Virus record (IMG/VR): IMGVR_UViG_3300025112_000059
Coordinates: 1-38,713 of that record
Source of the DNA: a virus
DNA length: 38,713 bases
Reading direction: 5' to 3' (one strand)
Shown here: piece after piece, positions 1-38,713 of the stretch
Layout: every line of letters begins with the position of its first letter
How positions within the stretch are numbered: the first letter of the stretch is position 1
Translations under genes and position numbers: made by a program
The notes under the pieces: model-generated
Database searches by the model: none
The model's input: only the letters and a program-made list of their open reading frames with translations
Told to the model about the DNA's origin: nothing

Positions 1-28
1 CTAGTTTTTGAGCTGCTTTATTTTTCAT
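1..28 (-). CDS. 5' end of a gene running off the left edge
   Basis: An ATG at 28-26 on the minus strand opens a frame that begins MKNKAAQKL and leaves the window. Nothing can be said about its function. No Shine-Dalgarno sequence lies upstream, only an AT-rich leader (AATAATCT), which is common in this genome. It follows the 152-460 gene on the same strand, with 123 nt between them that hold an inverted-repeat arm. Confidence 0.4.
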
Positions 29-111
29 AGATTATTATAATTGGCAAGGAGAACAGGCGTTTGTTATATATGAGATGTCTTTAATGCTTCTCTGTGCAAC
101 CTGTTATCCCT

Positions 112-125
112 CTAGGATACCCTAG
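112..125. repeat. Short inverted repeat CTAGG-ATAC-CCTAG
   Basis: Perfect 5-bp arms (112-116 and 121-125) with a 4-nt loop lie between the 152-460 gene and the partial gene at the left edge. It overlaps the left end of the longer repeat arm at 118-145. It could be a protein-binding site or a small RNA hairpin. There is no U-tract, so it is not a terminator. Confidence 0.4.
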
Positions 126-145
126 TAACTTACAGCGAGTAGTGA
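118..145. repeat. Left arm of 28-nt inverted repeat flanking the 152-460 gene
   Basis: The reverse complement of this arm matches 479-506 at 23 of 28 positions, and all five differences are transitions. In minus-strand RNA, four of them become G-U pairs and one is A-C, so 27 of 28 positions can pair. This arm lies in the 3' untranslated region of the 152-460 gene. Confidence 0.75.
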
Positions 146-151
146 TATTAA

Positions 152-460
152 TTAATTTTCAACGTGAGTTGCTGGTATAAATTCGTCAATAATATCTCCT
201 TCTTTTTTTCGTGCTTGTTCTGTCGCTATAAAGATAGCGTGTTTTCTGTTGTTGGCTCTTACTACTTCTTTATGAGCCGAGTTTCCTGTACCTAAATTTT
301 CTTTTCTATAAAATTTTACAGTATAAATTTTATCACCAAACACCTTTTGACCAATTACTTTATTAGCCGTTCCTAAAATTCTATCTCGCGTTTCTCTTGC
401 TTCTTGCTCTGTTTTAGCTATTGTTTTATCTAATGCTTGTTCTAATAGATTTCTAGCCAT
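152..460 (-). CDS. Conserved-looking small phage protein, unknown function
   Basis: A soluble protein of 102 residues beginning MARNLLEQALDKTIAKTEQE, with a charged helical N-terminal half (about 1-35) and a probable beta-rich middle (KVFGDKIYTVKFYRKE). I do not recognise a family. The start is supported by an AAGGAG Shine-Dalgarno 9 nt upstream and a strong sigma70 promoter at 515-543. It is the best expressed-looking gene of the left end and is transcribed alone. Its 5' and 3' untranslated regions are complementary (479-506 with 118-145), which is unusual for a phage gene. Confidence 0.8.
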   Translation of the reverse strand: MARNLLEQALDKTIAKTEQEARETRDRILGTANKVIGQKVFGDKIYTVKFYRKENLGTGNSAHKEVVRANNRKHAIFIATEQARKKEGDIIDEFIPATHVEN

Positions 461-478
461 AAAAATTTTCTCCTTGCC

Positions 479-506
479 TCACCACTCGCTATAAGTTATC
501 AAGGTA
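479..506. repeat. Right arm of 28-nt inverted repeat, in the 5' leader of the 152-460 gene
   Basis: This arm is the leader just downstream of the promoter at 515-543 and ends about 3 nt before the AAGGAG ribosome binding site (471-476). If it pairs with the 3' arm (118-145), the duplex would abut the ribosome binding site. Confidence 0.75.
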
Positions 507-514
507 CTGATTAC

Positions 515-543
515 AGTATATACGAACGCTCGTAATAAGTCAA
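515..543 (-). promoter_or_regulatory. Sigma70 promoter TTGACT-17-TATACT with an operator-like spacer
   Basis: On the minus strand the -35 TTGACT is at 543-538 and the -10 TATACT at 520-515, with exactly 17 nt between them. The spacer holds ACGAGCGTTCGT (533-522), whose outer four bases on each side are inverted repeats, a possible operator. The start of transcription would be near 508 and the leader about 47 nt long. A 13-bp motif shared with two other promoters sits 5 nt upstream (549-561). Confidence 0.8.
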
Positions 544-548
544 ATAAC

Positions 549-561
549 AACTGGGGATAAC
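549..561. repeat. Promoter-associated 13-bp motif AACTGGGGATAAC, copy 1
   Basis: This copy is identical, in inverted orientation, to 3528-3540. A degenerate third copy is at 31806-31818. All three lie just upstream of minus-strand promoters. The core TTATCCCCA differs by one base from a consensus DnaA box (TTATCCACA). A binding site for a phage or host regulator is inference. Confidence 0.5.
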
Positions 562-570
562 TATTTCTCC

Positions 571-624
571 TTATTTAATTATTATGACATAGACATTTTT
601 GCTATCATCTTCTGTCTGGTATTC
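571..624 (-). other. In-frame coding-like extension after the TGA stop of the 625-891 gene
   Basis: After the TGA at 627-625 the same frame stays open for 17 sense codons (EYQTEDDSKNVYVIIIK) to a TAA at 573-571. The composition looks like protein and there is nothing else in this stretch. It could be a readthrough extension (TGA followed by G) or the tail of a gene with a recent nonsense mutation. Confidence 0.4.
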
Positions 625-891
625 TCAAACTTCTAAATTCCGTAATCTTTTTTTAGCATCTATGAGCAAACCATTTGCATTTTCAGCTTTTGGGTTCTTG
701 TCAAGGAATTTTTGCAAGCCTTTTGTAATTCCGTTCAATGCTCCCTCGCTAGTTCCATATTCTTCTAAAGGTTCTTTTGTGGCTAAAGGAAATTCTTTTA
801 CTGGCGTTGGTATGCGATCAGGATACTGCTTATAATATTCTGGCATATCCAAAACCTTTGCTATGTTACTGAACATTGAAAAGTATTTCAT
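625..891 (-). CDS. Small hypothetical protein, possibly stop-interrupted
   Basis: A protein of 88 residues beginning MKYFSMFSNIAKVLDMPEYY, with a proline-rich linker (DRIPTPVKEFPL) and a helical C-terminal half. No family is recognised. The gene has no clear Shine-Dalgarno. It stops at TGA, but the same frame continues for 17 protein-like codons to 571. It lies downstream of 926-1270 in the left operon. The true product may be about 106 residues if the stop is read through. Confidence 0.65.
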   Translation of the reverse strand: MKYFSMFSNIAKVLDMPEYYKQYPDRIPTPVKEFPLATKEPLEEYGTSEGALNGITKGLQKFLDKNPKAENANGLLIDAKKRLRNLEV

Positions 892-925
892 ATTTATTTT
901 TCATATTCATCCATTAAATTTTCTA

Positions 926-1270
926 TTATTCCAGTTTATCCTTAACAGCGTCAATAAATCTTTCAACTTGTTGTTTATAAAAATCATCAAAAGTACCGAC
1001 TTTGCCTCTTTGCTCCCACATTATATACAAAACGGATCTTAATCTTTGGCTAGGAGTTTTGTCGTTTTTTTCAGTAGGCACAAAATCTGGTATATCAATT
1101 TGACTCTTATCAAAAGCTCGTTCAGCAAATAAAAAGTATCCAGATTTTTGTCTAAGTTCAAATAGCTGGCTGGCTTGGTCTGGAGTTATTTCCTGTGTAC
1201 CAACAGTTAGTTTGATAGTTTTATCTTGACGTGTTTCTATTTTTTCTATTTGTGATGCTGTTTGAAACAT
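926..1270 (-). CDS. Phage protein with TPSQRLRSVLY motif, unknown function
   Basis: A protein of 114 residues. Residues about 25-50 (TVGTQEITPDQASQLFELRQ) and the segment KTPSQRLRSVLYIMWEQ resemble a small family I have seen in many tailed phages, where it lies among recombination and replication genes. No function is known to me. The C-terminus (FDDFYKQQVERFIDAVKDKLE) is probably helical. The ATG at 1270 is preceded only by A-rich sequence. An overlapping short frame (1221-1325) may be an upstream gene or a decayed start. Confidence 0.7.
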   Translation of the reverse strand: MFQTASQIEKIETRQDKTIKLTVGTQEITPDQASQLFELRQKSGYFLFAERAFDKSQIDIPDFVPTEKNDKTPSQRLRSVLYIMWEQRGKVGTFDDFYKQQVERFIDAVKDKLE

Positions 1271-1325
1271 ATTTTTTAATTTCTAGCTTGCCTGTTTGTG
1301 AGATTGTTCCGTAAAATGTAGGCAT
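1221..1325 (-). CDS. Possible 34-residue ORF overlapping the start of the 926-1270 gene
   Basis: ATG at 1325 opens MPTFYGTISQTGKLEIKK and then a less convincing tail, overlapping the next gene by 50 nt. The beginning looks like the N-terminus of a phage family starting MPTFxGxIxxGKLxL, usually found with recombination functions. It may be the remnant of such a gene truncated here. There is no ribosome binding site. Confidence 0.3.
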   Translation of the reverse strand: MPTFYGTISQTGKLEIKKYVSNSITNRKNRNTSR

Positions 1326-1375
1326 AATAATTTATTCTATAGAGGGAACACATATATATTCCCCCTAACAACAAA

Positions 1376-1489
1376 CTACGCGCTATCTTCTGGTGTTGAG
1401 TCGTCAGCAGGTGTGTCGCCACTTTCTGTGCTTTCGCCACCCTCTTCGGGTTGGTGTACTTGTGTGCCTTCTTCTTCTGCAATAGTCAT
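1376..1489 (-). CDS. Small acidic, disordered protein (37 residues)
   Basis: The product starts MTIAEEEGTQVHQPEEGG and is made almost entirely of Glu, Asp, Gly, Ser, Thr and Pro. It has a good AAGGAG ribosome binding site 8 nt before the ATG, which supports translation. It resembles the 27-residue acidic product at 3640-3723. Acidic disordered phage peptides can act as DNA mimics or inhibitors, but that is speculation here. Confidence 0.6.
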   Translation of the reverse strand: MTIAEEEGTQVHQPEEGGESTESGDTPADDSTPEDSA

Positions 1490-1523
1490 AAGACATTCTC
1501 CTTGTTAATAATAATTTTTCTAA

Positions 1524-1772
1524 CTAATTATTAATCTGTTCTCTAGTTAATATAATATTTATCCCAAACTCTTTTAGCTTTAACATGGCTTTGCTACCTT
1601 GAAATGATTTGAACAATCCCATTACTTCGCTTGCTTGGCCCTTATTCAGCGATTCTAACTCCACCCATAGCTTATCAATATTCGGTATAAATTTGCGATT
1701 CATTGCCTTGTTGCAGAAACGAAGTATGTGGGATTTTTGGCTGAGAGTTATGTTGTCATTTTTCCAAGACAT
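1524..1772 (-). CDS. Hypothetical phage protein (82 residues)
   Basis: The start MSWKNDNITL at 1772 is chosen because it lies 1 nt after the TAG stop of the upstream gene (1776-1774); a longer frame exists but would run back into that gene. The product is mostly helical and basic in the first half (LSQKSHILRFCNKAMNRKF). No family is recognised. It is translationally close-coupled to the 1774-2649 gene, which suggests a shared role in DNA metabolism. Confidence 0.7.
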   Translation of the reverse strand: MSWKNDNITLSQKSHILRFCNKAMNRKFIPNIDKLWVELESLNKGQASEVMGLFKSFQGSKAMLKLKEFGINIILTREQINN

Positions 1773-1773
1773 A

Positions 1774-2649
1774 CTATTTTGAATCCTCCCCTTTTGCTCG
1801 ACTAATAGCATTGTCTAATTTCTCATCCTCTGTTTCTACCTTATCAGTGGCTTCATTAACCTTTTCCATTTCCTGTGCTACCTCTTTTTTGGTCTGTGAG
1901 GCATCAGATTTGGGCTTTTCAGCTTGTTTTGGCTGTGATGTGACTGGTTGTTCATCTTTGGCTTTGTCGCCCTCTGACTGGCATTTTCGGCATAATTCAA
2001 AGCCATACTTCTTTTTGCTAAAACTAGCTTCTGCCGGAGTAATCTGTATTTTTTCTTTGAGTTGGCTATAGTGGCGTTGACAGTAATGATTTTTGACTGG
2101 CTCTTGTGGGTCCGCATGATAGGTTGGCTCATTGGATGGCTTTTGATATCCATTTGTATCTTCTGGGGACATATCCTGCGTAAAAATATCTGAAAGTCCG
2201 GTAGTTCGAATTACTGCATCAACATACGCGCGTTTTTGAGCCATCTTAATTGTTTTGTTTGGATCGCCATTATTTCCACCTAAAGTATCAGCGCCTCTGC
2301 CTTGGCCAACAATAAAGCCTCCTCTCTTTAAATCGCAAACATAAGCTACCATTCCTTTTACTTCTGATAACATTTCTACTGTATCGTTGTCTTTGTCAAA
2401 AGTAGCAACAAGTTGATAGATACTAGCCAATTTTTCAGCACCACCTTTTGATAAAGATTTCTTTCCTAAAATAATATGGAAATCTTGTTTTTCTTTTAAC
2501 TTAGGAAGTACTTGGTTAATAAAATACTCTCGCTTTGCAAGTAAGTCATCTACCCCTTGTTTAAATGTAGCCAGAGTAGTTTCTTGATTTACTGGCTCAA
2601 TCTCTTGTTTTGTTTCGACAACCTCTGGCTCATTTGATTTTTTAGGCAT
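1774..2649 (-). CDS. Possible phage DNA recombination/annealing-type protein with C-terminal zinc finger
   Basis: A protein of 291 residues. The core, about residues 25-170, holds LSKGGAEKLASIYQL and a KMAQKRAYVDAVIRTTG segment followed by LSDIFTQD. These features are common in a widespread phage family found in recombination/replication clusters, sometimes discussed beside Rad52/ERF-like annealing proteins. Its biochemical function is not certain to me. A zinc-finger-like part follows (CQRH about 190-193, then CRKC about 220), then a long charged coiled or disordered tail. It is flanked by HNH and small genes in the left, early-type operon. Confidence 0.5.
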   Translation of the reverse strand: MPKKSNEPEVVETKQEIEPVNQETTLATFKQGVDDLLAKREYFINQVLPKLKEKQDFHIILGKKSLSKGGAEKLASIYQLVATFDKDNDTVEMLSEVKGMVAYVCDLKRGGFIVGQGRGADTLGGNNGDPNKTIKMAQKRAYVDAVIRTTGLSDIFTQDMSPEDTNGYQKPSNEPTYHADPQEPVKNHYCQRHYSQLKEKIQITPAEASFSKKKYGFELCRKCQSEGDKAKDEQPVTSQPKQAEKPKSDASQTKKEVAQEMEKVNEATDKVETEDEKLDNAISRAKGEDSK

Positions 2650-2653
2650 ATGA

Positions 2654-2818
2654 TTATTTAATTAATTTATTGCTTAATCTCTGTAATTTTTTTTGTTTGC
2701 GTTTTTCTAAAGTTTTCATTTCCTCTGCTCTATCGCCCCAAATAATCCAATCCATTATTTTTTGAGCGTTGAGTCCACCTTGTAAATTAGGTTGTCGTAC
2801 GTATATAGGAGTTATCAT
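2654..2818 (-). CDS. Small basic helical protein (54 residues)
   Basis: The product begins MITPIYVRQPNLQGG and ends in a lysine-rich helix (TLEKRKQKKLQRLSNKLIK). The start codon comes 2 nt after the stop of the HNH gene, with an AAAGGAA ribosome binding site inside that gene's last codons. The stop lies 4 nt before the ATG of the next gene. The tight packing supports a real gene. No family is recognised. Confidence 0.65.
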   Translation of the reverse strand: MITPIYVRQPNLQGGLNAQKIMDWIIWGDRAEEMKTLEKRKQKKLQRLSNKLIK

Positions 2819-2820
2819 AG

Positions 2821-3309
2821 TTATTCCTTTCTCATTTTTTTAATAGATATATCCAAATTAAGATGACATTTGTGGCAAACGGTAATCATTCTATCTGTGT
2901 GTTCTGAATCCCATTTACAAGCACCCTTGTGTCCGTGTCCATCTCTATCCTCGTCTAAATGATGAACATCTAATCGTCTTTGCTTTTTTAGCTTCCAATC
3001 AAATCCACAAAGCTGACATAAGAAATTATCTCTCATTCGTACAATCTCGCGAATCTTATTTAATCGACCCTCTCCGTAATCGTGTATCAGGGTTAAGCGA
3101 GTATCAACTTTTCTGAATTTCTTTTTAAGAAATGCTCGATATTTCTTGTTAGTCAACTTTCTGAATTTTATAATGTGTCTTGGTGTATAATAATCTATAT
3201 TATGAATAATTTGCCATGCACGATTTTTAGAAATATTGAATTTATCTCCTATAGCTTGATATGTTAAACCCTGTTTCCTTAATTCTTTAATTTGTTCGTT
3301 TCTGGTCAT
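2821..3309 (-). CDS. HNH endonuclease with N-terminal helix-turn-helix
   Basis: A protein of 162 residues. Residues 1-35 form a sigma-region-4-like HTH (ELRKQGLTYQAIGDKFNISKNR). An HNH domain spans about 90-160: CQLCGF for zinc, LDVHHLDEDR with the catalytic histidines, then VCHKCHLNLD for the second zinc knuckle. Such proteins cleave or nick DNA and are common both as selfish genes and as packaging-associated nucleases. Here it sits in an early-type operon just after a putative regulator, overlapping it by 23 nt, so a stand-alone selfish or regulatory role is likely. Confidence 0.8.
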   Translation of the reverse strand: MTRNEQIKELRKQGLTYQAIGDKFNISKNRAWQIIHNIDYYTPRHIIKFRKLTNKKYRAFLKKKFRKVDTRLTLIHDYGEGRLNKIREIVRMRDNFLCQLCGFDWKLKKQRRLDVHHLDEDRDGHGHKGACKWDSEHTDRMITVCHKCHLNLDISIKKMRKE

Positions 3310-3484
3310 TTCTCAACAATTTAATATAATACGATGCCACCGAATGATTGCATCCGACCCTTTGAACTATCTCGTTTGCTTCATATCCAGCACGGATAGC
3401 TCTAATTATTTTAATCGTGTTTCGGGCAATACGCTCAACACGCTGGGCTTCTTCCTCGTTTATCTTAATTTTTGCGTTATTCAT
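3287..3484 (-). CDS. Small helix-turn-helix protein, candidate autorepressor
   Basis: The product has 65 residues: a charged N-terminal helix (NEEEAQRVERIARNTIKIIR), then an HTH-like unit (YEANEIVQRVGCNHSVASYY). The start ATG at 3484 is chosen over the in-frame GTG at 3505 because the GTG lies upstream of the apparent -10 box. The ATG would then be almost leaderless. A perfect inverted repeat overlaps its own promoter, so autoregulation is plausible. It is the first gene of the leftmost operon and may be its regulator. Confidence 0.7.
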   Translation of the reverse strand: MNNAKIKINEEEAQRVERIARNTIKIIRAIRAGYEANEIVQRVGCNHSVASYYIKLLRNDQKRTN

Positions 3485-3493
3485 AATAACACT

Positions 3494-3526
3494 AGCATAA
3501 CACACCTGTTATTTAATACAAGTAAA
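3494..3526 (-). promoter_or_regulatory. Promoter with overlapping palindromic operator
   Basis: On the minus strand the -35-like TTTACT is at 3526-3521. A -10 TATGCT at 3499-3494 comes after an upstream TGT, giving a 21-nt gap; TGTTAT at 18 nt spacing is an alternative -10. A perfect inverted repeat ATAACA-CACC-TGTTAT (3497-3512) covers the -10 region. It sits just upstream of a small HTH gene, so this is a likely operator. Confidence 0.55.
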
Positions 3527-3527
3527 G

Positions 3528-3540
3528 GTTATCCCCAGTT
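3528..3540. repeat. Promoter-associated 13-bp motif, copy 2
   Basis: GTTATCCCCAGTT, the exact reverse complement of 549-561, sits 1 nt upstream of the -35-like box of the HTH-gene promoter. Confidence 0.5.
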
Positions 3541-3639
3541 TTTTGCCAAACAAAAAAGGCAGAAATTATTATTTTCCACCCTTAATGTATGGCTTCTTAG
3601 TCTTGTTACGTTTTTCAATAACAGACACCGAAGCTTTTG

Positions 3640-3723
3640 CTATGTAGTAGGAGCAGGTTCTGGAGTAGCTTCCTCACCACCTGCATCTGCATCACCTTCC
3701 GGTGTCTTTGGTTCATCTTCCAT
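3640..3723 (-). CDS. Small acidic disordered protein (27 residues)
   Basis: The product starts MEDEPKTPEGDADAGG and is rich in Glu, Asp, Pro and Ala, like the 37-residue product at 1376-1489. There is no Shine-Dalgarno. After its TAG, a different frame codes SVIEKRNKTKKPYIKGGK from a GTG near 3619, so a frameshifted or second small basic product is possible. Function is unknown. Confidence 0.4.
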   Translation of the reverse strand: MEDEPKTPEGDADAGGEEATPEPAPTT

Positions 3724-3871
3724 ATGGTTTGTATTACTTATAAAGTACAAACGTGGCTTAATACTAACTGCAAGTATCAAGAGTATGGTCACTTACCACA
3801 GGAATATACTCCGCGCATACAAGCATACGCTCTTGTAATCCCCCTATAGATTGCAGTTTACTTTTTCCACT

Positions 3872-3899
3872 TTGCTATTTGTTAAATTTATGCTATACT
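3872..3899 (+). promoter_or_regulatory. Plus-strand promoter TTGCTA-16-TATACT with extended -10
   Basis: The -35 TTGCTA is at 3872-3877 and the -10 TATACT at 3894-3899, preceded by TGC (extended -10). Transcription would start near 3906 and run into the small structured leader and terminator, then the HNH-type gene at 3984. Confidence 0.65.
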
Positions 3900-3904
3900 A
3901 TCCT

Positions 3905-3977
3905 TGATTGGTTCAAGCAATCATTATATACTTTATATGCCGTTAGTAGGTGCTTGAACCGCCGAAAGCGGTTTTTT
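3905..3977 (+). ncRNA. Structured leader or small RNA ending in an intrinsic terminator
   Basis: A first hairpin pairs TGATTG (3905-3910) with CAATCA (3918-3923) and exposes the 7-nt loop GTTCAAG (3911-3917). The terminator pairs AACCGC (3957-3962) with GCGGTT (3968-3973), loop CGAAA, followed by a T-run to 3977. GGTTCAAGC (3910-3918) is the exact complement of GCTTGAACC (3952-3960), which contains most of the terminator's 5' arm. Loop-to-arm pairing and terminator formation are mutually exclusive. This is the layout of an attenuator, or of a pseudoknotted small RNA of about 70 nt. Confidence 0.7.
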
Positions 3978-3983
3978 AATTAT

Positions 3984-4625
3984 ATGCCTAAAAAATGTCT
4001 TTGTGGATGTGGAGGAATTATCATTTGGCAGAAACATCATAAATGGCGCGATATTAAATATATTCGTGGCCATGCCCCTAATAAAAATAGATTACAGTTG
4101 GTTAGCAAAAAATTCGGTAGACTAACAGTCATTAAGTTTGCTGAATTTAGACGTGGAAAAAACAATATGAAGCGATCTTATTGGAAATGTAAGTGTGCTT
4201 GTGGTAATTATACAGTAGTTCGTGGGCTAAATCTTAAGATAAAAAATGGGGTAAAAAGTTGTGGTTGCTTACAAAAAGAAGTGATGTCCAAAATTGGTAA
4301 ACGTGCGTACAAGCATGGAATGTCTAATACTAAATTTTTTAGAATCTGGGTAGGTATGCAAACTAGATGTTTTGATTCTAAAGAAAAAGCATATCGTTGG
4401 TATGGAGCTAGAGGAATTACTGTTTGTAAGCGATGGCTCAGATTCGAAAACTTTCGAGATGATATGTATAAGCTATATTTAAAACATAAGAAAAATAATG
4501 ATTATACTTCTATAGAACGAATTAACAGTAATGGAAACTATAAGCCTAGTAATTGTAAATGGGCTACTCGTGAAGAACAAAGAGCTAATCAACGTCCTCG
4601 TCAACGAACACGCGATTTTAGATAA
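3984..4625 (+). CDS. HNH/AP2-like phage selfish-gene protein (SCGCL and NCKWAT family)
   Basis: A protein of 213 residues from MPKKCLCGCG; the longer upstream frame would include the terminator, so it is rejected. Domains in order: a short zinc knuckle (CLCGCGG), a zinc-ribbon-like part (WKCKCACGN ... KSCGCL, about 65-100), then RWYGARGITVCKRW and SIERINSNGNY with NCKWATREEQ near the end. This is a familiar phage family that behaves like free-standing homing endonucleases. It is on the opposite strand to its neighbours, has its own promoter and leader, and overlaps the 3' end of the convergent M23 gene by 25 nt, all consistent with insertion. Confidence 0.65.
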   Translation: MPKKCLCGCGGIIIWQKHHKWRDIKYIRGHAPNKNRLQLVSKKFGRLTVIKFAEFRRGKNNMKRSYWKCKCACGNYTVVRGLNLKIKNGVKSCGCLQKEVMSKIGKRAYKHGMSNTKFFRIWVGMQTRCFDSKEKAYRWYGARGITVCKRWLRFENFRDDMYKLYLKHKKNNDYTSIERINSNGNYKPSNCKWATREEQRANQRPRQRTRDFR

Positions 4626-5023
4626 ATCTCCGGATCAAAAAAGTTATCTAAATTATACAATTCTAATTTACCATTCTTGCTTATGTCGTGATGAAGATGA
4701 GGCCCAGTGGTATATATGCCAGAATTACCTGTCTTGCCCATCACATCTCCGCAATTGTAACTTCCTAATCTTGGCTTATAACTTAAATGGCCAAATCTAT
4801 GCAGAAGTCCAAACGAATCTATGAAGTGTATCTGGTATCCCATTTGTATTCCCCGAAACGCCTTGACAACTTCTCCGTCTGTGGGAGCGTACAAAGGTTC
4901 ATAATAACAAGCCCAATCTGTACCTCTGTGAATAGCCTTATACCAAGTTCTAGCAAGGAAATGATAACCCACGACTTCCATCTTCTTGAGTATCGGGCTT
5001 GCATTGTATTGTTTTATATCCAT
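4601..5023 (-). CDS. M23 (LytM/lysostaphin-type) zinc endopeptidase, probable endolysin or virion lysin
   Basis: A protein of 140 residues without a signal peptide. It shows the M23 signature: His32 and Asp36 in HRGTDW, the central YAPTDGEVV strand, His79 in RFGHLS, and the His-x-His motif in TGPHLHHD (109-112). The family cuts peptide cross-links of peptidoglycan. Length matches a catalytic domain alone. It is separate from the lytic transglycosylase at 33.6-34.2 kb, so the phage has at least two wall-degrading enzymes. Its 3' end overlaps the plus-strand HNH-type gene by 25 nt. The start has AAAGG 11 nt upstream. Confidence 0.85.
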   Translation of the reverse strand: MDIKQYNASPILKKMEVVGYHFLARTWYKAIHRGTDWACYYEPLYAPTDGEVVKAFRGIQMGYQIHFIDSFGLLHRFGHLSYKPRLGSYNCGDVMGKTGNSGIYTTGPHLHHDISKNGKLELYNLDNFFDPEIYLKSRVR

Positions 5024-5029
5024 AATAAG

Positions 5030-5058
5030 TTGACCTTTCGTTAAATATAGTTTAATAT
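5030..5058 (+). promoter_or_regulatory. Plus-strand promoter TTGACC-17-TAATAT
   Basis: The -35 TTGACC is at 5030-5035 and the -10 TAATAT at 5053-5058. It precedes the plus-strand HNH gene at 5086 and lies back-to-back with the M23 gene start (5023). Confidence 0.5.
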
Positions 5059-5085
5059 AAATTATTAATAAATGACAATAAAATT

Positions 5086-5520
5086 ATGGGTAGACCTAAG
5101 ATTTGGTATTATCATAAGTGTGAATATTGTAAGAAGAAAATTACAACAGATGGAAGCCACCGTAGAAGACATAAACATGTTTTTTGTAATACCAGTTGTT
5201 CTATGAAATGGCGAGCAAAATATCTTCCTGAATCACTTAAAGGCAACACTACCGTTAGAACAGGAGAGCAAGCCGCTCATTGGAAAGGTGGATATATCAC
5301 GTCACAAGGATATAAAGGTTTCACAAAAAACAAAATTAATTATCTTGAACATAGGCATGTCATGCAAAAACACTTAGGTAGAAAATTAAAACGATCTGAG
5401 CAAATACATCATATAAATGGAATTAAAACTGACAATAGAATTGAAAATCTTATATTATTTGCCAATGCTAGAGAACATACACTCTATCATTACAAATTAA
5501 AAAAAGAAAAAAACTTATAA
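5086..5520 (+). CDS. HNH endonuclease with zinc-ribbon N-terminus (selfish gene)
   Basis: A protein of 144 residues. It has an N-terminal zinc ribbon ([10 protein letters not shown] ... [10 protein letters not shown], about 13-45), then an HNH_3-like nuclease core: [12 protein letters not shown], the [17 protein letters not shown] segment with the catalytic histidines, and NAREHTLYH. It is on the plus strand, between minus-strand genes, and stops 2 nt from the end of the convergent polyvalent gene. This placement, with its own promoter, is typical of a free-standing homing endonuclease. Confidence 0.85.
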
Positions 5521-5522
5521 TT

Positions 5523-8500
5523 TTAAGGTCGTTGAAAACGTACTGCTTCTCCAGCTTCCGGTCTAGTGAACCTTGTTTTTGCTTCTGCACTAGGGCGCTT
5601 GAATCTAGTGGTTGGCTCTTTTTTTATTTTCTTTTTTTCTCGCTCTTTGCTTTCAACGCCTTTGCCGAACCACCAATAATATAGGTTTCCTAAGACTGGA
5701 ATTGACTTAATTGATTTCAGATTATTTATTTTGATGCTCTCTTCCCAATCCTTAAAAATCTTTATAAGGTCTTTTGAGATATTGTCTACAAACTGCGTAG
5801 GTGGAGTAAGTTGCTCTAGTATAGCCGAGCCAATTCCATTACGGCTGACTTGGTTTACAGAGTATCGACTGAATCCTATTAGTTTGGCAATGTTATCTAT
5901 AAGACGATCTTTAAGAGATGTTTTTCTACCAAGCACTAAATCTTTCAATTCATCTGCTGTAGCGTTCATCAGAACCAAAGCCATTGATAATAATACCATA
6001 TTTCTCATTCCTTGTACTTTGTTGGTTCTCATTGTTCTAAATACTTCATTACGATAAACATCAAACATTTTTAAGGTCCAAGTTTTTAATTGGTATAAGA
6101 TACGCAAATTTCCACCTGTCAAATATCTTTGTGGAACTTCTGATTTTGCTACTGGCTGGAAGTCCAGAAGCTTGTAAAACGCTAAAAACTTAGCATTTTC
6201 AGTCATATTATCATTTTTTAGATCTTCGATAGTTTGCTTGGCATCATCTCCAAAAATATCTTTCATCTCTTTTTCAAATTCTGGTGTTGGCTTTTTAGCT
6301 AATTTTTGATAGCGGGCTACTATTGGATTGATAAGGGTTTCTTTACCCATAGTATCTATTTTGGTAAGGCCCACTACTTTGAATACAGTATCAACTAAAT
6401 TAGCAGTCAAAGAAGCATCTTCCATTTCTATAGCTATTCTTTCTATGCCAATATCTTCTTTAGTAATTTTTGATTTTCCAACTCCAGCGCGGATTAAAGC
6501 ATTGCCTGTTTCAAATGCTCCTGCATTACCTACTAAGACGTTATATAAAGGAAAAGCCAAGTCGCCAATCTGCGTCAAAGCGTTTATAGGGCTTCCCATG
6601 ACATCTAAATATGCCAGATTCTTATACAAACTCACGGCTCCATGAGTTCCTTTCTCTCCAAAGAAAGCATTTAAAATTTCCCTAACCTCTAATTCCTGTT
6701 TGGGTGTAACCTTGCCTTCCGCCAAAAGCTTGACCATAAACGCACCAATACTATCGTCAAGATTATTAAACTGATCCACTTTTTTATCTACTATCTGCGA
6801 CTTGCCAAAAAACTTACGCGCCTCAATAGCATTGTCTACTGATTCTATATACCTCAAAGTAGCATTAGAGGTGGTGAAATAAAACTTATTCATTTCTGGC
6901 GTTATAAAATCAATCACTCGATCTTTCATATTACTGACTGCTGACAAAGTAATCTGACCACCGGAATATCCACGTATCATGTTATTTATAAGATAAGCTT
7001 TTTCATCAGTAGTCAAGGCACGGCCCAAGTCCATTTCTTTGCGTTTAACAGCTTCGTCAATAATACTCTTAGTATTCTCGTCTGCCTCGCTAAAAAATTC
7101 AACCAATCCTTTAGTATCTTTAACCATGCGAGGGAAGTAATTTTTTAAATACCCAATATCAAAACCAACTTCATTAGCCCGAGCGTAAATATCATCAAAC
7201 AATGCTTTAGTGGTTTTCATTTCCTGTTCAAACCCATATTGCTTGGCTAGTGCTTCTTGCTTGGCTATATCACGATTCTTGGCCGCAAAGTCAAAAGTAG
7301 CCCTATCGTCTTTAGTCATTGTGTTATATTTCTCTAAAAATGGAACAACAATCTTTTTGTCCTTAATTACTCTTTGATTCGAGTTAAAAATAAAGCGCCT
7401 TAAAGCAATCCGCAAAGACGGGTCTATATCCGCTAATCTGCTTGATATTGTTCCTAACGTCTTGTCAACTTCATCACCTGCTTTTTGTAAGGTTTCTTTT
7501 ATTTGAAGTTTAGGAGTTTTTTTCTGTACCTCTATATTAGCTTGATACACATCATCTTTAATTACTGGCGGTTCGGATTTCTTAGATACGATTCCTAGCT
7601 TCTCGGTTGTTTCAGCAGACGGTCTGAATCCTCGCTCAAACTTAAATTTTAAGCGCTCTTTAAGTTTACTAACAAAATTACCTAATTCAACTATATTCAT
7701 CTGACTGATTGCCTTAGTGATTCCTAGTTCTTTCTTAACGTCATTGATAGTAGTTTGATTAAATTCGCCTAACTTCTTTACAAAAGCGATTGCACTTCTT
7801 TGTTTGCCTTTTGGGGCTTTTAAAGATTTATCAATATCTCGTTTTAGGGCTTCTAAAAATTTCTGTTCACGCTTGAATTGTGCTATGCCTTGTTTTGCTC
7901 CACGTTTTTCTACGCGTAATTTCTGACGCAACAAAACATCTTCTTTTTTGGTAACTTTTTTCGTTGGTGGTCTAACCTGTTCCTCAATCTGCTTTTTAGT
8001 AATTCGTTTAGGTTTTGCTGGCAGTGATTCAAGTTTTGGTGGCACAGCTTCTTTTACTCCTTTAGCTTGGTTGAAGAAGTCGGTTAGGGATTTGCGGGTG
8101 ATGGGTTTCCCCTCGGCGGCAAGGTTTAGTGGCAATCCCGCCTCAACAACACCCGCAACGCCTTGCTCTTTGATTGTCTTGCCCCCACCTTTTCTAAATA
8201 CTAATTCACTAAAATCCAAATTATCAATACTTATTAGATCATTTGCGTCAACTTCAAAACGATTTAATGATGGACCGCCAAAATCTTTTGGATTTGTACT
8301 ACGAGGATCTTTAAGGTATAATTCTGCAATCCCTTTATCAGCAGTCAAGAATTTTCCGTCAATTAGCTTCTCATTATTCTGTCCTGCTCTCCATACTACC
8401 ACTTTGTTTCCTAAAAACACATTATCAGCAAATCTTTTACCATGTAATGTAGTCAATGTGCCTGAATCAAGTGTATCAGCTTGAAAAAATGGACCAACCT

Positions 8501-11500
8501 TTCCAACTATATCTAATTCAACTTGTCTTGGTTTTATAGTCTTTTCCACAAACTCCTCTGCACTCTTAAACTTCCGGGCTTCGCGAGCTAATGGTCTTAA
8601 TTCTGGCGGTATGGGCTTGGCTATTTCCGCAGTTTTAACACCTGTAAGACCAGAATAATCTGCAATAAGTTTGCCATTCTCCATGCGAATATCTGGTTTT
8701 ACTCCGTGCTGTAAGACGCTATGCACCTTAGCTTCTCCTGTTGTAACAATATTAATGAAGTCACGAATCTGATTCTTATTCTCACCGGTAAACATTCTCT
8801 TCATAAATGCCAATACTTCCTCAAAGAATGAGCGTATTTTGGATCCTGTTGTTCGAACATTTTCAAAACTCTGTTCTTGAAGATAAATCTCCAAATCCTC
8901 CATAATCATTTCCTCGATTGCTTGGTCAGACTGGTTAGGAAATATCTTGCGAGCCTCCTCAATCATACCCTCACGCGTAATGCCTTTATCTGTAAATAAA
9001 TCAATGCCGTGCATATGCCGGAATATGAGATGACCCATTTCGTGCTGACCTGTAAATTCAGGAACGCCCTCTTTTTCAATAACAATAGTATTAGCTAAAG
9101 TAGCGCCAAATGCTCCGCCCTCTGCTGTTTTTATAACATCAACTGCTTGCCTGTCAACGTTAGAGAGTTTAAGGCGTCTAGTAATTTCATCAATAGCATT
9201 AAGAGCATCTTGCCCTACCACACGCTCTCTATCTAGACGCTCTGGCCTTTCTGTAAGTTGTCCGGGCTTTAGAAGTGTTGGTTTTTTAACTTCTCCTTTA
9301 GCTTGGTTGAAAATATCTGTTAATTGGGATTTGGTTTTAAGTTGCGAATTATCAAATACAACAGTAAATTCACCACCACCATCTATTGCTCCATCAAATC
9401 CACGCCTTTTTATATCATTGACAATCTCTGGATTGGCATCAAGAAATCCTATCTCTATTTTTTCTCCATCTTCACCTTTTGCGAATTTTCCATTTTTAAA
9501 CTTATAAAATCCACCTGTTTTTTCAAAGTCATATGGATTTCTTAAATCAACACGATATTCCTCTATATTTTTACCAAATTCACTAGCAAATTTTTTACTT
9601 GTGGATGAAAAAATTAAATCAGTTTCTATATCTGATGGATTCTCTATTTTATTTTCAGTACCACGAAACACCTTTGGTTGTGCCTCCACAAACTCCTCTG
9701 CACTCTTAAACTTCCTTGCTTCAACTGCTAATGGCTCTAATTCGGTTGGAATGGCTTTTACTGCTTGGGTTGCTTTAGCTTGGTTGAATATGTCTGTGAG
9801 TTGGGATTTTAATTCTTTGTCAAAAACTTCAACAACTTTTCCATTTGCAACAACAGCCAAATCATCCCCTTTTACCGCATCATGATAAACAATAATACTT
9901 TTATCTACTAAATTTGGATGTTTTTTAATAAATACCTCATTGTATTCTCTGCCAAACTGTTCTATCTTTTCTAGCCCAAAAGCACCCTCTCGTACACCCT
10001 CATCAAATGCCTCTTGTCCATTTCTCTTTATAAATAATTTCTCTACTTCAATATCTAATAAAGATTTGCTATTCTCCACAAACTCCTCTGCACTCTTAAA
10101 CTTCCTTGCTTCTTTAGCTAGGGGTTCTAGTTCTGGAGAGATTGTTGGTTCAATTCTTCCTTTTGCAATTTCTTCTTCTGTTGGAACAAATTGGTCTAAA
10201 TCTTTTCTTGGAATTTTAGCAAAACCCTCTTTGCTTCTTAACGCCTCTCTAGTTGGTTCACCAGTAACTATATCAGCACCCAGACTAACACCTCCGCCAA
10301 GTATGCCTCCAAAAAATGCTGATTCAGGAACTCCTGCAAGCAATTCGCGATTCTCATCATAAGTTTTAGCAACTGAATTCTGTACAATTTCCTGTAGAGA
10401 TTCTGTGCCAGATTCTAAGCCAGCTTGTTGGGTTACACGCCTTGTTATTTCACGGATAATATTTCGTTTGACTGTTTTACCAGCAGGAGAGCGAGAAAGC
10501 AATTTAGTTATAGGAAGTGCTTCTAACATACCATTTGCAACTCCAACAATGGCCGCAACCTTTTCAGCTTTTTGGTCATCTACTCCAAATTCCTTTGCGT
10601 CTTGAAAAGCAAAGCCAGCCTCTAAAGTAGCGGTACCGGCAAACGCTGTTCCACCAATAACTAAAGTAGGCGCACCAACTGCGGCCGCTGGTAAGCCCAC
10701 GCCTATACCAAATAATAAGGTAGGCAAAGTTTCGCCAATTCCTTGCACTATCCATTTTGGATCGCGCATCTTTTCAACAAACTTGCGATTATCTTCTACT
10801 TGAATTCCAACACTAGCTAATTCTTTATCATTTTTAGCTAAAGTCGCAAGTTTTTCACTTAATTGTTCTGCTCCTATTTTCTTGGCCCCAACACTTACAA
10901 TTGTTTCTAATGCTGATCCTAATCGTAAAAATCCACGATTAAAGCTCTCACCAAATATCTTACTAAGAGATTTTTCTCGTTCTGGCCCTTTCACGCCCAA
11001 TTTTGGCGGTGTAGGAGCCTCTGAAACCTTTAATGGAGGTAGTTCTGGTCCTGACAATTCCTCAAAATCAAACACATTATTTCCAATTCTTCTTTGCAAC
11101 TGTTCCCTATTGGGAGTTTCCGCAGGTAAGGCAATGTCAAAATTCTGTGTATCCGGAGTATCAAAACGCACATTTTTTCTGTCGTTCACTCTGAATACAC
11201 CTCTACCATGTGGAGTTTCTACATCTTCTAACTGTTTTATTTTAATAAGAGTGCCTTGCGGTACACTGCGCACACCTGTGGCTACATCGCCAAACTGTAC
11301 TGGAGTTCCAAAAGCGCCTATACCCTCTGGATTATCTGGTCTTGTTTGAAAAGGGTCTTTAGGATCAAAAAATGTAGCATTGAACTTGCTAGGCTGTTTG
11401 GTAGTTACCTTTAGACTTGGTTGTGGAGGTAGAGGTCTTACTTTTACTGATGGCTGTATTCTAGGCCCTGCTACGCTGATAGGATTAAAAGACGAAGTTG

Positions 11501-11558
11501 GCGCTTCGTCTTTTCTAACCTTTACTAGTGGTTGTCTTAGAATATCGGGTATAGGCAT
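5523..11558 (-). CDS. Giant polyvalent internal virion protein (2011 residues) with exchangeable cassettes
   Basis: In order: an N-terminal linker with three QPxxKV motifs (9-14, 35-40, 46-51); a double-psi-barrel/3D-like domain (about 57-146); hydrophobic stretches (about 275-315); cassette 1 (477-596); cassette 2 (606-754, ART-like, VFRGT to DGAIDGG); a zincin-like HEMGH motif at 839-843; cassette 3 (986-1167, ART-like, VWRAGQ to FLTADKGIAELY); a charged coiled coil; and a long helical C-terminal region of the large-polyvalent-protein type (about 1360-1950). Three TRFxRP-like repeats end it. Each cassette starts with ARKFKSAEEFVE and ends with LTDIFNQAK or a close variant. Polyvalent proteins are thought to be injected with phage DNA and to disarm the host. 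It follows the 592-residue internal protein by 1 nt. Confidence 0.8.
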   Translation of the reverse strand: MPIPDILRQPLVKVRKDEAPTSSFNPISVAGPRIQPSVKVRPLPPQPSLKVTTKQPSKFNATFFDPKDPFQTRPDNPEGIGAFGTPVQFGDVATGVRSVPQGTLIKIKQLEDVETPHGRGVFRVNDRKNVRFDTPDTQNFDIALPAETPNREQLQRRIGNNVFDFEELSGPELPPLKVSEAPTPPKLGVKGPEREKSLSKIFGESFNRGFLRLGSALETIVSVGAKKIGAEQLSEKLATLAKNDKELASVGIQVEDNRKFVEKMRDPKWIVQGIGETLPTLLFGIGVGLPAAAVGAPTLVIGGTAFAGTATLEAGFAFQDAKEFGVDDQKAEKVAAIVGVANGMLEALPITKLLSRSPAGKTVKRNIIREITRRVTQQAGLESGTESLQEIVQNSVAKTYDENRELLAGVPESAFFGGILGGGVSLGADIVTGEPTREALRSKEGFAKIPRKDLDQFVPTEEEIAKGRIEPTISPELEPLAKEARKFKSAEEFVENSKSLLDIEVEKLFIKRNGQEAFDEGVREGAFGLEKIEQFGREYNEVFIKKHPNLVDKSIIVYHDAVKGDDLAVVANGKVVEVFDKELKSQLTDIFNQAKATQAVKAIPTELEPLAVEARKFKSAEEFVEAQPKVFRGTENKIENPSDIETDLIFSSTSKKFASEFGKNIEEYRVDLRNPYDFEKTGGFYKFKNGKFAKGEDGEKIEIGFLDANPEIVNDIKRRGFDGAIDGGGEFTVVFDNSQLKTKSQLTDIFNQAKGEVKKPTLLKPGQLTERPERLDRERVVGQDALNAIDEITRRLKLSNVDRQAVDVIKTAEGGAFGATLANTIVIEKEGVPEFTGQHEMGHLIFRHMHGIDLFTDKGITREGMIEEARKIFPNQSDQAIEEMIMEDLEIYLQEQSFENVRTTGSKIRSFFEEVLAFMKRMFTGENKNQIRDFINIVTTGEAKVHSVLQHGVKPDIRMENGKLIADYSGLTGVKTAEIAKPIPPELRPLAREARKFKSAEEFVEKTIKPRQVELDIVGKVGPFFQADTLDSGTLTTLHGKRFADNVFLGNKVVVWRAGQNNEKLIDGKFLTADKGIAELYLKDPRSTNPKDFGGPSLNRFEVDANDLISIDNLDFSELVFRKGGGKTIKEQGVAGVVEAGLPLNLAAEGKPITRKSLTDFFNQAKGVKEAVPPKLESLPAKPKRITKKQIEEQVRPPTKKVTKKEDVLLRQKLRVEKRGAKQGIAQFKREQKFLEALKRDIDKSLKAPKGKQRSAIAFVKKLGEFNQTTINDVKKELGITKAISQMNIVELGNFVSKLKERLKFKFERGFRPSAETTEKLGIVSKKSEPPVIKDDVYQANIEVQKKTPKLQIKETLQKAGDEVDKTLGTISSRLADIDPSLRIALRRFIFNSNQRVIKDKKIVVPFLEKYNTMTKDDRATFDFAAKNRDIAKQEALAKQYGFEQEMKTTKALFDDIYARANEVGFDIGYLKNYFPRMVKDTKGLVEFFSEADENTKSIIDEAVKRKEMDLGRALTTDEKAYLINNMIRGYSGGQITLSAVSNMKDRVIDFITPEMNKFYFTTSNATLRYIESVDNAIEARKFFGKSQIVDKKVDQFNNLDDSIGAFMVKLLAEGKVTPKQELEVREILNAFFGEKGTHGAVSLYKNLAYLDVMGSPINALTQIGDLAFPLYNVLVGNAGAFETGNALIRAGVGKSKITKEDIGIERIAIEMEDASLTANLVDTVFKVVGLTKIDTMGKETLINPIVARYQKLAKKPTPEFEKEMKDIFGDDAKQTIEDLKNDNMTENAKFLAFYKLLDFQPVAKSEVPQRYLTGGNLRILYQLKTWTLKMFDVYRNEVFRTMRTNKVQGMRNMVLLSMALVLMNATADELKDLVLGRKTSLKDRLIDNIAKLIGFSRYSVNQVSRNGIGSAILEQLTPPTQFVDNISKDLIKIFKDWEESIKINNLKSIKSIPVLGNLYYWWFGKGVESKEREKKKIKKEPTTRFKRPSAEAKTRFTRPEAGEAVRFQRP
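8061..8075. repeat. Cassette 3 downstream border (C-tag DNA)
   Basis: TTTAGCTTGGTTGAA, encoding the FNQAK end-tag, occurs identically at 9297-9311 and 9774-9788. It marks the C-terminal border of each polyvalent cassette. Confidence 0.8.
8546..8575. repeat. Cassette 3 upstream border (N-tag DNA), 30 bp
   Basis: The 30-bp sequence beginning CCACAAACTCCTCTGC and ending AAACTTCC is the same in all three cassettes (8546, 9686, 10076). It encodes KFKSAEEFVE. Exact DNA identity over 30 bp, rather than only protein similarity, suggests recent duplication or gene conversion. Confidence 0.85.
9297..9311. repeat. Cassette 2 downstream border
   Basis: A second identical copy of TTTAGCTTGGTTGAA, ending the ART-like cassette 2. 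Confidence 0.8.
9686..9715. repeat. Cassette 2 upstream border, 30 bp
   Basis: An identical copy of the 30-bp repeat at 8546-8575 and 10076-10105. Confidence 0.85.
9774..9788. repeat. Cassette 1 downstream border
   Basis: A third identical copy of TTTAGCTTGGTTGAA, ending cassette 1. Confidence 0.8.
10076..10105. repeat. Cassette 1 upstream border, 30 bp
   Basis: An identical copy of the 30-bp repeat. Beyond it, the neighbouring codons for ARK and LEPLA are also similar but not identical. Confidence 0.85.
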
Positions 11559-11559
11559 A

Positions 11560-13338
11560 CTAAAATCTATCTAAACGTCCTCTAGCTTCATCAATTGCTG
11601 ATTTATGTTCTTTGATTTCATCATCATCCAACCCTATTCCTTTTAGAGCGCGTCTAATTTCTTTTTCTTCTTTGTCTTGCTCAATCATTTTATCAATAAT
11701 TTCACTTGCGTAACCTGCTATTTCACCTTTGTTTAATCCTTGGCGTTTTAAGGCATCTATAACATTTCCTTGTACGTTGTTAATAGTTTTCAAAACAATA
11801 TCATTGATAATATCATTAAATTTGTCAAATTCTATACCTTGTTCTTCTAAAAATAACAATATATCACGTAAAGTAGCACCCTCTCTGATTTTTTCTCTTG
11901 CTTGTATACGGGTTTCTTGTGCGTTTAGCGGCCCCTCTTCTCCAAATACTTCATCTAAGCCCGCTTTAATAGAAGATTGGTTTAATTTGGTGTTAGTGTC
12001 TAAGAAAGCAAGCACACTAGCCCTACTATTTCCTTGTTGCTCTGCCATTTTGATAAAATCTATAGGTGACGGAGATGTATTAAATATACTAGATAGATTG
12101 CCACCAGTGAATCCACCACCACCGCCTGTAGCAGACTTAGCTTTGCCAACGCCTGACTGTTCCCATACAATTTTACCGGTACTTTTATCTATGCCAGTCA
12201 ACGTACCTCTATCATCAAGCGAAGTTACAATATTCGGCTGTGCCGGATCATCCAATCCCTCAAAAGTAAATACTCTGCCTGTATTTGGATCAGTTATAGT
12301 CCTAGATTCCCCAATAGGCAAATTTTTCATTAACGATACTATGTTACTGCCAGAGAAAAAGTCCTCTTTTTCCTCTGTATCTCGTTCTAATTCTTGTGCT
12401 TTGATTTCTAACTCTACCGATCTAAATGCTTCATCAGATGCTTCTTGTGCTATTTCTCTTGCTCTGTCTACATTACCAATAGCCGCTTGTTCGCGAGCCA
12501 GCAAATTCTTTAATTCACTTTGTAATCGCAATTGTTTGATTTCGTTTTGTTCAACTATTTTCTGCTGTTGACCTCCTATAAGGCCAGCAGAAATTCCGCG
12601 CCCTTGCCCCTCTAGTTTCTTTTGTGCCTCTAAAATAGATGTCTGGAAGTCTTGAATCTCCTTAGTTTTATCAGCAATAGAAGTTTGAATCTCTGCTACT
12701 GCGGTAGATTTTTCGCCTAGTTTCTGCAATTTGGCTGTATCTGTAAATGCTGTCTTAGCGGCTTCCTGTACGCCTCTAAGCAGGTCTGGTGCTGTTTGCT
12801 CCTTATATCGCTCTCTAGTGCTTGTTATGTCCCTTTCTGGTACAGGTTCAATAGGAAGGGGAGGTTCGCCTGTTTGGGTAGATGTTGCTAGAGGTGTAGG
12901 TGTAATAGGTGCAGGAGTCGGCGCAAACGGAGTTTTGAAAACATTGATTGACTGAATTCCTATATCTGGCAAGCGTCTTTGAATCTCCGCAGTATCAGTA
13001 ATTCCTTGTGAAACTAAATTCTGAACTTGCTGTCTTTTAGATATATTCTGTTGTGCTGATGTTTGCTCTATTGGGGCTGGTTGTCCTGTGAACTCTTCTC
13101 TGGCTGTTGGAGGTCTTTGGCCTGTCGTAAATTCGGCTCTAGCGTCTGTAGCTGAAAGGTTGCCCGTTGCTTGCGCCCTTTCAGGAGCTACGCTTACTCC
13201 TTGCTGTGGAGTGTCAACAACATTTATTTTAGGCTGGGTTGAAGATTCTTCAACCCGAAGATTGGGTTGCGCTCCTGCTTGCGAAACCTTTATTTTCTGC
13301 TCATTTTTCTTATTTGTGACTCTTATTTGTGGTGGCAT
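11560..13338 (-). CDS. Internal virion / ejection-type protein with coiled coils (592 residues)
   Basis: The N-terminus (1-60) is disordered and carries short motifs PPQIRV, EQKIKV, QPNLRV and QPKINV, matching the QPxxKV motifs at the start of the 2011-residue protein. A Pro/Thr-rich linker (130-175) follows, then long coiled coil (about 195-315), a glycine-rich hinge (GGGGG, about 405) and helical repeats up to GRLDRF. No enzyme motif is seen. Position between the head-tail adaptor and the giant polyvalent protein matches podoviral internal core or ejection proteins. Function is inferred from context. Confidence 0.65.
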   Translation of the reverse strand: MPPQIRVTNKKNEQKIKVSQAGAQPNLRVEESSTQPKINVVDTPQQGVSVAPERAQATGNLSATDARAEFTTGQRPPTAREEFTGQPAPIEQTSAQQNISKRQQVQNLVSQGITDTAEIQRRLPDIGIQSINVFKTPFAPTPAPITPTPLATSTQTGEPPLPIEPVPERDITSTRERYKEQTAPDLLRGVQEAAKTAFTDTAKLQKLGEKSTAVAEIQTSIADKTKEIQDFQTSILEAQKKLEGQGRGISAGLIGGQQQKIVEQNEIKQLRLQSELKNLLAREQAAIGNVDRAREIAQEASDEAFRSVELEIKAQELERDTEEKEDFFSGSNIVSLMKNLPIGESRTITDPNTGRVFTFEGLDDPAQPNIVTSLDDRGTLTGIDKSTGKIVWEQSGVGKAKSATGGGGGFTGGNLSSIFNTSPSPIDFIKMAEQQGNSRASVLAFLDTNTKLNQSSIKAGLDEVFGEEGPLNAQETRIQAREKIREGATLRDILLFLEEQGIEFDKFNDIINDIVLKTINNVQGNVIDALKRQGLNKGEIAGYASEIIDKMIEQDKEEKEIRRALKGIGLDDDEIKEHKSAIDEARGRLDRF

Positions 13339-13339
13339 A

Positions 13340-14293
13340 TTATGTAAATCCTGTTAATTCTGACATTGGCTCATCGGCCAGAGAATATTCAGGTGCAATA
13401 TATACTCCCTCTTCTTTACCGCTTTGCTCTTCAATCATTCTAGCCATAATTCCGCCAAAATCTCTAGCCAAACCTGCTTCCATTCCGCCATCATACAATC
13501 TCCACCATCTATCAGCTTCTCTTATTTTACCCTGTTCTTGGAAATATAAAGCTGTGGCACGATAAACAGGAGCTATGTCGTAACTCTCTGGAATAAGGGA
13601 TACTTGTATTATTTCAGAGGCCGCTGTTGCGCTTGATAACGTAGTACCCTCATAAGGTTTTAGTAAGCCAATAGTTGTAGAATTTGTAAACGACCCAATT
13701 TCATACCAGAATCCATCTCCGCCTCCTGCCGCAGTTGTCTTAGTAATCCGTATAAATCTGCCTACCATATCAGCAGTTGCGGCTAAAGTAGATACTGTTG
13801 CCGCAGTTGCTCCGTTAGCCAAATCGGTAACTACCATAGTCGTTGCATCCGCTATATTCAAATCAACCACGTTTGTCCTGCCTCTGAAAGTTATGGTGCT
13901 TGTAGAAACTGCTGGTGCTGGCTCTATAAATACTTGATTGCCCTCTCTGTAGTAGAATTGAGCAACATCGCTATCTCCTAAATTAGCCGCTAAAATTCTT
14001 TTCCATAGTTTAGAATCATAAACTGGCTGTGGGCTATAAATAGTTGTGCCACCCGTAAGAGTAATATACAAATCTATAAAAGTCCTAATAGGATTCGGTA
14101 TCTGATAATTGTTCTGTGTCGCGACAGTTGAAAGGGTTTCCGTAGTTTCTAGCCACCACCACTTTCCACCATTAAGAGTAGCGATTGCTCTAATTGAATC
14201 GTTAATTAATTCATCTAAGTGGGTTAAGTTTCCACTTGAAGCGTTTTTGGTAAACTTGCCCCCCAAATTTCTAAGATCAGAATATCCACGCAT
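13340..14293 (-). CDS. Head-tail adaptor (podoviral gp4 / tubular-A type)
   Basis: A protein of 317 residues. The N-terminal helical part (LDELINDSIRAIATLNGGKW) followed by WWLETTETLST and a YQIPNPIRTFIDLYI strand is the usual plan of podoviral adaptor or tail-tubular proteins. So is the later FYYREGNQVFIEPAP ... ITFRGRTNVVDL part. A C-terminal helical region (VYRATALYFQEQGKIREADRWW) is also typical. It would form the dodecameric ring joining portal and tail. It lies next to the propeller-like tail protein, as in P22-like and T7-like phages. Confidence 0.65.
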   Translation of the reverse strand: MRGYSDLRNLGGKFTKNASSGNLTHLDELINDSIRAIATLNGGKWWWLETTETLSTVATQNNYQIPNPIRTFIDLYITLTGGTTIYSPQPVYDSKLWKRILAANLGDSDVAQFYYREGNQVFIEPAPAVSTSTITFRGRTNVVDLNIADATTMVVTDLANGATAATVSTLAATADMVGRFIRITKTTAAGGGDGFWYEIGSFTNSTTIGLLKPYEGTTLSSATAASEIIQVSLIPESYDIAPVYRATALYFQEQGKIREADRWWRLYDGGMEAGLARDFGGIMARMIEEQSGKEEGVYIAPEYSLADEPMSELTGFT

Positions 14294-14308
14294 AGTTGTA
14301 TTTACTTA

Positions 14309-14767
14309 TTATAATTTTAGGTTGTTTTCTTTTTCTAAATCTTCCATTTCTTCCTCATAATCACTCGCTACTTTCCGTAATACATCGGTCACTATTCCAA
14401 TATCATTTGCAGGATTTGACACGAATCCAGATATCAATAAATTTATAGCATTTTTGAACATTATTATTCTCAATGGATGATTGTCTACTATTCCAGAAAA
14501 ATTAAATGTTTTTTCTTCTGTTCTAATTGCTTCAATTCTATATTTAATGCCATAAACTTTCTCTAAAATTGATTCAATTAAATCTCTATACTCTAACTTT
14601 AAAAGTTGCTCTTGTTGCATTCTCCATTTAAATAAAAGTGTTATCGTACTTTCATCTACCGAAATTGGTGTAGCTGTTCCTAATATAAAATGTAAAGCAG
14701 GATTTCTGTCTTTTGCCTTTGCTAAAACTTTATCCCAATCTTTTAAAATTTTTGTAATATTTTCCAT
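14309..14767 (-). CDS. Free-standing protein resembling the C-terminal domain of DNA polymerase III tau/gamma (DnaX)
   Basis: A protein of 152 residues. Residues 1-85 show the plan of DnaX C-terminal domains of Firmicutes and CPR: a leading W (KDWDKVLAKAKDRNPALHF), the strand after TPISVDESTITLLF, the helix MQQEQLLKLEYRDLIESIL, then YGIKYRIEAI. The rest (86-152) is helical and unrecognised. The ATPase part is absent, so it is not a clamp loader. It might bind the host replisome. It stands alone among tail genes, more AT-rich than they are, with its own AGGGAAC ribosome site and a hairpin before it, like a moron. The similarity is pattern-based and needs a profile search. Confidence 0.5.
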   Translation of the reverse strand: MENITKILKDWDKVLAKAKDRNPALHFILGTATPISVDESTITLLFKWRMQQEQLLKLEYRDLIESILEKVYGIKYRIEAIRTEEKTFNFSGIVDNHPLRIIMFKNAINLLISGFVSNPANDIGIVTDVLRKVASDYEEEMEDLEKENNLKL

Positions 14768-14787
14768 ATAGTTCCCTAATTTATAAT

Positions 14788-14809
14788 TTGTGACATTTTT
14801 GTGACATTT
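14788..14809. repeat. Tandem 11-bp repeat TTGTGACATTT x2
   Basis: Two exact adjacent copies (14788-14798 and 14799-14809) lie between the DnaX-like gene and the hairpin at 14809-14842. They could be regulator binding sites for a private promoter of the DnaX-like gene. No clear -35 box is seen. Confidence 0.6.
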
Positions 14810-14842
14810 GTGAATTTTAAGTGGTATTACTTAAAATTCACA
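14809..14842 (-). terminator. Long AT-rich hairpin between the propeller-like and DnaX-like genes
   Basis: A perfect 14-bp stem (14809-14822 with 14829-14842) has the 6-nt loop GGTATT. It begins 4 nt after the stop of the 14846-16468 gene. There is no U-tract in the minus direction, so it is more likely an mRNA-end stabiliser, partial terminator or scar of gene insertion than an efficient terminator. Confidence 0.5.
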
Positions 14843-14845
14843 TGA

Positions 14846-16468
14846 TTATTCTTCAGATACTTTTTCTGTTATATAGTGGATTTCTACATAATCTAACCCC
14901 ATAGCTAAGGCAGAATTATTTCCACCACTTCCCCAATCAGCTATTAAAGATAAATCACTGAATAATGGGAAATCAGCGTCTGAACTATCGGTGGTATCAA
15001 TTCTAGTAAATAAAGACTGATTAGCCGCTGGAGTGCCTGTAAAAATAACTCCTCGTATGGCTGAAAATACCGTAACTGTTGTTTTTCCGCCATCAATTTT
15101 TAACTTCAAGTCCAAATCTCTTCCATCTGTGTCTGATGGTGTTGATTGTGAATCAAAAGCGAATTTAGTCTTAATCATTGTAATCTTGCCTTGTTCATTT
15201 TCTGCAAACAGAGGGGAAACACCAACCGTCTGTAAATATCCATTAGCGTCATATCCTGTTGAGAACTTCTGCAAACCTCCTAATGTTGTTGCTCCTGTTG
15301 ATACAACAAATAAATTGTTAGACAAATGTATACATACCCCTACTGACGTACCTAAACCTTTTGCGAATTTATGGAACGCAACACCCAATCCCATAGTATC
15401 TCCGTAACTGTATATATTCCCACCGCTTGTCCAGACCAAAGTATCTCCTGTAATATCAACGCTTCCATGATCAGGCACATCTCCGCTAAACTCCTGAATC
15501 GTCTTGAAACGGTCATCTATAAGCATTTTCATCTTAGTATTATTCGTGGTAAACGCACTATTCGCACGTCCTTTCGTAAAACACCCAATTGTACCCAAAA
15601 ATTCAAATGCTCCGCCTACTACATTATCATCAAGCGAATATGTTTTATACGGGTCATCTTTAAGATAATCCCAAAGATGGCAAAATGCTTCACCCCTGTT
15701 GGCGCTTGATACTCCGCTTCTAAATGTAAATATTGCTAAAGTGCGTGGTTTTAACAAAGCAAGTGATATTATTTCTTGGTCTGCTGGTAAGGTTAGTGAT
15801 GCTGGGTCAAAAGTTCCGTCTGCTCCAGTTGCTCCATCAAAAGACTTGAGAATATTGCCATCTCCTATATAGAGAATATCGTCATGCCCTACTAGCATTG
15901 GATGTTTATTGTCTTTAACTAGAACCGCGCCTGACGCTGGAACTGTTGACATGAAACTATCATCAAAAGTAGTAGAAAAATCATATATTCCCACATCTCC
16001 ATCAGTATCATCATTAAAGCTATAGAATAAGCGAGCAACTTTTGTAGCACCAGTGGCAGTTGTTTTTGTAGAATAAACAACTACGTCTTCCCCTATTTCA
16101 CCAGTATGAGAATGGTCAATCGTATGCGGAAAAGTAGTTGGAGTTGTTAAGGTAGATGTGGCTATTACAAATTGATGCAATTCTGTACCCGCTGAAGTGA
16201 AATAAGCATTTACACCATGTACTACACCAGCTTTTAATTTAGTGTCTACGATACCTACATTGGTAACATCCACAGGTTCAAATCCCGGAAAAGCATATCC
16301 GTCAAGCGCACGATAGGGATTGAACGCAACTGTGTGAACTAAACTTTTACTAGCTAGAGCCACATTTGTAACATTTTGTATATGTTTTGCTAGACCAGAA
16401 ATCCAATCCAATTTATCATATCGTATTATTCCGCCTGATCCATCTCTATTTGGGATAATTTGTGGCAT
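14846..16468 (-). CDS. Tail stabilisation / beta-propeller-like protein (540 residues)
   Basis: The sequence is almost wholly beta, with repeated blades such as DILYIGDGNILKSFDG, GDTLVWTSGGNIYSYG and NLFVVSTGATTLGG. No signal peptide or enzyme motif is seen. In P22-like phages a beta-propeller DNA-stabilisation protein follows the adaptor, and tubular-B proteins do so in T7-like phages. The location next to the adaptor gene (one gene away) supports such a tail-tube or plug role, but this is inference. The start at 16468 lies 1 nt after the TGA of the upstream gene. Confidence 0.55.
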   Translation of the reverse strand: MPQIIPNRDGSGGIIRYDKLDWISGLAKHIQNVTNVALASKSLVHTVAFNPYRALDGYAFPGFEPVDVTNVGIVDTKLKAGVVHGVNAYFTSAGTELHQFVIATSTLTTPTTFPHTIDHSHTGEIGEDVVVYSTKTTATGATKVARLFYSFNDDTDGDVGIYDFSTTFDDSFMSTVPASGAVLVKDNKHPMLVGHDDILYIGDGNILKSFDGATGADGTFDPASLTLPADQEIISLALLKPRTLAIFTFRSGVSSANRGEAFCHLWDYLKDDPYKTYSLDDNVVGGAFEFLGTIGCFTKGRANSAFTTNNTKMKMLIDDRFKTIQEFSGDVPDHGSVDITGDTLVWTSGGNIYSYGDTMGLGVAFHKFAKGLGTSVGVCIHLSNNLFVVSTGATTLGGLQKFSTGYDANGYLQTVGVSPLFAENEQGKITMIKTKFAFDSQSTPSDTDGRDLDLKLKIDGGKTTVTVFSAIRGVIFTGTPAANQSLFTRIDTTDSSDADFPLFSDLSLIADWGSGGNNSALAMGLDYVEIHYITEKVSEE

Positions 16469-16469
16469 A

Positions 16470-16697
16470 TCATATTTTTAATTTCTTTTTCTTCTCATCC
16501 CAAATATCTTTCAAGTAATTTTCAATGGTCGTTTTTTCGCCTGTTAATTGGCTTATATGAACGTCAATATTCTTAATTCTCGCTTTCATATCAACAACAG
16601 TAACATCTTCAATTGCTACTTGCTTTTCTTCGCTGACTTGGACAAGTTTTTTTTCGTCCTTATCATTTTGCTTTATAATTTTATATTGTTTTTTCAT
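16470..16697 (-). CDS. Small coiled-coil protein (75 residues)
   Basis: A lysine-rich beginning (MKKQYKIIKQNDKDEKK) is followed by a helix with heptad character (VDMKARIKNIDVHISQL ... ENYLKDIWDEKKKK). It sits between a tail fibre and a tail protein, and its stop (TGA) is 1 nt before the next start, so translation is coupled. It may be a chaperone or a small structural part. Confidence 0.65.
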   Translation of the reverse strand: MKKQYKIIKQNDKDEKKLVQVSEEKQVAIEDVTVVDMKARIKNIDVHISQLTGEKTTIENYLKDIWDEKKKKLKI

Positions 16698-16698
16698 A

Positions 16699-17469
16699 TT
16701 ATTTATATACAGACCAAACTAATACTGTATTAGAATTAACTGCTGTTCCCCAATTAATAGTTATATTAGTTCCATCTAAAGTAGCTAAAGTGGCCCGTCC
16801 ATAATCCGTACTGTCAAAATGTTCTAAAGCAACTATTACATCTGATACTAATTCTGAATTATTACCGCTTCCATTGCTTTGTTCTGCCATTGTTATTGCG
16901 CTCTCACTGCTAGTACTTATAGCAGACCCATAAGACTGTATGGTAGAGTTAGAAGATGCCTGAAATGCTACTATTATTATTCCATTAGGCACACTTCCTA
17001 ATCCATGAGCAACTGTTTGGTCGCCTGTGCCATTTGCATTTGTTCTAGTAAGTATGCCAGTTTTAAATCCGCCCGCGTTATCATCAACATATTTCTTAGT
17101 AGCCGCATCTTGGTCTGCGGTAGGGTCAACCACATTAGTCAACTTATTAGTTCCCATTGACTGTTCGCCTGTAAAAGCCCGTGTACCTGCTACTAAAATA
17201 TATTGAGTATGGTCGTCATCGCCTAAACCATCTAAATCTCCGTGATCCAACGCTCCCCACTTTAAACCTAACCCCTCTGTACTATCAGCAATAATAACCT
17301 GACCATTACTTCCTACGGTTAATGCGTCCAAAGAATTTATACCTCGACCAACAATTATATTACCTTTTGCGTAACTATAAAGTCCCGTTCCTCCTTTATC
17401 AGGTTGCAAAATCTCATCAAATCTTTCGGCTATAATCTCTTTAATTCTTTCTTCTGTTAATTCTGGCAT
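16699..17469 (-). CDS. Tail fibre protein (256 residues)
   Basis: The N-terminus (LTEERIKEIIAERFDEIL) is a helix. A GGTGLYSYAKGNIIVG motif and DHGDLDGLGDDDHTQY then the segment TNVVDPTADQDAATKKYVD follow, all hallmarks of phage tail-fibre shafts. The C-terminal part (about 145-256) is beta-rich and probably the receptor-binding tip. It is next to the papain-like peptidase gene and upstream of the coiled-coil protein. Confidence 0.8.
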   Translation of the reverse strand: MPELTEERIKEIIAERFDEILQPDKGGTGLYSYAKGNIIVGRGINSLDALTVGSNGQVIIADSTEGLGLKWGALDHGDLDGLGDDDHTQYILVAGTRAFTGEQSMGTNKLTNVVDPTADQDAATKKYVDDNAGGFKTGILTRTNANGTGDQTVAHGLGSVPNGIIIVAFQASSNSTIQSYGSAISTSSESAITMAEQSNGSGNNSELVSDVIVALEHFDSTDYGRATLATLDGTNITINWGTAVNSNTVLVWSVYK

Positions 17470-17478
17470 AAAAATACA

Positions 17479-18453
17479 TTATTTTTTCAACTCAACTTCG
17501 CCATCTATTTCAATACGATCCCAATCTAATTTTCCTTCTTTATCTTTTGGAACCTCTTTGCCATGATTTGCCGCATATGATTCAAATGCTCCTTCACTCA
17601 ATACCGGATCTGCAAAAAATATAGTTGAACTATCCTTGTCTTTAAGTATTTTTGTCGTATTGGTTTTTTTAACTGTTACAATTGGAGTAAGCCAAACCCT
17701 GTGGGCCGACCATATGCGGTAACTACTAGCTAATACTTTTTCAAATTCAACATCTTCACTGTCTTGGTCATACTGCCTATCAAAAGGATAGCTGTCGTAG
17801 ACAATCAAATTATCGCCTCTGTAGTCATCAATCTTAAACATATGGTTTGCTCGCTTGCCTAAATCTATAAACTCACCACCTCTTTCGGCCCATGCGTAAC
17901 CACTACAAAGCACCTCGGTTCTTTTTAGCGCTTCTTTAATCTTGCTATGTGGCACATTACCGCTAACATCCAACTGCTCCCAATGTACTTTCCATTTTGT
18001 TAATTTGTCCTTGCCCTGCAATATAATAGTTTCGGGTGGTTTAAGAAAAAACTGTTCTGAGGTTGTTTCTGCTGTAAAAGGATATTCGCTATCAGGTACC
18101 CAACCATTAAGACGAAGGCTCTCTAATGCTTGCCGTGCGGTTGTACCGCCCTTTTCGATAGATACTCCGGCAAAAAACGCATGATACATCTCAGACATGG
18201 TAGTTTCTACGCCATACACTTTATGGAGATACGCAACCGTCGCTTTCAATATAGAATAAATAGTACAGCTAAAAGTATCAAAATGCTTATTAAACTGCAT
18301 TTCGGCCTTAGCTCGATACTTGGTCCATCCATGCCCGTTGGGAAATATGACTGGCGGAGCAGGCAATGGAGATGTAACTCCCATGATATAATCCTGTGGC
18401 TGTTCCGGCTCATACCTAAACCCTGAGTCTTTAATTTCTGTTATTGTTATCAT
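17479..18453 (-). CDS. Papain-like (C1/C39-type) cysteine peptidase, tail-associated
   Basis: A protein of 324 residues. The likely catalytic cysteine is Cys63 in FDTFSCTIYSIL, before a long helix. His204 in NHMFKIDDY and Asp220 in VYDSYPFD complete a papain-like triad. Residues 100-160 fit the usual lid region (GTTARQALESLRLNGWVPDS). Similar peptidases occur among tail genes of many metagenomic phages; they may cut host envelope proteins during entry or process virion proteins. It overlaps the holin-like gene by ATGA. Confidence 0.65.
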   Translation of the reverse strand: MITITEIKDSGFRYEPEQPQDYIMGVTSPLPAPPVIFPNGHGWTKYRAKAEMQFNKHFDTFSCTIYSILKATVAYLHKVYGVETTMSEMYHAFFAGVSIEKGGTTARQALESLRLNGWVPDSEYPFTAETTSEQFFLKPPETIILQGKDKLTKWKVHWEQLDVSGNVPHSKIKEALKRTEVLCSGYAWAERGGEFIDLGKRANHMFKIDDYRGDNLIVYDSYPFDRQYDQDSEDVEFEKVLASSYRIWSAHRVWLTPIVTVKKTNTTKILKDKDSSTIFFADPVLSEGAFESYAANHGKEVPKDKEGKLDWDRIEIDGEVELKK

Positions 18454-18677
18454 AAAATTTTCTTCTTCTTTTTATTTAGATATTTAGAAATTTCACCAAG
18501 CACTAATCCAATGACAGCAACAGCTATTGTCGGTAAATCAAAATCTGAAACTGACTGTATTAATACATCAACTAAACCAGTACCAAATATCATTACAGAA
18601 CGCCACAAAAACGATTTCATTCGCTTTATAAATGTGTCTGGTAAAAAACTTAGTAAAAATTCATCTATTTTAGACAT
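18450..18677 (-). CDS. Small two-helix membrane protein, holin-like
   Basis: A protein of 75 residues with two hydrophobic segments: about 23-42 (FLWRSVMIFGTGLVDVLIQ) and 48-66 (LPTIAVAVIGLVLGEI). A lysine-rich tail (NKKKKKIL) ends it. This is the usual shape of small phage holins, and the basic end would face the cytoplasm. It is coupled to the peptidase gene by an ATGA overlap. Another membrane protein lies 4 nt upstream. No sequence family is recognised. Confidence 0.6.
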   Translation of the reverse strand: MSKIDEFLLSFLPDTFIKRMKSFLWRSVMIFGTGLVDVLIQSVSDFDLPTIAVAVIGLVLGEISKYLNKKKKKIL

Positions 18678-18681
18678 ATAA

Positions 18682-18906
18682 TTATTTGCTTAATAATTGA
18701 TCCAATTTATCTTCAATGCCGTCAAGCCTCCTCTCAACTTCTAAAAAATGATTATTTTCACGTTCTTCAATTATTGAAACTTGATTTTTAACTTCGCTCA
18801 CTTTTTGACTTGATGTCGCCCACGCAGTAAAAGTAGATGCTAGTATCATGCCTCCTGCACCGATTACTGCGATAGTTATAGAAATCTGCCCTTTTATATT
18901 TTTCAT
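18682..18906 (-). CDS. Membrane-anchored coiled-coil protein (holin/Rz/XhlA-like)
   Basis: A protein of 74 residues with one hydrophobic segment near the start (ISITIAVIGAGGMILASTF) and a charged coiled coil after it (VSIIEERENNHFLEVERRL ... EDKLDQLLSK). This plan fits XhlA-like haemolysis proteins or inner-membrane spanins. Its partner may be one of the adjacent membrane proteins. It overlaps the 18903-19409 gene by 4 nt (ATGA). Confidence 0.55.
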   Translation of the reverse strand: MKNIKGQISITIAVIGAGGMILASTFTAWATSSQKVSEVKNQVSIIEERENNHFLEVERRLDGIEDKLDQLLSK

Positions 18907-19409
18907 AGCTGAATCGCAATTAATTTTAACTGTGAGATTGTCTTTGTTGACGGACTAATTAGAATCTTGCCTTGTATTGCATCTCTATCAGCTTGTATAT
19001 TTTTGCTTGCTTGAATATGGCTCTTAATCAGCCTAGTTATTCCATTTTCACCCACAAAACTTATATTCCCTGCATTAATTAAAACAGTTCCATCTAGCAC
19101 ATAAACATCTGACAATGAATCTTTTAATTGATTTAAGCATGATTCTATAGTTCCTAATTCAGATAATGGCGTTGTTAATGTTTGGGCATTTTGCAGATAA
19201 TCTACGCAAGTTTTATTGTAAGCGGGAAGTGTTGCTTGGAGTGATATGCCAAGACTTTGCAAAGGCAATGCTCCTCCCCATTCAACAGGCAATTCAGGAT
19301 CAACTTCTTGCGCCCTAACATCTTGATTCAGTAAAAAAGTTGCGTAAACAAAAATTCCCGCAACTATTATTACTCCTAAAAAGAATATAATTTTAACTGT
19401 AAATGTCAT
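18903..19409 (-). CDS. Secreted or membrane-anchored protein of the lysis/fibre region
   Basis: A protein of 168 residues. An N-terminal hydrophobic stretch (IIFFLGVIIVAGIFVYATFL) is followed by a possible signal cleavage site near VRAQE. The body is soluble with two cysteines and a helical C-terminal half (ITRLIKSHIQASKNIQADRD). Its plan could be an outer spanin or a secreted adhesin. It lies between the signal-peptide fibre gene and small membrane genes. Function is unknown. Confidence 0.6.
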   Translation of the reverse strand: MTFTVKIIFFLGVIIVAGIFVYATFLLNQDVRAQEVDPELPVEWGGALPLQSLGISLQATLPAYNKTCVDYLQNAQTLTTPLSELGTIESCLNQLKDSLSDVYVLDGTVLINAGNISFVGENGITRLIKSHIQASKNIQADRDAIQGKILISPSTKTISQLKLIAIQL

Positions 19410-19488
19410 ATTTAATCTCCAAAGAATATTACGCTATGCCCTTGCGCTCCTGCTTGATTCTTAATCCTTATAAGTTCTTTTCCACATA

Positions 19489-21648
19489 TTAAGGCATGCA
19501 CATACTTTGTGCTGTTAATTTATCAATCTGCTCTTGCTGTTCTTGAATAGATTTCACCAATACTCCGAACATATCGTAGAAATGCAAAGTATCTATTTCG
19601 CCCTCTTCATCTAAGAAAACAAGCTCTGGCATGACTTCGTATACATCATCAGCTATCAGTCCCATTCGTTCATCTCCTAAATCTGTCTTGTATTCATAGA
19701 ATACAGGTTGTAATTGCAATACTTCATCTAATCCATAGGTAAGGGGTTTGATGTCTGTCTTGTACTTTCTTGCGGATGAAGCGCAAGTTTGAGCGCCATC
19801 TTCAATTATTTCTCCTGTAGCAGTAATAAAGCAAGCGGCTCTGTCTTCACCTGTGGTTGGCACCTCTGGCATCAAAATACCGCCATCTTTTGTTGCCCCC
19901 ATTACCAAAGTCCCCGGTGCCGCTCCCTGTGAGGCACCCACCCGCAATTGCCAATCTCCGAAGCTCGTTTTATTGGTGATAAAATCCCAATTTCTTGCTC
20001 CGGCATTAACGTGCGTCGACTCCAGTGTGAGCGTTGGAGATTGATTCGTATTCTCAACGATTATACCCGTTTCATTTGTTGCTGTGGATACATCCAAGGC
20101 TTCTCCTGGATTTGTTGTGCCTATGCCGACTTCACCTGTAGATAATATTATCATCCTATCATTATTTTGTGTCTGAAATAATATGTCGGTAACTGTAACT
20201 GTACCAATGCTTACATAATTTCCTGATGCTCCACTACCCCATGCGTTTAATCTTAATTCTTTATCATCTGAATTTAACCTTAATGTTGACCTAGCAGCAT
20301 TACCTGCATTGGTGTTATTAACCTTAATTGCTGTTGCAGCATTTTGGTCTTTGTCTACTTCTAATAATTCACTTGGTGTTGTCGTGCCGATGCCGACGTT
20401 GCCTGTAACGTCAATGGTCATCGCATCAATCCACGTAATGTCAGTATCAGCACTGCCGGATGCCACCACCCTGAAGATATGCTCACCGCCCTGTTGCTTA
20501 TACTGCGTGGCTTCGTCGGTGACGATAAACCGATCGTTACCAGTCGTGTGCTGATAAAAGTTATTCCCATAGTAAAGTGGGTATCCTGCACCGGCATTCC
20601 CCTTCCTGCCGTAGATAGTTCCGGTATCAAAAAAGCGAACTGTCCCGTAACTAGAATGTGTGGCCTCTGGCGTCACGCCTATGCCGACATTGCCGTCAGT
20701 TTTAAAAACCGTATGAACATTTGTACCACCATATTCAGTATATAAAAGATATTCATCGCCATCAGTATCATCTGCTCTAATTCTTAATCCACTACCATCC
20801 GCATTATCATTAATAATATAAGCGGCATATTCATTAGCTGTATCATCTACTACATGTAATTTGTATGAAGGACTCGTTTCCCCGATGCCGACGTTGCCTG
20901 AGGAGTCTATTGCTACGACATCGCTTCCGCCTGTTCTGAGTATCATATCATCAGTACCGTGCCTATATCTTATTCCTCCCTGATTAGCACCATCTGAAAA
21001 GATTATTCCTCCAGAATTACCTGAAGGTGTTATAATTTCGAAATTAGTGTCATCGTTTTCTTCTAATATAAATGCTGTATTTGCCGAAGCTGGACTTAAC
21101 GAAGCATCTGAATCCATAACATGGAATTTTTTGTCTGGTGCGGTTGTGCCGATGCCGACGTTGCCGGTCCCCAACACTACAAAATCCGTATTATCACTCT
21201 GGTCTTCTACTACAAAACTAGGCAAAGTTCCTGCTCCTGTTACGCTTAAGTGTCCCCAAGGGGTTGTTGTGGCTATACCTAAGTTGCCACCCGATGATGT
21301 CATTGTTGATGTTGCAGTGCCTGTGCCTAATCTTAAATCTCCGCCATTTACATTCACATCGCCAGAAACATCCAAATTACCAGCAATCTTACCAGCAAAA
21401 GAAAAAGAACCTAAAGTGGTTACTCCCTCTACTGTTAAATTGCCTTGAATCAAAGTTGCTCCTGCTACGCTAAAAAGCACACTAGGAGTAGTTGTTCCAA
21501 TACCCACATTACCACTGTCAACAGTATTCCAATTAGTGCCTACTTTTTTAAATAACGCGATTCGTTCAACACCGCCAGTTCCAAGAGCATGTGCTGTGCC
21601 AGCGCTTAATAAAAAGACTAGCACTAAAAATAAGATGTATTTTTTCAT
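19489..21648 (-). CDS. Secreted GIGTTTP-repeat fibre with S74 intramolecular chaperone
   Basis: A protein of 719 residues. It has a Sec signal peptide (MKKYILFLVLVFLLSAGTAHA) and then many repeats of the GNVGIGTTTP type spaced through about 45-540. The C-terminal S74 intramolecular chaperone domain is marked by ARKYKTDIKPLTYGLDEVL, RMGLIADDVYEVMPE and a terminal helix (FGVLVKSIQEQQEQIDKL). In the family the fibre trimerises and the chaperone is cut off. A signal peptide is odd for a phage fibre, since most fold in the cytoplasm. CPR cell-surface proteins have this exact combination. It could coat the infected cell. Confidence 0.85.
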   Translation of the reverse strand: MKKYILFLVLVFLLSAGTAHALGTGGVERIALFKKVGTNWNTVDSGNVGIGTTTPSVLFSVAGATLIQGNLTVEGVTTLGSFSFAGKIAGNLDVSGDVNVNGGDLRLGTGTATSTMTSSGGNLGIATTTPWGHLSVTGAGTLPSFVVEDQSDNTDFVVLGTGNVGIGTTAPDKKFHVMDSDASLSPASANTAFILEENDDTNFEIITPSGNSGGIIFSDGANQGGIRYRHGTDDMILRTGGSDVVAIDSSGNVGIGETSPSYKLHVVDDTANEYAAYIINDNADGSGLRIRADDTDGDEYLLYTEYGGTNVHTVFKTDGNVGIGVTPEATHSSYGTVRFFDTGTIYGRKGNAGAGYPLYYGNNFYQHTTGNDRFIVTDEATQYKQQGGEHIFRVVASGSADTDITWIDAMTIDVTGNVGIGTTTPSELLEVDKDQNAATAIKVNNTNAGNAARSTLRLNSDDKELRLNAWGSGASGNYVSIGTVTVTDILFQTQNNDRMIILSTGEVGIGTTNPGEALDVSTATNETGIIVENTNQSPTLTLESTHVNAGARNWDFITNKTSFGDWQLRVGASQGAAPGTLVMGATKDGGILMPEVPTTGEDRAACFITATGEIIEDGAQTCASSARKYKTDIKPLTYGLDEVLQLQPVFYEYKTDLGDERMGLIADDVYEVMPELVFLDEEGEIDTLHFYDMFGVLVKSIQEQQEQIDKLTAQSMCMP

Positions 21649-21663
21649 AACTTTTTTAGTTAA

Positions 21664-22092
21664 TTACTTCAAATAAGTAAATGTTACACCTTCTCCGTCT
21701 GTCAACACGTCAACATAAACATCCGCGCAATCTTCTGCACCCAGCGTATAGCTATCTCCTGCATTTAGCGGGATGCCCATTTGTGAACCTGACAATGCTT
21801 CTGTTGAAGTTCCGCCTACATATATTGCTGTTGTGTTCGCTAACAAAGCAACTACAGTAATATTCTTACAAGGTGTTACTGTCGAAAATAACGCTTCTGC
21901 TGTTGTAGACGCTGTTACTGCTTTTCTGCCTGATATTACGTCAAAATATGTACTCTGTAGGGGTACTCGATTCTCATCGCGAGGCAATGGAGATGGAGGC
22001 TGTGCAATCGCTTGTGCGACAGATGTCAATAGAAATACAAACGTAAATACGACAGATAAGGTGATAATGTATTGTTTTGTAAATATTTTCAT
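21664..22092 (-). CDS. Secreted small beta-rich protein (142 residues)
   Basis: A signal peptide (MKIFTKQYIITLSVV followed by FTFVFLLTSVAQAIA) is predicted from sequence, with cleavage near AIA-QPP. The mature part is beta-rich, with two cysteines (TPCKN, EDCAD) that could form a disulphide, and a phage-like plan: NITVVALLANTTAIYVGG, then GIPLNAGDSYTLG. Similar folds occur as small virion proteins. It lies just upstream of the secreted fibre gene and is probably co-transcribed with it. Confidence 0.65.
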   Translation of the reverse strand: MKIFTKQYIITLSVVFTFVFLLTSVAQAIAQPPSPLPRDENRVPLQSTYFDVISGRKAVTASTTAEALFSTVTPCKNITVVALLANTTAIYVGGTSTEALSGSQMGIPLNAGDSYTLGAEDCADVYVDVLTDGEGVTFTYLK

Positions 22093-22130
22093 ATGAATGG
22101 AAGGAAAGGGGACAGATGCCCCCTATAACC

Positions 22131-22766
22131 CTATTTTTTATTTCCTTGTTCTTTGCTCTTGTTTTTAGTTGCATCTTCTTCCTTTTCCTTAGCATCTTTG
22201 TCTGCTTTTTCCTTAGTATCTGCTTCTGCTTTAAGCACTTCATTAAGTTGTGCTTCTAAATCATCTTTAGATTTTCTGCGATCCACCTTTTGCTCTTTTT
22301 CTAACAAAATGTTGATTATATCCTGCTTATCCTTGTATGCTTGATCCTCTTTTGACAATTTCAAGCCAAATTCACCCGCTTTATTAACACGATCGTGCTG
22401 AACTTTACTGCCAAACTGTTCTTCCATTTTAGCGACTCTAGCCTCCACTTTCTCTAATTCTGTTAATTCTGGCTCTGCTTCCGGCGTAATAGTAGAGCCA
22501 AGCAGTCTATTTATAAGATTCTGCTCGTCCTCGAGGCTGTAGATTGCGTTGCCTTTGCCTTGTTCCTCTCCTATAATTTTACCTTTATCTTTACGCATTA
22601 AAATCTTGCGAGCTAAATGCTTTGCAAGATGCATGCCTTCCACCAAAGGGAAGACCTTTGTTTCCTTTGCCTTAACGAAGAGAGGCACGCCTCCATAAGG
22701 ATGTTCAAAATCCTCATCTTCTGGATTGGTCAAACTAACTATTTGACCTGTTGTATTATTTTCCAT
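22131..22766 (-). CDS. Phage structural-region protein with charged tail (211 residues)
   Basis: The N-terminal part (VSLTNPEDEDFEHPYGG ... HLAKHLARKILMRKDKG) resembles small proteins encoded next to capsid genes in several tailed phages. The middle is helical and the last 70 residues are lysine/glutamate-rich and likely disordered. Possible roles are a minor head component or assembly chaperone; none is proven. It follows the decoration-like gene, separated by two hairpins. Confidence 0.6.
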   Translation of the reverse strand: MENNTTGQIVSLTNPEDEDFEHPYGGVPLFVKAKETKVFPLVEGMHLAKHLARKILMRKDKGKIIGEEQGKGNAIYSLEDEQNLINRLLGSTITPEAEPELTELEKVEARVAKMEEQFGSKVQHDRVNKAGEFGLKLSKEDQAYKDKQDIINILLEKEQKVDRRKSKDDLEAQLNEVLKAEADTKEKADKDAKEKEEDATKNKSKEQGNKK

Positions 22767-22785
22767 AATAATATTCCTTAATAAT

Positions 22786-22850
22786 TAAAGGGCTTCGCAG
22801 TTCCCTTTACAGCTAAAATGCTGTGTCCTGCTTCCGCAAAGAAGCAAGGA
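22786..22850 (-). terminator. Two intercistronic hairpins after the decoration-like gene
   Basis: In the minus direction the first stem pairs TCCTTGCTTC (22850-22841) with GAAGCAGGA (22834-22826), one bulge, starting just after the gene's stop at 22858. The second pairs TAAAGGG (22809-22803) with CCCTTTA (22792-22786). The following sequence is AT-rich, not a clean U-tract. Partial termination or mRNA-end protection is likely. Confidence 0.5.
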
Positions 22851-22857
22851 CAATACT

Positions 22858-23556
22858 TTAGCGTATTAGAATTCGGCATAATGCAACTTGGTCTGCGGCC
22901 GCATTTGCCACAAGGGAGATACCAATAAGTTGTGCATCAAACGGGCCTTCTGCTGTAATTGCTTTTTGACCTTGACCTGTGGTGTCATCTCCTGTAGTGA
23001 CTCCAGCTCCAATAGTAAGCACTTCACCTACAAGAATTCCACCTTCGCCATTAGTCAAAAGCCAACCATATTCAGAAGCGGCAAATGCCACCTGCGCTAC
23101 TCCTACTGCTTGCTGTACTTTGCTGGTAATAGCCGCTTTATCAACTTCTGCCATAGTTCGGATAGTAATATCCGAATCACTTACGCTCAAAGCCGTTGAA
23201 AGCGCGTATTCTGGATACAGTGTAAGAGTATCAACGCTGTTTGTCTGGATTTTGAATACTTGGCCTGCGCCAGTTCCATCATCTACTACGCCCCAAGCAT
23301 CTTCAAATTGACCTACTGTCCATCCTGCGGATGCTTTAGTAATAAAGCGGTTCCTGCTTTGATTGTCTTGGCTGGAACTACAAGCATCAACAGCAGTAAC
23401 AGCGTCAGGCACAGCAATACTTCCTAGTGCTAAAAGGCTATTAGCCTTTACATACACCCACTCTCGTCCATCAGGTGTTGTTGCTCGTTCTCCGAGCTTG
23501 AATGCGCCTCTAACTGTAGTAGTTTGAAGCACATCTTGAAAAGTTATCTGGTTCAT
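22858..23556 (-). CDS. Probable capsid decoration or head protein (232 residues)
   Basis: Beta-rich with repeated small residues. Near the start is the segment ATTPDGREWVYVKANSLLALGS, and the C-terminal domain resembles DUF2190-like decoration proteins (GILVGEVLTIGAGVTTGDDTT). It is encoded soon after the major capsid gene and bracketed by hairpins, as expected for an abundant virion protein whose level is tuned at mRNA level. The GAAAGGG ribosome site is good. The assignment rests on context and composition. Confidence 0.55.
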   Translation of the reverse strand: MNQITFQDVLQTTTVRGAFKLGERATTPDGREWVYVKANSLLALGSIAVPDAVTAVDACSSSQDNQSRNRFITKASAGWTVGQFEDAWGVVDDGTGAGQVFKIQTNSVDTLTLYPEYALSTALSVSDSDITIRTMAEVDKAAITSKVQQAVGVAQVAFAASEYGWLLTNGEGGILVGEVLTIGAGVTTGDDTTGQGQKAITAEGPFDAQLIGISLVANAAADQVALCRILIR

Positions 23557-23571
23557 ATGTTTTTCCCTTTC

Positions 23572-23617
23572 AGCCCACTAGTTCCGAACTAGCGGGCTAT
23601 TCTTCGGCATCGCCGAA
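23572..23617 (-). terminator. Two hairpins between the anchored protein and decoration-like genes
   Basis: TTCGGC (23603-23608) pairs with GCCGAA (23612-23617), loop of 3. AGCCC plus CTAGTT (23572-23583) pairs with AACTAG plus GGGCT (23587-23598), one mismatch. Neither has a U-tract. They probably separate or stabilise mRNA segments. Confidence 0.55.
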
Positions 23618-23625
23618 TTAATTAA

Positions 23626-24282
23626 TTAGAAGCAACTTCTTGTACTTGTTGCCAACCCGTTATCATCAAACCACATATACATAACGGTTTTAGATACATC
23701 CGAAGCAAATCTAAAACATGCTTTTCCCACATCAATAGTTGAGGTTGACATTACATCACCCACACTAAGCATTGCACTAGGAGTAGTGGTTGCAATTCCC
23801 ACCCGACCATCATTATTCACACCTCGTACTACAAAAGAAGGGGTTGTACTGCCATTATTTCCTACTACCATTGAGTTAGCTTCTGTTCCCATCTCTACTA
23901 CAAATAACCCTGATGGCGTTGTAGAGCCGATTCCTGAACCTACGCCTGTACTTGTAGTCTGAATATTAGCCGCTGTAGAAGTTCCTGTAGTCAAAATATC
24001 TAAAGCCGACCTATATCCATCATTATATAAGATATACGGAAAATGTTGTTCCATTAACTGAGTTCCAATTCCAAGCACAGCACCCTGTGTTGCTGTGTCA
24101 TTGCCAAGAATAGAACCTACAATCTCAGCGATTCTTTCTTCTCCAAGCCGATCAAGCATTTGACCAAGCAATCTATCGGCCAAACCTCCGCTGTTCTGCG
24201 CTTTGCCTATTACAACGAAACTAGAGATGCCAATAACAGCTACCAATGCGATAGTAATTATTGTTTTTGTATATTTATTCAT
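23626..24282 (-). CDS. Membrane-anchored or secreted GIGTTTP-type protein next to the capsid gene
   Basis: A protein of 218 residues. An N-terminal hydrophobic segment (TIITIALVAVIGISSFVVIG) acts as signal anchor. A helical part follows, then short repeats VGSGIGSTTP, GNNGSTTP and VGIATTTP and a C-terminal part with two cysteines (GKACFRF ... TRSCF). The repeats are those of the 719-residue fibre. Finding a secreted protein between the major capsid and decoration-like genes is unusual. It may be exposed on the infected cell, or be a virion component needing export. Confidence 0.65.
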   Translation of the reverse strand: MNKYTKTIITIALVAVIGISSFVVIGKAQNSGGLADRLLGQMLDRLGEERIAEIVGSILGNDTATQGAVLGIGTQLMEQHFPYILYNDGYRSALDILTTGTSTAANIQTTSTGVGSGIGSTTPSGLFVVEMGTEANSMVVGNNGSTTPSFVVRGVNNDGRVGIATTTPSAMLSVGDVMSTSTIDVGKACFRFASDVSKTVMYMWFDDNGLATSTRSCF

Positions 24283-24297
24283 ATACTATTCCTTTCA

Positions 24298-24319
24298 TTA
24301 ACCCTTTCGGGCGGGTTAA
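24298..24319 (-). terminator. Hairpin just after the major capsid gene
   Basis: TTAACCC (24298-24304) pairs with GGGTTAA (24313-24319) around an 8-nt loop, 4 nt after the capsid stop codon. No U-tract follows; the next gene's ribosome site (AAAGGAA) does. It may protect the 3' end of capsid mRNA. Confidence 0.55.
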
Positions 24320-24322
24320 TTT

Positions 24323-25390
24323 TTAGGTTACACCTCTCATTTGACCTTGTAGTCTTGGGTTTGCAGCGGCGAAGTTTCCTGCGTAGAACAGATGTCCGAC
24401 TTCTGCAAGCTGATCTACTGGATCCATCATCAAGCGGAAGTTAAATCCTCTTGTGGATGGCACTCTGCCCGGCACTCCAAGTGGAGTTCCTTGCCTCTGC
24501 TTCTTGAAGTTCAAGGTTTCAATATTCTTGCTTGCTTTGCTCAAGTCAATTCCGTAGAACCTAAAGAACTTGGTATTTATAAGATAGAACCGTCCGCTTG
24601 GACATTGTTCGTCAGCTACAACTGGCACTCCTCTGAAAAACACCACTTCAAATCCCTGTGTTCCTGCTAATGCCGCAGATTGTGGCACCATTCCGAAAGC
24701 GTTCATCTGTGGGAATCCGTTTTGCGTGTAGCCAGCCCTAACAGTAGGAGTCAAAAGCGATTCATAGGTATCCCAAATTGACTCTGTGGTAACGTGCATG
24801 GTTGGCTTATCCATTCCTACTCTTACGCTTCTCCAAGCCGTAGCAAGTTTAGCAAGCGTCAATACTCCTGCTGAAGCTAGGTAGTATCCGTCTAAAGCCG
24901 GAGAATATGTGGAACGAGTAAGAGTTCCATATGTAGCAAAGTTTGTTGCGTCATCTGCCGCGTTGGTAATAGAATCCCACTCATTACCTGTTCCATTGCC
25001 TGCAAACAAGTTATCGGCCATCAGCGTCATCAAAGAACTTGCTTGGGAGTCAAACTCTGTTTCAAGCAAATCTAATACTTGCTCATCTCCGCTATTAAGA
25101 GCTGTTTCTATATGAGCAATAACAACTGGCTTATAAGCCATCTTTGGATTGAATTTCGACTTAACACGTACTTCCTGCCGATTAGTATCCAACTTATCGG
25201 CAATTCCTATATTTCCACCATTAGTGGAATCTTGGTATTTCAATATAAACTGCAATTGAAATCCAGTACGCCATTCTTTGGCGTTTTGAAGCATCGTCAT
25301 TAAAAACGGGCTTCCTTGTGAAACAGTATCGAAAACTTCCGGAATTATCTTTTCCCTTGTTACTGTTTTCACTGCATCTGTAAATTCCAT
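24323..25390 (-). CDS. Major capsid protein (HK97-fold)
   Basis: A protein of 355 residues. The N-arm (REKIIPEVFDTVSQGSPFL) and E-loop region (GFQLQFILKYQDSTNGG) are followed by a helix with LLETEFDSQASSLMTLMADN. Residues around MHVTTESIWDTYESLLTP, EVVFFRGVPVVADEQCPSG and FYLINTKFFRF match the A- and P-domains of HK97-type capsid proteins as seen in many podoviruses. It lies directly downstream of a scaffold-like gene with a 6-nt gap and is followed by a hairpin. The order portal, scaffold, capsid is classical. Confidence 0.85.
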   Translation of the reverse strand: MEFTDAVKTVTREKIIPEVFDTVSQGSPFLMTMLQNAKEWRTGFQLQFILKYQDSTNGGNIGIADKLDTNRQEVRVKSKFNPKMAYKPVVIAHIETALNSGDEQVLDLLETEFDSQASSLMTLMADNLFAGNGTGNEWDSITNAADDATNFATYGTLTRSTYSPALDGYYLASAGVLTLAKLATAWRSVRVGMDKPTMHVTTESIWDTYESLLTPTVRAGYTQNGFPQMNAFGMVPQSAALAGTQGFEVVFFRGVPVVADEQCPSGRFYLINTKFFRFYGIDLSKASKNIETLNFKKQRQGTPLGVPGRVPSTRGFNFRLMMDPVDQLAEVGHLFYAGNFAAANPRLQGQMRGVT

Positions 25391-25396
25391 GTTTAA

Positions 25397-26182
25397 TTAT
25401 CCTTTCAATCTCACAAGCATTTCCTGCGGGCTTTCTTCGCCATACCCATGATAATCAATACCCTCGCTAGTATCAGCTCCTCCGCCCTTTGGATCAACTG
25501 GATCGGTTCCTCGCTGTTGTATGTTCTTGACAATTTTCTGTTCAGTCATCTTGATAGCGAGTTTCTGGTCTTGCATGTCCTTGAATACGGCCATTAAATC
25601 CTTTGAGCCGAGTTTTGTGGCTCTCTGAAACAAAAGGTCTTCACTCAAATTTGGCTCAATTTTGCGTATTTCAGTTAGTTGAGCGTCTATGACTTCGTCA
25701 TTCAATCGTTTATCTTCTACTGTTTGAGCATCTATGCGTTGCTGTTTAAGCTCGGCCTTTTGCTCGTTAGCCTCTAAAATCTCTGCATATGACTTGGGTT
25801 GCCAATCTGGCTTCTGCCATTCATATTGCGGAGTTTCAGGAGGTGCTTGCGATTTATTAATCTTTGCTAATTCCTGTGACTTGACAGTATGGTCGGCTTG
25901 CAACTTAGTATATTCTTCTCTAAGCTGTTCGCCTGTCAACTGCCTGCCGCTTACATCGTACGTGGCTTCAGCTGGAGTGCCGCTTGGTTCACTAGGAACT
26001 GCGTCACCTTCGCTAGGTTGCTCTCCACCTTCGGCTGGCTCTTGGCTTGGTGCATCCCCTTCGGGCGCACTGCCTTGAGCTGGCTCTGCTGGAATATCTA
26101 ATACATCTGCTGGATCTTCCATATGTTTATGACTGACGTTCGCTGGCTTGGTCTTGCGACTGCTTTTGAACGACTTGGTCAA
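25397..26182 (-). CDS. Scaffolding protein (261 residues)
   Basis: The acidic, proline- and glutamate-rich N-terminal third (about 20-75) is disordered. A long charged coiled coil follows (about 80-215), then a glycine-rich piece and a short C-terminal tail (EESPQEMLVRLKG). This is the plan of scaffolding proteins, which guide capsid assembly and leave or are cut afterwards. Its place between portal and capsid genes supports it. It lacks a recognisable protease motif. Confidence 0.75.
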   Translation of the reverse strand: MTKSFKSSRKTKPANVSHKHMEDPADVLDIPAEPAQGSAPEGDAPSQEPAEGGEQPSEGDAVPSEPSGTPAEATYDVSGRQLTGEQLREEYTKLQADHTVKSQELAKINKSQAPPETPQYEWQKPDWQPKSYAEILEANEQKAELKQQRIDAQTVEDKRLNDEVIDAQLTEIRKIEPNLSEDLLFQRATKLGSKDLMAVFKDMQDQKLAIKMTEQKIVKNIQQRGTDPVDPKGGGADTSEGIDYHGYGEESPQEMLVRLKG

Positions 26183-26204
26183 TTACTTATAATCTAATAA
26201 ATTG

Positions 26205-26366
26205 TTAATAATCTAAAATCTTTTTTAATATACGTCGTAATCTTGCAAGTAAATCCGCAATTCTTGTAAACCCAATATCCTCACTACATTGAGGACAAAT
26301 CCAATTTAATACTGGATGAGCTTAGGAGTCGTGTTCTGTACCTCTCCCTGCATACTGATCTGACAT
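26205..26366 (-). pseudogene. Zinc-ribbon microprotein gene interrupted by an in-frame TAA
   Basis: From ATG at 26366 the frame reads MSDQYAGRGTEHDS, then TAA (26324-26322), then 38 sense codons AHPVLNWICPQCSEDIGF and a basic helix (RIADLLARLRRILKKI) to a TAA at 26205. The second part has a zinc knuckle (CPQC) and no start codon of its own. The pieces look like one protein of 53 residues. Either it is a nonsense mutation or the TAA is read through. It sits between the portal and scaffold genes. Confidence 0.55.
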
Positions 26367-26374
26367 ATATTTAA

Positions 26375-28195
26375 TTATTGTGCTGGTTGCGTGGGTGGAC
26401 CCTGTGGCGGTGCTACTGGCTGTGGCTGAAATTGAGCCAACTCTTGATCCGTAATCCCAACAAACTTAGCTGGGTTTAATTGATAAAGTTCAGAATTCTT
26501 GGCTATCTCGGCTGGATTGTCGTATGGACCCATCTTGAAGTAATCAAGCGGAGCTAACACGCCTTTCTCTACATCTGCTTGGGCCAGTTCAAACTTGAAT
26601 TTCTTGTCCTCTGGCAAAGTATTGCCGGGAATAATGCGAACCTCTGTACCATCCTCGAAGTCATCCTGCATCAACTCAATGATTTTAAGAGCGTTGTCAG
26701 AACCCATTGTCTTGGTATAGTGAATCTCTGTGTAACGAGTTTTAGCAAGATGATACTGCCAATTAAATAATTCGTAGGCAATATAGTCAACAACTTGAAT
26801 CATCTCATTAAGCCGTTGGAATGACTGTTCCACAAGCGCTAACCGCCCGCCTTTGGTTTCTGAACCCTCTCTCTCGCCTCTAAAAGCGGATGTTGCGGCC
26901 ATGACATTATCAATCTCCTCTCGACTGTCTTTCATGTCCTCCATTATAAAGTTAGGCAATGCCTGTCCCATTTCACGCGTAACACCTGTTGCAACACCTT
27001 TGCCCCAAATTATGCCGGAAGTTTCCCAACGTAGCGATTGAGCGTCTTTCTTGGTCATAACCCCTGAATCAACCTTAATCATTCCATTGATTATCTGGGC
27101 GTTGTCATCTATCTGGCGCTTCTTCCTATCCAATGACTCCTGTAAGGGAATAGCTTGGGAGATAAAATCTGTTCTACCAATAGGACGGTCTAAATTAGAA
27201 AGTACGGTTGCGAATATATATGGCTTGCGAGGCATGTCAAAGTGATTGAAAAAGTGCGCTTCAAGTTCTGTGTTCTCTGAACCGTCTTCATTCTTAGCAT
27301 TTCTGCCTGCATCGCGAGCTGTACCGAGTATTTCTTTTCTTTCTTTTGGCGTGGTTTCGTCTTTGGCAAGTTTAAGTCCCTCTTCTTTTGTTATCATCAC
27401 ACCATCCCAATCCCAATAAGGGTTCCGTCCTCTGCTCAAAATAATATCCTCAAATTTGATTATCAATCTATCTTGTATCCACGCCTCTTTGTAGGTTTCT
27501 TCTGGGTTCTGAATAGCTATCTGATCCTCGCTGATTCCTACTTTCTTTAATATGGCTTCTTTCTTATCAGGAAAGCGGTTAATGACATTCTCTAAGGTGT
27601 CGTCAATCTCCTCAATAGCGAACTCGCTCTCAACCTCATTAGATGCTTTCTTGCCAAAGCGTACCCTGCGAGGGTCTAAAGATTTAACATCAAAATCATT
27701 TGTCTTTTTATTCCAAAATGGTTTCAAGACCACAAGGCGCGATAGGTAGAGGTTGCGCATTCCTTTTCTAAATACCTCCTTAACATTAAGGTCGTCATAT
27801 TTGCGTAAAAAATATTTCTCCTGTAGCTCGGCCAAGTCCTTGCTCTCGGGTGTAGTGCGTCCGGGCAAGAAATTAGGCTTAGGAGGTCTGGCTATAAGAG
27901 AATTGATAACCGCTTCTGCATCAATAAATATTCTGTTGGCCCGCGTGTTTGATTTCTTGATAGGCACATTGCGAGTGTACTCAGGTATCCGTGAATGGCT
28001 GGTATCCCCATGCCCAAAATCTTCGTACTGATCCTTGCCGTCAGAACTCTGGTCGTCAGAACTCTCAATATCATAATATTGAGAGTTCCTGAAATAAACT
28101 CTTTTTACAATATTCCAGATGCTCTCTGATGAGTTCCAACGATTATCAACGAGCTTGCATAGGTCTTTATCTTTTAATTCTTCAATTTTAGGCAT
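26375..28195 (-). CDS. Portal protein (606 residues)
   Basis: The sequence fits large portal proteins of podo- and siphoviruses. It has a helical N-terminal region with RANRIFIDAEAVINSLIARP, a clip/stem region (QDRLIIKFEDIILSRGRNP), and a helical crown region with SRAI-type pattern (DFISQAIPLQESLDRKKRQI). The end is Pro/Gln-rich (APPQGPPTQPAQ). Portals form the dodecameric DNA channel. It is two genes downstream of the large terminase. The gene has its own promoter and a strong hairpin leader whose U-run ends 2 nt before the ATG. Confidence 0.85.
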   Translation of the reverse strand: MPKIEELKDKDLCKLVDNRWNSSESIWNIVKRVYFRNSQYYDIESSDDQSSDGKDQYEDFGHGDTSHSRIPEYTRNVPIKKSNTRANRIFIDAEAVINSLIARPPKPNFLPGRTTPESKDLAELQEKYFLRKYDDLNVKEVFRKGMRNLYLSRLVVLKPFWNKKTNDFDVKSLDPRRVRFGKKASNEVESEFAIEEIDDTLENVINRFPDKKEAILKKVGISEDQIAIQNPEETYKEAWIQDRLIIKFEDIILSRGRNPYWDWDGVMITKEEGLKLAKDETTPKERKEILGTARDAGRNAKNEDGSENTELEAHFFNHFDMPRKPYIFATVLSNLDRPIGRTDFISQAIPLQESLDRKKRQIDDNAQIINGMIKVDSGVMTKKDAQSLRWETSGIIWGKGVATGVTREMGQALPNFIMEDMKDSREEIDNVMAATSAFRGEREGSETKGGRLALVEQSFQRLNEMIQVVDYIAYELFNWQYHLAKTRYTEIHYTKTMGSDNALKIIELMQDDFEDGTEVRIIPGNTLPEDKKFKFELAQADVEKGVLAPLDYFKMGPYDNPAEIAKNSELYQLNPAKFVGITDQELAQFQPQPVAPPQGPPTQPAQ

Positions 28196-28197
28196 AT

Positions 28198-28273
28198 AAA
28201 AAGACGGGCAAAAGGTGTCCGCCTATGATGTGTAGATTTGTACACACCATCTCGCGAACACTTCTCGCCCGTC
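28198..28273 (-). promoter_or_regulatory. Branched hairpin with U5 immediately before the portal start codon
   Basis: Minus-strand RNA forms GACGGGC (28273-28267) with GCCCGTC (28209-28203), then AAGTGTTCGC with GCGGACACCTT (one bulge), then GATG and TGTA with TACACATC around loop CAAATC, about 25 pairs in all. UUUUU (28202-28198) follows, and the portal AUG starts 2 nt later. It looks like an intrinsic terminator or a translation gate. There is no Shine-Dalgarno between hairpin and AUG. Confidence 0.75.
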
Positions 28274-28322
28274 CTTGATTATGGTCTATGGAGGTAACCG
28301 TCAAAGATTGTGGGACAGTTTA

Positions 28323-28351
28323 ATAATACTATACTATGTTTTCTTTGTAAA
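28323..28351 (-). promoter_or_regulatory. Late promoter TTTACA-17-TATTAT for the head genes
   Basis: The -35 TTTACA is at 28351-28346 and the -10 TATTAT at 28328-28323, spacing 17. It overlaps the last codons of the 28334-28540 gene. Start of transcription near 28316 gives a leader of about 121 nt. The same -35 and -10 boxes (spacing 16) precede the replication-initiator gene. Confidence 0.65.
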
Positions 28352-28540
28352 CAAATTCTTCTTAACCTCAATATCAGTAATCATACCCTCTGCGCTGAAT
28401 GATACTATAACTTGACCTTTTCGTACATCTAGGGCATTGGTATTGATGAGCTTTTTAATGTTATGCCAATATCTAGGTAGCTGGTCAGCACCAAATTCAG
28501 ATACAATGTATTGTTCTAGGTTGTGCGAATCAGTTAGCAT
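28334..28540 (-). CDS. Small hypothetical phage protein (68 residues)
   Basis: The product reads MLTDSHNLEQYIVSEFGADQ at the start and has a beta-rich end (GQVIVSFSAEGMITDIEVKK). No family is recognised. It starts 6 nt after the large terminase stop and contains the portal promoter in its 3' end. It may be a portal or packaging accessory. Confidence 0.6.
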   Translation of the reverse strand: MLTDSHNLEQYIVSEFGADQLPRYWHNIKKLINTNALDVRKGQVIVSFSAEGMITDIEVKKNLFTKKT

Positions 28541-28546
28541 TTTGTT

Positions 28547-30112
28547 TTATCTATTATCTGGTAAAATCTCCTCTAAAACCTCACCTATGTTAGCAAAATC
28601 GCCCTCTGACGTGTGTTTAATCACTTCTGCTTTCTCTTGGTTGTCGCCAGAGAATACGGCACCAGCTCCAAGCGTAAGACGCGCAAGATACCAATATAGC
28701 GTGCTAAGTACATAATGGTCCTCACCCGTTGTACTGAGCCAAGAATATCTTTCTATACCCTTGGTATCAACCTCTTTAACTCTACGCAATGTTTCCCAAT
28801 GCTTAATGTATTCAGCGAACATCCTATCTGAATTTAATCCGAACAACACCTTAGCTTGTACAATTTCGTCAATTAACTGGTCCAGTATGCGGTTACGATT
28901 CGAATAAACAACGCCTGTCTTGTCTTTTTCACCCCACCATACAATCATTTGTGGGTTCTGCTCATTCCTAGAGAAGTAGCTCATGTAGAACGAAGTGTAA
29001 TTATCCACATAATACTTGCTCATAACCGTATCCGGCAACGCGTCAATCACTGTAATCGGCTTGTAGACGCTCAAAATATCGTCTAATTCGCTCCATTTGG
29101 TGAATTTACCCACTTTTATCAGTCCTCTCTCGCTCCCTAGGCAGTAATGTTTTATGTTGCCAACGTCAACTCCTAAGTAATATTGAGAGGTTACAAGGTC
29201 TTTTGGAGTCCAATTATCCAGAATCGTAGAGCGTGTAATCTTTAAATCGCCCGGATTGTACGGCTCACCTAAAACGAAGTTATAAAAATACTCTTGGTCG
29301 CCCTCGCTTTCGTCTATTATCTCATCTGCTGTGATCCATGAGGCCATTAAATGGGATATGTGGTAGCCGGATACCTTGGCATCTGGCTTATCTGCTATCC
29401 ATTTGCCTGTTCTGCGCGTGTTATCGCTAATTTCTAATTTACATTTAGTGCATATGAATATTCGTCTAGTTAAATCAATGCTCTCGGGCCATTGGAGTTT
29501 CTGCTGTACTTTGCAGTGTTCACAAGTGATGTGCCATTCCTTTTGGTCTGATTTTATCCACGCTTCGTCCACAGCTCCCTTTTCAGTAGTAGGGTTGGAA
29601 AATATCCAACGCCCTTTCCAGCTATCCTTGCCTTTAATACGAGATTTATAATCTAATAAGGTCTTTTGGTCGCTTCTATCAGCTTCGTCGTGAATCAACA
29701 CATCTGCTGTAGTCATTATGGCCGCAGTCTTTGAGATTGTACCCTTGAAGAACAAGAATCTACCGTTTATCTCCTTGCGTTCTATGCTGTCTGTTTTAAT
29801 ATCTCCAAATACATCTCTATTAACTTGTAAAAGCGGATTTGTCTTAGAACTTACAAACTCTGATACATCTGAATCGCTTGGGAATGTGTAGATGGAATTA
29901 AATCCGTATGTTAAAGCCGCAAAGAATATTTTAAGGTTGAACGTAACTGAACCTCCAATCTGTGAGCATTTTTTAACTACAATGTTTTTGTTCCAATCAG
30001 TGAGTATGTCGAGTAAGAATAAATGGTGATAGTAATTCAATGGCTCGCCTTTTTCATCCTTTATTCCCTTGTCCAGAATCCAATGTAGAACTGATGTGTC
30101 TTTTATATCCAT
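28547..30112 (-). CDS. Large terminase subunit, GpA-type
   Basis: A protein of 521 residues. The ATPase has a deviant Walker A (KKCSQIGGSV, 47-56), similar to lambda GpA, and Walker B VLIHDEADR (138-146). A GpA-type zinc finger lies at Cys197, Cys200, Cys221 and Cys224. The RNase-H-like nuclease begins at GVDVG (Asp316) with a second acidic site in VIDALPDT. The enzyme cuts and pumps DNA into the prohead through the portal. It lies between the small-terminase-like genes and the portal. It has an A-rich leader and no clear Shine-Dalgarno. Confidence 0.9.
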   Translation of the reverse strand: MDIKDTSVLHWILDKGIKDEKGEPLNYYHHLFLLDILTDWNKNIVVKKCSQIGGSVTFNLKIFFAALTYGFNSIYTFPSDSDVSEFVSSKTNPLLQVNRDVFGDIKTDSIERKEINGRFLFFKGTISKTAAIMTTADVLIHDEADRSDQKTLLDYKSRIKGKDSWKGRWIFSNPTTEKGAVDEAWIKSDQKEWHITCEHCKVQQKLQWPESIDLTRRIFICTKCKLEISDNTRRTGKWIADKPDAKVSGYHISHLMASWITADEIIDESEGDQEYFYNFVLGEPYNPGDLKITRSTILDNWTPKDLVTSQYYLGVDVGNIKHYCLGSERGLIKVGKFTKWSELDDILSVYKPITVIDALPDTVMSKYYVDNYTSFYMSYFSRNEQNPQMIVWWGEKDKTGVVYSNRNRILDQLIDEIVQAKVLFGLNSDRMFAEYIKHWETLRRVKEVDTKGIERYSWLSTTGEDHYVLSTLYWYLARLTLGAGAVFSGDNQEKAEVIKHTSEGDFANIGEVLEEILPDNR

Positions 30113-30215
30113 GTGTCTAATGATAAATTTTTTGACGCTGAATACAAGGATAAATTTATAAAAAGAATTGTCGAGTAAAATCGCTCGCTATCGAGTCGGT
30201 GGTTATATAGTAAGC

Positions 30216-30677
30216 TTAATGTGTCTTTTTCCACTCAGTGCGCGCTTTTGCCTCCATTTGCTCATTATAAGGAGCCATAGGATCGCCGTAGAGCGTTTTA
30301 AAGCCGTCTTGACCCGGCTGTAGCAGGTCTAGACGATGCTTTTGTTGCTCTTCTTTATGCTTTCTGGACTGTGTGTAATAAGGATCTGTAGCTTTGTCTG
30401 TAATGCGCCTAATACAATTTTTCTTACATTTAGGACATTTGACCTCATACTTGGCTATGGGAATCTTGTAGCTACCGATTATAACTTTAATCCCTACGCT
30501 CTCAAAATCTAACTCGCATACATCGCACCAAAAATCAGCTTTACTCACACTAGGAGCGTCTGTAATCATCCTCATATGCTTCCCTTGGAATTTCTTTTGC
30601 TTCTCTGATTCTTTTCTCTGCTCTCTATTGCTGTCCACGTGCTTCTTTAACTTTTCAACCTTGCTTTCAGGACTCAT
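30216..30677 (-). CDS. Zinc-ribbon protein of the packaging module (153 residues)
   Basis: A basic N-terminal helix (KVEKLKKHVDSNREQRKESE) is followed by a four-cysteine zinc ribbon: CDVCELDFESV, then CPKCKKNCIRR (about 51-88). A tail with LQPGQDGFKTLYGDPMAPY follows. It overlaps the upstream ORF by ATGA and lies next to the large terminase, which suggests a packaging or DNA-binding role. No specific family is recognised. Confidence 0.7.
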   Translation of the reverse strand: MSPESKVEKLKKHVDSNREQRKESEKQKKFQGKHMRMITDAPSVSKADFWCDVCELDFESVGIKVIIGSYKIPIAKYEVKCPKCKKNCIRRITDKATDPYYTQSRKHKEEQQKHRLDLLQPGQDGFKTLYGDPMAPYNEQMEAKARTEWKKTH

Positions 30678-30877
30678 TTTACAATCTCCCTTACCTTGTT
30701 ATACAATCCCTTCCAACCTTGCTCCTCTCTCATGTATTGCTCTTGCTCCTCGCGAGTCATATCCGGCAAAAAAACTCCGTTGGTTTCCATTTCTTCTAAG
30801 GCTTGGTCAACTTTCTTCTCGTCCTCCTGCTCCGTCAACTTCCACAGCTTCTTCAATTTTTTTAGGCGGTTCAGCAT
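30674..30877 (-). CDS. Small helical protein of the packaging module (67 residues)
   Basis: The product begins MLNRLKKLKKLWKLTEQEDE and is wholly helical and charged, with a middle MTREEQEQYMREEQGWKGLY. It overlaps the end of the terminase-small-like gene by 71 nt in another frame and ends in an ATGA overlap with the zinc-ribbon gene. A packaging accessory role is possible. A start further in cannot be excluded. Confidence 0.55.
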   Translation of the reverse strand: MLNRLKKLKKLWKLTEQEDEKKVDQALEEMETNGVFLPDMTREEQEQYMREEQGWKGLYNKVREIVK

Positions 30878-31331
30878 ATAATTGCTTCTTTAAAATTTCC
30901 TCATAATTAGTAGTAGCTTTTTGTACTTCTGGATTCGCTAGGATATTTATTATATTTACTGTTTGCGGTGGCTTTGAATCTTCTTGATTACCGAATTCCT
31001 TTTTTTTCTTGCGTGATAAATAGTCCATTGAATTGTTATAACTCTCTGTCATTTTGCTTACAACAGTACGCCTAGCTGTCATAACTGGTTTTGCTTTTAA
31101 TCTATCTCGCAATAATTCTGTTTTAGGATGTGCTTTTAAGTATCTTGATAATGATTTATTGCTGATATTAGCATGAGATGCCGCATCAGTATCTGTTCCA
31201 TCTAATTCCCATATCTCTTGACATTTCGAGATTATAAATTCTTCAGTTCTGCCTTTTTTAATATCTTCTTCTGTTAAATCAAACCACTTCCTGCCCACCG
31301 TTGACACCTCTTCTGTTTTATGTTCTGACAT
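30807..31331 (-). CDS. Probable small terminase subunit (174 residues)
   Basis: Residues 30-75 resemble an HTH DNA-binding domain of small terminases (EEFIISKCQEIWELDGTD, then ISNKSLSRYLKAHP, then TARRTVVSKM). A lysine-rich linker (SRKKKKEFG) and an acidic C-terminal tail follow, which would bind the large subunit. It is three genes upstream of the large terminase. The family match is by pattern only. Confidence 0.6.
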   Translation of the reverse strand: MSEHKTEEVSTVGRKWFDLTEEDIKKGRTEEFIISKCQEIWELDGTDTDAASHANISNKSLSRYLKAHPKTELLRDRLKAKPVMTARRTVVSKMTESYNNSMDYLSRKKKKEFGNQEDSKPPQTVNIINILANPEVQKATTNYEEILKKQLYAEPPKKIEEAVEVDGAGGREES

Positions 31332-31348
31332 ATCATACTTTTATAATT

Positions 31349-31621
31349 CTAAGGTTTTAAAATCTGACTCTTAACATCATCTGGCTTTTTAATTAAAGAC
31401 AATATTGGAGTAACTAACATACCATTTCCTTGTGGAATTGCTTGCATTTGTGGGACCATTTGAAAACCATGTTTAGTAAGAACAGCCTGCATTTCAATAT
31501 TTAAGGCCTGTATTTCCTCCGGAGTAGGCTGTTTAGGCTCTGGTGGTGGCTTAGGTGGCTCTTGTGGGGCCTGTTCTGTAGTTGGTTCTGGTGTTGGATT
31601 TGGAGTAGTTGTTTCTGGCAT
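31349..31621 (-). CDS. Proline-rich small protein (90 residues)
   Basis: The N-terminal half is made of Pro, Thr, Glu and Gln (TPNPTPEPTTEQAPQEPP); the second half is folded-looking (EEIQALNIEMQAVLTKHGF). No family is recognised. It is the first gene after the attenuator-like leader at 31.7 kb and precedes the small terminase. It may be a packaging or scaffold-like accessory. Confidence 0.6.
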   Translation of the reverse strand: MPETTTPNPTPEPTTEQAPQEPPKPPPEPKQPTPEEIQALNIEMQAVLTKHGFQMVPQMQAIPQGNGMLVTPILSLIKKPDDVKSQILKP

Positions 31622-31683
31622 AATTTATATTATTATTTTATTGATTACGATATTTATTACACGATTTGATAATCATAAACATT

Positions 31684-31708
31684 AAAAAAACAGCATTAAA
31701 ATAGCTGT
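31684..31708 (-). terminator. Intrinsic terminator inside the leader of the packaging operon
   Basis: ACAGC (31708-31704 in the transcript) pairs with GCTGT (31694-31690) around a 9-nt loop and is followed by seven U (31690-31684). It lies between the promoter at 31.77 kb and the first gene (31621). A 10-codon ORF ends 4 nt before the stem. Confidence 0.65.
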
Positions 31709-31712
31709 GATA

Positions 31713-31745
31713 TTATTGATTAATTTTTACCTTTTTATTCTCCAT
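31713..31745 (-). CDS. Candidate leader peptide MENKKVKINQ
   Basis: Ten codons lie between the promoter and the terminator. There is no Shine-Dalgarno. Translation up to the stop would bring a ribosome next to the terminator stem, as in attenuators. This is inference from layout. Confidence 0.3.
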   Translation of the reverse strand: MENKKVKINQ

Positions 31746-31772
31746 ATCAATTGTTTAGAATTCTGTAATTTA

Positions 31773-31781
31773 ATTATAGCA
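31773..31781 (-). promoter_or_regulatory. Extended -10 promoter TGCTATAAT
   Basis: A perfect -10 TATAAT is preceded by TGC. A consensus -35 is absent, which is usual for extended -10 promoters. The degenerate copy of the 13-bp motif is upstream (31806-31818). Transcription would begin near 31766 and read the packaging operon. Confidence 0.7.
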
Positions 31782-31805
31782 CACTAAAAAATTTCAGCAT
31801 ATTCA

Positions 31806-31818
31806 ACTATCCCCAATT
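31806..31818. repeat. Promoter-associated motif, degenerate copy 3
   Basis: ACTATCCCCAATT matches GTTATCCCCAGTT (3528-3540) at 10 of 13 positions and again sits upstream of a minus-strand promoter. Confidence 0.35.
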
Positions 31819-31856
31819 TCGAATTTAGTCATAAGGAAATGGTGCGGAGGAATTTT

Positions 31857-32090
31857 TTAACATCGCTCCCCCAATTTATCTAGCATAGCTTCGTGTCCTT
31901 TTTCCCATTCCGTATGTCTGCATTTCTTACTTGGATGCAGGAGTGTATAAATATCACCTAAAGATTGAGCCATTTCCTTTTCCCTGTCTGTTACTTTTAC
32001 ATTTGTGGTTAAATCTATTTCCACATCTTCCCATGTATTATTAAGAGAAACATAATGCAAGGCTAGTTTAATTTTTTGTTTATCAGTCAT
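31857..32090 (-). CDS. Small hypothetical protein (77 residues)
   Basis: The product has a TDKQKIKLALHYVSLNNTWE start, a middle DLTTNVKVTDREKEMAQSLG, and a C-terminal part rich in His, Lys and Trp (PSKKCRHTEWEKGHEAM). There are two cysteines only. No family is recognised. The leader before it is A-rich, after the terminator at 32135-32175. It may be transcribed by readthrough of that terminator. Confidence 0.6.
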   Translation of the reverse strand: MTDKQKIKLALHYVSLNNTWEDVEIDLTTNVKVTDREKEMAQSLGDIYTLLHPSKKCRHTEWEKGHEAMLDKLGERC

Positions 32091-32134
32091 ATTTTTTTAT
32101 TTTTTGCTCACCGCCACTCCTCTTATCTGATTGT

Positions 32135-32175
32135 AAAAATGGTGCGGGAGCTTATTTTTCAACGCCTCCCGCCAC
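32135..32175 (-). terminator. Rho-independent terminator after the zinc-ribbon pair
   Basis: CGGGAG (32171-32166 in the transcript) pairs with CTCCCG (32150-32145), with outer GTG/CAC and two bulged G; the run UUUUU follows (32139-32135). It lies after the 32196-32408 gene. A tiny frame VAGGVEK with a GGAGG site lies in the stem. A similar GGTGCGG sequence recurs near 31845. Confidence 0.65.
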
Positions 32176-32195
32176 GTTGTACCTCCCCACCTCCT

Positions 32196-32408
32196 TTATT
32201 TAAGGTTTACTCTTGCCGCAGGATGCTGTGCTCCTACGGAAGTATGAGGAATATTCACCCTTCCTTTCTTGCAGACTGGGCAAATGACGTATATTCTTTT
32301 CATCTTTTGATACACATACGCCATCTCTTCAGTTGATTCCAATGCTTTCCATTCTCCGTCGCATTTCTGGTACTTGCGACATTCTGGACATTGCGTAGCG
32401 GATTCCAT
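32196..32408 (-). CDS. Zinc-ribbon protein, second of overlapping pair A
   Basis: A protein of 70 residues with two knuckles, CPECRKYQKC near the start and ICPVCKKGRV in the middle. It overlaps the 32329-32559 gene by 80 nt in another frame. Its ATG follows GGAG at 7 nt, inside the upstream gene, so the two are translationally coupled. The same layout occurs in the 33236/33268 pair. A role in nucleic-acid binding is likely but unproven. Confidence 0.65.
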   Translation of the reverse strand: MESATQCPECRKYQKCDGEWKALESTEEMAYVYQKMKRIYVICPVCKKGRVNIPHTSVGAQHPAARVNLK

Positions 32409-32559
32409 TTAGCTTCTCCTGACAGATTGGACAGGTTCGCTCTTGGATGTCATCACTCCTGATTTCTGCGTAATCAAGAATGTACTTGTGGACATTTCGC
32501 CATTCTCCTGTCTTGAATATGCGCTTGCATCCTCCGCACTGGATGATTCTTTTTAGCAT
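32329..32559 (-). CDS. Zinc-ribbon protein, first of overlapping pair A
   Basis: Start MLKRIIQCGGCKRIF at 32559 is chosen because AAGGAGG lies 6 nt upstream; longer frames lack that. The product of 76 residues has CGGC, a GEWRNVHKYI segment, TCPIC and a helical tail. The CGxC - GxWxxVHxY - CPxC plan is shared with the 33268-33549 product, so the two are paralogues. The 49-bp symmetric site at 32610-32658 lies just upstream. Confidence 0.7.
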   Translation of the reverse strand: MLKRIIQCGGCKRIFKTGEWRNVHKYILDYAEIRSDDIQERTCPICQEKLNGIRYAMSRMSQVPEMRRRMESIGIN

Positions 32560-32609
32560 TGCTTGCCTCCTTTTAGCCCCCTTTCCGCCAAAGGTAACGC
32601 TTAAAATCT

Positions 32610-32658
32610 CAGTTTGGCAGTTTTGCAACACTATATATAGTGCCAAACTGCAAAACTG
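32610..32658. promoter_or_regulatory. 49-bp symmetric site: four CAGTTTKG half-sites around a palindrome
   Basis: In order: CAGTTTGG (32610), CAGTTTTG (32618), CAA, the perfect palindrome CACTATATATAGTG (32629-32642), CCAAACTG (32643) and CAAAACTG (32651). Two direct half-sites on the left and two inverted on the right flank a TA-rich core. It may be a regulator operator, recombination core or replication iteron set. It lies 51 nt upstream of the first zinc-ribbon gene of pair A. Confidence 0.75.
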
Positions 32659-32699
32659 AATTTATACTATACGACCACGCCACGACTATAACTTACCCA

Positions 32700-32759
32700 G
32701 CTCTCCGAACGCCATATAATAACCATTTATAGGTTTAGCTATATTTAGTTCGGGAGAGC
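32700..32759 (-). promoter_or_regulatory. 60-nt hairpin in the small-gene region
   Basis: GCTCTCC and GAAC (32700-32710) pair with GTTC and GGGAGAGC (32748-32759) with one extra base; inside, ATATA/TATAT and AACC/GGTT stems follow with loop TATAAAT in minus-strand RNA. No U-tract. It lies after the short ORF at 32807-32878. Confidence 0.55.
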
Positions 32760-32806
32760 CAGATATTTATAAATTAAAACAATAACCAAATTAGTATTAA
32801 AAGCTA

Positions 32807-32878
32807 TTATGCTTGCCCCGTTCTCCAACACGGTTGGAGTAACTTGTCTAAATCTAATGATTCTATTTTTTGTGTCAT
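32807..32878 (-). CDS. Possible microprotein of 23 residues
   Basis: The frame MTQKIESLDLDKLLQPCW to GQA ends in TAA. It has protein-like composition but no ribosome site. An inverted repeat CTCCAAC-ACG-GTTGGAG (32823-32839) is inside it. It may be real or only part of a structured leader. Confidence 0.35.
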   Translation of the reverse strand: MTQKIESLDLDKLLQPCWRTGQA

Positions 32879-32905
32879 AAAGTTTATAAATTACTTATTT
32901 TTTTC

Positions 32906-32967
32906 TACCCCACACCTCTGCTCACTATACTTTGCTCCTTATGTATAGTGAGAGCGGGTGTGGGGTA
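32906..32967 (-). promoter_or_regulatory. 62-nt strong hairpin with an AAGGAG in its loop
   Basis: TACCCCACACC (32906-32916) pairs with GGTGTGGGGTA (32957-32967), and CTCACTATAC (32921-32930) with GTATAGTGAG (32943-32952). In minus-strand RNA the loop carries AAGGAG. A GTG nine bases on begins a 6-codon frame in the stem. CACTATA also recurs in the palindrome at 32629-32642. Not a terminator, since no U-tract follows. Confidence 0.65.
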
Positions 32968-32986
32968 AATCAAAACCTTGCGTTTA

Positions 32987-33085
32987 TCAACGGGATGATC
33001 CTTTAATATCTTTTTCAATTTCAGCAGTAGAAACATGCTTATTATCTTCGGCAATTTGAGTTTTTTCTTTTTCTGTAAATTCCAT
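32987..33085 (-). CDS. Small protein of 32 residues
   Basis: The frame MEFTEKEKTQIAEDNKHV then STAEIEKDIKGSSR ends at TGA. It is charged and helical with good coding character. The leader is AT-rich with no Shine-Dalgarno. A perfect 12-pair hairpin (33108-33140) lies 23 nt upstream. Function is unknown. Confidence 0.5.
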   Translation of the reverse strand: MEFTEKEKTQIAEDNKHVSTAEIEKDIKGSSR

Positions 33086-33107
33086 ATATTTATAATTAAG
33101 AATTATT

Positions 33108-33140
33108 GGAGAAGGAAGCTGTTGTTATGCTCCCTCCTCC
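33108..33140 (-). promoter_or_regulatory. 12-pair hairpin hiding a Shine-Dalgarno-like sequence
   Basis: GGAGGAGGGAGC (33140-33129 in the transcript) pairs fully with GCTTCCTTCTCC (33119-33108), using two G-U pairs, loop ATAACAACA. The wobbles are legal only in minus-strand RNA. It follows the Asn-rich leader ORF at 33151-33183. Confidence 0.65.
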
Positions 33141-33150
33141 GCTTTGACCT

Positions 33151-33183
33151 CTAGTTGAGGTTGCAGTTGTTGTTCTTATTCAC
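33151..33183 (-). CDS. Candidate Asn-rich leader peptide MNKNNNCNLN
   Basis: Ten codons start at GTG 33183 with a strong GGGGGTGA ribosome site 8 nt upstream. Six of ten codons are Asn. The stop lies inside a small hairpin ACCTC/GAGGT, just before the strong hairpin at 33108-33140. The layout recalls amino-acid attenuators, but that is inference. Confidence 0.35.
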   Translation of the reverse strand: MNKNNNCNLN

Positions 33184-33235
33184 AACAATCACCCCCTTTC
33201 GGGTTACAGGTTACGGTTGCCTCGACCCATCCACT

Positions 33236-33430
33236 CTACACAGAGTGTGCCATCATGGCATCCATCTCTAGTTGAGTTTTGCATCCACCAGAACAGGCGA
33301 CTTGCTTAGGCTTTTCCGCCGCGTCAATGATATATGGGGTGTCACCTTCTCGCAAGTGGTGCCATGGCTTTCTAAATGGCGTGCTAACTTTATAACACTG
33401 AGGGCATTGTCTAACCTGCACTCCGGACAT
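33236..33430 (-). CDS. Zinc-ribbon protein, second of overlapping pair B
   Basis: A protein of 64 residues: QCPQCYKVSTPFRKPW, a middle HHLREGDTPYIIDAAEKP, and CSGGCKTQLEMDA. The ATG has a consensus GGAGGA site 6 nt upstream, which lies inside the overlapping gene 33268-33549. The overlap is 163 nt, so both frames are under selection. A 6-bp inverted repeat CACTCT-ACAC-AGAGTG (33232-33247) covers its stop. Confidence 0.65.
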   Translation of the reverse strand: MSGVQVRQCPQCYKVSTPFRKPWHHLREGDTPYIIDAAEKPKQVACSGGCKTQLEMDAMMAHSV

Positions 33431-33549
33431 ATTGATTCCTCCAGTTGTATTTTTTTAGCTTCGACTTGCGAACGTAAATATGGGTGAACACGACCCCATT
33501 GGCCGTTATTGTACAAACGACCACATCCGCATATTTTCACTGGCTTCAT
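33268..33549 (-). CDS. Zinc-ribbon protein, first of overlapping pair B
   Basis: ATG at 33549 is chosen because GAGGTG lies 6 nt upstream; an in-frame GTG at 33558 overlaps that site. The product of 93 residues has ICGCGRLYNNGQW, VHPYLRSQ and SICPEC, matching the plan of 32329-32559. The last third (after CPEC) overlaps the second zinc gene and may be extra tail. The two pairs look like one duplicated cassette. Confidence 0.65.
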   Translation of the reverse strand: MKPVKICGCGRLYNNGQWGRVHPYLRSQVEAKKIQLEESICPECRLDNALSVIKLARHLESHGTTCEKVTPHISLTRRKSLSKSPVLVDAKLN

Positions 33550-33587
33550 TGTCTGCACCTCGCTTTACTAAAGGGTAAAAAAGAGCG

Positions 33588-33635
33588 TTAGAAAAGTAAC
33601 CAAACTATTATAAAAGCTATAATGTATTTTATCAT
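33588..33635 (-). CDS. Hydrophobic 15-residue peptide coupled to the transglycosylase
   Basis: ATG at 33635 overlaps the TGA of the lytic transglycosylase as ATGA, and the frame MIKYIIAFIIVWLLF ends at TAA. It is one membrane-spanning stretch with a single Lys near the start. The coupling to a wall hydrolase suggests a micro-holin or lysis peptide. A U-rich stretch follows. It is too short for family recognition. Confidence 0.5.
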   Translation of the reverse strand: MIKYIIAFIIVWLLF

Positions 33636-34201
33636 ATCCACGAATCTTCTATGATTCCTGTACAAGCCCATTCGTAATCGTATCCGTCTAGGATTCTTTG
33701 AATAGTCCAGCGAGTACTACAATCAATCGAGAAACTGCAATCATCCGAAACTTCTGAATGATCTATATCGTGAATTTGATAAATACCACGTGAGTGGCCT
33801 TGATCACCTCTTACGAACTGCCTAAAACTTGATTCGCAAGTTGCCAAATCGTATAGGAAATAAATATCTGCAAATCCCATTTCGCCTGCCACATCATAAA
33901 TTTCATCCTGTATCTCCTCTATTCGTTCCACAGTAGGGTACTCGTTGGGGTCTAGCAAGCCCATTTCTGGCTTTTCTGGTACTAAATCAGGTATAAGGGG
34001 TAATTCCTCTGTTAAGGCTGTTTCAATCGGTACAGGGCTATTTTGAGGCTTTGATACTTGAGTAGTATCTTGTTTCATTATCTCACCCACATTTGTGTAT
34101 ATAACAGCTAGAGCAGAAACAAAACCAAAGGTATATATAAACAAACCAATGGCTAAAAGTGATGCTCTACCCCAAAATGTTGATGGCGTTTTTATTGACA
34201 T
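33632..34201 (-). CDS. Membrane-anchored lytic transglycosylase-like protein
   Basis: ATG at 34201 is used; a TTG start five codons earlier is less likely. A transmembrane segment (LLAIGLFIYTFGFVSALAV, about 15-35) is followed by a linker and an SLT-like domain: catalytic Glu123 in ATCESSFRQF, GIYQIHDID (139-147), and a C-terminal CSTRWTIQRILDGYDYEW segment. Such proteins cut glycan strands from the outside of the membrane. Such anchored forms are common in CPR. Here it may serve lysis or exclusion. Confidence 0.75.
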   Translation of the reverse strand: MSIKTPSTFWGRASLLAIGLFIYTFGFVSALAVIYTNVGEIMKQDTTQVSKPQNSPVPIETALTEELPLIPDLVPEKPEMGLLDPNEYPTVERIEEIQDEIYDVAGEMGFADIYFLYDLATCESSFRQFVRGDQGHSRGIYQIHDIDHSEVSDDCSFSIDCSTRWTIQRILDGYDYEWACTGIIEDSWI

Positions 34202-34205
34202 ATTA

Positions 34206-34256
34206 TTATATCTCAATATCTATATCATTGGTGCCGTGTATTATTTCTTCTTTCAT
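34206..34256 (-). CDS. Possible 16-residue peptide MKEEIIHGTNDIDIEI
   Basis: A short frame ends 4 nt before the transglycosylase ATG. No ribosome site is seen. It could be a translational lead-in ORF. Evidence is weak. Confidence 0.25.
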   Translation of the reverse strand: MKEEIIHGTNDIDIEI

Positions 34257-34379
34257 GTTTTTTATTATTTTTAATATAAACTAATATCTGCTATACCGCC
34301 AAACCGATTACAGTAGCACTCCGATGACACATCGTCATGTCTGGTGCGTCCTTCTCGTATACAGTAGTAATAGCAAGTA

Positions 34380-34520
34380 TCAATTAATATTATTTTTTGT
34401 TAAGTGGTCTTGAAACCATTTAAGTATTTTTTTACAATTAGGGCAAATCATCAGCACAGTTTCGATTTTGCACTTAGAACATTTTTTGTGCTTGCTTGGC
34501 TTCTTGGATTTCTTCTCCAT
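34380..34520 (-). CDS. Zinc-ribbon microprotein (46 residues)
   Basis: The product starts MEKKSKKPSKHKKCSKC and continues with CPNC and a helical end (KKILKWFQDHLTKNNIN). CSKC-x8-CPNC is a complete four-cysteine zinc ribbon, and the basic start suits nucleic-acid binding. It overlaps the 3' end of the HNH-like gene by 47 nt in another frame. Confidence 0.65.
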   Translation of the reverse strand: MEKKSKKPSKHKKCSKCKIETVLMICPNCKKILKWFQDHLTKNNIN

Positions 34521-34833
34521 ATCGCTTTTTTAAGAATAAAATATCTTGCTTCCAATTTCTGCGTGGATACTTCTTAATTATATACTCAATCTCCTCTGGA
34601 GTCATTTTTTCAAAAGCTAGATGTTGGAGTAAGAATGAATCGAATCCCTCGCCTCTGTGGTGATACCAACACACTCCGTTTATAAAACATTTTTCTTGAA
34701 GCTGGCGACCAGCTATTATTTCGCTGTGATGCCACTCTACACGGCCATGACACATACCAGTATCAATCAAAAGACATTTCTGCATTGCTAAATCGCTCGC
34801 TAGTTCCTCTTTAAGTTTTATCGGTATCTTCAT
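34474..34833 (-). CDS. HNH-like putative nuclease (119 residues)
   Basis: The zinc/His pattern CLLIDTGMCHGRVEWHHSEI ... CFINGVCWYHHRGEGFD (about 20-65) recalls small phage HNH-like proteins related to the NinG/Rap or NUMOD-adjacent groups. The rest is helical and lysine-rich. The ATG overlaps the stop of the upstream 30-residue ORF (ATGA). It may be a recombination junction nuclease or a selfish remnant. Specific assignment is uncertain. Confidence 0.55.
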   Translation of the reverse strand: MKIPIKLKEELASDLAMQKCLLIDTGMCHGRVEWHHSEIIAGRQLQEKCFINGVCWYHHRGEGFDSFLLQHLAFEKMTPEEIEYIIKKYPRRNWKQDILFLKKRYGEEIQEAKQAQKMF

Positions 34834-34922
34834 AATAAATTACAAGTAGCGCGAATCCAACCATCTATGAATTCATAACTCCAACTATTCTGCAAACAAT
34901 TTTCACAAAGTCGCATTGCCAT
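34830..34922 (-). CDS. Small cysteine-containing protein (30 residues)
   Basis: The frame MAMRLCENCLQNSWSYEF then IDGWIRATC ends in TGA overlapping the next ATG. CENC and a third Cys suggest a zinc knuckle that has lost its last part (a fourth Cys would be expected after ATC). It lies 2 nt after the homing endonuclease gene. Confidence 0.5.
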   Translation of the reverse strand: MAMRLCENCLQNSWSYEFIDGWIRATCNLL

Positions 34923-34924
34923 AA

Positions 34925-35635
34925 TTATTCTAATAATTCACTAATTGATTCTATTTTTCCAACTCTTTTTGATTTCCCTTTAAGCATAAGTTGTAAAAAC
35001 TCATATACTTGTTCTATCTTATTATTTTTATAACCATACATTTTGTGAAATTTTTTATGACATTTTTTACAAAAAGTTATTCCGTTATCAATATCAAATC
35101 TAAATTCTATATATTCAGAAAAATTATATATATGATGTGCCTCTAAATATCCACCACTTTTATTACATTTTTGACAGATATAATTATCTCTTTTAAAAAT
35201 TTTTCTGTACCATATTTTATATTCAATTGATTTTCTAATCTTATATTTTTTAGAAGTAATACCACCCTTCCACATACCATTATTTTCCCTAGATAAATTT
35301 AATCGTTTTCTGCCTTTCATTATTTTACTCATTTTTTCCTTATGTTCACTAGAATGATACTTACCTTTAAAGCCATAAGTTTTTTTTCTTTTTCCGCTTT
35401 TATAATCTTTTTTTAAAATTTTACTTAATTCTTTTTTATGTTCTTCTGATAATTTTTTACCTTTTTTAGCATCACTAATCTTTTTTTTTGTTTCCTTTGA
35501 ATGAGAAATATTTTTATTCCAAGGGATACAATTTTCTTTAAATTGTGTTTTCTTAGACTTAATCATTCTTTTAAAAATGTGTTCTTTTGTTTGTTTTTTT
35601 CCTTTATTAATTTTGTGTCCTTTTTTAAATGGCAT
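34925..35635 (-). CDS. NUMOD3/HNH homing endonuclease
   Basis: A protein of 236 residues. The first half has repeated NUMOD3-type motifs (SHSKETKKKISDAKKG, LSEEHKKELSKILKK, HSSEHKEKMSKIMKG). The HNH nuclease follows at about 150-195: CQKCNKSGGYLEAHHIY, then CKKCHKKFHKMYG. Codon use is strongly A-rich compared with neighbours. Its start lies 73 nt inside the 35563-36108 gene, in another frame, so it was probably inserted at that gene's 3' end. Free-standing homing endonucleases spread by cutting empty alleles. Confidence 0.85.
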   Translation of the reverse strand: MPFKKGHKINKGKKQTKEHIFKRMIKSKKTQFKENCIPWNKNISHSKETKKKISDAKKGKKLSEEHKKELSKILKKDYKSGKRKKTYGFKGKYHSSEHKEKMSKIMKGRKRLNLSRENNGMWKGGITSKKYKIRKSIEYKIWYRKIFKRDNYICQKCNKSGGYLEAHHIYNFSEYIEFRFDIDNGITFCKKCHKKFHKMYGYKNNKIEQVYEFLQLMLKGKSKRVGKIESISELLE

Positions 35636-36108
35636 AAATCATTTTTTATATTAGAAATTTTTACAAAACCATTGTTTTTAATTTTACCTATATTATTAGA
35701 TTTATTTAATAAAATTTTTGCTTTTTCTTCATTAGGCAAATCTTTTATTTCATTATACTCTTTTTCTAAAAAAACGCAATCTCTTGTAATTTCTGGATAA
35801 TAGTTTGGGTCTAATTTAACTGGAACATAATTTCCTTTATCATCAGGTACTTGATTATTCGCATCTACCCATTGTCCAAAATGTTTTCTAACTTGTGTAC
35901 CGTCATGTAGCACACCAGTTTGTTGATTTTTTTTATCTTCTATCTCATCTGCTTGGCTTTTTGGAAAAATTGTGGCAATAACATTGCGCCTAATAGTTAT
36001 ACCATTGGAAAAAGAAATGATGTCTTTATTACTAACAATTATATTCTTATGTTCTTCCTCTGTAATAGTAAATCTATCACCATTCATTGTTTTTAAAATA
36101 TAATTCAT
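35563..36108 (-). CDS. Phage early-region protein, 3' end altered by the homing gene
   Basis: A protein of 181 residues. It has a beta-rich start (YILKTMNGDRFTITEEEH), then GVLHDGTQVRKHFGQWVD and YYPEITRDCVFLEKEYNEI, which I associate with small conserved proteins of environmental phages, function unknown. The last 45 residues (KIKNNGFVKISNIKN and after) are Lys/Asn-rich and overlap the homing endonuclease, so they may be a new tail made by the insertion. ATGA coupling links it to the replication initiator. Confidence 0.6.
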   Translation of the reverse strand: MNYILKTMNGDRFTITEEEHKNIIVSNKDIISFSNGITIRRNVIATIFPKSQADEIEDKKNQQTGVLHDGTQVRKHFGQWVDANNQVPDDKGNYVPVKLDPNYYPEITRDCVFLEKEYNEIKDLPNEEKAKILLNKSNNIGKIKNNGFVKISNIKNDLCHLKKDTKLIKEKNKQKNTFLKE

Positions 36109-36908
36109 ACAAAATCTACTGTATTACTCTTTACAGATAAAGCAGATAGGTCTTCGTCAATATATTTATGCACGCTTTCTAAAGTCCACTTGAAATCTGC
36201 GTTTTTTTTAAGCCACTCCATTGTATCTTTAATTTTTTCTTTACTATAACCTTTAAGATTTGAAGATGCCTGTAATTCACGTTTTATGGCCTTACTATAT
36301 TGCTCGCTATTTTCAATCTGTTTATTTTTCATTACCCAGTATAGGGCTATAATCCACATTCGGTAATCTTTATTATCAACCATTATTTTAATTTTTTCTT
36401 TGAGGTTAAATTCCTCGTCAGCTTTAGCTGACAATGTATTATTCTTTTCATTATTATCATTCTTTATATTCTTATCCTTCTTGTCTGTTGTTAGTGGTTT
36501 GTTACTGGTTTGTTGCTCGTTTGTTACTGGTTTGTTAGTAGGTGTGTTGGTTTGCTTGTTAGTTGGCTCATCAATACATTGATATTGTTCCCAATTTACT
36601 ACTGTTATGATAGTAAATTTGTTTGTTGGTTTGGTTGTTATTCTGTTTGTTGATTTTAGATAGGTAAGTGCAGTTCTTATCGTTTGTAGTTTTGGTTTGC
36701 GTGATTTAGGGAATATCTCTTTGCTAGCTGAATATAGCCCAGTAATGAACTGCCCTTTTTTAATATCTATATCCTGATTATTAAAAGGGACTTTGGTATC
36801 TTTGTGATTTGCTCTTAATAAGCACCATATCCATACTTTAAAATAAATAGGATTTTGAAAGACAGAGCTTTCAAATATCTTTCTATGTAGTTTAATCCAA
36901 CCTTGCAT
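36105..36908 (-). CDS. Replication-initiator-like protein (DnaD/replisome-organiser type)
   Basis: A protein of 267 residues. The first 115 residues (GWIKLHRKIFESSVFQNP, FKVWIWCLLRANH, IKKGQFITGLYSASKE, TIRTALTYLKSTNRI, TIITVVNWEQYQC) form the N-terminal winged-helix of phage replisome organisers. A Thr/Asn/Lys linker (TNKQTNTPTNKP) follows, then a helical C-terminal domain (about 170-260). These proteins bind the phage origin and load helicase. Its mRNA begins at a separate promoter with a structured leader. No origin repeats were found in its linker. Confidence 0.75.
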   Translation of the reverse strand: MQGWIKLHRKIFESSVFQNPIYFKVWIWCLLRANHKDTKVPFNNQDIDIKKGQFITGLYSASKEIFPKSRKPKLQTIRTALTYLKSTNRITTKPTNKFTIITVVNWEQYQCIDEPTNKQTNTPTNKPVTNEQQTSNKPLTTDKKDKNIKNDNNEKNNTLSAKADEEFNLKEKIKIMVDNKDYRMWIIALYWVMKNKQIENSEQYSKAIKRELQASSNLKGYSKEKIKDTMEWLKKNADFKWTLESVHKYIDEDLSALSVKSNTVDFV

Positions 36909-36911
36909 AAC

Positions 36912-36995
36912 AAAAAATCATCAGGAGAGAACGATGCTCAACGGCTCTGACGAACCGCCACCGAGTGGATACGATGTATCGCTCTCTCTTGATGA
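36912..36995 (-). promoter_or_regulatory. Three-way-junction hairpin plus U6 immediately before the replication-gene start
   Basis: In minus-strand RNA the outer stem pairs 36995-36978 with 36935-36918 (17 of 18, one A-C). It encloses CCAC-TCG-GTGG and CGGTTC-GTCA-GAGCCG (6 pairs). UUUUUU (36917-36912) follows and AUG begins 3 nt later. The layout matches the portal leader at 28198-28273. Confidence 0.8.
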
Positions 36996-37034
36996 CTTGT
37001 TATGTGTCAGATTTTTTGAGCATATGTTATCTAT

Positions 37035-37062
37035 ATAATACCATATCCAATTATTTTGTAAA
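37035..37062 (-). promoter_or_regulatory. Promoter TTTACA-16-TATTAT of the replication gene
   Basis: The -35 TTTACA is at 37062-37057 and the -10 TATTAT at 37040-37035. Start near 37028 gives a leader of about 120 nt, the same as for the portal gene. The identical hexamers suggest common control. Confidence 0.6.
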
Positions 37063-37076
37063 GAACTTTTATGCAC

Positions 37077-37140
37077 ATGTAGCCAAAGGGCATATCTCCC
37101 CATGCTTAGTGTCGAAAATACGCCCCGTTAATGGCTACAT
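37077..37140. repeat. 9-bp inverted repeat ATGTAGCCA / TGGCTACAT, interleaved with a terminator stem
   Basis: Perfect arms at 37077-37085 and 37132-37140. The GC stem at 37121-37126/37143-37148 has one arm inside and one outside this repeat, so both together would be an H-type pseudoknot. It lies just upstream of the replication promoter. Confidence 0.5.
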
Positions 37141-37148
37141 AAGGGGCG
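37115..37148 (-). terminator. Probable terminator upstream of the replication promoter
   Basis: CGCCCC (37148-37143) pairs with GGGGCG (37126-37121) and UAUUUU follows (37120-37115) in the minus transcript. It would end messages from the modification genes. Confidence 0.5.
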
Positions 37149-37172
37149 ATCAGATAATCGCCTCTTGTGTAG

Positions 37173-37364
37173 TCATTTCCCAATCAACTCTCCCCAAAAT
37201 TCTATAAGCTGGATTTTCTTCTTGATCAAGATACATTTGTAGGATGTGCAATGGATTTTTGCTCGCACATCACTATCTGTATAGATTGGACAACCACAAG
37301 ACGAACAGGCCTTTTCATCCCTTATGGCTAGGCGATTAGTGCTTTTTGGGAGTTTGGGGAGCAT
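37173..37364 (-). CDS. Small zinc-binding protein (63 residues)
   Basis: The middle holds four cysteines in CSSCGCPIYTDSDVRAKIHC and a fifth in TSYKC, a probable zinc knuckle. The end (KKIQLIEFWGELIGK) is helical. It lies between the TAGT gene and the replication promoter. The TGA stop overlaps an ATG that opens only eight codons. No family is recognised. Confidence 0.6.
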   Translation of the reverse strand: MLPKLPKSTNRLAIRDEKACSSCGCPIYTDSDVRAKIHCTSYKCILIKKKIQLIEFWGELIGK

Positions 37365-37399
37365 ATAATCATATTAGTATTTGTTGTTCTTTTTTAGAT

Positions 37400-38167
37400 T
37401 CATTGTTTAGTTAGTAGAAAATTATTTTTAAATGGTTTATAATTTACTTTATGATGCCAGCGATTAAATTTCCAAACAACTTCTACGATATCTGGATGTT
37501 GTTTTTGTAATGATTCTGCAAACTTCATTCTATCATCATTATCTGTATAAACATTATCCGTATTACCACCTTTCATTCTTTGTGTGGTTACTTTCCCAAT
37601 AAGAAAAGCATTAAATAATATAGTACACCAACCATCTTTTAACACTCTAATTGATAAATCGGTATCTTCATTGTATCTTCCCCGCCATCTATGAGATAAA
37701 TCATTTTTTATTAAGATACAGGAATAAATTCTAGTATTTAAATTATATGGTGGAATCTTATCTGTTGCTTTACAAAAATTATAATAATTAAATCCTGCTA
37801 TTGCTACATTTTTATATCTATCAATAAAATCTTCTGCATATCTAAATATTGCTCTTGATGTTACCTTTGGTTTTTTATTTCTATTCAACCTATGAAATCC
37901 CTCTATATTATCATCCAATATCCAATGTCGTTTTGCCTTAATAGATATAGAATGTTCCCATACCCAGTTACGAGCTGGTATAGAACCTTTACCTAAATTT
38001 TTAAAAGGTAATACTAGAATATTTTTTGCTACATTTTTATAATCTTCATATTCCTGTGGTTCAATAACCAAATAAAATTTAACATTCATTTTTTTCAACT
38101 CTCTAGCAGTTAAACAATTTTTAGCTCTACCTTTTGAAATTATATAAATTGGATATTTAGGTTTCAT
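37400..38167 (-). CDS. TET/JBP-associated glycosyltransferase (TAGT) homologue
   Basis: A protein of 255 residues. It has the features of the TAGT family: the start YPIYIISKGRAKNC, VIEPQEYEDY, GSIPARNWVWEHS (61-73), HWILDDNIEGFHRLN (81-95, with the DDN metal/sugar-nucleotide site) and RGRYNEDTDLSIRVLKDGW (161-179). The family is a GT-A-fold group encoded in phages beside TET/JBP oxygenases, thought to glycosylate oxidised bases such as 5-hydroxymethylcytosine. It overlaps the methyltransferase-like gene by ATGA. No TET/JBP gene is visible; it would have to lie beyond the right edge. Confidence 0.85.
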   Translation of the reverse strand: MKPKYPIYIISKGRAKNCLTARELKKMNVKFYLVIEPQEYEDYKNVAKNILVLPFKNLGKGSIPARNWVWEHSISIKAKRHWILDDNIEGFHRLNRNKKPKVTSRAIFRYAEDFIDRYKNVAIAGFNYYNFCKATDKIPPYNLNTRIYSCILIKNDLSHRWRGRYNEDTDLSIRVLKDGWCTILFNAFLIGKVTTQRMKGGNTDNVYTDNDDRMKFAESLQKQHPDIVEVVWKFNRWHHKVNYKPFKNNFLLTKQ

Positions 38168-38634
38168 TTTTTATTATTTCCCCAATGAGAACGAAATGGA
38201 TACCAAGCAGATTTCGTTTTATTAGTTAATTTTTGACCTATAATTTTTGCAAATTCCTGCAAATCTTCTTCATTATCAAACCTAAATATAATCTTTGCAT
38301 AAACTTCTTGTTTCTCTTGTATGAATTCAGGCATACCTCGCCATTCTTTCTTCCAGACTTCTTCGTCATATTCTCCGCCAAATAATGATTTTTGATTTTT
38401 CATAATTCCTTTAGTGATATTCTTCTGCTTTGCATTCTCCACAATATCTTCTTGGTAATGGTCTAAAAGATACTGGTGCGCGTCTGTTACTATTACCTTA
38501 TCTTTAGGAAAAAAGTCTTGGTATATTTTAGCTATATCGGGATTGTTCTCAATGGCAGTTACTTCAACATTTTGCCAAAGTTTTCTATTGCCTCCAATTC
38601 CACAATAGGCATTAAGCACCTTTAACTTAGCCAT
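38164..38634 (-). CDS. Truncated DNA-cytosine methyltransferase-like / MPEF-domain fusion
   Basis: A protein of 156 residues. Residues 1-60 match the N-terminus of phage C5-type DNA methyltransferases: motif I LNAYCGIGGNRKLW (7-20), motif II VTAIENNP, and DAHQYLLDHY. The catalytic PPC motif and all later motifs are missing. Instead, after a linker there is GMPEFIQEKQ (100-109) and a FRFDNEEDLQEFAK ... KTKSAWYP part (to 146), a domain often found in phages behind ParB-like or methylase genes. It looks like an internal deletion that fused two genes. It may retain SAM binding but not catalysis. Confidence 0.7.
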   Translation of the reverse strand: MAKLKVLNAYCGIGGNRKLWQNVEVTAIENNPDIAKIYQDFFPKDKVIVTDAHQYLLDHYQEDIVENAKQKNITKGIMKNQKSLFGGEYDEEVWKKEWRGMPEFIQEKQEVYAKIIFRFDNEEDLQEFAKIIGQKLTNKTKSAWYPFRSHWGNNKK

Positions 38635-38662
38635 TTTTCTTTATTTAGCTTGTAGTATTTTT

Positions 38663-38713
38663 TCATATATATTTTTCTTTTTGCTTTATATTCTTTTGTA
38701 TTTCTATTTTTAA
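38663..38713 (-). CDS. C-terminal end of a gene entering from the right edge
   Basis: The frame is open from the window edge to a TGA at 38665-38663, with a lysine-rich end (QKNIKQKEKYI). This is compatible with the C-terminus of an upstream gene, 28 nt from the methyltransferase-like start. Too short to judge. Confidence 0.3.
   Translation of the reverse strand, partial: LKIEIQKNIKQKEKYI

Follow-up and report, generated by a model that had tools for sequence, protein, structure and literature searches.

The TAGT glycosyltransferase gene described here and a small conserved domain encoded immediately before it form a recurrent two-gene cassette, in which the glycosyltransferase and a docking or targeting partner subunit probably modify phage DNA. 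The window is a linear IMG/VR virus fragment of 38,713 bp that carries phage genes for a terminase large subunit, a portal-like protein, a major head protein, a tail fibre and a DnaD-like helicase loader. The first-pass annotation of this locus paired the TAGT with a methylase. That pairing overlooked the actual partner, a ParB-type tail domain located in the second half of the supposed methylase ORF (Table 1).

The glycosyltransferase assignment itself was borne out. In a profile search of 37400-38167, the 255-residue product matched Pfam PF20691 (TAGT) across the whole profile (1-205 of 205) with E 6.4e-52, scoring 176.9 bits (curated cut-off 27.5), and matched PHROG 842 with E 4.9e-48. All four blocks quoted earlier were located: ISKGR at residues 10-14, PARNWVWEHS at 64-73, HWILDDN at 81-87 and NEDTD at 166-170. 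A GT-A DxD-like metal site (DDN, 85-87) and an ED catalytic pair (167-168) aligned with the T6 and P12024L proteins. The window protein lacks approximately 20 residues of a conserved C-terminal Y-G-M segment present in its relatives. Comparison with the nearest relatives gave dN of 0.17-0.19 and saturated dS, indicating that the TAGT gene has evolved under purifying selection.

The fold was assessed from an AF2 model of a natural partner-TAGT fusion, L055, whose TAGT domain is 64% identical to that of the window. The model showed two beta-alpha-beta modules followed by a GT-A domain whose blocks were mostly at pLDDT >90; the structural check proposed for this gene, made on this fusion, agreed with the family assignment. 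The closest solved folds in the PDB were GT-A glycosyltransferases, at low TM-scores, and included protein, peptide and polysaccharide glycosyltransferases; a non-DNA acceptor is therefore possible. PDB sequence searches with the TAGT, the partner and the ParB form of the partner as queries returned no significant match.

Table 1. Features at the right end of the window, with the basis for each.
Feature	Position	Strand	Basis and remarks
TAGT glycosyltransferase, 255 aa, GT-A	37400..38167	-	PF20691, phrog_842, motif alignment
TAGT-partner domain protein, 79 aa (ORF residues 78-156)	38164..38403	-	internal ATG 38403, ribosome site aaagga; stop overlaps TAGT start (ATGA)
Linker, 15 codons, MTase remnant to partner start	38404..38448	-	sequence
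C5-MTase-like remnant, residues 1-62, through SAM-binding motif	38449..38634	-	phrog_363; in-frame fusion to partner
Candidate recombination tract	38473..38587	-	28 of 33 window-L002 substitutions fall here
HNH endonuclease gene, 3' end, runs off right edge	38622..38713	-	overlaps start of chimeric ORF

The ORF upstream of the TAGT (38164-38634, minus strand, 156 aa) was found to be a chimera of two unrelated parts. It is coupled to the TAGT start by an ATGA overlap at 38164-38167, as had been reported. Residues 1-62 matched the start of small phage C5-methyltransferases (phrog_363, E 3.5e-6), and intact relatives matched PF00145. In the alignment, similarity ended just short of the catalytic FIWSSPPC motif IV, and the PC motif of C5 cytosine DNA methyltransferases is absent. 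The description of this neighbour as C5-methyltransferase-like thus holds for 62 of its 156 residues, while the remainder contains the unrelated conserved TAGT-partner domain. The MTase was also considered as the functional partner of the TAGT and was ruled out because the catalytic motif is missing. Among the related partner-TAGT contigs compared, the MTase part fused to the partner was found in one other contig only, L002. Gene-calling at this partner-TAGT locus gives a false 'methyltransferase'.

Contig L002 overlaps the window with 99.6% identity across 11.3 kb and adds 508 bp past the right edge. When contigs extending beyond this were sought by exact match, L002 alone was recovered. The complete HNH gene, of which the window holds the 3' end, lies at L002 109-600 and encodes 163 aa (PF13392 HNH_3, E 6e-14). 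Beside it, the two sequences differ in a 115-bp divergence island (635-749 in L002) with nearly identical flanks, in which 16 codons changed silently and 6 with an amino-acid change. The concentration of 28 of 33 substitutions within 115 bp, mostly silent, is consistent with recombination that brought in a tract of a related, functional MTase gene, and the HNH nuclease may have had a role in this exchange. Before the HNH gene, L002 contains another MTase-like start (MKILNLYA...), also truncated, and ahead of that a possible tail of a further partner (KKVWKEDIEPKEIEIL; 16 residues, weak). These arrangements suggest that a C5-MTase-like gene beside the cassette was disrupted, an HNH mobile nuclease apparently lying at the breakpoint, and that the initial 62 codons of the MTase-like gene were joined in frame to the partner gene as a leader. 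The remnant itself would take no part in modification.

Other features of the window were also recorded. Four further HNH endonuclease-like genes were present (2821-3309, 3879-4625, 5086-5520 and 34925-35635), a heavy HNH nuclease load for a 39-kb phage fragment. A 2011-aa protein encoded at 5523-11558 gave weak PHROG matches and is of unknown function. L002 carries an 11-bp insertion (9022-9032) relative to window position 30200, which is intergenic and beside the terminase gene. Promoter and terminator scans gave matches no more frequent than chance.

The partner domain is defined by the motif W..(E)W.GMPEF.Q ... Q.(L/I)T.KTKS.W.P. The window copy keeps all invariant residues and lacks the last residues of the C-terminal tail. 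In related contigs the short partner is usually 73-114 residues long and is encoded before the TAGT. The full-length form consists of a ParB_N domain (PF02195) and a W.GMPEF...KTKS.WYP tail; ParB_N is absent from the window partner and from most short partners, and is present in L059, L076 and others. In many phages, DNA modification methylases also begin with the ParB half of the long partner. An AF2 model of the small partner domain alone was mostly irregular, with a pTM of 0.48.

Linkage was taken as the conserved tail domain lying directly before, or fused to, a TAGT, an arrangement seen in the window. When loci were sampled with the window TAGT as query, 76 of 80 had the partner next to, close to or fused with the TAGT, and three of the four loci without it end at a contig edge. 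Together with the window, these 80 loci represent 46 lineages at 95% TAGT identity. A second TAGT query yielded 75 new loci, 74 of which had the partner in one of these positions. The reciprocal search with the ParB form of the partner placed a TAGT <1.6 kb away in 79 of 80 loci, two of them decayed, a test somewhat favoured because the query profile was made from TAGT-linked members; in the remaining locus, L116, the TAGT lies about 1.6 kb from the partner. As the three samples share contigs, their counts are not additive. In the two decayed cassettes (L180 5932-6926 and L181 3059-4053) the ParB partner is intact and the TAGT behind it is truncated to 115 aa. A scan of genome contigs for the partner found eight loci in MAGs.

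Natural fusions of partner and TAGT occur in L053 and L072 as well as in L055, and in the annotated phages 65, avDM6, PTm1, 1.124.O, 1.076.O and Kuja, which are Aeromonas, Vibrio and Tenacibaculum phages. That the partner is almost always linked to a TAGT, and in places fused to it, is consistent with a small partner that binds the TAGT and acts as a putative docking or targeting subunit, and we infer a physical complex of the two. Among variant architectures, two tandem TAGT genes were seen in L080 (3503-5253) and in Vibrio phage Kuja (L107 3557-6269), where both copies are fused to a partner domain, and L067 (7030-10218) encodes a 1062-aa protein with TAGT as its N-terminal part.

One relative ties the partner-TAGT cassette to DNA hypermodification. 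In L078, a 4.1-kb viral fragment, genes for TET, ADDT, a P-loop kinase, the partner and TAGT follow one another (225-3982). Profile matches were obtained for TET (PF12851, E 2e-25) and the amino-acid:DNA transferase (PF18724, E 4e-21), and weakly for the P-loop kinase (PF18751). The L078 TAGT belongs to the same clade as that of the window, at 61% identity. TET-linked TAGTs recovered with P12024L protein queries were without the partner. Together these results suggest that the cassette can enter a hypermodification operon and mostly travels without one.

A route to a hydroxylated base was sought in the window and in cassette carriers. TET/JBP (PF12851) was found neither in the window, itself a fragment, nor in 75 larger cassette contigs or seven annotated phages; the same profile was positive in phage P12024L. 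PF00303, a profile for both hydroxymethylases and thymidylate synthases, had no match in the window fragment or in 47 contigs; it was positive in the control T6 and in five large cassette-carrying phages. PF00145 matched in 5 of the 47 contigs and not in the window, and a profile search for PF20515 oxygenases found none. Most of these contigs are fragments, and each enzyme absence is therefore weak singly and weightier together. The window fragment contains neither TET/JBP nor an intact C5-methyltransferase or other base source, which agrees with the earlier remark that it holds no oxygenase. Because neither the window nor the majority of carriers showed a hydroxyl-making enzyme, DNA is given here only as a predicted acceptor.

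These absences bear on the pathway originally proposed, in which a methylase acts first, TET/JBP oxidises the product and TAGT glycosylates it, with the TET gene lying past the right edge. P12024L does have the order TET, TAGT, DNA methyltransferase, a TET gene lies beside a partner-type TAGT in L078, and the window has a C5-MTase-like start. However, that start lacks catalytic motif IV and bears no relation to the partner domain, the P12024L TAGT shares just 28% identity and comes without a partner, and TET was found in none of the 75 cassette contigs under a positive control. The 508 bp past the edge, where it had been suggested that the oxygenase may lie, contain an HNH gene and fragments, with no oxygenase seen. 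We regard this pathway as improbable for the window phage. The broader designation of a DNA-hypermodification locus fared better: it is still the best reading of the TAGT, with a relative in the TET-ADDT-kinase operon of L078, even though the route proposed for it found no support.

That most carriers show no way of making a hydroxylated base could instead mean that the partner-TAGT pair glycosylates a non-DNA target, such as a phage or host protein, tRNA or a cell-surface carrier, and the nearest solved GT-A folds do use proteins, peptides or polysaccharides. Against this stand membership of the TAGT family, in which the T6 enzyme is known to use glucosylated hmC as substrate according to the TAGT passages of PMC13216743, the ParB half common to the partner and phage DNA methylases, and the cassette copy within the L078 operon. 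On balance a non-DNA target appears unlikely. Slightly less doubtful is that the window holds a cassette in decay that no longer functions, a reading compatible with DNA modification by the family as a whole. Loss of the partner tail and of the TAGT Y-G-M tail suggests that the copy may be decaying, and the foreign MTase leader on the partner gene and the adjoining HNH insertion point the same way. Yet both frames are open with all catalytic and invariant residues kept, and TAGT and partner are identical in the window and L002 while the adjoining MTase remnant varies.

We therefore favour a cassette that modifies phage DNA. The TAGT would be a GT-A enzyme that moves a sugar, its identity a matter of prediction, from a nucleotide-sugar onto phage DNA, and the acceptor hydroxyl might come from the host or from an unrecognised phage enzyme, or the acceptor might be other than a 5-hydroxymethyl-pyrimidine. 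As a tentative extension, partner-type TAGTs may carry out TET- and hydroxymethylase-independent glycosylation of DNA (or nucleic acid), with the ParB-type partner setting the sugar site and an acceptor that is not a 5-hydroxymethyl-pyrimidine from a known phage enzyme. Most carriers searched are without any of the known ways to a hydroxylated base. Should the pair glycosylate DNA, an unfamiliar acceptor or hydroxylating step is implied, together with a widespread candidate anti-restriction modification.

Solitary TAGTs, in genomes without alpha-GT or beta-GT, were reported in 288 of 753 GT-bearing phage genomes and proposed as novel transferases in the TAGT passages of PMC13216743 (2026). The window resembles this class in having no alpha-GT or beta-GT; those passages do not mention a ParB-type partner, and the partner gives the class a specific second component. 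Literature searches, with the computational survey of Iyer et al. 2013 outside their scope, found no ParB-TAGT link. The T6 beta-glucosyl-HMC-alpha-glucosyltransferase (ggt), named as a PF20691 TAGT in the same passages, shares the W-DD and ED blocks with the window protein. It differs in showing no significant pairwise match and no partner domain, and it adjoins a dCMP hydroxymethylase gene, for which the window has no counterpart. The P12024L TAGT and its relatives are likewise PF20691 proteins with GT-A motifs from small dsDNA phages; unlike the window, they have TET directly upstream in a TET-TAGT-MTase operon. Phage ParB-DNA modification methylases share the ParB_N half of the long partner, followed by a methylase rather than by the GMPEF-WYP tail and TAGT. 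The L078 operon shares the partner and the TAGT clade with the window; it is set apart by its TET, amino-acid:DNA transferase and P-loop kinase, as the window showed none of the three.
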